39,582 nucleotides of DNA, from the NCBI GenBank assembly GCA_028285305.1, contig JANQPV010000007.1, positions 1-39,582 on the forward strand, written 5' to 3'. This DNA comes from Alphaproteobacteria bacterium (lineage in GTDB: Bacteria > Pseudomonadota > Alphaproteobacteria > SMXP01). The notes under the pieces are model-generated. The model saw nothing but the letters and a program-made list of their open reading frames with translations. It had not been told where the DNA came from and ran no database searches. The translations under genes were made by a program, and so were the position numbers. Position 1 is the first letter of the stretch. Each line of letters starts with the position of its first letter. Below, piece after piece: positions 1 to 39,582 of the stretch.

Positions 1-94
1 CCAGGTGAAGTGGAATCCGGTTCACCGTCAGGAAACGCGCAAAACAAGGAATCTGGAGCCGTTTTGTGTTTCCGTCAAAACCAAAACGGCTCTA
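1..94 (-). repeat. RIME-like palindromic mosaic element, copy 1 (at the dapB stop codon)
   Basis: Read on the minus strand, the element begins with the dapB stop codon (TAGAGCC...). It contains a hairpin whose arms are GAGCCGTTTTG and CAAAACGGCTC, then a second palindrome with outer arm GGAAACGC and inner arms GGTGAA/TTCACC, and it runs off the window edge. It is nearly identical to the copy at 39486-39582 (one visible difference over 94 bases) and shares about 70 bases with the copy ending at 13156. The composite palindrome architecture resembles the intergenic mosaic elements described in rhizobia; membership of a named family is inferred. No T-run follows the stem, so it is not a textbook terminator, although it lies exactly where the dapB mRNA would end. 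Confidence 0.85.
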
Positions 95-898
95 GAGCAC
101 CAACACATCCGCCATCGAATAAAGGCCGGGCTTTTTGTCCCGCGCCCAGAGTGCCGCTTTCACGGCGCCTTTGGCAAAAATGGATCGGTCCGCCGCCTTG
201 TGGACCAGCTCAATCCGTTCGTCTTCGGAGGTGAACAGCACCGTGTGCTCACCGACGACGGCCCCGCCGCGCAAAGCGGCAAAGCCGATGCTCCCTTTTT
301 TGCGTTCACCGGTAATGCCGTCGCGGCCGCGATCCCAAACGTCGGCCAGCTGAACATTGCGTCCGTCAGCGGCGGCTGCACCCAGCATGAGCGCGGTGCC
401 GGAGGGCGCATCAACTTTGTGCTTGTGGTGCATTTCGAGAACCTCGATGTCGAAGTCTTCATCCAAGAGTTCCGCAACGCGTCGGGTCAGCTGAACGAGA
501 AGATTGACGCCCAAGCTCATATTGCCCGCTTTTACTATGGGGATCGTCTTTCCGGCGTCCTGGATATGCTGCTCTTGCTCCGCCGTGAACCCCGTGGTGC
601 CGATAATGTGACGCAGACCTTTTGCTTTGCTTACCTCGAGGGTCTCTAGAGTCGGCTCCGGCAAGCTGAATTCAATGACCGCATCGCAATTGGCGAGAGC
701 CGCGTCCCGATTGTCCGTAAGCGCCACGCCCAGACCGCCGACACCTGCAATCTCACCGGCATCTTTACCCAGCAGCGCGTGCCCCGGCGCGTCTAAGGCG
801 CCGGCGAGCTCACAGTTTTCCGTTTGCTGAACAGTGCGAATGAGCATCTGGCCCATGCGGCCGGCCGCGCCGGCGATTGCTATGCGGTAAGGTGACAT
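92..898 (-). CDS. dapB: 4-hydroxy-tetrahydrodipicolinate reductase
   Basis: Cytoplasmic enzyme that reduces hydroxy-tetrahydrodipicolinate with NAD(P)H in lysine and meso-diaminopimelate synthesis, so it feeds peptidoglycan. The N-terminal Rossmann loop reads AGAAGRMG, and the family signature EMHHKHKVDAPSGTA (substrate-binding histidines and lysine) lies mid-protein. The length of 268 residues is normal. An in-frame TTG lies two codons upstream at 904, but the ATG at 898 has an AGGT-type ribosome site at good spacing and gives the usual MSPYRIAIAG start. It lies downstream of dnaJ on the same strand, with a 149-base gap containing a small dyad. Its stop codon TAG is the first triplet of a repeated palindromic element. 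Confidence 0.96.
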   Translation of the reverse strand: MSPYRIAIAGAAGRMGQMLIRTVQQTENCELAGALDAPGHALLGKDAGEIAGVGGLGVALTDNRDAALANCDAVIEFSLPEPTLETLEVSKAKGLRHIIGTTGFTAEQEQHIQDAGKTIPIVKAGNMSLGVNLLVQLTRRVAELLDEDFDIEVLEMHHKHKVDAPSGTALMLGAAAADGRNVQLADVWDRGRDGITGERKKGSIGFAALRGGAVVGEHTVLFTSEDERIELVHKAADRSIFAKGAVKAALWARDKKPGLYSMADVLVL

Positions 899-992
899 GA
901 TCAACCTGCATTATTCGGGAACGGGACCCTTCAAAGGAAGGGAAATCCATAACAAACCCCACATGGGCTGGGAAGACGAGGATTTCATCCCA

Positions 993-1013
993 AGATCACG
1001 CCCGCAATGATCT
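993..1013 (-). other. short dyad in the dnaJ-dapB gap
   Basis: A perfect 6-bp inverted repeat (AGATCA/TGATCT, 9-base loop) lies between the dnaJ stop and the dapB start. No T-run follows on the minus strand, so it is not clearly a terminator. It could be an mRNA processing or stability hairpin, or chance. Confidence 0.3.
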
Positions 1014-1047
1014 AACTGGTGGTCAGAAGAACGGGCTCAAACGCACC

Positions 1048-2187
1048 TTAGTCGCTCAGCTCTTCCCAGAATTGTTTGACTTTAGAGAAAAAGCCGGCGG
1101 TCTGGGGATTGTTCTTCGAGTCGCTGGTGGCTTCGAACTCTTTCATCAGTTCTTTTTGCTTTCTGGTCAGCTTCACCGGTGTTTCGACAATCGTCTGGAC
1201 GTAGAGATCGCCTTTTCCCTGGCCCCGCAAGCCGGGCATACCCTTGGTCTTAAGCCGGAATTGCTTGCCTGTCTGCGTGCCTTCCGGCACGGAGATGCGC
1301 GCGCGCCCACCGCCCAGGGTGGGGATCTCCATCTGACCGCCGAGCGCGGCTGTGGTAAAGGAAATCGGTACCCGGCAGAACAGATCCATGCCGTCCCGCT
1401 GAAAGATTTCGTGGGGCGCGACAGAGAGGAATACATAAAGGTCGCCGGGCGATCCGCCGCGCACACCAGCCTCACCTTCGCCGGCAAGTCGGATCCGTGT
1501 CCCTTCCTCGACCCCCTCGGGAATGTTAATGGAGAGTGTGCGGTCCTTCTGTACACGGCCGGTTCCTGCACAAATCTCGCAAGGATCTTGAATAATGCGC
1601 CCTTGACCCTGACAGGTCGGGCAGGTGCGCTCTACCGTGAAGAAGCCTTGCTGGGACCGGACTTTGCCATGCCCATTGCAGGTTGGACAGATCGTTGGTT
1701 CCGCCCCCTCGGCCGCGCCGGTCCCTTCACACGCTTCGCAAGCCACGGAAGAGGGGACATGAATATCGACTTTCTTGCCGGAGTGGGCGTCCTCGAGCGA
1801 GATCTCAAGATTGTATCTGAGGTCGCTGCCGCGATTGCGCTGGCCGCCGCGGCGTCCACCGCCGCCCATAAAGTCGCTGAAGAGGTCGTCAAAGACATCC
1901 GCAAAGCTGGAGCCGAAGCCGAACTCTTGACCAAAGCCCCGCGCCCCGGCGCCGCCGGTCCCGTCGAACGCCGCATGGCCAAATTGATCGTAGGCGGCGC
2001 GGCGCTGATCGTCCTTGAGAATATCGTAGGCTTCGTTGATTTCTTTGAAGCGCATTTCAGCGTCTTCATCACCTGGATTGCGGTCCGGATGATATTTCAT
2101 GGCCAGCTTCCGGAACGCACTCTTGAGCTGATCCGGCTCGGCACCCCGGTCAACGCCAAGTGTTTCGTAGTAACAACGCTTCGCCAT
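1048..2187 (-). CDS. dnaJ: chaperone protein DnaJ (Hsp40)
   Basis: J-domain co-chaperone that stimulates DnaK ATPase and delivers unfolded substrates. The J domain covers residues 1-70 with the HPD tripeptide at 33-35. A Gly/Phe-rich linker follows (about 75-125). Four zinc-binding CxxCxGxG repeats follow ([32 protein letters not shown]), so this is a type I DnaJ with two zinc centres. The C-terminal substrate-binding domains run to the end, and 379 residues is normal. A GAGGGA ribosome site precedes the ATG. It is separated from dnaK by about 100 bases containing a stem-loop, and is most likely co-transcribed with dnaK from the heat-shock promoter. Confidence 0.98.
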
Positions 2188-2236
2188 TTTCCCTCACGCG
2201 TCGAAACAGGTATCCCCGCCTACCTCGAATGTTAGG

Positions 2237-2269
2237 AAGGGATGTTACACATCATGTGCTCCATCCCTT
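2237..2269 (-). other. stem-loop in the dnaK-dnaJ intergenic region
   Basis: An 8-bp outer stem (AAGGGATG/CATCCCTT) encloses a second 5-bp dyad (CACAT-C-ATGTG). There is no downstream T-run in the direction of transcription, so it is more likely a processing, stability or partial attenuation element setting the dnaK:dnaJ ratio than a full terminator. The stem is seen directly; the role is inferred. Confidence 0.5.
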
Positions 2270-2290
2270 ACCGGCATTCGTTCGACTAGC

Positions 2291-4228
2291 TTAAGCTTGC
2301 TTCTTCTGATTGTCGTCGTCAACTTCTTCGAAATCCGCATCGACGACGTCGTCATCCTGCGATGACGCCGCTTCTTCGCGGGCCGCATCTGCGGCCGCTG
2401 CAGCCGCACCGCCATCATCCGTTTGCGAGTAGATCTCCTCGCCGAGACGCATCTGCGCTTGCTCCAGCGCCTCTAGTTTCGCTTTCAGCCCCGATGATTC
2501 GTCCGCCTCGAGAGCGCTCTTCAATTCGGCAAGAGCCGTTTCGACACCGGATTTCACCTCGTCCGAGACTTTGTCACCGTGCTCTTCGAGCATTTTCTCC
2601 GTGTCATGAACTTTTGCCTCGGCCAGGTTCTTCGTCTCGGCCGCCTCACGGCGCTCTTTGTCTTCGTCGGCAAACTTTTCGGCATCCTTGACCATCTTTT
2701 CGATGTCGTCATCTGAGAGACCGCCGGACGCTTGGATCCGAATCTGTTGCTCTTTGTTGGTCGCCTTGTCCTTCGCGGAAACATTCACAATACCGTTCGC
2801 ATCGATGTCGAAGGTCACTTCAATTTGCGGCACGCCTCTCGGTGCCGGCGGAATTCCGACAAGATCGAACTGTCCTAGCATCTTGTTGTCGGCGGCCATT
2901 TCGCGTTCACCCTGGAACACGCGGATGGTCACTGCGCTCTGATTGTTTTCCGCAGTGGAAAAGATCTGCGACTTCTTGGTTGGGATGGTCGTGTTGCGGT
3001 CGATGAGCCGTGTAAACACACCGCCCAAAGTCTCAATGCCGAGAGACAACGGCGTCACATCCAGAAGGAGGACATCTTTAACGTCGCCTTGCAAAACACC
3101 GGCTTGGATGGCGGCGCCCATTGCGACAACCTCGTCGGGGTTGACGCCTTTGTGCGGCTCTTTCCCGAAGAAGTTCTTCACGACCTCTTGGATCTTGGGC
3201 ATGCGGGTCATACCGCCCACAAGCACCACTTCGTCGATTTCGCCCGCATTCAGACCGGCATCCTTGAGAGCAGCTTTGCACGGCTCTACAGTGCGTTGCA
3301 CCAGGTCCTCGACCAGGGCTTCGAACTTCGCCCGAGTCAGCTTCATGGTCAGGTGTTTCGGCCCGGCCTGATCGGCGGTGATGAAGGGCAAATTGATCTC
3401 GGTCTGCGTCGACGAAGAAAGTTCGATCTTGGCCTTCTCAGCGGCTTCCTTGAGCCGTTGAAGAGCAAGACGATCATCGCGCAGATTGATTCCGTTCTCT
3501 TTCTTGAATTCGTCGGCAAGATACTCAACGAGACGAATGTCAAAATCTTCGCCGCCGAGGAAAGTGTCACCATTGGTGGATTTGACCTCGAACACTCCGT
3601 CGCCAATTTCCAAAACGGAAACGTCAAATGTACCGCCGCCGAGGTCGTAAACGGCGATGGTCTTGCCGCCTTCGGCTTTGTCGAGCCCATAAGCCAGCGA
3701 GGCCGCCGTCGGCTCGTTGATGATCCGCAGCACCTCTAATCCGGCGATCTTTCCGGCGTCTTTGGTCGCTTGGCGTTGGGCGTCGTTAAAGTAGGCGGGA
3801 ACGGTAATGACGGCCTGGGTGACGGTTTCGCCGAGATATGCTTCCGCCGTTTCCTTCATCTTCTGGAGAATGAAGGCCGAAATCTGGGATGGAGAATACT
3901 GTTCGGTTTCTCTCCCCTGCACCCAAGCATCGCCGTTGTCAGCCTTAATGATTTGATAGGGCACCATATCCATGTCTTTACGCGTGGTCGGATCGTCAAA
4001 CTGGCGTCCAATGAGGCGCTTTATCGCAAAGAACGTATGCTCAGGATTGGTGACGGCTTGCCGTTTTGCCGGTTGTCCGGTCAGTCGTTCGCCTTCGTCG
4101 GTAAATGCAACGACAGAGGGAGTTGTGCGGGTACCTTCAGAGTTTTCAATGACCCGCGGCTCGCTGCCTTCCATAACGGCGACGCAAGAATTTGTTGTAC
4201 CGAGGTCGATACCAATGACTTTTGCCAT
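2291..4228 (-). CDS. dnaK: molecular chaperone DnaK (Hsp70)
   Basis: ATP-driven chaperone working with DnaJ and GrpE. The N-terminal nucleotide-binding domain opens with [11 protein letters not shown] and carries the phosphate-2 motif DLGGGTFD and the adenosine motif [11 protein letters not shown]. The interdomain linker [13 protein letters not shown] is followed by the substrate-binding domain and a helical lid. The C-terminus is acidic ([15 protein letters not shown]) before a short basic tail, as in other bacterial DnaKs. The length of 645 residues is standard. The start has an AGGAG ribosome site about 8 bases upstream. A sigma32-like promoter lies about 95 bases upstream, and dnaJ follows on the same strand. 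Confidence 0.99.
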
Positions 4229-4321
4229 GTCAACTGTTCTCCTGTGGCGGATTGCCTAGGCCACGTGGCACCCAGAAAATCCCCTAGTTGAAATGTGGTT
4301 ATTCCGGTTGATTAGCTTCGG

Positions 4322-4350
4322 ATATAAGAACGCATTTGGACCAGTGCAAG
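4322..4350 (-). promoter_or_regulatory. candidate heat-shock (sigma32/RpoH) promoter of dnaK
   Basis: On the minus strand a -35-like CTTGCA (plus 4345-4350) and a -10-like TTATAT (plus 4322-4327) are separated by 17 bases, in the grpE-dnaK gap. The CTTG core and the spacing agree with alphaproteobacterial RpoH promoters; the -10 is less characteristic. The predicted leader to the dnaK ATG is roughly 85 bases. Confidence 0.55.
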
Positions 4351-4395
4351 CGCGATCTCTTGTGGATAGTGTGAATCATCACCGTGCGTGACCGG

Positions 4396-5103
4396 TTAAG
4401 CGGTCGTGTTAACAGTGCTGCCGAGGTCGGGGCCGTCCTCTCCTTCGGCTGCCTCGTTGGTGCTCGTTGCGTCCGATCCGTCGCCGGGGTTGGCTTGTGC
4501 GCTCGCCCCGCCTTTTGACACTACGACCATCGCTGGACGAATCAGTCGCGTTTCGAGGCTATAGCCTGTTTGAGTAACCTCGACAACGGATCCCGAAGGA
4601 TGTTCCGGGCTGGGAATCTCTGCAATGGCTTGATGAAGATTGGGATCGAACTTCTCGCCGGCTTGAGGCCGCACTTGGCTCAAACCGTTTTTCTCAAATG
4701 CGCTTGAGAGCTCGCGCTCGGTCATTTCTATGCCGACGATGAAGTTCTTGAGCGGCTCTCCACCGCTTTGGCGCACATCATCACTGATGCTCGTGAGGGC
4801 TCGCTCGAAATTGTCGGCCACTGAAATCAAATCGCGGCAAAACCCGGCGATACCGAATTTCGCAGCATCGTTGCGTTCCTTTTCAAGGCGTTTGCGGACA
4901 TTTTCAACTTCGGCGATCGTCCTTAAGAGCCGATCCTTGAGATCGGCATTCTCGGCTTGCAAGGTCTCGATCTGAGCCTCCAAAGAGATGCCTTCGCCTT
5001 CATTCTTTGGCTCTTGGGCCGACGCTTGTGCATCATCCGCCTTGTGTTCAGTTGAGTCCGATTCGGTGGAGTTTGAATCGATCTCCCCGGAGGGGTCACT
5101 CAT
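4396..5103 (-). CDS. grpE: nucleotide exchange factor GrpE
   Basis: Exchanges ADP for ATP on DnaK and acts as a thermosensor in the chaperone cycle. An acidic disordered N-terminus is followed by a long coiled coil (EAQIETLQAENADLKDRLLRT region, then VENVRKRLEKER) and the beta-rich head with the conserved stretch NLHQAI. The reading frame is open to an ATG at 5169 that overlaps the hrcA stop (TAATG). The internal ATG at 5103 (MSDPSGE) is preferred because it has an AAGGA ribosome site about 8 bases upstream, while the upstream ATG has none visible; translational coupling from hrcA remains possible. The extended Ser/Thr/Ala/Gly-rich C-terminal tail is probably disordered. Confidence 0.93.
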   Translation of the reverse strand: MSDPSGEIDSNSTESDSTEHKADDAQASAQEPKNEGEGISLEAQIETLQAENADLKDRLLRTIAEVENVRKRLEKERNDAAKFGIAGFCRDLISVADNFERALTSISDDVRQSGGEPLKNFIVGIEMTERELSSAFEKNGLSQVRPQAGEKFDPNLHQAIAEIPSPEHPSGSVVEVTQTGYSLETRLIRPAMVVVSKGGASAQANPGDGSDATSTNEAAEGEDGPDLGSTVNTTA

Positions 5104-5168
5104 ACCTGAGTCCTTTCTTCGTATCGGCACAATTCGTTCAGATTGAACGTTTGGTTCGCAGGCAGCCA

Positions 5169-6230
5169 TTAAGAGGACATGAGCCGCCCAACCACCTTCG
5201 CTGTGTAGTCCACGAGCGGAACGATTCGCGCATAGTTTAGCCGTGTTGGACCAATAACGCCAATGGCGCCAACAATCTTCTGCGATTTGCCTATATAGGG
5301 CGAAATTATCAAGGAAGAACCCGACATGCTGAATAATTTTGTTTCCGAGCCAATGAACACTTTGACGCCGGGGCCGTCTTTGGCCAGTTCGATCAGTTGA
5401 ACAAGATCTTGCTTATGCTCCAAGTCGTCGAACAACAGCCGCACACGCTCAATGTCCTCAGCGGCATCAAGTTCTTCTAGGAGGTTTGATCGTCCTCGGA
5501 TAATCAACGTGCTCGAGGGGTCGGTATTACCGGCCCATTGCGCAAGCCCCTCGTCAACCAGGCGGGCCGTTAACTCGTTAAGTTCCAGGCGTGCTTTTTC
5601 CGTTGCCCTTTGAATATCCTCACGAGCCTCAGCAAGGGTTTTGCCGCGGATGTTTGCGTTGAGAAAGTTGCTCGCTTCCAGGAGGACGGAAGGCGGCATT
5701 CCGGCGGGCGTTTCAATCAAACGGTTTTCCACGCTGCCGTCTTCGCTCACGATAATGGCAAGGGCTTGCTGAGCGCCCACGGCAACGAATTCCATGTGTT
5801 TGATGGGCGTATCGTATTTCGGAGTAGCGACGAGCCCGGCACATTGGGATAGTCCCGACAAGAGCCCGGTCGCCTCAGTGAGCAAGTCTTCAAGTTGTTT
5901 TTCGGAGCTAGAGAGCCGGTGCTCAATGTCCAACCGGTCGCGCTCTTCCAAACCACCGACTTCCAATAGCCCATCGACGAAGAGGCGCAGACCCAAATGT
6001 GTTGGAATACGGCCCGCGCTCGTGTGAGGGGAATCAAGCAAGCCCATCCGCTCCAAATCGGACATCACGTTCCGAATGGTGGCGGCCGACAAATTCATGT
6101 CGTCCCGTTGGGAGATCGTGCGCGATCCCACCGGCTCACCGGTATCCAGGTACGTGTCGACGATCTCGCGGAATATGGCGCGGGACCGCTCATCCAAGTT
6201 AAACCCGCCAATTGGGGATCCGTCTGACAT
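5169..6230 (-). CDS. hrcA: heat-inducible transcription repressor HrcA
   Basis: Repressor of class I heat-shock genes, normally acting at CIRCE operators. The N-terminal winged helix (about residues 1-80) includes VDTYLDTGEPVGSRT and the DNA-recognition segment SAATIRNVMSDLE followed by GLLDSPHTSAGRIPT. The GAF-like and dimerisation segments end with IGVIGPTRLNY near the C-terminus. At 353 residues it is typical. It is the first gene of an hrcA-grpE pair and diverges from rph. I saw no CIRCE-type dyad (TTAGCACTC-N9-GAGTGCTAA) upstream of hrcA, grpE or dnaK, so its target is presumably groESL elsewhere, as in many alphaproteobacteria. Confidence 0.97.
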   Translation of the reverse strand: MSDGSPIGGFNLDERSRAIFREIVDTYLDTGEPVGSRTISQRDDMNLSAATIRNVMSDLERMGLLDSPHTSAGRIPTHLGLRLFVDGLLEVGGLEERDRLDIEHRLSSSEKQLEDLLTEATGLLSGLSQCAGLVATPKYDTPIKHMEFVAVGAQQALAIIVSEDGSVENRLIETPAGMPPSVLLEASNFLNANIRGKTLAEAREDIQRATEKARLELNELTARLVDEGLAQWAGNTDPSSTLIIRGRSNLLEELDAAEDIERVRLLFDDLEHKQDLVQLIELAKDGPGVKVFIGSETKLFSMSGSSLIISPYIGKSQKIVGAIGVIGPTRLNYARIVPLVDYTAKVVGRLMSS

Positions 6231-6344
6231 CAGTCTCTCGTGGTCATCGGCAAGGAACTATAGTAATTGCCATGCACATTTAATCTTGAGTGAACAGATT
6301 TTAACAATCGGTGCAAACAATTCAAATCTGGAAAGGGGTGGGGA

Positions 6345-7058
6345 ATGCGGCCATCGAATAGAGAAAAAGCACAACTGCGGGATGTTTCCTTCGAGATGGG
6401 TGCGATCAAGAACGCAGAAGGCTCGTGCATGGCCAAATTCGGCGATACCCATGTTCTGTGCACGGCAAGCGTGGAAGACAGAGTGCCGCCCTTTTTGCGC
6501 AATTCAGGCCAGGGGTGGGTCACGGCTGAATATGGCATGCTGCCGCGCTCGACAAACTCGCGCATGCGCCGGGAAGCCCGCGAAGGCAAACAGTCAGGCC
6601 GCACACAGGAGATCCAGCGTTTGGTCGGCCGCTCGCTTCGGGCGGTTGTGGACATGGGTCAACTCGGGGAGCGCCAAATCGTAGTCGACTGCGACGTCAT
6701 CCAGGCGGACGGCGGGACACGGACAGCGGCTATCACCGGCGGCTGGCTCGCGCTTTATGAGTGCGTCGAATTCCTAAGGTCGACTGAACTCATCAAGTCC
6801 AATCCAATAACCGACCACGTAGCCGCAATATCCTGCGGAATATATGCCGGCGCGGCGGTTTTGGATTTGGATTATGCCGAAGATTCCTCTGCCGAAACGG
6901 ATGCAAATTTTGTGATGACCGGGGCTGGCGGGCTCGTCGAGATCCAGGCGACGGCCGAACAGGACCCGTTCTCTGAGAGTCAGTTCAGCGAGTTGCTCGG
7001 CCTCGCAAAAGACGGCATCGCACAGCTGGTGCAGATGCAAAAGGCAGCCATTGCATGA
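6345..7058 (+). CDS. rph: ribonuclease PH
   Basis: Phosphate-dependent 3'-5' exoribonuclease that trims tRNA 3' ends. The start [17 protein letters not shown], the segment [13 protein letters not shown] (phosphate and RNA-binding arginines), [17 protein letters not shown] and [18 protein letters not shown] are all diagnostic. The length of 237 residues matches the family. It is the first gene of a tight operon: its stop overlaps the rdgB start by four bases (ATGA). A purine-rich GGAAAGGGGTGGGG sequence precedes the ATG. It is divergent from hrcA across a 114-base shared promoter region. Confidence 0.98.
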
Positions 7059-7669
7059 CGTGCGGCCTGAAAGCTGGCGAAAAGCTGGTCATTGCGAGCC
7101 ACAATGCGGGCAAAGTCAAAGAAATTTCCGCGCTCTTGGCGCCTTACAGGGTGAATTGCATTTCCGCAGGCGAGCTCAATTTGCCCGAGCCCGAGGAAAC
7201 GGGGGCGACCTTCGTGGCAAACGCTGAGTTGAAGGCGGTTGCCGCTGCCACGGCAAGTGGTTTCCCGGCCTTAGCGGATGATTCCGGTCTGTGTGTGAAC
7301 GGACTTGGCGGAGATCCCGGAATCTACTCCGCCAGATGGGCGGGTCCAGAGCGGGATTTTGGCCTCGCTATGGAAAAGGTCAATCGGGCCCTGAGAAACG
7401 CAAGAACTGATGATCGATCCGCGTATTTTGTCTGCGTCTTAAGTTTGGCTTGGCCGGACGGCAACACGATGTCATTTGAGGGAAGGATTACCGGCGCGCT
7501 ATGCTGGCCGCCCCGAGGCACCAAGGGGTTTGGCTACGACCCGGTTTTTATCCCCGATGGGTACGATGAAACTTTCGGGGAAATGGACCAAGATGAAAAG
7601 CACCGAATCTCTCATCGCGCCGACGCATTTGAGAAGTTTGTCTCTTGGGCTTTCGAAGAAGCAAGGTAG
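7055..7669 (+). CDS. rdgB: dITP/XTP pyrophosphatase (RdgB/HAM1 family)
   Basis: House-cleaning nucleotidase that hydrolyses dITP, ITP and XTP to monophosphates, keeping deaminated purines out of nucleic acids. Substrate-binding [10 protein letters not shown] lies at the N-terminus, [15 protein letters not shown] with the metal-binding acidic residues in the middle, and [12 protein letters not shown] near the C-terminus. The 204-residue length is usual. The start overlaps the rph stop (ATGA), so the two are translationally coupled. The rph-rdgB-hemW order is a familiar alphaproteobacterial arrangement. Confidence 0.97.
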
Positions 7670-7675
7670 GGCAAG

Positions 7676-8098
7676 GTGAGCGTGCTGATCCAAGAAAAGA
7701 CTGTCCAGGCGGCATTTGCCGAGATCCCGGAGCCATTGCGCGGCAAGTTGCTTCGCATCAGACGGCTGATCTTTGAAACGGCAGTGCGCACCGAAGGGGT
7801 AGGTGAGATCACCGAAACACTAAAGTGGGGACAGCCCAGCTATCTGACTGAGAAGCCCAAGAGTGGATCTACGATTAGATTGGGCTTTACAAAAGAAAGC
7901 CCCTCCCGAGCGGCCCTCTTTTGTCATTGTCAGACGGATCTCATTTCGTCCTATCGCGAATTATATCGGGATCAGTTCGATTTTGAGGGAAATCGCGCAC
8001 TGATCGTAAGGAGCGAGACGCCGTTCCCGAAGAAGGCTTTGTCCCATTGCATTGCCCTCGCCTTGACCTATCATCTTCGCAAGAAAAGGACAGGCTGA
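7676..8098 (+). CDS. DUF1801 (YdhG-like) domain protein
   Basis: A 140-residue cytoplasmic protein that starts with GTG six bases after rdgB. The sequence ETLKWGQPSYLTEKPKSGST followed by a glycine/Leu strand resembles the DUF1801 (YdhG/YjbR-like) fold, whose members often bind small molecules or iron-related ligands; the biochemical role here is unknown. It sits between rdgB and hemW on the same strand with a 4-base gap to hemW, so it belongs to that operon. This insertion between rdgB and hemW is less common than direct adjacency. Family assignment is by motif recognition only. Confidence 0.8.
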   Translation: MSVLIQEKTVQAAFAEIPEPLRGKLLRIRRLIFETAVRTEGVGEITETLKWGQPSYLTEKPKSGSTIRLGFTKESPSRAALFCHCQTDLISSYRELYRDQFDFEGNRALIVRSETPFPKKALSHCIALALTYHLRKKRTG

Positions 8099-8102
8099 CA
8101 TT

Positions 8103-9224
8103 TTGGCGGAACCGCTGGGCATTTACATTCACTGGCCGTTCTGCCCCAGGATATGCCCCTACTGCGATTTCAATGTCTACAAGCGCAAACCCATTGACGA
8201 AACGCTTTGGGAACAAGCGTATGTATTGGAATTGGAGCGCGTTTATGCCCGCGTGCCTGACCGCGAGCTCGTGAGCATCTACTTCGGCGGTGGCACACCG
8301 TCGTTAATGCCTATACGGATCATAAACAGAATTATTGAAGAAGCCACGAAGCTTTGGCCCGTAAGCGACAGCATCGAAATCTCGATTGAGTCGAATCCGA
8401 CACAGTCCGATGCGGATCAGTTTGAGGCCTTCAAAGGCGTCGGCATCAATCGCTTATCGCTTGGCATACAGTCTTTTGACGATGACGCGCTCGAATTTCT
8501 GGGACGCTGGCATTCCGCTGAAGAGGCGCTGTCAACTTTCAAAAAGGCACGGAACATTTTCGGCAACATCTCTTTTGATCTGATCTATGCAAGGCCCGGC
8601 CAAACGAAGCGGGATTGGGAGACAGAGCTGAGCGGCGCTCTTGCTCTGGAGCCGGATCACCTGTCTCTCTATCAGCTAACCGTCGAAGAGGGGACCGCCT
8701 TTGAAAAGGCAGTCGGGCGCGGGGATTGGGGTGAACTTGAAAGAGACCTGGCCGCCGAACTCTACGAACTCTCGCAAGATATCTGCGAAGCCGCTGGGTT
8801 TCCGGCGTATGAAATCTCCAACCACGCCTCTTCTGATTACCAGTCGCGCCACAATTTGCTCTATTGGCGATACAAAGACTACGCAGGCATCGGTCCGGGC
8901 GCCCATGGCCGACTGTGTACGGAGAATAAAAAGTTGGCAACGTACGCGCACAAACGGCCGGACAATTGGTTGGCGGCTGCGCTCGGCACTGAAGGGGGCT
9001 GGGCGGAGCAAAACATTCTGTCGCCGGCACAGCAAGCCGCGGAGCGGCTGCTGATGGGCCTTCGGATCAGCGAAGGCGTTCCCTTGGAAGCGGTGACAAA
9101 CGAAACCTCTATTCCGGATCTGATTGATCACGGATTGATTGAGCTCAAAAGTGGATGCGTTGCCGCCACCCCCGCTGGGCGCTTGGTTCTGGATGCGCTG
9201 GCTGAACGCCTCTCTGCGAGCTAG
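8103..9224 (+). CDS. hemW: HemW-type radical SAM heme chaperone
   Basis: Formerly annotated as oxygen-independent coproporphyrinogen III oxidase-like; the HemW group is known as a heme chaperone rather than a porphyrin oxidase. The 4Fe-4S/SAM motif CPRICPYC lies at residues 14-21 (Cys14, 18, 21), followed by FGGGTPSLM, ESNPTQ, RLSLGIQSFDD and the HemW-typical YEISNHA. The length of 373 residues is typical. Translation most likely starts at TTG 8103, because the next residues match the family N-terminus (GIYIHWPFC). It is the last gene of the rph operon, four bases after the DUF1801 gene. Confidence 0.94.
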   Translation: MAEPLGIYIHWPFCPRICPYCDFNVYKRKPIDETLWEQAYVLELERVYARVPDRELVSIYFGGGTPSLMPIRIINRIIEEATKLWPVSDSIEISIESNPTQSDADQFEAFKGVGINRLSLGIQSFDDDALEFLGRWHSAEEALSTFKKARNIFGNISFDLIYARPGQTKRDWETELSGALALEPDHLSLYQLTVEEGTAFEKAVGRGDWGELERDLAAELYELSQDICEAAGFPAYEISNHASSDYQSRHNLLYWRYKDYAGIGPGAHGRLCTENKKLATYAHKRPDNWLAAALGTEGGWAEQNILSPAQQAAERLLMGLRISEGVPLEAVTNETSIPDLIDHGLIELKSGCVAATPAGRLVLDALAERLSAS

Positions 9225-9269
9225 CCCCTGACCGGAAGGTTAACTCAAAAATAAGCGTCGCCGTACAAA

Positions 9270-11186
9270 ATGAACCTTTTGGACCTCGGTGATACGAGAA
9301 AAGGCCTGAATTCTGTGGAATCCTGTGGCGATCAACAAGCTCGCGCGTTCCGGCGCGTAAGTGGCCGCTTTGCCGATAAGGCGCGCGAAGCCGAATATCG
9401 GATCGCGACTCATCAAGGTGACCTTCGCCGTTTAAGGATCTTGTTGGCCATGCCGATCCTGGTTGCGCCACTTTTCATATTGGCGTGTTTGTCCCGGTTC
9501 GGCATATCGTACGAGTTAACATACTCTTACTTGGTGCTGATGGCGGTCTTGACGCTGCAGGTCTATATTTTGATCCGAATCCGCAAGGTCAAAAATGCGT
9601 TCCAAATGGACACGCTCGCGCTAACGACCCTGTCGACCATCTACATTCCGTATATATTTGTCATGGGGTTGCTGGATGCGCCCGGATTGGCTCTAGCCGT
9701 TGCGCCTATTGGAATCTCAGTCATCGCCATAATCGCCGGAGCAGGCCAGCTACATATCATCTCTGCGATCGTTGTATTGATGATGAGTGCTCTGTTTGCG
9801 GTCTATTGGAGTTCCCCAGGAACGGACACGTCAGACATAATCGGTTTCGGCGCAGTCGCAGTGGCAGGCATCTTCACCTCCTGGCTGTTCAAACTGGAAA
9901 ACGAGATCAATCGAAGAAAAGTCTGGATACAGACGACGGAACTCGAGGCAAATATAAAGGATCTCGAAGAGGCACGAAAAAAGGCCGAGGCGGCGAGCAA
10001 TGCTAAAACCTCGTTTTTAAGCAATATGAGCCACGAGATTCGCACACCTCTAAACGGTGTGATGGGAATAGCGCAATCGTTGGAGGCGGACGACTTGGCG
10101 CCTGAACACAAGGAAAAGGTGGCGACCATTCTTGACTCCGGCAAGACGTTGATGACAATGCTGAACGACGTGCTCGACTTGTCCAAAATCGAGGCAGGCA
10201 AACTGGAGCTTGCCCCCGTGGACACAGATCTTCGCCACTGTCTTGGGCGGGTTGAAAAGCTCTGGAGCCCCCATGCGAAAGACAAAGGTCTACGATTGAC
10301 CTTCACGATCGATGAGTCGGTCCCTGAACTGATCGTTTGCGATCCTATGCGTATTCGCCAATGTGTTTCCAATCTTGTCTCGAATGCGATAAAATTCACC
10401 CATGACGGTGAGGTTGCGCTTCATGCCCGAGCGACCACACAGGGCGAAGTCAGCTGGGACGAGCTTTGCATTGAAATCGCCGTCACTGATACCGGTATCG
10501 GAATTTCAACGGAGGCCGCGGGACACATCTTTTCTGCGTTTTCTCAAGCAAGTACGCAGACCAGCAGCAAATACGGAGGAACCGGGCTTGGCTTAGCAAT
10601 CGTCGATGAACTGGCGAAGCTAATGGGCGGGGGCGTTTCAGTGGAAAGCACGGTCGGCTTCGGCTCAACCTTTACACTCTCCTTTGCGGCGCGAAAGTCA
10701 GAACAAAGAAAAACGAGTTCATCCGATCACAAGGGCCAAAAACACCAAGATACGATCAAAGAAGCCATCGCTGAAAAGAGAATTTTGCTCGTCGATGACA
10801 ATCCGGTAAATCGCCAAGTTGCGAGTTTGCTGCTTCTTCCCTACGGTGTTGAGATCGACGAAGCTGAAAACGGTCGCGAATGCCTTACGAAACTCGCAGA
10901 GGACGATTACGATCTGATCCTTTTGGATGTACAAATGCCTGTCATGGACGGTATCGAGACTATTGAGCACATTCGTGCGTCCACCGAAGCCTGGCGTAAT
11001 GTGCCCGTTATCGCTCTCACTGCCGATGCTATGTCCGGCGATCGAGAAAAGTATATCGCCCACGGAATGAATGGCTACGCGTCAAAGCCGATCGACGTGA
11101 TCAGCCTCGTCAAGGAGATGGTCGAAGTCTTGTCAGGTATCGAGCAGATCAAAGAACAACTGTCTGATGGTCACCTGGCCGCCTGA
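9270..11186 (+). CDS. six-TM hybrid sensor histidine kinase/response regulator
   Basis: Membrane signalling protein of 638 residues. Six hydrophobic segments (about 56-73, 80-103, 117-137, 144-163, 165-184, 195-214) form the input module, followed by a coiled-coil signalling helix (215-250). The dimerisation/phosphoacceptor box [10 protein letters not shown] places the histidine at residue 255. The ATPase shows N-box SNAIKFT (371-377), DTGIG (407-411) and GGTGLGL (436-442). A C-terminal receiver has Asp509/510, phosphoacceptor Asp553, Thr584 and Lys606, so all canonical residues are present. There is no PAS domain and no output domain, so phosphotransfer to a separate HPt is expected. The ATG has no convincing ribosome site. 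Ligand unknown. Confidence 0.93.
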   Translation: MNLLDLGDTRKGLNSVESCGDQQARAFRRVSGRFADKAREAEYRIATHQGDLRRLRILLAMPILVAPLFILACLSRFGISYELTYSYLVLMAVLTLQVYILIRIRKVKNAFQMDTLALTTLSTIYIPYIFVMGLLDAPGLALAVAPIGISVIAIIAGAGQLHIISAIVVLMMSALFAVYWSSPGTDTSDIIGFGAVAVAGIFTSWLFKLENEINRRKVWIQTTELEANIKDLEEARKKAEAASNAKTSFLSNMSHEIRTPLNGVMGIAQSLEADDLAPEHKEKVATILDSGKTLMTMLNDVLDLSKIEAGKLELAPVDTDLRHCLGRVEKLWSPHAKDKGLRLTFTIDESVPELIVCDPMRIRQCVSNLVSNAIKFTHDGEVALHARATTQGEVSWDELCIEIAVTDTGIGISTEAAGHIFSAFSQASTQTSSKYGGTGLGLAIVDELAKLMGGGVSVESTVGFGSTFTLSFAARKSEQRKTSSSDHKGQKHQDTIKEAIAEKRILLVDDNPVNRQVASLLLLPYGVEIDEAENGRECLTKLAEDDYDLILLDVQMPVMDGIETIEHIRASTEAWRNVPVIALTADAMSGDREKYIAHGMNGYASKPIDVISLVKEMVEVLSGIEQIKEQLSDGHLAA

Positions 11187-11209
11187 ACCCTCTCGGCGGC
11201 TCGGGCTCT

Positions 11210-12421
11210 CTATGCTTCGATGATTCGTGTCAAGTTCAGACCCAACGCCTGCAAAGCAGCAAAGATCGCGTCGCTATGATCCGCGTCACGGGTTTCGACA
11301 GTCAGATTGATTTCAGCACTTTTGGCGGGCAGGGCTGTCAACAATCGATTGTGCGAGACATCGATAATGTTCCCGCCGCATTTGCCGATTTCTGTCGCAA
11401 CTTTCCCAAGGAATCCAGGCAAGTCTTGCGATTCAATACGAACCGTTAAAAGGCGACCCTCCCTCGCGAGTTCACGTAATAGGACGTAGGCTAACAACCG
11501 GCTGTCGATATTTCCGCCGCAAATGATAAGGCCGACCGCCTGACCTTTGAACAGGTCGGGATATTGAAGAACCGCAGCCAATCCTGCCGCACCGGCGCCC
11601 TCTGCAACGGTTTTTTCCACATTCACGAACAGCGAAATCGCGCGCTCGAGGTAGCGTTCAGAGACCAGCAAAATGTCATCAACATGTTCTTTGACAATCG
11701 AACGTGTCAGCGTGCCGGGCTCGGACACGGCGATGCCTTCTGCAATAGTCGGCCCTCCACACGATTTATCCGCCCCATGAATAATGTTATGCATCGAAGG
11801 AAACATCTCTGATTGGACGCCGATGATGCGAATATCCGGATTAAGGTGTTTGGCCGCGAGGGCCATTCCTGAAATCAATCCGCCCCCGCCAATTGGGATC
11901 ACAAGCACATCAAGATCTGGCGTCTCTTCAAGGAATTCGAGTCCCGCGGTCCCCTGTCCGGCAATGATGTAAGGGTCATCGTACGGATGGATCCATACGC
12001 GCGCTTCTCGATCGGCAATATCAAGGGCCTTTTGACCCGCCTCCAGCAGGGAATCGCCTTCCAAGACGACATGAGCCCCAAAATTCTCAGTATACACAAC
12101 TTTTGTCGTAGGCGTATCGACGGGCATAACAATCGTGGCTGGGATGGCCAGGCGTTTTGCGTGATACGCCACGCCTTGTGCATGATTACCACGTGACATG
12201 GCGATCACGCCGCGCGCGCGTTCTTCGTCCGAAAGGCTTTTGAGCTTCCAAAGCGCACCGCGTTCCTTGAAGGATGCAGTAAACTGTTGGTTCTCGAATT
12301 TTAGCGCAATGCGCGCATCGCAAATGAGCGAAAGCGTGTCAGACCATTGTGTCGGTGTGCGAATGATGTCTCCGCGAATACCCTCGGCCGCCTCTAAGAT
12401 ATGCTCCGCTGTGGGTTTCAT
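11210..12421 (-). CDS. ilvA: threonine ammonia-lyase (PLP, C-terminal ACT domain)
   Basis: Converts threonine to 2-oxobutanoate and ammonia, the entry to isoleucine synthesis or threonine breakdown. The PLP lysine is Lys52 in SFKERGA; a phosphate-binding glycine loop GGGGLISG lies near 178-185. The last roughly 75 residues form one ACT domain (LLTVRIESQDLPGFLGKVATEI), typical of the short 400-residue form with a single ACT domain. An exceptionally strong ribosome site (AGGAGGTGA, plus 12425-12433) precedes the ATG. It is convergent with the kinase gene (23-base gap). The symbol ilvA is used by family; a catabolic tdcB-like role cannot be excluded. Confidence 0.93.
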   Translation of the reverse strand: MKPTAEHILEAAEGIRGDIIRTPTQWSDTLSLICDARIALKFENQQFTASFKERGALWKLKSLSDEERARGVIAMSRGNHAQGVAYHAKRLAIPATIVMPVDTPTTKVVYTENFGAHVVLEGDSLLEAGQKALDIADREARVWIHPYDDPYIIAGQGTAGLEFLEETPDLDVLVIPIGGGGLISGMALAAKHLNPDIRIIGVQSEMFPSMHNIIHGADKSCGGPTIAEGIAVSEPGTLTRSIVKEHVDDILLVSERYLERAISLFVNVEKTVAEGAGAAGLAAVLQYPDLFKGQAVGLIICGGNIDSRLLAYVLLRELAREGRLLTVRIESQDLPGFLGKVATEIGKCGGNIIDVSHNRLLTALPAKSAEINLTVETRDADHSDAIFAALQALGLNLTRIIEA

Positions 12422-12543
12422 ATGTCACCTCCTTTTTTGCGAACGCGCAGGTGGTCCGCTCGCCAAGTCGAAAAATTCATGAGATCTCGTCGAGCCAAAG
12501 TGGTAGTGTGAGTGGATCCAAAACTGTTGTGCGAGGAAATCTT

Positions 12544-12993
12544 ATGGCCCCTCCCAAACCGGTCGCCGGAAACACGCAGCATAAGATCTTTACCAGTTTC
12601 ACCAAGTTGCATGTTTTTCTTTATCGCCTCACCGGTGGTGCGGTGGGAGGCACGATGAGCGGCGCTCCCATTTTGTTGTTGGAGATGATCGGTCATAAGT
12701 CCGGCAAAAAACGAACAATCCCGCTGATCCATCTGGAAACGGACCGGGGGCACGCTATCGTTGCAAGCTATGGCGGCGCCGATGCGCATCCCGCCTGGTA
12801 CAAGAACCTGAAGGCCAACCCTGAGGTCACGATCCAAGTCAAATCGGAGCGCAAACAGGTCAGAGCGGACGATGCCTCGCCAGAGCGCAAGGCCGAGCTT
12901 TGGCCGCGCCTGGTCGAAATCTATGCGGACTATGACCTTTACAAGAAGCGCACCGACCGCGAGATCCCGGTCGTCGAAATGGTACCGCGCTAG
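12544..12993 (+). CDS. Ddn-type nitroreductase/quinone reductase family protein
   Basis: A small split-barrel protein of about 149 residues of the deazaflavin-dependent (Ddn) group: RLTGGAVGGTMSGAPILLLEMIGHKSGKKRTIPL at the N-terminal half (read in parts), then HPAWYKNLKANPEVTIQ. In actinobacteria this family uses F420; in proteobacteria the cofactor is often unproven. The frame is open from 12451, but the ATG at 12544 is preceded by GAGGAA and gives the family-typical length. The stop TAG is followed at once by a second TAG that begins the palindromic element separating this gene from convergent lpoA. Confidence 0.88.
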   Translation: MAPPKPVAGNTQHKIFTSFTKLHVFLYRLTGGAVGGTMSGAPILLLEMIGHKSGKKRTIPLIHLETDRGHAIVASYGGADAHPAWYKNLKANPEVTIQVKSERKQVRADDASPERKAELWPRLVEIYADYDLYKKRTDREIPVVEMVPR

Positions 12994-12994
12994 C

Positions 12995-13156
12995 TAGAGC
13001 GTTTCCAGGTGTGAGCTTAAGAGTCGATTGATCGAGGGTCAATCGACCAAGCGAACGGAATCGTTCGGCGCGAAAGCGCCTCACCACCGTCCGGAAACGC
13101 GCAAAACAAGGAATCTGGAGCCGTTTTGTGTTTCCGTCAAAACCAAAACGGCTCTA
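12995..13156 (-). repeat. RIME-like palindromic mosaic element, copy 2 (extended, fills a convergent gap)
   Basis: The element reaches from TAGAGCG at 12995, directly after the Ddn-like gene stop, to the lpoA stop codon at 13154-13156. The 13086-13156 half matches copies 1 and 3 almost base for base. The other half keeps the outer arms GCGTTTCC (12999-13006) and GGAAACGC, but the inner palindrome is replaced by about 70 bases containing three hairpins: GTCGATTGA/TCAATCGAC (13023-13047), CGAACG-GAAT-CGTTCG (13052-13067) and GGCGC-GAAA-GCGCC (13067-13080). The result looks like a long stem capped by three branches. Confidence 0.8.
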
Positions 13157-14386
13157 GAACGTCAAATCACTGAACGACGTGGCTGCCGGCCGAACGGTTT
13201 CGAATCCGCTGTCTGTGACTTGCAAAATGGCAAGACCGCGCTCCGTCACCCCATCCGCGCGGAACCGGTAAATGCCGTCCACACCGGAGAACCCGAGTGT
13301 GTTCAAGAAATCTGCTTCGTTAAACCTGTTGCCACGGGGTCCGACGACGGCGAGCTGACCAACCAAAGCAACGGCATCATAGGCCAGGCTCGCCAAATTG
13401 GGCGGACGGGAACCGTACGTCGCCTGATACATGCTGACGAATTCTGCACGTGGCTCCGGTGCAGGGGCAGGGAATTGTCCGCCAAGGAGCGATGGCTCCC
13501 GCTGAATGGCCGGGTCGTTCCATTGACCGGTCCCGTAGAATTGTGTTCGCCGCGGGTCGATCCCGTAATATGCAAGGGTCGGCGCCAGACTGCGCAGAAT
13601 ATTGCCGCGTTCTGGGATCAGGACGGCCTGGTATGTGCCCGCCTGTTCAGCAAGCCTTTGGGCCGGCGCAATCGCCGCATCGGTTTTGCGTTCGTAAAAC
13701 TCCGTTTGAACCGCGATGGCACCATGACGCGAGGCGGTTGTGTTGAAGGTATTGAAGATCCGCCGACCATAGGCGCCTTCAGGAATGAGCAGCGCAAACT
13801 GAGATTTGCCGTCCGCAACGGCGTGCTGGGTAATGGCTTCAAGCTCCGCTTCGGGCATCAGGCTCATCAGATAAACACCTTCGCCGGCAGCGGCGCGGTC
13901 CGTTGAAAAGGCGACGACCGGAATATCACGGTATCTTGCCAATTCCGCAGCTGAGCTTACCGATGCCGAGAACAAAGGCCCAAGGATGATCTCAGCCCCT
14001 TCTTCGATGGCTTCCCGTGCCGCTTGGGCAGCCCCATCCGCGGTGCCGCGGGTATCTTTGGGAAGCAGAAGGATCTTTTCGTTCTGCTGCTGAAACAGGG
14101 CCAATTCCGCGGCTTGTTGCATCGCGCGCGCAAGTCGCTGCGTACCCTGAGACGAATGCCCCAGAGGCAGCAACAGGCCGACGCGAACAGGATTGTTTCC
14201 GACCATATGCGGTGCACGAACCCATTTGGACGGGTCGGAATCAGGCGGGATCCGATTTCCATATTGATCCGTTGATCCTGGGCCGTAGACAGGAGCTGGG
14301 CCACTTGAAGGCGTACAAGCCGAGAGGGCAAGCGCCAACAAAGCGCTTATGATCAGCTTTTGCGGGCTTAAAATTCTTGAGAACAT
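13154..14386 (-). CDS. lpoA: LpoA-like penicillin-binding protein activator (periplasmic-binding fold lipoprotein)
   Basis: Outer-membrane lipoprotein candidate with a type I periplasmic-binding fold, related to the C-terminal half of LpoA, which activates PBP1A during peptidoglycan synthesis. The signal peptide ends in the lipobox LSAC (Cys24), followed by a Pro/Ser-rich linker. Phrases such as VGLLLPLGHSSQGTQRLARAM, GPLFSASVSS and PVVAFSTDRA fit the family. At 410 residues it lacks the N-terminal TPR half of enterobacterial LpoA, as is usual for alphaproteobacteria. It diverges from rsmI and neighbours yraN and a dolP-like gene, mirroring the enterobacterial yra cluster. Its stop codon starts a repeat element. 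The symbol is by homology. Confidence 0.85.
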   Translation of the reverse strand: MFSRILSPQKLIISALLALALSACTPSSGPAPVYGPGSTDQYGNRIPPDSDPSKWVRAPHMVGNNPVRVGLLLPLGHSSQGTQRLARAMQQAAELALFQQQNEKILLLPKDTRGTADGAAQAAREAIEEGAEIILGPLFSASVSSAAELARYRDIPVVAFSTDRAAAGEGVYLMSLMPEAELEAITQHAVADGKSQFALLIPEGAYGRRIFNTFNTTASRHGAIAVQTEFYERKTDAAIAPAQRLAEQAGTYQAVLIPERGNILRSLAPTLAYYGIDPRRTQFYGTGQWNDPAIQREPSLLGGQFPAPAPEPRAEFVSMYQATYGSRPPNLASLAYDAVALVGQLAVVGPRGNRFNEADFLNTLGFSGVDGIYRFRADGVTERGLAILQVTDSGFETVRPAATSFSDLTF

Positions 14387-14435
14387 CGGCCTAATCCGTC
14401 CTAAATAGTGTGAACCCCAATAGAGAGAAGACTCG

Positions 14436-15320
14436 TTGCACGAAGACCCCCAAACAGGCGAGGACCCTATCCGCCCCGGTCAAGAAAGTAAACTTGAACC
14501 GGGCCTTTATGTCGTTGCGACCCCCATCGGCAACCTTCGCGATATCACTTTGCGTGCCCTGGATACGCTAAGGTCTTGCGATCTCATTTTCTGCGAAGAC
14601 ACGCGCATCAGCCGAAAACTACTAAGCCATTATGAAATTCATAAGGCACTTCGGGCCTTCCATGACCACTCGAACCAGGCGGTCATTGACGACATCGTCG
14701 AGCGCTTGAAGGCGGGCGACGCCATAGCCGTTATAAGTGACGCGGGAACCCCGCTCGTTTCGGATCCGGGATTTCCGTTAGTCCGCCGCGTGCGGGAAGA
14801 ACAGATTCCCATCTTCGTTGTCCCGGGCCCATCCGCTCTCACGGCCGCATTGTCGGTGGCGGGTCTGCCAACGGATCGGATCGCCTTTGCGGGATTCTTG
14901 CCCCCCAAACAAAAGGCCCGCACGGCCGAAATTGCGAAACTCTCTGGGTTCCCTGGCACTCTCGTCTTTTATGAGGCCCCCCATCGGATCCGCCGGAGCT
15001 TGACAGATCTGGCTGCCGGACTGGGCCCAAGAGCGGCCGTTGTATGCCGAGAGCTAACGAAGAAGTTCGAAGAGTATCGGGACGGAACTCTCGAGACCCT
15101 AGCTGAACAAATGGGCGACAAGGCAAAAGGCGAATTCGTTATTCTGATCGCGCCCCCTCAAAAAGCTGCGGTTTCACAAGAAGAGCTGAAAGCGGAACTC
15201 TCGGGCCTGTTGGAGACCGCCTCAGTGAGGGACGCTGCTTCACAGGCGGCCCAGCGTTTGGGCGTGCCCCGCCGGGAGGCCTACGAACTGGCGCTTCGCC
15301 TCAAAAAAGCAGAAAACTGA
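14436..15320 (+). CDS. rsmI: 16S rRNA (cytidine1402-2'-O)-methyltransferase
   Basis: SAM-dependent tetrapyrrole-methylase-fold enzyme that methylates C1402 in the decoding centre of 16S rRNA. Diagnostic motifs: GLYVVATPIGNLRDITLRA, FCEDTRISRKLL, SDAGTPLVSDPGFPLV, VPGPSA and FYEAPHRI. The 294-residue length is normal. The best start is TTG at 14436, because no in-frame ATG lies before the first conserved motif and GAGAGAAG sits just upstream. It is divergent from lpoA and is followed by yraN one base after its stop, so the pair is surely co-transcribed. Confidence 0.97.
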   Translation: MHEDPQTGEDPIRPGQESKLEPGLYVVATPIGNLRDITLRALDTLRSCDLIFCEDTRISRKLLSHYEIHKALRAFHDHSNQAVIDDIVERLKAGDAIAVISDAGTPLVSDPGFPLVRRVREEQIPIFVVPGPSALTAALSVAGLPTDRIAFAGFLPPKQKARTAEIAKLSGFPGTLVFYEAPHRIRRSLTDLAAGLGPRAAVVCRELTKKFEEYRDGTLETLAEQMGDKAKGEFVILIAPPQKAAVSQEELKAELSGLLETASVRDAASQAAQRLGVPRREAYELALRLKKAEN

Positions 15321-15321
15321 A

Positions 15322-15690
15322 ATGGGCCGGTCACCCTCCACGGATCGCCGCCGCCACGCGGAATGGAAAGGAAGATTCGCTGAACATCTGTGTGCTATCT
15401 ATCTCGGTTTGAAAGGCTACCGCATCTTGCATCGGCGCTTCAAATCCCAGGTCGGAGAGATTGACCTGATCGCGAAACGCGGGAATGTTCTGGTGTTTCT
15501 TGAGGTGAAGTCGAGAAAATCGGTGCGCGATGCTTTGTACGCCGTCACCCCGAAACAGCGCGCACGGATCGAGCGTGCGGCCAGTGCCTACAGGGCGAAG
15601 TACACGTACCTTGCAGACTGCCAATGCCGCTTTGATGTGATGGTGGTGAAAAACGGGTGGCTGCCGGTTCATATCCGCCAGGCTTGGTGA
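15322..15690 (+). CDS. yraN: YraN family (UPF0102) nuclease-like protein
   Basis: A 122-residue protein with the restriction-endonuclease-like core of UPF0102: GRFAEHLCAIYLGLKGYRILHRRFKS, then GEIDLIAKRG and LVFLEVKSRKS, giving the E...D...ExK catalytic pattern of the PD-(D/E)xK fold. The physiological role of the family is poorly known; linkage with rsmI and lpoA is widespread. It starts one base after the rsmI stop, so it depends on rsmI transcription. It is followed by a 180-base gap and the BON lipoprotein gene. Confidence 0.94.
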   Translation: MGRSPSTDRRRHAEWKGRFAEHLCAIYLGLKGYRILHRRFKSQVGEIDLIAKRGNVLVFLEVKSRKSVRDALYAVTPKQRARIERAASAYRAKYTYLADCQCRFDVMVVKNGWLPVHIRQAW

Positions 15691-15824
15691 CCATGGCGAG
15701 GCCTCCGGCGGTTGAAATTTGTGGACAAATCGTTTCTACTTCGCAAAACGAATCAGTTGAGTGCGGCCTGACGGTGGGGTCAGAACAAAACATTCGGATC
15801 ACACTCACGATTTCTCTGACATGA

Positions 15825-15851
15825 GGAACGCGCGGCTGAACAAGTGGCGTT
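15825..15851 (+). promoter_or_regulatory. possible EcfG-type promoter or inverted repeat before the BON lipoprotein
   Basis: GGAAC (15825-15829) and CGTT (15848-15851) occur 21 bases upstream of the dolP-like start, with an 18-base spacer. The alphaproteobacterial general stress sigma (EcfG) consensus is GGAAC-N16/17-CGTT, so the spacer is one base long. The same bases form a perfect 7-bp inverted repeat (GGAACGC/GCGTTCC), so a repressor operator is an alternative. Confidence 0.3.
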
Positions 15852-15872
15852 CCACATTTAAGGAAGCGGCAC

Positions 15873-16571
15873 ATGAACTTTTCAACTGACTTGACCCCAC
15901 TTCGCCGGCGTATTGGCGCCTTACTGAAAATCGGTGCCCTGATGGCACTCGGACTGAACCTCTCTGGATGCGTCATCGGCGCAATTGCGGCAGGGGGTGC
16001 GGCGGCCACAACGGGCGTTTTGGTCGCACAGGACCGGACCGTTGGCGAAGGCGTTGACGACATCACCACCGACGCGAACTTGCAAAAGCGTCTGCTTTAT
16101 GATGCCGGCCCCGAGATGCGCCGGGTCGATGTAAAGGTCAGCGAGGGTCGCGTATTGCTGACGGGCGTGGTCAAGGCTCCCGAGCATAAGCTCGAAGCGA
16201 GCCGCATTGCGTGGGCAACAAAAAATGTTGTTGAAGTAGTCAACGAGATCGAAGTGACGGACCGTAAGGAAATAAAACACTTGGCGGGCGATGCTTTGAT
16301 CACGAGCCGGGTCCGCACCGCTCTTGTTGCCGATCGGGGCGTCAAAAGCGTGAACTACGGCGTAGAGACGGTCAATGGCACGGTCTATCTCTTTGGCCGG
16401 GCCCGCAGCGATGGCGAGCTTGAGAATGCCACATGGCGCGCAAGGACGATTCCCGGTGTGAAGAAGGTCGTCAACTACGTCAAAGTGCTGGATGACGCGC
16501 AGCAAACAGCCTCTGTGCGGGCAGGGGCCAATTACGCCGACCGCTCCGTAGAAGTTCGCCAGCTTAACTAA
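15873..16571 (+). CDS. DolP-like outer-membrane lipoprotein with two BON domains
   Basis: A predicted lipoprotein of 232 residues. A rather long signal peptide ends in LSGC (Cys33), then comes a Gly/Ala-rich linker and QDRTVGEGVDD, which matches the DolP entry motif. Two BON domains follow (about 65-130 and 140-208). In E. coli, DolP (YraP) binds anionic phospholipid at the septum and supports outer-membrane integrity. Its location just after lpoA/rsmI/yraN copies the E. coli yraL-yraP order, but the diaA gene usually found between yraN and dolP is missing. AAGGAAG precedes the ATG. The orthology is inferred from domains plus context. Confidence 0.88.
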   Translation: MNFSTDLTPLRRRIGALLKIGALMALGLNLSGCVIGAIAAGGAAATTGVLVAQDRTVGEGVDDITTDANLQKRLLYDAGPEMRRVDVKVSEGRVLLTGVVKAPEHKLEASRIAWATKNVVEVVNEIEVTDRKEIKHLAGDALITSRVRTALVADRGVKSVNYGVETVNGTVYLFGRARSDGELENATWRARTIPGVKKVVNYVKVLDDAQQTASVRAGANYADRSVEVRQLN

Positions 16572-16708
16572 ACGCACCTCCGGTCCAACACGAAAGCATC
16601 GCAGCTGTTTTCGGCCGCGAAGCTTTCGTGCACGCATTTTCCAATTGACTCAGGCCGCCCAGATTTGATGCATAGAGCGTGTCGCGAGGGTGAACAGGCG
16701 AGGGGGTT

Positions 16709-17275
16709 ATGACCGGGCGGTTCTTCGTATTAGCTTTGATGATTTCGGTAGTCGCGGCATGCACAAGCGTGCCTGAGGGCTCGAGGGCGCCGGGTGAACC
16801 TCCTGAGTCGGTCTTAGCGGGCGCGGTAAAAGTGGCCAGCGTGACAGGCGATCGCACGAGCAATCCTGCTTGGAAGTCCGACATGAAAGCGTCGGAGGTC
16901 AAATCGAGCCTCGAAGACGCTCTCGCACAGCAGGGTATGTTAGCCGCGTCTCGCGAAACCTTTCAATTGGCTGTTGCCCTTGTTGAACTCAAAGAACCCC
17001 CTCTTGGCGGTCTGACGATGAAAGTGAATACGACAATCACCTACACGATCACGTCTTCTGGCCGTTTGATATCGGAAGAAACGATCAACGCGTCTGGAGA
17101 GGCAGGGGTCGAGGATTCTTTGCTCGGTTTTGAGCGTCTCAAGCTGGCAAAGGAAAGATCGGTTGACCAGAATATCAAGATCTACGTCGATTTGCTCGAA
17201 AGCGAAGCCGCGACCAATCCGGCGTTTCAGGGCGATCTGAACGTGTCCATGTGGCAAGGGCTGCGAGGCGGCTGA
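16709..17275 (+). CDS. uncharacterised lipoprotein
   Basis: A 188-residue secreted lipoprotein of unknown function: the signal peptide MTGRFFVLALMISVVAAC gives a lipobox with Cys18, followed by a Pro/Gly/Glu-rich linker. The mature part has alternating beta-strand patterns (KVNTTITYTITSSGRL) and a helix with DALAQQGML, reminiscent of small outer-membrane lipoproteins such as YajG, but I cannot assign a family. The C-terminus DLNVSMWQGLRGG is mirrored by a 3' remnant about 1.1 kb downstream (18368-18409), so a paralogous copy existed. It lies 137 bases after the BON lipoprotein on the same strand. Confidence 0.75.
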   Translation: MTGRFFVLALMISVVAACTSVPEGSRAPGEPPESVLAGAVKVASVTGDRTSNPAWKSDMKASEVKSSLEDALAQQGMLAASRETFQLAVALVELKEPPLGGLTMKVNTTITYTITSSGRLISEETINASGEAGVEDSLLGFERLKLAKERSVDQNIKIYVDLLESEAATNPAFQGDLNVSMWQGLRGG

Positions 17276-17330
17276 GTCGATTGCTCCGAGTTATGACGTT
17301 TCGAAAGTACGGCAGGTCCGAGCTGCTGCT

Positions 17331-18122
17331 CTAGGCTCGGCGATTGCCCGTAATCTCATAGTTAATGTACCAAACGGGATGTTCCTGCCGGATACGCATT
17401 TGGTCTTCGATCAAGATTTGGTTGCGCTCGGTCGCGCTTGTATCTTTTTCGTGAGCTTGGATATGGAGCCAAAGCACTGACTTTGCGATGGCGGCCCCTG
17501 GGTGGAATGCTCCGTGTCCTACATAAAAAGACAACCATAGAACTAAGGCTGACATGATAACGACAGCACAGCCGAAGGCAGCTGAGCTCAAATCGTCGTT
17601 ACCCAATTGACCACTCACGTGCAGCAGGCCAAGGATTGCCAGTCCCATACCGACTGCGTTGGTCCGCTCAGAGACAGTCTTTAAGTTAACGTACAATCGA
17701 AGCGATCGCACGTAAGCCATGGCACAGTCCAGCCGAGTCGTGGCGTTCAAATCGCCTTTGGTCTCATTCCATTTGCGGTCTATTTGGTAGAGACGAACGA
17801 GGGACCAAACCAACCACCCCAAGAATGGGATGAGGGCCAGAACGCGAGCAACCAGGATCGAAATGCTTGAGTTCGAGATAACTTGTCCGAGAATAGAGTT
17901 GAGCCAGTCAACAGCCAATCCGAACATGACAACCGACAGTATGATCGAAGCGATAGATGCGTTCGCCTGAAGCCATCGCCCCCGCCTAACCTTGCGAGCT
18001 TCTTTGAGAAGGTCACCTTGAAGTGTCCTTGGCTCTTCTTCATCAAGTTGACGAGATTCTTCGTCGGTGTCAGGCGCATTACCCGAATACTCTACTCCAG
18101 TGAAGTCTAACACTGATCTCAT
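17331..18122 (-). CDS. uncharacterised four-TM membrane protein
   Basis: A membrane protein of about 263 residues that I do not recognise. An acidic, Glu/Asp-rich cytoplasmic N-terminus and a basic stretch (KVRRGRW) are followed by four hydrophobic segments arranged as two pairs, with a charged connector (RLYQIDRKWNETKGDLNATTRLD) and a hydrophilic C-terminal tail. The frame extends to an ATG at 18158; the ATG at 18122 is preferred because GAGG sits six bases upstream. The gene lies antisense between the intact lipoprotein gene and the leftover 3' end of a paralogue, so it looks like an insertion or replacement. Base composition appears less GC-rich than its neighbours. Confidence 0.65.
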   Translation of the reverse strand: MRSVLDFTGVEYSGNAPDTDEESRQLDEEEPRTLQGDLLKEARKVRRGRWLQANASIASIILSVVMFGLAVDWLNSILGQVISNSSISILVARVLALIPFLGWLVWSLVRLYQIDRKWNETKGDLNATTRLDCAMAYVRSLRLYVNLKTVSERTNAVGMGLAILGLLHVSGQLGNDDLSSAAFGCAVVIMSALVLWLSFYVGHGAFHPGAAIAKSVLWLHIQAHEKDTSATERNQILIEDQMRIRQEHPVWYINYEITGNRRA

Positions 18123-18367
18123 GGTCTTCCTCGGTTTGCGTTCTCCAATCGCAAACATCCGCCTGGGCTTCGTCTTCTAATGAACCCCCATGACGAATGC
18201 GGGAGCCAATATAACAGAGTTGTGAAAGGGTTGCATCCCGCGGAAACTACAATCTAACGTATAAAGCGAAGAAAATATGCGCAGACTGCTCCAGTTCGGC
18301 CGGTTGTCATGGTCTCGAGCGCTGAAGATGACGTGACCGAGACAAATTACCGGTTTAAGGCGGCGGT

Positions 18368-18409
18368 GAATTGAACGTGTACATGTGGCAGCAGCCGCGC
18401 GGCAGCTGA
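18368..18409 (+). pseudogene. 3' remnant of a paralogue of the upstream lipoprotein gene
   Basis: The 42 bases encode ELNVYMWQQPRGS plus stop, aligning without gaps to the last 13 codons of the lipoprotein gene (DLNVSMWQGLRGG plus stop, 17234-17275); 35 of 44 bases match when the two following bases are included. Weaker similarity extends about 25 bases further upstream, where the frame is broken by a TAA. The rest of the reading frame is absent. It is too diverged for a simple recent target duplication; an old tandem duplicate whose 5' part was lost fits better. Confidence 0.6.
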
Positions 18410-18415
18410 GTGGCA

Positions 18416-19180
18416 TTACTCGTCCATCAGCGCCACGACCCGCGCCGGTGCTGCGGACGCGCCGACAATCTTTAAAGGGAACACGCACACCTTAAACCCG
18501 TGCGCGGGCAAGGATTGGAGATTGGTCAGCTGCTCCATCTGCCAATAGGGGCGCCGCTGGCCCACCCTGTGCCCCTCCCAAAAGAGATCATCCCGCTTTT
18601 CCTCCTTGGACTGCTTAATCTGCAAATGAAACGGCAAGTCCCAGCCCCACTGATCGATGCCCATAACGGTGGAGCCCCGATCGATCAGCCATTCGGTGGC
18701 TTCCGCACTCATGCCCGTGCCTCGTCGCCAATACTCTTTGGTGCCGAGGAACTTGTCCCGGCCGGTATGGATGAGCGCGATGGTCCCTTCGCCAACCGAA
18801 GCGCCCGACTTCTCTACCGAGGCATCCATGTCGGCGGCAGTGATCACGTCTCCATCCTCTTTGTGCGTCATATCAAAGACAACGCCGGGTCCGATACAAT
18901 CATCGAGCGGAATTTCATCAATGCTCGCCGCTTTTTTGCCGGCGCTCTCCGGCCCGTAATGCCACGGCGCATCGATATGAGTGGTCGAATGCACCCCCAT
19001 CTTGGTGATGGTGTCATCCGCCCATCCGGTGAAGTCTTTGGGCATCAGCTTAAAAGGCAGGCCTAAGAACCGTACGGTCCACCGGGCCATCCAATGGGGC
19101 CGGTGTTTGATCTTCACCCGCATGAAGAAGGGATCTTGCGAATTGTACTGAATGGGCTTGGACAGATCGACGACGGTCAT
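18416..19180 (-). CDS. cyclase family protein (kynurenine formamidase-like metal hydrolase)
   Basis: Member of the PF04199 cyclase family, metal-dependent amide or lactone hydrolases that include KynB and isatin hydrolase. The signature HxTxxDxPxH appears as HSTTHIDAPWH, giving the zinc or manganese ligands; a further conserved segment is GEGTIALIHTG. At 254 residues it is typical. No kynurenine genes are nearby; neighbouring Rieske, SDR and dienelactone hydrolase genes suggest an aromatic or heterocyclic catabolic role, which is inference. It ends just after the lipoprotein remnant, and the gene for the large membrane protein lies 104 bases upstream on the same strand. Confidence 0.88.
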   Translation of the reverse strand: MTVVDLSKPIQYNSQDPFFMRVKIKHRPHWMARWTVRFLGLPFKLMPKDFTGWADDTITKMGVHSTTHIDAPWHYGPESAGKKAASIDEIPLDDCIGPGVVFDMTHKEDGDVITAADMDASVEKSGASVGEGTIALIHTGRDKFLGTKEYWRRGTGMSAEATEWLIDRGSTVMGIDQWGWDLPFHLQIKQSKEEKRDDLFWEGHRVGQRRPYWQMEQLTNLQSLPAHGFKVCVFPLKIVGASAAPARVVALMDE

Positions 19181-19284
19181 GGCGAAAGTGCCTTTTGGTT
19201 GACTTTCCTTGCGCGTTCTACGCCGAAACTATCCGAAATACTAGGAAAACTGGGACATTCATTAAGTATAGTGGATCCGTTCCT

Positions 19285-20889
19285 TCACGCTTCTGCCGCG
19301 GCCACCCAGGCCGCCAAGCGGTGTACGGTCCGTCCTCTAAGTTCATCACAATCCAAGACCAAAAGCTCCGCCGGCCGATTATAGTTGGGGGAAGCCGAAG
19401 TGATATTCGCCTTGGCCGCATGCGCCACCTGTTCGAGAGCCGCCTGATCCGTGTTCTTGTCGATTACCGAAATCACACGCGACATCTCCGCTTTCTCAAA
19501 GAGATAACCAATCTCCCACACGGCCCCGCGATTCTCGATCTGAAAGCCGCGTAAATCATTCATATAAACGCGGGCATCGTCCGCCAGCGCATCGATGGCC
19601 GCCCGCCAGATATTGTCATGGCAAAAGAACTCGTTTACCCGGTAGCGCCCGTCCTGGTCCGGCCTTGTGTCCATCCCGGACAGCCGGAGGGACAGGTCGT
19701 CGCGCGACCCGATGAAGAGCGACCGCAGCCGGCGCATGAGATACGCAAAGAGGCGCGGCGGATCGAGAGTTTGACTGGCCAGATCCGGCGCGCCGATCAA
19801 CTGCACATTGCCTGCCATACGCCAGGTGCGGCTGAACCGCTCAAACAGCCGTCCGTCCCCGCCGGACTTCTTGAACACCCGCAAATAGAGAAGCGGAACA
19901 TGAGTGTCGCGGGCAATGCCGCGCACCCAATAAAAACCGATGCGGAGCGCGAGCAAGAAGGGCACGATGGTGAACAGCCCTAGGAGCGCAATGGGGCCAT
20001 ATGTGGCCAAAGAGAGCAGCGACAGCCAAAACGAAAAAATCAGCATGCTCACGAAGAGGTAGATGACGTCGTCGCTCATCCATTTTCGTGCATAGGCCGC
20101 AGCTAAGACGTAGAGCGCCAGGACGCCGAGCACGAGCCCGAGAAGGACCGTCGCGGCGCCGGCGCCGTAAAGCTGCGGCGCCGTCGTCACGAACGCGTTG
20201 ACCGCCAAATAGTCCATCACGTCGATCGAGAAGTTCGCCATCAACGCGGTGAACACCATGATCACAAACATAAAGGGGCCCACCGTGCGCATCATTCCGC
20301 CAAACAGAAGAAGAAGGGAAAGCGTCGGCAACGCCATAAAGATCGCGAAAAGGACAAAGTGATTGGCGTTGAGGGTCGACGTGAGCTCGCCCAGCAGCGC
20401 GAAATAGGCGCCGAAGAGAAGGGTCTGTTGCAGAACCGATGTGGAGAGGATCCGTGAGGTGACGAAAACCGCCGGCCACGCCATAATGCTTGCCACCCCC
20501 AGAAACCTCTGCGGAAGGACAGGGATTTCATTGATCCAGAAGTAATAGCCTGTAAGAGAAAGGGCAAAGACGAACCCTGAGAGAAGATAGACCAAGGTCA
20601 GAGCAAAGCGCTTGGCACCGATCGCTTTGGAGGTTTCCGTCTTCTGCGGTTTCTCTTGTGAGAGATCCACGATCCGCACGTCTTGCGAAGCGCCGCCGGT
20701 GGCCCAGTCCACGTTCAGGTCCGAGGCGCCCGTATCCGCATGTGATCCGATGGCCATCATGGCACGGCGCACGGCCCGCTGATAGCGCTTGATGACAAAA
20801 TAGGAGATCGGGAGAGCGAGGAGAACACCCACCACGAAAATGACGAACGCCCCGCCGGTCAGAGCGGATGAAACACCTGGATCAGACAC
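19285..20889 (-). CDS. polytopic membrane protein with a possible TIR-like C-terminal domain
   Basis: A 534-residue protein. One N-terminal TM (about 11-33) is followed by a soluble loop, then roughly eight more hydrophobic segments between 93 and 321. The C-terminal 200 residues are soluble: LLYLRVFKKSGGDGR (333-347) starts a strand-helix unit, W428 to A439 is a helix, MNDLRGF (443-449) a strand, and N453..G455..WEIG (458-461) precedes the strand VISVID. This strand, helix, glutamate pattern resembles TIR-fold domains, with Glu459 in the place of the catalytic glutamate, and also the LRxF/WE membrane proteins of unknown function. The fold call is an inference from pattern. It follows the Rieske gene and its small partner on the same strand, after two hairpins. 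Confidence 0.7.
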   Translation of the reverse strand: MSDPGVSSALTGGAFVIFVVGVLLALPISYFVIKRYQRAVRRAMMAIGSHADTGASDLNVDWATGGASQDVRIVDLSQEKPQKTETSKAIGAKRFALTLVYLLSGFVFALSLTGYYFWINEIPVLPQRFLGVASIMAWPAVFVTSRILSTSVLQQTLLFGAYFALLGELTSTLNANHFVLFAIFMALPTLSLLLLFGGMMRTVGPFMFVIMVFTALMANFSIDVMDYLAVNAFVTTAPQLYGAGAATVLLGLVLGVLALYVLAAAYARKWMSDDVIYLFVSMLIFSFWLSLLSLATYGPIALLGLFTIVPFLLALRIGFYWVRGIARDTHVPLLYLRVFKKSGGDGRLFERFSRTWRMAGNVQLIGAPDLASQTLDPPRLFAYLMRRLRSLFIGSRDDLSLRLSGMDTRPDQDGRYRVNEFFCHDNIWRAAIDALADDARVYMNDLRGFQIENRGAVWEIGYLFEKAEMSRVISVIDKNTDQAALEQVAHAAKANITSASPNYNRPAELLVLDCDELRGRTVHRLAAWVAAAEA

Positions 20890-20910
20890 GCGAGCGATGA
20901 CTCCTTAGAG

Positions 20911-20960
20911 CGTTGCAACACCAACGAGCGACATTCCGGCCGCTTGGCCGCAAAGAATGT
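20911..20960 (-). other. tandem hairpins between the small Rieske-linked gene and the membrane protein gene
   Basis: Two dyads lie in the 96-base gap. CGTTG/CAACG (20911-20926) has a six-base loop. A longer stem (20931-20960) combines ACATTC/GAATGT with the inner CGGCC-GCTT-GGCCG. No T-run follows on the minus strand. They may mark the 3' end of the Rieske transcript or act as a processing site; the stems are seen directly and the role is inferred. Confidence 0.4.
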
Positions 20961-20985
20961 AGAGCGCAAGCGTGTCGACTAGGTG

Positions 20986-21234
20986 TCAGGCCCGGGGATC
21001 GCTCCGCTTGGCGTTGATCGTTGTGGCGCCTTCTTTCATCTGCTGGTTGGCATCTCCCGGATTGTTGCCCACCCAGACACAGAGCTGCGGGTCCGCGTGG
21101 CGGATGGCGCCCGAAACATGCACGCCTTCGCGCGTGAAGAAGCCTTCTGCGTCCCCCTTGCTCACACGGATATGGCCGTCCTCGGTGAGCTCGTAGAAGG
21201 TCTCCGGATCGAAAGGATGTGTCAAAGTTGGCAT
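20986..21234 (-). CDS. small conserved-looking protein coupled to the Rieske oxygenase
   Basis: An 82-residue soluble protein of unknown family. The Rieske gene stop (TAA) is followed directly by its ATG, and GGGGGAG lies just upstream, so translation is coupled. The middle reads like a compact mixed alpha/beta fold (FYELTEDGHIRVSKGD, then GVHVSGAIRHADPQLCVWVGNNP), and the C-terminus is basic. A longer overlapping frame (20882-21250) is rejected because it would ignore this start. A role with the oxygenase (assembly, substrate or electron transfer partner) is suggested only by position. Confidence 0.7.
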   Translation of the reverse strand: MPTLTHPFDPETFYELTEDGHIRVSKGDAEGFFTREGVHVSGAIRHADPQLCVWVGNNPGDANQQMKEGATTINAKRSDPRA

Positions 21235-22590
21235 TTACTCCCCCACCCATTCGGTCAGTTTGTGATGTAACCAGCGCACTTTGGCCTCTTGATAGCCCGA
21301 AAGGACCACACCGTCAGAGTACGTCGATTCAAGACCGGCTTGCACTTTCGGCATGTTAAACGCGTCTTGATCGAAGACTTTGCCGAGGAAGCCAAGAGCG
21401 GACGACCAGGTTTCATCTTCCTTCAGCCAGTGGATTTTTGCCGGTGCCGGCCGCTCTCCCTGGTACGGACCTAACATTATGCATTCCATAATCGCGGAGC
21501 GATGATCGTTCCCGTTCGGACGGAAGCGATAGACGATGCCGTTGAAGGCCCCCCACGGATGAAAATTGGGGAACAGAGTATAATCGAGGCTGTCGACGAT
21601 CTCCGCATCGCAATATTCGTCCACGCGGTCGCCGGCCATAGGCCGCAACTGTTCCCGGGTCTGACGAGCAAGAAACGCTCGCACATTCATGCCTTCAGGA
21701 ATTTGCGGCACCTCGGCATCGTAGGCCAGATCCATAGTGGCCCGTAGCATATCGTCTTCGGAGACTTGATAGTCGAGCAGGGGGCTCGACGTCCCGCCCG
21801 GCGTGATCACCCGGGCACAGTTTTCCCAAATATCGATCTGGCTGTTCACATCGCCCAGGCTGCGCAGGATCTGCGGATGGGTGCCGTTGACGTGATAGGC
21901 TTCGCAAAAGGCTTCTTGGGCGACTTTCCAATTGCATCTCATGACCTTCGCCACATGGGCGACCTTTGCGAGCGAGCCCGGGTTCCACCGTTTGAACTGG
22001 TCCGCCAGATCTTTGACAAAGTCTTCAAACGGAGCACAGTTTTGGTCCGGGTTGATGAACACGAAGCCTTCCCAGGTCGCTACCGGCAATTCGGGCAGAT
22101 TGAAATTGTCGTGATCGATCTGCGGAAAGTCCCAGTCGGCGGGAATGTCGGAGAGCGTTCCATCCAAGTGCCAGCAAAATCCGTGAAAGGCACAGCGCAG
22201 TTCCGGTGCGTTTCCGTCGTGTTCCTTGAGAAGCCGCCCGCGATGCCGACACGCATTGGGATAGGCCTTGATCTCGCCGGTCTCGGTCCGCACAACCAGA
22301 AACGACATGCCGGCAATGTCATAGCGATAGTGATCGCCCGGCTCTGAAATCTCGTCTTCCCGGCAGGTATATTGCCAGACTTTTTTCCACAGCCGCTCGA
22401 CTTCTTTGTCGAACCATTCCCGGCTGGTGTAGCGGGAGACCGGAAACTCGTTGAGGCCCATATCTTTGGGCGACTCGAGCCGCAAGACGTCCGGAACCTT
22501 ATGAGAATCTTCGTCAAGCAGCTCCTGATAGGTGACCCCCGGCGATCGCCGCATGGTCTTGGGATCTAAATCATCATACGCAACGGCCAT
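21235..22590 (-). CDS. Rieske non-heme iron oxygenase, large (alpha) subunit
   Basis: Aromatic ring-hydroxylating dioxygenase-type catalytic subunit of 451 residues. The Rieske [2Fe-2S] ligands are Cys114 and His116 (CRHRG) and Cys133 and His136 (CAFHGF). The mononuclear iron site is in NWKVAQEAFCEAYHVNGTHP, which supplies two histidines. Substrate cannot be read from sequence. There is no beta subunit, ferredoxin or reductase gene nearby, so electrons must come from elsewhere; only the small 82-residue partner follows. A strong AAGGAGGG ribosome site precedes the ATG. Of the nearby genes, cyclase and dienelactone hydrolase could act on ring or lactone products, but this is conjecture. Confidence 0.93.
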   Translation of the reverse strand: MAVAYDDLDPKTMRRSPGVTYQELLDEDSHKVPDVLRLESPKDMGLNEFPVSRYTSREWFDKEVERLWKKVWQYTCREDEISEPGDHYRYDIAGMSFLVVRTETGEIKAYPNACRHRGRLLKEHDGNAPELRCAFHGFCWHLDGTLSDIPADWDFPQIDHDNFNLPELPVATWEGFVFINPDQNCAPFEDFVKDLADQFKRWNPGSLAKVAHVAKVMRCNWKVAQEAFCEAYHVNGTHPQILRSLGDVNSQIDIWENCARVITPGGTSSPLLDYQVSEDDMLRATMDLAYDAEVPQIPEGMNVRAFLARQTREQLRPMAGDRVDEYCDAEIVDSLDYTLFPNFHPWGAFNGIVYRFRPNGNDHRSAIMECIMLGPYQGERPAPAKIHWLKEDETWSSALGFLGKVFDQDAFNMPKVQAGLESTYSDGVVLSGYQEAKVRWLHHKLTEWVGE

Positions 22591-22717
22591 TTCTTCCCTC
22601 CTTGTCCCTCTGCACGTTTCTAAACGGGCGTGCCGGTATCCGTCAGTTCGGACGGTTTATACCTGGATACGCGTCTTTGCGCCCGGACTCAATATGGATG
22701 CCCCGACATCGATGCCC

Positions 22718-23560
22718 CTAATTCAACTGCCGCCGTGTCTGGCCCAGCGCCTTTTTGATCTCATAGGCCAGCTCGCTGCTCGGGTTGGCGGCAAGACAGT
22801 GCTGAAAGGCTTTCTCAGAGGCTCGCAGACGGCCAGCCTGGGCGCAGAGCTGGCCTAGCTCAAACCACAAAAGCGGCTTTTGCGGCGCGATGAGCACCAT
22901 GCGCTCGGCCACCTCGATGGCCTTCTCGACCAGTTGGGCATCCACAAGGCGCGTGCGAATATTGTTCTGCAAACGGATAAGAATATCCCGGTTGGGCAAG
23001 CGTTCGATCATGTCCGGATTCAACTGGGCCGCCGCGCCCCCCATTTGTTGCAGCAGCCGCTGCAAGTCATGGGTCTCCAAGAGGGCCCCGCCATTAAAGG
23101 GATCGAGCACAACAGACCCATCGTCGCCGTCAAGGCGGATCACGAAGTGACCGGGAAAACTGAGACCGTCCGCAGACCAACCGACCGACCGCGCTGCGCT
23201 CACGTATAAGATAGCGATAGCGACAGGCAGACCTTTTCTGCGATCGATCACGTCAAGCAAGTTGGCATTGGCGATATTGTCGTAGGTGAGCTGGTCGCCC
23301 ACATACCCGTAATCGGAGGACAATACACCCGCCAGGATATCGGCGCGCGCCATCACCGTTCGCACCGACGAAGGGTCGCTGCCCGCGGCCGCAGCCAAGT
23401 CGCTCGATAACTGCTCCAAATGGTCCCGGTAAGGGGTCAAGCGAACATTGCCGCGCTGTAAAGCGCCCAGCGCCAAGCTTGCTTCTGCCAGGTTGATGTC
23501 ATCGTCGGCCATCTCGCCGACGCGTCGCAAAAATGCAATGAGTTCGTCTTTATCTTCCAT
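22718..23560 (-). CDS. SirB1 family transglutaminase-like/TPR protein
   Basis: A 280-residue cytoplasmic protein. The N-terminal part matches the SirB1 transglutaminase-like domain: NANLLDVIDRRKGLPVAIAILY, FPGHFVIRLDG and VLDPFNGGALL, with the histidine and aspartate positions kept. The last roughly 80 residues resemble TPR units (AIEVAERMVLIAPQKPLLWFELGQLCAQAGRL). The function of the family is uncertain, with no proven enzymatic activity. It lies 127 bases upstream of the Rieske gene on the same strand and diverges from the next membrane protein gene. Confidence 0.88.
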   Translation of the reverse strand: MEDKDELIAFLRRVGEMADDDINLAEASLALGALQRGNVRLTPYRDHLEQLSSDLAAAAGSDPSSVRTVMARADILAGVLSSDYGYVGDQLTYDNIANANLLDVIDRRKGLPVAIAILYVSAARSVGWSADGLSFPGHFVIRLDGDDGSVVLDPFNGGALLETHDLQRLLQQMGGAAAQLNPDMIERLPNRDILIRLQNNIRTRLVDAQLVEKAIEVAERMVLIAPQKPLLWFELGQLCAQAGRLRASEKAFQHCLAANPSSELAYEIKKALGQTRRQLN

Positions 23561-23665
23561 TCTTGGCCTACTAAGTGCGCGCAGATATCCTTACTATTTC
23601 TTGCCGGATTGGAAAAGTGGTGCGCACGCCATGAGCGGCAAATGATATGGAGCCGCTGAGGCAGA

Positions 23666-24166
23666 ATGACGAAAATTGAAGTAATCCGCTCTTTGGGGGT
23701 GCTGGGGATTTTGGCCGGTGGCGGCCGGCTCGTCGTGAGCTATGTGCCCGAGTTGCAAAACGATACGGTTCGAGAAGCGCTCTACTTGCTGATCGATCTT
23801 GGGCTGCTGTTCGGATTGACGGGCTTTTTCTTGGCGGTTGCCACCGCCGTCGGCCGTCTGGGGTTCCTGGGATATCTTGTCGGAGCATCCGGCATCGCCC
23901 TAATCAGCGGCCCTGACGGGATGTTCATGGGCCGGGACATCTATCAGGCGGGAAGCCTGGTGATCGGGGCAGGATTGGTTCTTTTGTCCGTCTCTCTGTT
24001 TTTGAAAGGCGTTCAGGTTTTGCCGGGCGTGTTCTGGGTTTTGGCGGTCATCTCGGGGTTGATTGGACCCTATCTGGACTACGGAACCGCCGCCGAAATG
24101 CTAACGGGAACGTTCTTCGGACTGGGCTTCTTGGTTGCCGGGCTGGTCGCGGTCACCCAACGCTAA
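23666..24166 (+). CDS. uncharacterised five-TM membrane protein
   Basis: A small hydrophobic protein of 166 residues that I do not recognise. About five transmembrane segments can be read (residues 8-25, 38-60, 66-84, 95-112, 117-163 as one or two). There are no charged catalytic motifs; the only polar stretch is GPDGMFMGRDIYQAG between segments. It stands alone, divergent from the SirB1-like gene and convergent with a GNAT gene only seven bases beyond its stop. Possibly a small permease-like or integral membrane regulator; no function is proposed. Confidence 0.7.
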   Translation: MTKIEVIRSLGVLGILAGGGRLVVSYVPELQNDTVREALYLLIDLGLLFGLTGFFLAVATAVGRLGFLGYLVGASGIALISGPDGMFMGRDIYQAGSLVIGAGLVLLSVSLFLKGVQVLPGVFWVLAVISGLIGPYLDYGTAAEMLTGTFFGLGFLVAGLVAVTQR

Positions 24167-24173
24167 ACCTTTG

Positions 24174-24656
24174 CTATTCCGACAGGAGCTTGCGCATTTT
24201 GTAGTTCGTCATCTCCACACCGCCGCGCACGGGGTGCTGCTCAGCCAACACCTCCCAACCTTGCCGTTCGAAGAACGTGCGGGCCAGCACGCTTGCATCT
24301 GAGGTAAGCTCGCTCACCTGGCGTTGCTGCGCCTCGGCTTCAATGCGCCCATAGAGCGCCTTTGCAACGCCCCGCCCGATACAATCCGGCCGGACATAGG
24401 CAAGATCCAGATAGCCGTCCGCCATCAGCGTCATAAAGCCCGTCAGTCCTGCCTTGTCTTCCGCCACCAGAGCCACCTCCGCCGCGGTGAACTTGCCAAG
24501 CCAATCATCGCCGCTGGGCACCTCTGGCGCCCAAGCTGCCCGTTGTTCCTCGGAATACTGGTCCCCCGCACCCGCGCGCACACTCTCAAAGAACAGGCGA
24601 GCGGCGGCGTCGGCGTCTTCCGGACGAAAGAGGCGTATGCGAATGGCTGAGGTCAT
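24174..24656 (-). CDS. GNAT family N-acetyltransferase
   Basis: A 160-residue acetyl-CoA-dependent acyltransferase. The N-terminal IRIRLFRPEDADAAARLFFESVR is the usual first strand and helix, YLDLAYVRPDCIGRGVAKALYGRIEAEA holds the acetyl-CoA pyrophosphate loop (xxGxGxA form, here RPDCIGRGVA), and ARTFFERQGWEVL is the typical C-terminal helix and strand. This subgroup resembles YafP/ElaA-type acetyltransferases. Substrate unknown. Convergent with the upstream membrane protein gene and unlinked to its other neighbour. Confidence 0.9.
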   Translation of the reverse strand: MTSAIRIRLFRPEDADAAARLFFESVRAGAGDQYSEEQRAAWAPEVPSGDDWLGKFTAAEVALVAEDKAGLTGFMTLMADGYLDLAYVRPDCIGRGVAKALYGRIEAEAQQRQVSELTSDASVLARTFFERQGWEVLAEQHPVRGGVEMTNYKMRKLLSE

Positions 24657-24816
24657 CGACGATCCCGTTTAGGATGAAGGGCTGGCGTGCGAGTTTTCGT
24701 TAGCACGATTGAGATCGAGCGGTCATCAAAACCAGCCTTTCTCGATGCAAAGGTTGGCGCGCCTGAGTGTTTCAGATAGGAATTGTGTTCCCGCCAACCA
24801 CAACGTGAGACTCCCC

Positions 24817-25545
24817 ATGATCGAACATGACATTGACATCGACGCCGCAGATGGGCGCGCCCGGACGTTTATTGCCTACCCGGATGATGCAGGGACATAT
24901 CCGCTTGTCGTCTTTGCAATGGATGCGCCCGGTAAGCGGGAAGAGCTTCACGATATGGCCCGCCGACTGGCGGAAGGCGGGTACTTTGTTGTTCTACCCA
25001 ACCTCTATTACCGCGAGGTGGCCGAGTTTCACATGGGGATGCCCGGAGTCACGCGTGAGCGCCTGTTTGAACTCATGAACACCTTATCGAACGCCATGGT
25101 GGTGGAAGACGTCAGAGCCATGATCGCCTACGGTGAAGCGCAATCCGCCTGCGACACAAGCAAGGTTGGTATTGTCGGCTATTGCATGAGCGGACCTTTC
25201 GTTTTTGCTGCCGCTAACGCGTTTCCCGGTCAGATCGAGGCGGCCGCTTCGATTCATGGGGTACGCCTGTTTGGGGACGCGCCCGACTCGCCCCATTTGA
25301 ACGCAGACAAAGCCACCGCTGAGTTGTACTTCGGCTGTGCGGAACACGACGAATGGGCCCCGCCGGAGATGGTGAACGGTTTGGACGCCCACCTCAAATC
25401 AGTCGGTGCCGATTACAAGATCGAATGGTATCCTGAGACCCATCATGGGTTCGTCTTTCCACAGAGAGAGGGCATGTATCACGAGCCGTCTGCCGAGCGT
25501 CATTGGGAGGTCTTGTTCGATTTGTTCGGACGCAAGCTGAAGTAG
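24817..25545 (+). CDS. dienelactone hydrolase family protein
   Basis: Alpha/beta hydrolase of about 242 residues. The nucleophile elbow is GYCMSG, with the cysteine nucleophile typical of dienelactone hydrolases (carboxymethylenebutenolidase); the acid lies in FGCAEHDEWAP and the histidine in THHGF. The frame is open upstream to 24709, but the ATG at 24817 fits the family N-terminus (MIEHDIDIDAADGRARTFI). Dienelactone hydrolases open lactone rings in aromatic or chloroaromatic breakdown, although many relatives act on other esters. The neighbouring Rieske and cyclase genes fit but do not prove a catabolic role. Confidence 0.92.
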   Translation: MIEHDIDIDAADGRARTFIAYPDDAGTYPLVVFAMDAPGKREELHDMARRLAEGGYFVVLPNLYYREVAEFHMGMPGVTRERLFELMNTLSNAMVVEDVRAMIAYGEAQSACDTSKVGIVGYCMSGPFVFAAANAFPGQIEAAASIHGVRLFGDAPDSPHLNADKATAELYFGCAEHDEWAPPEMVNGLDAHLKSVGADYKIEWYPETHHGFVFPQREGMYHEPSAERHWEVLFDLFGRKLK

Positions 25546-25554
25546 CTTTTTACC

Positions 25555-25598
25555 CGTCATCACGAGGCGGCGCGAAGGCGCCGACGCGGTGATTCGGG
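25555..25598 (+). repeat. REP-like hairpin element, copy A
   Basis: CGTCATCACGAGG starts an element forming a nested hairpin: outer ATCAC (25559-25563)/GTGAT (25589-25593) and inner CGGCGC-GAAG-GCGCCG (25568-25583). It lies ten bases after the dienelactone hydrolase stop. The same layout with different inner stem bases occurs at 28248, 28608 and 29438, so the structure rather than the exact sequence is conserved. Confidence 0.7.
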
Positions 25599-25724
25599 GG
25601 TCACGTGTTCAGTACTCGATGCGCTAAGCCTCCCAAGGGGCGACGCGCAGGGATGACGATATGCTTGGCCGTAATGTAACAGAGCTCCTCATCAGACCAA
25701 CAGCCAGATTCTGAGCCCAGACTC

Positions 25725-26147
25725 ATGACCGATTACGAGCTAGCAACGATCTACACGGACATTGGCACGAATCTCTTCACGCTGTTCACCATCTACTACT
25801 CGGTGATTTTCGCATTTGTCATTGCCTCCCATTTTGTCGCTCATGAACTGCCGCGAACAATGTCTGTGCTTGTCGTTTGCCTCTATTTCGTCACCATGGC
25901 CCTCGCAGCCTATCAGCAGAGCGTTCTCGTGTTCACGTTCATCGAGCTGGGCATCAAGATAAAGGAAGAGGCGCTGATTCCGGGATCTGATCTTGAATGG
26001 CATATGGCCAAGACGGTTCCGGACGTCCTTGCGCGCATCATTCCATGGCTCTTCACATCCGCAAATGCATTTGTATATGTCGGCGGAATATATTACTTCA
26101 TCCTCTGCCGACGCGGACAATTGGGAGCCGCGGCCCAGCCGAAATAG
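25725..26147 (+). CDS. uncharacterised small membrane protein
   Basis: A 140-residue protein with about four hydrophobic segments (residues 12-37, 45-64, 65-80, 104-124) and a polar loop containing ELGIKIKEEALIPGSDLEWHM that is probably outside the membrane. There is no recognised domain. The C-terminal tail RRGQLGAAAQPK is short and basic. It stands alone between a REP-like element and the convergent alkyltransferase gene, three bases away. A real gene is supported by a full-length frame with membrane-protein composition; function unknown. Confidence 0.65.
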   Translation: MTDYELATIYTDIGTNLFTLFTIYYSVIFAFVIASHFVAHELPRTMSVLVVCLYFVTMALAAYQQSVLVFTFIELGIKIKEEALIPGSDLEWHMAKTVPDVLARIIPWLFTSANAFVYVGGIYYFILCRRGQLGAAAQPK

Positions 26148-26150
26148 AGA

Positions 26151-26624
26151 CTACAGCAACAGCGCCCCTTCATGGCGCAAGAGCCAGGTCTTCATCTCGA
26201 TCCCGCCGCCGAATCCGACCATGCTGCCGTCCGCGCCGATCACCCGGTGGCAGGGCACGATCACACCGAGGGGATTTTGATTGTTGGCCCGGCCTACCGC
26301 TTGGGCACCATCGGGCTGGCCCACGCGCTCGGCGATCTCGCCGTAAGACGTGGTGGTGCCATAGGGGATTTTCGACAGCTCAGCCCACACGGCAAGTTGA
26401 AAGGGCGAGCCCCGAGGCGCAAGGACCAAATCATCGAAAGTTTCTCTTTCATGTGAGAAATAGTGTTCGACCGCTTTCACAGCTTTCTTAAGGTGTGCGT
26501 CTGCGGCGTCGCTGGTTTGGGCCGGGACAACGGGCGGCCGTTCTCCGATCCCAGACTGGACAATGCCGTCTTCTGAGGTTTCCAGAAAGAATGCTCCGAT
26601 CGGCGTTTCGAACACCTGATGCAT
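26151..26624 (-). CDS. ogt: methylated-DNA--[protein]-cysteine S-methyltransferase
   Basis: Suicide DNA-repair protein that transfers alkyl groups from O6-alkylguanine to its own cysteine. The active site is PCHRV (cysteine acceptor) preceded by the helix-turn-helix segment IPYGTTTSYGEIAERVGQPDGAQAVGRA and the conserved NPLGVIV. The 157-residue form without an Ada N-terminal domain corresponds to Ogt. It is convergent with a small membrane protein gene, with a three-base gap. The choice of ogt over a generic name rests on length and lack of the Ada domain. Confidence 0.94.
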   Translation of the reverse strand: MHQVFETPIGAFFLETSEDGIVQSGIGERPPVVPAQTSDAADAHLKKAVKAVEHYFSHERETFDDLVLAPRGSPFQLAVWAELSKIPYGTTTSYGEIAERVGQPDGAQAVGRANNQNPLGVIVPCHRVIGADGSMVGFGGGIEMKTWLLRHEGALLL

Positions 26625-26754
26625 GGCGGATCTCGAGGCTCAGTAACGAACCGTTTCAGCTTAACGGACATTCGCACCCCTGGCCAGATGCCGTCCGACA
26701 ACCTAGTTATGTGAGAGTGGGAACTGATCGATCGTTGGTAAACTGAATTGCACT

Positions 26755-27243
26755 ATGTCTCTGACTTCAAGGATGGCGGTTAAAAACTTGGTATCCATTC
26801 GGAAATGGAAGCGGCCCGGCTTCGAAATCAGCACGGATCCCGAGCGTCTCGACAAGGCTTGGTTAGTAGGTCGGCTTCGCAAAACCTATTGGGCGGGAAA
26901 AACGCCGGGCGAAGTGATTTGGCAGTCCATTGAGGCGTCCGTCCCCTTCGGACTCTATGAAGAGGGGGGCGGCCAGGTCGGCTTCGCCCGCGTGGTCACC
27001 GATACCGCCCGCTTCGCTTGGGTCAGCGATGTGATTATCAACGAGGAAATAAGGGGACGCGGCCTAGGTGTATGGTTGATGGAGTGTTGTCTGTCGCATC
27101 CCGATATTTCGCCTGTTGGACAATGGCTGCTGGCCACTGACGATGCCTTTGGACTTTATGAAAAGCTTGGATTTGAGCGCGTTTCGCCAGATTCGAAGTA
27201 CATGTACCGCCTGCTGGACAGGCATACCTCAGGCGCCGATTGA
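26755..27243 (+). CDS. GNAT family N-acetyltransferase
   Basis: A 162-residue acetyltransferase with the acetyl-CoA loop RGRGLGVWLME and the C-terminal DAFGLYEKLGF segment seen in many small GNATs. The N-terminal RKWKRPGFEISTDPERLDKAWLVGRLRKTYWAG matches a common bacterial subgroup of unknown substrate. A second in-frame ATG lies six codons downstream. It is followed 54 bases later by gshB on the same strand, so co-transcription with gshB is possible. Confidence 0.9.
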   Translation: MSLTSRMAVKNLVSIRKWKRPGFEISTDPERLDKAWLVGRLRKTYWAGKTPGEVIWQSIEASVPFGLYEEGGGQVGFARVVTDTARFAWVSDVIINEEIRGRGLGVWLMECCLSHPDISPVGQWLLATDDAFGLYEKLGFERVSPDSKYMYRLLDRHTSGAD

Positions 27244-27297
27244 CAGTCGGGCCCAATCCCGCGTCTAAAGGTGCAAATGAGAGTGAAGGCTTGAAAG

Positions 27298-28239
27298 ATG
27301 ACCAAAACCGTAGCGGTGCAGATGGATCCTATTGAAGGGATCGACATCAAAGGCGACAGCACCTTTGCCTTAATGCTGGAAGCCCAAAAGAGAGGCTATG
27401 CGCTCCTTTATTACTTGCCGCAATCTCTCTCTATGCGAGGCGGAACGGTCACGGCCAGAGCGCAGTCCGTCATGGTGCGGAATGTTGAGGACGACCATTT
27501 CGCGCTCAACGAACCGCACACGTTGGATCTTGCCGAAGTAGACGTGGTCTTGATGCGCCAGGATCCCCCGTTTGATATGAGCTACATCAGTTACACCCAT
27601 ATCCTCGAGAAGATCCATCCTGAGACGCTCGTTGTGAACGATCCGGCCCATGTCCGTAACGCCCCGGAGAAGTTCTTCGTGACGGAGTTTCCCGAACTCA
27701 TGCCTCCAACGCTGATTACAAGAGACAAGCAATCGGTCCTGGAGTTTCGCCAAGAACACAAAGACATCATCATCAAACCACTGTATGGCAATGGCGGACA
27801 AGGCGTGTTCCGCATCCGCGAAGGCGACGAAAACCTAAATGCCCTGATCGAAGTGTATGAAGAAATCTACCGGGAGCCGATCATCGCCCAGGCCTATCTG
27901 CCGGAAATCAGGCAAGGCGACAAACGGATCGTGCTCGTGGATGGAACGCCCGTTGGCGCAATCAATCGTGTGCCGTCCGAAGGCGAGGCGCGCTCAAATC
28001 TTCATGTGGGCGGCCGCGCGGAAAAAGTGGACCTCACCGCGCGCGACCGCGAGATCTGCGAGCGCATCGGCCCCTCCCTCAAAGACCGCGGATTGATCTT
28101 TGTCGGGATTGATGTCATCGGCGACTGTCTGACCGAAATCAACGTTACCTCGCCCACCGGCATCCAAGAGATGAGCCGCTTTAACGAGACCAACATCCCC
28201 GGCCTCATCTGGGACGCGATCGAAACGCGGTTGGGGTGA
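27298..28239 (+). CDS. gshB: glutathione synthase
   Basis: ATP-grasp ligase joining gamma-glutamylcysteine and glycine, the second step of glutathione synthesis. The N-terminal [21 protein letters not shown], the segment [17 protein letters not shown], the ATP-grasp [17 protein letters not shown], and the metal-binding ending [25 protein letters not shown] are all diagnostic. The 313-residue length is normal. In many alphaproteobacteria gshB lies next to rsmI-yraN and yifB; here accessory DNA separates it from both. A REP-like hairpin followed by five Ts lies just downstream and may act as its terminator. Confidence 0.98.
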
Positions 28240-28247
28240 TCTGAGTC

Positions 28248-28294
28248 CGTCATCGCGCGTTCGCGAATGCGGTCGAGGCGACCCAGTTCTTTTT
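28248..28294 (+). repeat. REP-like hairpin element, copy B, possible gshB terminator
   Basis: Element from 28248 to 28286 (CGTCATCGC... to ...CCCAG), nine bases after the gshB stop and left of the GIY-YIG gene. It contains TCGCG-CGTT-CGCGA (28253-28266) and a weaker outer pairing ATCGC/GCGAC. It runs into TTCTTTTT (28287-28294), so this copy may double as an intrinsic terminator for gshB. It is in the same orientation as copy C to the right of the nuclease gene. Confidence 0.6.
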
Positions 28295-28313
28295 AGTACA
28301 GGACAAATAGAGG

Positions 28314-28604
28314 ATGGAGAAGCAACCGGCCGTATACATCATGGCAAGTAAACGGAACGGCACACTCTACACCGGCGTTACATCGAACTTGGTTCGTCGA
28401 GCCTATCAGCACCGAGAAAGGATGATCGATGGATTCACCAACAAGTATGGCTGCAAACTTCTCGTGTTCTTCGAAATCTATGACGACATGGAAAATGCAA
28501 TCTTGCGCGAGAAGCAAATCAAAGCCGGATCAAGAAAGAAGAAACTGAATCTGATTGAAGAGATGAACCCCGAATGGAAAGATCTGTACGATGATATCAC
28601 ATAA
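28314..28604 (+). CDS. small GIY-YIG endonuclease
   Basis: A 96-residue single-domain GIY-YIG nuclease. The core strand pair is AVYIMASKRNGTLYTGV (the GIY and YIG positions are VYI and YTG), the catalytic arginine lies in LVRRAYQHR, and the metal-binding glutamate in ILREKQIKAG. Such stand-alone proteins (UPF0213/YhbQ-like) are common in proteobacteria with unclear roles; some family members are mobile-element nucleases. This gene is bracketed by two direct REP-like hairpins (copies B and C), the second overlapping its 3' edge within four bases. GAGG sits immediately before the ATG. Confidence 0.92.
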   Translation: MEKQPAVYIMASKRNGTLYTGVTSNLVRRAYQHRERMIDGFTNKYGCKLLVFFEIYDDMENAILREKQIKAGSRKKKLNLIEEMNPEWKDLYDDIT

Positions 28605-28607
28605 GTT

Positions 28608-28645
28608 CGTCATCACGAGGAGTGTAGCGACGAAGTGATCCAGGG
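28608..28645 (+). repeat. REP-like hairpin element, copy C
   Basis: CGTCATCACGAGG... to ...GATCCAGGG begins three bases after the GIY-YIG stop. The outer pairing ATCAC (28612-28616)/GTGAT (28635-28639) is preserved; the inner part lacks a perfect stem. It is in direct orientation with copy B, so the nuclease gene plus one repeat forms a possible transposition unit. Confidence 0.65.
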
Positions 28646-29579
28646 CGATCTAACGGCAACCAGAACAATGGATTGCTTGATTCCGCTCTAAGCAACGGGG
28701 AACCCATGAGCACTAGAGGAATGGGACTCTACGCGTTCGCTATAGAGCCCCAAACTTAGCTTACGCGTACCGGATTAACTCCCAGGTTACGGCTCTGCCA
28801 CTATAAGGCGGCATAACGTTCCCAATCGCAATCGGTGCGGTCGTCGTTGGGGTTCCTACGACTTTCCACACCCCGCTTTCGGGACACCTTTCGCCCGTTC
28901 GAACGCGCGTTCCTAAGGGGCTAGTCATTATGACTATCTCCTCTTTTTGGTGATAGCCCCTTGATCGTTCGGCGAATCAAATAAATAATAGTAGATTCGA
29001 TTCCGAGAATCGAACTCGCCTTGCCGGGGCACCTGAGCTTGGCGATCGGAAAGGTGGAGCTGGAACTCCACCTTTCCGAAGATCAAACGAGAAACTAAAG
29101 CTGATTCTCGAGATACACAATAGCCCTATAACTTTGATTATCCACACACTATGTAGTTGCTAGACCTATATGTAGAGCCCCAGCGAATTGTAGGGCATGC
29201 ATATTGTGTGTGGTTCGTTGTCAGCTTTCGCCAAATCCCAGATTTCCGTGGATTCTGGGATTATCTTACAATCCGATCTGAGAACGGCGTGTTGTCGGGT
29301 TTCCACAGAATTCTCAAATCTGGGATCGCTTTCCGAATTTGTTCCTGTTGTGTGCGCCATCGCGAAGCCGCGCGGTTTGCACCGATCCAGTTAGTTTTGA
29401 TCCCGATACGGAACGAATAGCCAAAGTGGATCGAGCGCTGGATCGCCACGTTCGCTTCGCGAACTCGCGATGACGCCTGGCTTTGCGCCGGTTCGGGGTT
29501 GGTATTCAACCGTTTCGCTATTGATCGCATTGGCATTGCGAGGGCATATGTCACGAAAACACAAAAGACCAAACTATTG
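28646..29579. other. gene-free dyad-rich region, candidate structured RNA or decayed element
   Basis: No convincing gene is seen for about 1 kb, and the stretch looks more AT-rich and irregular than its flanks. At least six dyads follow one another: GGG-a-CTCTA/TAGAG-CCC (28723-28750), GTTA/TAAC with internal pairs (28786-28817), CCCAA/TTGGG (28821-28851), AAGGGGCTA/TAGCCCCTT (28915-28962), TTCGATT/AATCGAA (about 29004-29025), and a 13-bp perfect stem CGGAAAGGTGGAG/CTCCACCTTTCCG with a six-base loop (29047-29078). No T-runs suggest terminators. Short frames here (such as 29157-29420) show no family features. Copy D of the REP-like hairpin lies near the right end. Confidence 0.45.
29438..29475 (-). 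repeat. REP-like hairpin element, copy D
   Basis: On the minus strand, CGTCATCGCGAG... to ...GATCCAG. The inner stem is GTTCGC-GAA-GCGAAC, the outer ATCGC/GCGAT. It is the cleanest copy and shows compensating base changes relative to copy A (inner CGGCGC/GCGCCG, outer ATCAC/GTGAT). Confidence 0.75.
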
Positions 29580-29597
29580 CGTAACAAATCGGTTACG
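29580..29597 (+). promoter_or_regulatory. candidate ArsR-type operator within the SRPBCC-arsR promoter
   Basis: A perfect inverted repeat CGTAAC-N6-GTTACG (29580-29585, 29592-29597) lies about 37 bases before the SRPBCC start. It overlaps a plausible promoter with TTGCGT (29577-29582) and TATGCT (29600-29605), 17 bases apart. Autoregulation by the ArsR-family product of the second gene is the simple reading. Confidence 0.55.
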
Positions 29598-29633
29598 TAT
29601 ATGCTGTCCTCATAACCAACGAGGAACGGCACC

Positions 29634-30086
29634 ATGGGCATGGAAATCAGCCGGCTGAACGTCCGACGTAGCATCTTCATTTTGGCAAAGCCACCCCGGG
29701 TCTGGCAGGAGTTCGCTTCGTTCGAAACCATTTCAAAGTGGTTTGGCCTCGGTCACACCCTCCACATTTTCGAGCCGAAGTTGGGCGGCCGGGTGCGCAT
29801 GAGCGTAGAGCTGGCCGGTGTGGAACATTTTTACGGCGGACCGATCACGATCTTTGAACCCGAGCGGGAAATCTCCTTCGAGGTGAATTGGGAAGGGGAG
29901 CAGGAATGGCCTGTGCCCACTTTTTGGACCATCCGGCTAACGCCCCTCTACGAAGGGACCCATGCGGAGATCTTTCATCACGGATTCGAACGTTTGGGCA
30001 CCGAGGCGGCGGACAATCTGCAAGGCTATGAACAGGGCTGGGACCTAAAACACCTAAGCGCACTGAGAGGGATCACCGAGGCCTAA
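29634..30086 (+). CDS. SRPBCC (AHSA1-like) domain protein
   Basis: A 150-residue protein of the START/Bet v1-like SRPBCC superfamily, AHSA1 type: an N-terminal strand (VRRSIFILAKPPRVWQEFASFETISKWFG), strands VRMSVELAGVEHFYGGPITIFEPEREISFEVNW, and a C-terminal helix ending in LKHLSALRGI. It forms a deep cavity for hydrophobic ligands; no specific ligand is predictable. GAGGAA precedes the first ATG; a second ATG lies two codons later. It is the first gene of a pair with an ArsR-family regulator starting three bases after its stop, a very common ligand-binding plus repressor pairing. Confidence 0.93.
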   Translation: MGMEISRLNVRRSIFILAKPPRVWQEFASFETISKWFGLGHTLHIFEPKLGGRVRMSVELAGVEHFYGGPITIFEPEREISFEVNWEGEQEWPVPTFWTIRLTPLYEGTHAEIFHHGFERLGTEAADNLQGYEQGWDLKHLSALRGITEA

Positions 30087-30088
30087 CC

Positions 30089-30403
30089 TTGCCGGAACGT
30101 GACGTCTACACGGCCATTGCCGATCCAACCCGCCGGCAGATTTTGGATCTCCTCTTCGAGCGAGGCCCGCTACTCGCTGGTCAAATCGCGGAGCGGTTCA
30201 GTGAGGCCTCCCGGCCCGGTATTTCTCGTCACCTCCGCGTGCTGAAGGAGTGCGGCGTTGTGACCGCCCGCAAAGACGGTAAGAATCAGAACTACGAACT
30301 CCGGATCGAGCCGCTCCTGAAACTGAAGGACGGCTGGCTCGGGAAATTCGGCGATATGCAACGCGACAGCTTAAAAGCGCTTAGACGACGCGCGGAACGC
30401 TAG
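30089..30403 (+). CDS. ArsR family winged-helix transcriptional regulator
   Basis: A 104-residue regulator with a helix-turn-helix (AIADPTRRQILDLLFERGPLLAGQIAERF, then RPGISRHLRVLKECGVVTARKDGKNQNYEL). No metal-binding cysteine motif is seen, so it is not an arsenic-type sensor; it belongs to the group linked to SRPBCC proteins. It starts with TTG three bases after the SRPBCC stop, so translation is coupled. The dyad CGTAAC-N6-GTTACG upstream of the pair is the likely target. The C-terminus is basic (KALRRRAER). Confidence 0.93.
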   Translation: MPERDVYTAIADPTRRQILDLLFERGPLLAGQIAERFSEASRPGISRHLRVLKECGVVTARKDGKNQNYELRIEPLLKLKDGWLGKFGDMQRDSLKALRRRAER

Positions 30404-30404
30404 C

Positions 30405-30417
30405 CTGACGAAGTCAG
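30405..30417. other. short hairpin in the arsR/Tat-protein convergent gap
   Basis: CTGAC-GAA-GTCAG, a five-bp stem with a triloop, lies just after the arsR stop. Another pair, CAGGG/CCCTG, lies downstream across the 52-base gap. No T-run, so terminator function is uncertain. Confidence 0.3.
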
Positions 30418-30455
30418 TTCGACAGGGCGCTCGAACAAGCTACCCTGCGCTCGAT

Positions 30456-30926
30456 TTAGTTCGACACGTAGGTGAGCATCACCCGCGAACCGTCGGCGAG
30501 ACCTTTCTTAAACCGGGGCCCCCAGGTCCCCCATTCGCGGGAATATTTCTCTCCGAACAACGCCAACAAACGCGCATGTTCTGCCTCGTCGGTTTCAAAC
30601 CCAGCCGTTGCATCCAATTGCGGCAAATCCAAGTAGGCGCCTTTGGACCGGGTCCAAACCCCCACGTCCCCTGTCCAAATGCGTGCCGTCGTGAGGCCTT
30701 TGCGGACGGCCTCAGCGCGCCAGGCATCTGCCGCTGTGACGACATAGTGGGTTCCGCCATCTTCCAAATACCAAATCTCGGCCTGGCATTTGCTCAGCGT
30801 GCCATCTGACTTGATGGGGGAAAGATAGATGAGCGGTGACTGATCGGCCGCGTGGGCGGAAATGGGCAGGACAGCGGCGCTGGTGAGGACGGCGGCTGAA
30901 TGAAGGAACTGGCGACGGGAAAACAT
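30456..30926 (-). CDS. Tat-exported protein of unknown function (possible split-barrel fold)
   Basis: About 156 residues. The N-terminus MFSRRQFLHSAAVLTSAAVLPISAHAA has the twin-arginine motif SRRQFL, a hydrophobic core and an AHA-type cleavage site, so the mature protein is probably periplasmic and folded, perhaps cofactor-bound. The rest shows alternating beta strands (AEIWYLEDGGTHYVVTAADAW, ARIWTGDVGVWT) that recall FMN-binding split barrels such as DUF2255, but this is uncertain. The frame extends to 30998; the ATG at 30926 is preferred for its AAGGAGG ribosome site and correct signal peptide. Convergent with arsR. Confidence 0.75.
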   Translation of the reverse strand: MFSRRQFLHSAAVLTSAAVLPISAHAADQSPLIYLSPIKSDGTLSKCQAEIWYLEDGGTHYVVTAADAWRAEAVRKGLTTARIWTGDVGVWTRSKGAYLDLPQLDATAGFETDEAEHARLLALFGEKYSREWGTWGPRFKKGLADGSRVMLTYVSN

Positions 30927-31108
30927 GATGCCTCCTTTTGCTGAGGAACGGTTAGATTTCAAAATGCTAGCCGCTTTAGCGGCGTTCGAGAAGCTCACAA
31001 TCCCGTGATCGCATTTGGTGCCGGTGCGACGGACGCGCCTGATTCCAGCTGTGCTGGGACAATTCGCACATTATTGGCTCACCTCGCCGGAGCGGTGCTT
31101 GGTCGGGC

Positions 31109-31978
31109 TCAGACATCCTCCCCCCGAAGCCCTCGCTCCATCTGCTCTTGCACGTTGAAGACATACGGGCCGTTCCGATCAAGGATCGCATCCGTATGGG
31201 AACGAAGCATGTGGTCCCAACCGCGATGGGGAAGGATATAAAAGTTCTCCTCTTCGATCGCCTGCAACACTTGCGCGGCCAGGTCTTCCGGCGGCTTGCT
31301 GTTGCTCATCAGCGCTTCAATGCCGAGCCCTGCGCCCTCCGGGTTGGCTGAAGAGCTCATATCTTCCGGCCGATTTCGCTCCGCATCACCGATCTTCGTG
31401 TTGACCCAGCCGGGGCAAAGAACCGACGCACCGATCCTTGCGTTAGCCGCCTTCAGGTCGCCCGCAAGGGCCTCGCTCATTTTTATCACTCCATATTTGC
31501 TGACACCGTAAGGCCCGCCGCCCGGAATGAACGCGGCGATGGACGCTGTGTTGACAATATGTCCGCTTTCTCCGTGGGCCAACATTGCCGGCACGAAAGT
31601 CTGAAGCCCATAAAGCACGCCATAGAAATTGACGCCCATCACCCAGTCCCAGTCCGACTGAGGCAATTCCCAAACGGGCACCGGCGCACCGCCATTGACC
31701 ACGCCTGCATTGTTGAAGAGAAGGTGCACGTTGCCAAACCGATCCGTTGTTTGCTGATGCAGATCAGCCCAGGCCTCTTTCAGCATCGTATTGGTGTGAA
31801 CTCCCAGGACGGGCCGCTGACGCTCCTCGAAATAGGTCACCGCCTCGCCCAGCGCATCTTCTTGGATGTCGGCCAGCACCACATTCATGCCGCGCTCCGA
31901 GCAGTTTTTCGCCAGCGCCAAGCCGATGCCGCTGGCCCCGCCGGTAATCACGGCGGTCTTTCCTTCAAAATCCTTCAT
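31109..31978 (-). CDS. short-chain dehydrogenase/reductase
   Basis: NAD(P)-dependent oxidoreductase of 289 residues. The cofactor motif TGGASGIG lies at residues 12-19, NNAG near 90, and the catalytic Ser and YxxxK (YGVSK) in NTASIAAFIPGGGPYGVSK. Asp37 after the second strand (VVLADI) suggests NAD preference. The substrate is not predictable. The extended C-terminal part with FYILPHRGWDHML is seen in SDRs of lipid or xenobiotic pathways. It faces the NTF2-like and luciferase-like genes divergently, forming a small catabolic block; GAGGAAC precedes the ATG. Confidence 0.92.
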   Translation of the reverse strand: MKDFEGKTAVITGGASGIGLALAKNCSERGMNVVLADIQEDALGEAVTYFEERQRPVLGVHTNTMLKEAWADLHQQTTDRFGNVHLLFNNAGVVNGGAPVPVWELPQSDWDWVMGVNFYGVLYGLQTFVPAMLAHGESGHIVNTASIAAFIPGGGPYGVSKYGVIKMSEALAGDLKAANARIGASVLCPGWVNTKIGDAERNRPEDMSSSANPEGAGLGIEALMSNSKPPEDLAAQVLQAIEEENFYILPHRGWDHMLRSHTDAILDRNGPYVFNVQEQMERGLRGEDV

Positions 31979-32105
31979 GCGTTCCTCCGTCTCTTTAGGA
32001 TTCGTTTTAACGGCAGAGGACGAGAAATTGAATCCGGAAATCTGCGTACCATCGACAGGGTGCGCCCGGCCTGATAGCTCTTACGGCAAAGGAGCCGGAG
32101 GTCTT

Positions 32106-32507
32106 ATGAACAAAGCAATCGAAACGTGGCACAAATCCTTAGAGACCAGGGACATTTCGATCCTTGACGACCTCATCGCCGAAGACGCTGTCTTCCATTC
32201 ACCCGTCGTCCACACGCCCCAAGAAGGCAAGCAGCTTGTGATCCTGTACCTGACGGGCGCTTTTCACACCCTGTTCAACGACACATTTCACTATGTTCGA
32301 GAGATCATCGATGGCAACGAAGCCCTGCTCGAGTTCAAGTGCGAGATCGATGGAATCGAGATCAATGGCGTGGATCTGATCACCTCGAATGATGAAGGAC
32401 AGATCACGGACTTCAAGGTGCTCGTCCGTCCTCTGAAAGCCATCAACCTGCTTCACGCGAAAATGGGCGAAATGCTCGAGCAGTTATCTCCAAAAAAATC
32501 CGCTTAA
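32106..32507 (+). CDS. NTF2-like/SnoaL-type protein
   Basis: A 133-residue cone-shaped alpha+beta fold protein of the nuclear transport factor 2 family: the N-terminal helix TWHKSLETRDISILDDLIAEDAVFHSPVV, then strands ending in ITDFKVLVRPLKAINLL. Members include isomerases, dehydratases and ligand-binding proteins; no active site can be assigned. The open frame extends to 31866, but ATG 32106 has a GGAGGT ribosome site and gives a full-length domain. It precedes an LLM oxidoreductase by 11 bases, so they are one operon, divergent from the SDR. Confidence 0.88.
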   Translation: MNKAIETWHKSLETRDISILDDLIAEDAVFHSPVVHTPQEGKQLVILYLTGAFHTLFNDTFHYVREIIDGNEALLEFKCEIDGIEINGVDLITSNDEGQITDFKVLVRPLKAINLLHAKMGEMLEQLSPKKSA

Positions 32508-32518
32508 GGAGGGAAAAA

Positions 32519-33382
32519 ATGAAAGTAGGCGTCTTCTCAACATTCATGTCGCCCATTGCGACACCGGAGATGATTCTGGATTTCGGCCGCCGGGCCGAGG
32601 AAACAGGGCTCGACTCTATTTGGTTGGGCGAGCATGTGGTCCTGTTCGATGAAATGGAGTTCCCTTATCCCGGATCCAAGGACGGCAAGATCCCCGTGCC
32701 CGACGGAGGCGGCCTCTTGGACACCGTCGCCACCTTTGGACTTCTTGCCGGCGTCACCAAGACCGTCCGCCTAGGAACCGGCATCGCCCTTATCCCTCAG
32801 CGCAACCCGATCTATACCGCAAAAGAGTTCGCCACCCTCGACTGGCTGACCAACGGACGCATGGATCTAGGCATTGGCGTTGGCTGGTGCAAAGAGGAAG
32901 TGATTGCCTGCGGCTACACGTGGGAGGACCGCGGCGAGCGCTGCGACGAGTTTTTGAAGGTTATGCAATCCCTCTGGACCGAACCTGAAGTCTCGTTCAA
33001 AGGACAGCACATCGCCATCGACAAAGTCCGTATGGACCCTAAACCCATCCAGAAGCCTCACATCCCGATCATTGTCGGCGGTCACTCTAAGCGCGCTTTT
33101 CGCCGGGCGGCGGAATTCGGTGCGGGCTGGTACGGCTTCGCCATTGATCCCGCCATGACAAAGGACGCCCTCAACGGCCTTGATGCGGCGCTGGCCGCCG
33201 CCGGCCGCTCTCGCGACGGTTTCGAAATCATCGTTACACCGCCGTACAAAGTGACGGCGGACATGGTGAAGGAATTCGCGGATCTGGGCGTCGACCGCAT
33301 TGTCGTACAATTGGGTGGCCAGCGCGCCGATCAAGTGGACCGCCGCTTCGACATGATGGGAGAATTGCTTCAGGCGGCGTAG
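32519..33382 (+). CDS. LLM class (luciferase-like) oxidoreductase, F420-type
   Basis: A TIM-barrel flavin/deazaflavin oxidoreductase of 287 residues resembling the F420-dependent luciferase-like group: EETGLDSIWLGEHV, RLGTGIALIPQRNPIYTAKEFATLDWLTNGRMDLGIGVGWCKEE, and HIPIIVGGHSKRAFRRAAEFGAGWYGF, each typical of this group. Cofactor (F420 or FMN) cannot be proven. GGAGGG lies close to the ATG. Convergent with the VOC gene. With the Ddn-like gene at 12544 it is the second F420-style gene of the window. Confidence 0.91.
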   Translation: MKVGVFSTFMSPIATPEMILDFGRRAEETGLDSIWLGEHVVLFDEMEFPYPGSKDGKIPVPDGGGLLDTVATFGLLAGVTKTVRLGTGIALIPQRNPIYTAKEFATLDWLTNGRMDLGIGVGWCKEEVIACGYTWEDRGERCDEFLKVMQSLWTEPEVSFKGQHIAIDKVRMDPKPIQKPHIPIIVGGHSKRAFRRAAEFGAGWYGFAIDPAMTKDALNGLDAALAAAGRSRDGFEIIVTPPYKVTADMVKEFADLGVDRIVVQLGGQRADQVDRRFDMMGELLQAA

Positions 33383-33431
33383 GCGTTGTGCGTCGTCGCG
33401 ATGGCGAGTTCGCTCAAATTTCGGAGAGGCC

Positions 33432-33995
33432 TCACTCCAATCCCAACTGCACGCCGCCCTTCGGCATCTCCTGATCCGATCGCAGCACAATGTCTTCGAT
33501 GGACTTTCCGGCGCTGAGCAGTTCTACGATCTCGTCAGGCTCGAACGTCTCACCCACCGGGTTGGCGCCAAACGCATCGCTTTCCATAAACGCATTGGCT
33601 TCGTCCACGTTCAAAATATCGATCTGAAACTCCATGCCGTTTCCGTCCGGGTCGTGATAATACATGGAAAGCGTGGGGCCGTGACGGACGGAAAAGAAAG
33701 GCAGGATGTTTTTCGCCTTCAATCGTTTGTACACGTCCATTAGGTCCGTGACGCTGTCCCAGGTGTAGGCCACGTGATGAACGCCGACCCCGTCGGGTTT
33801 CTTCGGCGGCTCGCCATCCGCCGGTCCCAGATTGACGAACGCCATCCGGTGATGCTCCTCGTCATACGTGATGAAGGCCAGCCGGTCCGTCTTTTTTTGC
33901 ACTTTGGCTTCGAACACGTCGAGATACCACGCGATCATCTCTTCATACCGGTGGGTGTTGTAGACCACATGGGCAAATTTGCTGGGCGGGGCCAT
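33432..33995 (-). CDS. VOC family protein (glyoxalase/extradiol dioxygenase fold)
   Basis: A 187-residue protein with paired beta-alpha-beta-beta-beta modules of the vicinal oxygen chelate fold. Likely metal ligands are His9 (KFAHVVYNTHRY), the His of GVHHVAYTW and the Glu of GNGMEFQID, an arrangement found in extradiol-type dioxygenases of the biphenyl-2,3-diol group and in glyoxalases. The specific reaction is unknown. A strong AGGAG/GAGGG ribosome site precedes the ATG. It is convergent with the LLM oxidoreductase and divergent from yifB, with an inverted repeat in the shared upstream region. Confidence 0.88.
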   Translation of the reverse strand: MAPPSKFAHVVYNTHRYEEMIAWYLDVFEAKVQKKTDRLAFITYDEEHHRMAFVNLGPADGEPPKKPDGVGVHHVAYTWDSVTDLMDVYKRLKAKNILPFFSVRHGPTLSMYYHDPDGNGMEFQIDILNVDEANAFMESDAFGANPVGETFEPDEIVELLSAGKSIEDIVLRSDQEMPKGGVQLGLE

Positions 33996-34055
33996 GTTTC
34001 CCTCTCCTTTCGACAGTCTTCACAAAGGATAGCGGGCGAAAGGAAAATGTTCCAG

Positions 34056-34078
34056 AAAATGAGCAAAGTTCTCATTTT
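34056..34078. promoter_or_regulatory. inverted repeat in the VOC/yifB divergent promoter region
   Basis: A perfect 8-bp dyad AAAATGAG-N7-CTCATTTT lies between the divergent VOC and yifB genes. AT-rich arms and position favour a repressor operator over a terminator, although TTCTTTTC follows within a few bases on the plus strand. Confidence 0.4.
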
Positions 34079-34162
34079 GTTCTTTTCATTTCGTTAAAGG
34101 CCGGTTAACGTGATGAGCGAGTGGAAACGTCGAACCACAACCTGATGGAGCGGGTGGGACTC

Positions 34163-35758
34163 ATGGCGGCACAAGTGCACACGATTGCTTTTGAGGGGAT
34201 TGAGGCCCGCGAAGTCAGCGTCCAGGTCGCCACGGTCAATGGTTTACCGTCCTTTCAGATTGTGGGTCTGGGCGACAAGGCGGTCACGGAAAGCAAAGAG
34301 CGCGTGCGCGCCGCCCTGGCAGCCATCGGATTGGGACTGCCGTCAATGCATTTGACGGTGAACTTAGCGCCCGCTGATCTCCCCAAGGAAGGCAGTCACT
34401 ATGATTTGCCCATTGCACTTGGTCTTTTGACGGCCATGGAGGTTCTGCCGCGAGAGGCTCTGGAGCGCTTCACGGCCATCGGCGAGCTGGCTCTCGACGG
34501 TACGATCAGTCCAGTCGCGGGGGCTTTGCCCGCCGCGATCGCTGCCAACGGCGCGGGCCGGGGCCTCATCTGTCCGCAAGCCTGCGGACCGGAAGCCGCA
34601 TGGGCCGGCGATATGGAAATCCTCGCCCCACGGAGCATCATCGCCCTCGTCAACCATTTCAAAGGGGCGCAGGTTCTTTCACCACCTAAGCGAGGCACCA
34701 AGGCCACGGGCACCGTGTGTCCCGATTTCAGCGAAGTCAAAGGCCAGGAATCTGCCAAGCGCGCGGCAGAGGTCGCTGCGGCCGGCGGACACAATCTCCT
34801 GATGATGGGCCCGCCTGGGTCCGGCAAATCCATGCTTGCCCAGCGCATGCCGGGCATTTTGCCGCCGCTGACCAGTGAGGAAATGCTGGAGGTAAGCATG
34901 ATCCAAAGCGTCGCCGGTCTTATCGAAAAGGGGCAAATCGGCTCCGATCGCCCCTATCGGGCACCTCATCATTCGGCATCCATGGCGGCCATGATCGGCG
35001 GCGGCCTGCGTGTCAAACCGGGCGAGGTCTCCTTGGCACACTTAGGCGTTTTGTTTCTGGACGAATTGCCTGAGTTCGCGCGCCCCGTTCTCGAGTCGCT
35101 CCGCCAACCAATCGAAACGGGAAAAGCTGTGATCGCCAGGGCCAACGCCCATGTCTCCTATCCCGCGAAATTTCAGTTGGTGGCGGCAATGAACCCGTGC
35201 CGCTGCGGCTATGCCACCGACTTGGGCCGCGCCTGTAGCCGCGGCAAGAATTGCATCTCCGACTATCAGGCTAAATTCTCCGGCCCTCTGATGGACAGGA
35301 TCGACATCCAAATTGAACTCCAGCCCGTCTCCGCCGCCGATCTCTCGTGTCCGCCGCCCAGTGAGGGAAGTCCTGAAATCGCCGAGCGGGTTGCCAACGC
35401 CCGGGCCGCCCAAACAGAGCGTTTCAAGAATTTAGGTCTGACCGGCATTCGAACCAACGCCGATGCGGACGGCGCGCTTCTCGAAAACATCGCAACGCCT
35501 GATACGCCCGGCAAGGCGCTGCTCACCCAGGCCGCCGACGCCTTGCGTTTGACCGCCAGAGGCTACCACCGGGTCCTGCGCGTCGCTCGCACGCTCGCCG
35601 ATTTGGAGGGCAAAGACGCGGTCGGCCGGGTCCATATTGCCGAAGCCGTCGCCTATCGCCAGATGAGTGCCGCCCCACACGCCCCAGGGCCGCATCTACG
35701 CGCCTTAAACGAACATCCAACAAAACCTGGGTTACGGCGAAAGGTAAGCGTTTCTTAG
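34163..35758 (+). CDS. yifB: YifB/ComM family Mg-chelatase-like AAA+ ATPase
   Basis: AAA+ protein of the ComM/YifB family; ComM is a hexameric helicase that aids branch migration in natural transformation. An N-terminal ChlI-like domain (IEAREVSVQVATVNGLPSFQIVGLGDKAVTESKERVRAAL) is followed by Walker A GPPGSGKS, Walker B VLFLDELPEF, the zinc-like cluster NPCRCGY...C...C, and the C-terminal lid (GYHRVLRVARTLADLEG). The frame opens at a GTG at 34121 and has another ATG at 34145; 34163 is chosen because MAAQVHTIAF aligns with the family start. In alphaproteobacteria it usually follows gshB; here about 6 kb of accessory genes intervene. Confidence 0.95.
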   Translation: MAAQVHTIAFEGIEAREVSVQVATVNGLPSFQIVGLGDKAVTESKERVRAALAAIGLGLPSMHLTVNLAPADLPKEGSHYDLPIALGLLTAMEVLPREALERFTAIGELALDGTISPVAGALPAAIAANGAGRGLICPQACGPEAAWAGDMEILAPRSIIALVNHFKGAQVLSPPKRGTKATGTVCPDFSEVKGQESAKRAAEVAAAGGHNLLMMGPPGSGKSMLAQRMPGILPPLTSEEMLEVSMIQSVAGLIEKGQIGSDRPYRAPHHSASMAAMIGGGLRVKPGEVSLAHLGVLFLDELPEFARPVLESLRQPIETGKAVIARANAHVSYPAKFQLVAAMNPCRCGYATDLGRACSRGKNCISDYQAKFSGPLMDRIDIQIELQPVSAADLSCPPPSEGSPEIAERVANARAAQTERFKNLGLTGIRTNADADGALLENIATPDTPGKALLTQAADALRLTARGYHRVLRVARTLADLEGKDAVGRVHIAEAVAYRQMSAAPHAPGPHLRALNEHPTKPGLRRKVSVS

Positions 35759-35853
35759 CCACGATCCCTTAGTCTCAACGTCTGTTAACGAGGACGCAAG
35801 GCCTCTCGGGCGCGCAGCCCGGCAAAAGAGCGGCCGTCCAACAAAGACATTGG

Positions 35854-37848
35854 GTGATTAGGGTGAGCGCTATCTCACAAAACGCCTTCACATCTGGGTT
35901 TGAGCGGGAGTTGGGAATTCTCACCCTCTTGCCCGATCCTGTGGTGTGCATTGATGGGTCTCAAGCGGTCCTCTTCGCCAACACCGCGTTTTGCGAAATT
36001 TATGGCGGCTCTCCGTCATCTTGGTTGGGCCAAACTCTTTCTGTCCTTCCATCCAGTGACAATCTCGCCCCTACGAAAGACGCAAAACTGGAAACCCAAG
36101 CCGGCGAGGGGCGCTGGATCGAATGGCGATCCGCACAAGTGTCAGGTGACGGCCGTAGCCGTGACGACGAAACAGCTGTTCTCTGGCTGGGGCGCGATGT
36201 CACCGACCGTCGCAAAAGCGAAAAAGCTCTTGAGGACCTGCACGACAGCGCGGCCCAAGAGAGCGAGGCAAAGGGCGCCTTTCTTGCCACCATGAGCCAC
36301 GAAATCCGAACCCCGCTCAACGGCGTTTTGGGTATGTCCCAACTCTTGATGAGTACGGACCTTTCGGCTCAGCAGCAGAACTATCTGAAAACCATCAACG
36401 AATCCGGTGAGCTTCTGCTCTCTATCGTCAACGACATCTTGGACTACTCCAAGCTTGAATCCGGCAAGATCGAGTTGGAAGACGTGGACTTCGATCTGGC
36501 CGAGGCCCTGCAGCACGTGGTCGAATTGCTGGCGCCCAAGGCCTTCGACAAAGGCGTCGAAGTTGCCTCCATGATCTCGCCGGGCAGCGTCCAATTTCTG
36601 CGCGGAGATGTCGGCCGTATCCGCCAAGTGCTTTTGAACCTGGTCGGCAATGCCATCAAGTTTACCGGCGAAGGCGGTGTTCTCGTTCGAGCACGAAGTT
36701 GGCGCACAGATTCCGATCCGGAGAAAGTCTCCCTGCGGATCGAAGTTCAGGACACAGGTATCGGTATGTCCGAGGCGGTGCAGTCCAAGATCTTCGAAGA
36801 ATTTGCTCAGGCCGACGTTTCACACACGCGCATTTTTGGGGGGACCGGCCTTGGCCTTGCCATCTGCCGGAAACTTGTCGAATGCATGGGCGGCGAAATC
36901 GGCGTTGAGAGTTCAGAGAACGAGGGCAGCACGTTTTGGTTCACGCTGCCCCTGATCGAGGCTGATGAAGGGGCGACATTCGCCCAGCAAGTGCCGAAAC
37001 TCTATGGGCTGAAAACCATGATCGTGACGGATTCGCAGATCGTGGCCGAAGCGGTGAGAGCCAAGCTTTTGGGCGCGAACTCCGATACGGTCGCCGTCTC
37101 CTCCCCCACCGAAGCCCTCAGTCTTTTAAGCGGAACCAATCACACATCCATCACGACACTGATTTTTGATGCGGGATTTGGCTCCACGGAGACGGAAACG
37201 TTTATTACGCAGCTCACCCGCGAAAGCCCCGATGAGGGGCCCAAAACGCTTGTGCTTTCCGAACCCGGCCAAAAGGAACAAGTCGACAAATTCGTGGGCT
37301 TAGGCTTTGATGGCTATCTGACCAAACCGCTCCGCCAAGCAACCATCATCAGACGAATACAATACGTCCATGGCCTTGTCGAAAACGAAGACGAGGTGGT
37401 CAGTCTCAAGACGGAAATGCTCAAAGAGCACGGCCATATGGACCTGGCCGACGGCGAAAAGTACCGTATCCTTTTGGCGGAAGACAACCAAATCAACCAG
37501 ATGCTGGTGGTTTCCTTCTTGCGCAAGCACGGCCATACGGTCGACACGGCCTCCAATGGAGAAGAGGTCCTCATTGCGCTGGACCGCAGCAGCTACGACA
37601 TCATTCTCATGGATATGCGCATGCCCCTGATGGATGGGCTTGAGGCCACCCGCGAAATCCGCAAAGGCTCGGGACAAACCAAAGACATCCCCATAGTCGC
37701 CCTTACCGCCAACGCCGCCAAGGAAGACAGGGACGCCTGTTTGGCGGCCGGTATGCATGATTTCCTGACCAAGCCGATTGAGCCGGACGCCCTTTATGAA
37801 GTTATCGAGCGCTGGACAAAAATTGGTCCGAAAGCCAGGGTATCTTGA
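35854..37848 (+). CDS. PAS-containing hybrid histidine kinase with two receiver domains
   Basis: A soluble sensor kinase of 664 residues with no clear TM segment. A PAS-like domain (about 17-115, [28 protein letters not shown]) is followed by a coiled coil and the H-box [10 protein letters not shown] (His149), the N-box GNAIKFT, DTGIG (300-304) and GGTGLGL (329-335). Receiver 1 (386-507) has the acidic pair reduced to Thr392-Asp393, with Asp439, Ser469 and Lys491 in the other positions. Receiver 2 (537-655) is canonical with Glu543-Asp544, Asp587, Thr618 and Lys640. GTG at 35854 or 35863 could start translation. Likely a phosphorelay entry protein needing a separate HPt. Confidence 0.93.
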
Positions 37849-37913
37849 TCTGAGTCGCGTAGTGTATGTCGGCGATGCAGGGCTTTCGAATGTGTTCCGG
37901 TGAGGGGTAATTC

Positions 37914-39488
37914 ATGACAGCAACGGGCGATCAGCAACAGGTGGCATCGAACGTCACAGAGCCAAAAATGAGCTGGCTCGAAGCGTTCATGGTCTATCTG
38001 AAACCCCAAGTCATCACCATGCTCTTCTTGGGCTTCGCAGCCGGATTGCCGTTCTTGTTGGTCTTCACCACACTCACCCTGTGGCTCGCGGAATTGGACA
38101 TTAAGAAGGCAACAATCGGTTACTTCGCCTGGGTCGGCATCACCTATTCCATTAAAGTGTTCTGGGCGCCCATCGTCGACCGGGTTCCGCTCCCGGGTTT
38201 GACTGCAAGCATGGGCAAACGCCGCAGTTGGATGCTGCTCGCCCAAGCCGGTATTGCTGGCGGGCTGATCGGAATGTCTCTGACGGATCCGTCACAGTCC
38301 ATTGAGCAAATGGCTTTCTTTGCGCTGCTGGTGGCGTTTTCCTCTGCAACACAAGACATCACCATCGATGCCTATCGTATCGAGGCCGCCCAGATCGAAT
38401 ATCAGGGCGCCATGTCGGCGACCTATCAGTTGGGGTACAGAATAGCGATGATCGTCGCTGGGGCCGGCGCTCTGTATTTCGCCGAGTTTTGGTCGTGGCC
38501 GATCGCGTACATGATCATGGCCGCATGCGTCTTGATCGGTGTGATAACAGTTTTGCTGATATCGGAACCGGAGCACAGGCCCATTGAACGCGTGTCCCTT
38601 GAGAGTGAGGCCAAGCGCGAGCAGGTGATGTGGAACTTCATCGTGATCGCCGGTGTGCTGGCAGCGATAGGACTTTATGGATGGAACCAATCCAGCAACA
38701 TCTTGCTCGAGAGCGTCTTTATCGGATTGATGCTTTTGTCCGCCGGCTTATTGGGACTGGCGTATTTGGCTCGCCAAAACCAAGCCGCCGAACTGGTGGG
38801 CTGGTTCGATCAAGCGGTTATCACGCCCTTGCTGGATTTCTTCAAACGTTTTGGCTGGGTCGCTGCGGTCATCCTCATTTTTGTGTCCATTTACCGGCTG
38901 AGTGACATTTCCATGGGGGCCATGGCGAATCCCCTCTACAACGAATTGGGCTACACAAAAATTGAAATCGCCAACGTAGCCAAGTTGTATGGCGTCGTTC
39001 TCAGCATGATCGGAGCCTTTGTAGGCGGCATCCTCGTCGTTCGCTACGGGCTCTCTTGGCCCCTCATTCTGGGGGCGGCTCTCGTTTCGGCCACCAATCT
39101 GGTATTTGCCTGGCTGGCCACAACGAACGCCGAAATCGCGCACCTCATGCTTGCGATCAGCGCCGACAATTTCAGTGCCGGAGTCGCAGGCTCGGTCTTC
39201 ATCGCGTTCTTATCGAGCTTGGTGAGCCAAAAATACACGGCAACCCAATACGCTTTGTTCAGCTCACTATTTACCTTGCCCGGCAAATTCGTAGCCGGAT
39301 TATCGGGTAACGTCGTTGAATACTTCACGGCCTTTTCAGGCGGAGATGAACTCCGAGGGTTCTTCTTCTTTTTCTTCTACGTCGCGGCCTTGGGCATCCC
39401 CGCCGTCGTATTGGCGTGGTTCATGACGGCAAACCGTAGGCTCAAGACCGCCATTGAGAACGGTCAGAAGTCAGCCGCCGCGACCTAG
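37914..39488 (+). CDS. AmpG-like MFS transporter
   Basis: Inner-membrane protein of 524 residues with about 14 hydrophobic segments, matching the AmpG/PAT (peptide-acetyl-CoA transporter) branch of the major facilitator superfamily: LGFAAGLPFLLVFTTLTLWLAE at the first helix, then WAPIVDRVPLPGL and GKRRSWMLLAQAG (the cytoplasmic loop motif) and SSATQDITIDAYRIE. AmpG imports anhydromuropeptides for peptidoglycan recycling; substrate here is inferred. The linker between the two halves is long. GAGGGG precedes the ATG. Its stop TAG is the first triplet of palindromic element copy 3. Confidence 0.9.
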   Translation: MTATGDQQQVASNVTEPKMSWLEAFMVYLKPQVITMLFLGFAAGLPFLLVFTTLTLWLAELDIKKATIGYFAWVGITYSIKVFWAPIVDRVPLPGLTASMGKRRSWMLLAQAGIAGGLIGMSLTDPSQSIEQMAFFALLVAFSSATQDITIDAYRIEAAQIEYQGAMSATYQLGYRIAMIVAGAGALYFAEFWSWPIAYMIMAACVLIGVITVLLISEPEHRPIERVSLESEAKREQVMWNFIVIAGVLAAIGLYGWNQSSNILLESVFIGLMLLSAGLLGLAYLARQNQAAELVGWFDQAVITPLLDFFKRFGWVAAVILIFVSIYRLSDISMGAMANPLYNELGYTKIEIANVAKLYGVVLSMIGAFVGGILVVRYGLSWPLILGAALVSATNLVFAWLATTNAEIAHLMLAISADNFSAGVAGSVFIAFLSSLVSQKYTATQYALFSSLFTLPGKFVAGLSGNVVEYFTAFSGGDELRGFFFFFFYVAALGIPAVVLAWFMTANRRLKTAIENGQKSAAAT

Positions 39489-39582
39489 AGCCGTTTTGGT
39501 TTTGATGGAAACACAAAACGGCTCCAGATTCCTTGTTTTGCGCGTTTCCTGACGGTGAACCGGATTCCACTTCACCTGGAAA
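39486..39582 (+). repeat. RIME-like palindromic mosaic element, copy 3 (at the AmpG-like gene stop codon)
   Basis: The plus strand reads TAGAGCCGTTTTGG... starting at the stop codon of the AmpG-like gene. It is inverted with respect to copy 1 and matches it over 94 bases with one difference (39510, T here against C). It ends with the palindrome CACCTGGAAA at the window edge and probably continues for a few bases (CGCTCTA-type end, as in copy 2). Confidence 0.87.

Follow-up and report, generated by a model that had tools for sequence, protein, structure and literature searches.

A palindromic mosaic element that meets stop codons in an alphaproteobacterial genome is most likely an IS630-type MITE inserted at Y-TA-R

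The palindromic mosaic element whose copies coincide with stop codons in the alphaproteobacterium studied here is, with considerable confidence, a non-autonomous MITE of the IS630/Tc1-mariner type, which targets YTAR, duplicates TA and needs no 3′-end function for its host. The window, that is, the whole stretch of 39,582 nucleotides that was analyzed, corresponds to all of contig G000:C18 in a genome of 5.4 Mb and 77 contigs. It contains the 14-mer TAGAGCCGTTTTGG at exactly three sites, 81–94 and 13143–13156 on the minus strand and 39486–39499 on the plus strand, and every time the TAG terminates a real gene, as a preliminary description had stated for dapB, lpoA and an AmpG-like gene. The far end of the middle copy lies one base past the stop of the neighboring gene, again as that description had it. 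The features concerned are as follows.

1–94, plus strand: short-type element copy; the outer part of its IRL-like end is lost at the contig start and its IRR-like end lies at the dapB stop
92–904, minus strand: dapB (Pfam DapB_N/DapB_C)
92–94, minus strand: TAG, at once dapB stop and the element's IRR-like end; TA is the target duplication, G belongs to the element
12451–12993, plus strand: convergent F420H(2)-dependent quinone reductase-like gene
12991–12993, plus strand: TAG, stop of the quinone reductase-like gene, one base ahead of the TA of the IRL-like end (12995)
12995–13156, plus strand: complete long-type element, 162 bp including both flanking TAs; pre-insertion target CTAG
12999–13100, plus strand: hairpin 2 (long type), stem GCGTTTCC/GGAAACGC, branched tip
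13118–13154, plus strand: hairpin 1, stem GAGCCGTTTTG/CAAAACGGCTC
13154–13156, minus strand: TAG shared by the stop of the LppC/lpoA-like gene and the element's IRR-like end
13154–14386, minus strand: LppC/periplasmic-binding-protein-like gene (‘lpoA’)
37914–39488, plus strand: MFS/AmpG-like gene
39486–39488, plus strand: TAG shared by the stop of the MFS/AmpG-like gene and the element's IRR-like end
39486–39582, minus strand: short-type element copy, truncated at the contig end

The copies at 1–94 and 39486–39582 lie at contig ends because the assembly broke within the repeat. Complete copies measure 104, 128 or 162 bp, both flanking TAs counted, and have no coding capacity. The element's own sequence starts with GAGCC and ends with GCTC, and its two hairpins, hairpin 1 (with the GAGCCGTTTTG stem) and hairpin 2 (with the GCGTTTCC stem), are connected via an A-rich linker. 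Modules differ among copies, and it is the tip of hairpin 2 that distinguishes the size classes, hence the term mosaic; the short type carries a simple GGTGAA/TTCACC tip. The long-type tip, at 13010–13090 of the window, is branched and cloverleaf-like, with three additional palindromes. Folding energies are well below those of shuffled sequences (z −5.0, −6.4, −7.3, and −8.2). Among 21 sequences from several genera the stems stay paired, nine pairs having changed on both sides, a covariation that no shuffle matched, kinship among the sequences inflating the measure. Each end of the element belongs to a hairpin of its own, and the stretch shared by the two is short, being confined to GAGCnGTTT. 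Membership of the Rfam family RT-3 was considered and dropped, since the match reached 19–21 bits against a gathering threshold of 40.5 and was lacking in a sister copy (L003).

The 14-mer has 47 exact sites across the 5.4-Mb genome, and a covariance model at E ≤ 1e-3 gives 93 matches, broken copies being counted twice, numbers that place the repeat beyond chance and extend its core far past the three copies on which it was first seen. About half of the 93 matches lie at contig ends, making the element a major cause of assembly breaks in this draft.

The pre-insertion site of the 28 complete copies was CTAG in 20, CTAA/TTAG in eight and anything else in none, and the preference for CTAG is strong (p = 1e-9). 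The base outside the left-end TA is C in 48 cases and T in five, the base outside the right-end TA, read inward, is C in 39 and T in 10, and the first inner base is nearly invariably G at element ends. Because the outer base varies and the inner G/C hardly does, it is the TA that is duplicated, and the G is part of the element; a four-base duplication of CTAG is ruled out on the same grounds. The relatives searched included no second genome of the same genus, and empty sites were therefore taken from another repeat, from nested copies and from Brucella. The site GGGGAGAGGG-CTAG-GGTGAGGGG is empty at C21:42080 and occupied in its counterpart L058, so that the repeat GGGGAGAGGGCTAGGGTGAGGGG is intact in the former (L221) and split by the element in the latter. 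This short repeat, CCCTCTCCC..GGGGAGAGGGCTAGGGTGAGGGG (L221 ~1501; L058 ~1520–1690), is distinct from the element and has a CTAG of its own, at which the element struck. In L047 a young copy is nested within the CTAA terminus of an earlier copy. Two Brucella pairs were compared as well: Brucella tritici (L117) carries the element at a site that holds exactly TA between the flanks in B. pecoris (L145), and B. pituitosa (L150) carries it where the flanks are two bases apart in B. pseudogrignonensis (L103). Comparison of occupied with empty sites shows a target that reads as Y-TA-R, mainly CTAG, with duplication of the TA. The insertion specificity for CTAG that had been proposed earlier is thereby supported and refined.

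A preference of IS630 for TA within CTAG and the insertion of ISY100 at TA are established (PMC2170065 and its references). Six plasmid-borne, ISRel6-related IS630 copies were compared with the element; their ends read TA-GAGC and they, too, sit in C/T-TA sites. Their right-end (IRR) consensus GAGCGTTTCATGTTTTGACGGAAGCGT and the left end of the element GAGCCGTTTTGGTTTTGACGGAAACAC are identical at 19 of 27 positions, with the 12 consecutive bases GTTTTGACGGAA in register, a match equaled by none of 100,000 shuffles. At the other side, the element's right end GAGCGTTTCCAGG resembles the left end of a Sinorhizobium garamanticum IS630 copy, GAGCGTTTCCGGG, and GAGCGTTTCC is common to the element's right end and an IRL. 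The ends of the element thus resemble the left and right inverted repeats of alphaproteobacterial ISRel6-group elements, whose transposase, supplied in trans, probably moves it. A close ISRel6-type transposase (E < 1e-100) was found in four of 289 genomes, three of which carry the element (co-occurrence p = 0.003, or 0.026 minus the window's genome). Against the IS630 reading stand the state of the only ISRel6-type transposase found in the genome itself (L180, G000:C22:168203–168805), which has an in-frame TAG and one recognizable end, within CTAG, the second end not being found; the fact that no close homologue was found in the element-rich genomes G132, G274, and G013; and the short end-to-end identity, unlike that of a MITE with long perfect inverted repeats. 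It could also be that the same element is moved by a different transposase that targets YTAR and duplicates TA, such as that of IS711, which is known from Brucella and transposes at YTAR with TA duplication, using Bru-RS1 as a target (PMC3163539). This is unlikely, as the ends of the element match IS630 inverted repeats in register in a comparison that covered IS630 ends.

Association with stop codons was measured on the copies collected across the genome and their flanks, with genes called by a home-made hexamer model for which the long ORFs of this genome were the training set (coding fraction 0.88), and the null consisted of the CTAG sites in 40 stretches of 20 kb (800 kb) of the same genome, a few element-derived CTAGs included. 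A stop codon lies exactly at the left (TAGAGCC) end in 10 of 53 distinct ends and exactly at the right (TAGAGCG) end in 10 of 49, as against 0.3–0.7% of random noncoding positions. Among CTAG sites outside gene interiors in the null stretches, 38 of 183 (21%) are themselves stop codons. Counted per side, stops occur at 20/102 element ends and at 41/364 null sides (odds ratio 1.9, p = 0.03), and the sides of the element more often face a gene 3′ end (76/101 versus 168/364, p = 2e-7); once the comparison is restricted to 3′-end-facing sides, stop contact is the same for element and CTAG (20/76 versus 41/168, p = 0.75). The stop association is explained by the target sequence together with retention near gene 3′ ends. 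Copies are not random relative to stops, so that the outcome named in the preliminary description as refuting it is not seen. The bias of insertions toward 3′ ends is explicable by loss of copies upstream of genes.

Of the rule that every copy begins at a stop, less survives: among complete copies eight of 28 are at a stop and about 70% are away from one, and the three of three in the window is a local fluctuation around a genuine genome-wide frequency of roughly one in five ends, for a kind of element that is already known. That the three copies simply happened to meet stops is the least credible account. Three of three has a probability of ∼0.7% at the genome rate of 10/53, and the pattern was picked by the reader of the sequence, so that sampling is the right explanation of that one figure; as a full explanation chance is refuted by a genome-wide rate many times that of random noncoding positions and by its recurrence elsewhere, 10 of 20 copies contacting a stop in three other alphaproteobacterial genomes (the CTAG null being drawn from the window's own genome only). 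The same two observations could be read as insertion machinery that recognizes stop codons or 3′ ends as such, yet this is very improbable, because there is no excess over 3′-end-facing CTAG sites, most complete copies lie off stops, and the YTAR rule also holds where the target was an older copy or a different repeat. Stop recognition was accordingly dropped on the CTAG null.

Another proposal, put forward in the preliminary description, is that of selection for a portable 3′ end; copies at stop codons would then be kept since their hairpin stabilizes or terminates the upstream mRNA. The strength of the hairpins (z −5 to −8), the two-sided changes that keep stems paired across genera, the bias toward gene 3′ ends and the position of relatives at the end of dapB or shortly past it in three lineages all speak for it. 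However, the left and right ends contact stops equally, stop contact does not exceed that of CTAG sites facing 3′ ends, and the 3′ bias is equally expected from loss of promoter insertions; a consensus scan, moreover, detected no T-run or terminator-like site at 12900–13300 that would mark an intrinsic terminator. Equal contact at both ends, the missing T-run and the fit to the CTAG null all weigh against such selection, which appears improbable, and a directional 3′-end function is not supported. Somewhat more plausible, if still doubtful, is a combined account in which the RIME- and Bru-RS-like mosaic palindromes of alphaproteobacteria form one IS630-driven MITE superfamily that is silent at stops owing to the G behind the duplicated TA, and from which some copies, for instance those at dapB in three lineages, have been co-opted as mRNA 3′ ends.

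Under the preferred MITE reading, the element sits between two copies of the duplicated TA within Y-TA-R, with CTAG favored. Since its first base is G from both sides, a copy that enters YTAA or YTAG at the TA always rebuilds TAG, and insertion at a TAA or TAG stop preceded by C or T is silent for the protein. CTAG outside gene interiors being a stop codon about once in five, and copies upstream of genes apparently being lost, many surviving copies lie exactly on stops. A 128-bp copy at L066 1591–1718 adjoins the stops of two convergent genes simultaneously, its target apparently having been a CTAA common to two overlapping stops.

The dapB locus illustrates the retention of stops. In sister species of Brucella/Ochrobactrum, dapB terminates in GAC TAA or GAC TGA when the element is absent and in GAC TAG followed immediately by the element when it is present (L101, L106, L108). 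DapB of the window shares its last position with some homologues and stops no more than four residues short of others, so that its stop position is native. In Rhizobium rhizogenes the dapB stop and the start of the element are no more than about ten bases apart. Family members lie directly 3′ of dapB at L120/L136 3780–3878, at L101/L106/L108 from 3766 and at 1–94 of the window. Hairpin 1 faces dapB in all dapB-adjacent copies, and the site is possibly a recurrent one. Adjacency to dapB in three lineages (the window's genome, Brucella/Ochrobactrum, and R. rhizogenes), a count biased by sampling of the loci via dapB, is the best remaining hint of something beyond target choice.

A puzzling association between a repeat and stop codons can thus be replaced by a simple rule, namely that a TAG or TAA stop survives any insertion of an element that targets YTAR, duplicates TA and starts with G. 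Mosaic palindromic repeats are regarded as of unknown function in the rhizobial sRNA literature, and IS630 ends provide a testable origin for those of alphaproteobacteria. There is also a warning in this, since a mobile element may be the source of stops, 3′ hairpins and contig ends in genomes of this sort.

Relatives of the element were detected in 29 of the 289 sampled alphaproteobacterial genomes (model, E ≤ 1e-5). Those on plasmids of Martelella, Ensifer, Rhizobium, and Nitratireductor cover 87–100% of the element at 71–76% identity, and the covariance model also found matches in R. rhizogenes and Brucella/Ochrobactrum, whereas a regular-expression search of named loci for bounded elements returned nothing above shuffles. 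In two genomes from another family of the class (G132 and G235) the copies are nearly as consensus-like as those of the window's own genome, which may mean horizontal spread.

RIMEs, the Rhizobium-specific intergenic mosaic elements, are intergenic mosaic repeats of the Rhizobiaceae. The present element resembles them as a palindromic intergenic mosaic with full-length relatives on Rhizobium and Ensifer plasmids, although its host is non-rhizobial and one chvI-chvG gap showed only a related-looking palindrome; the rhizobial likeness suggested in the preliminary description thus holds for the Rhizobiaceae relatives and, for RIME itself, by description only. Bru-RS1 and Bru-RS2 are palindromic repeats of Brucella of 103–106 bp (PMC10800456), which the matches of 97–105 bp in Brucella/Ochrobactrum resemble in length and host; the papers cited here cast Bru-RS as targets of IS711, whereas the element is read here as an IS630 MITE. 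Members of the IS630/ISRel6 group share with it the TA-GAGC ends, the C/T-TA target and matching left and right termini, but encode a transposase where the element encodes none. MITEPsy1 of Pseudomonas syringae is likewise a MITE, of 100 nt, that inserts at CTAG or YTAA (PMC3189936), and differs in its reported 4-base duplication, its other ends and its IS5-like nature. RUP of Streptococcus pneumoniae, a MITE of IS630-Spn1, is similar in its length of ∼100 bp, its lack of a gene, its TA target and its ends like those of a resident IS630 (PMC2229807); the element described here differs from it in sequence and host, in its two separate hairpins and CTAG preference, and in that the matching IS630 of its genome has decayed. 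Judged by size, host range and design rather than by sequence alignment, this element is probably already known under the names RIME and Bru-RS.
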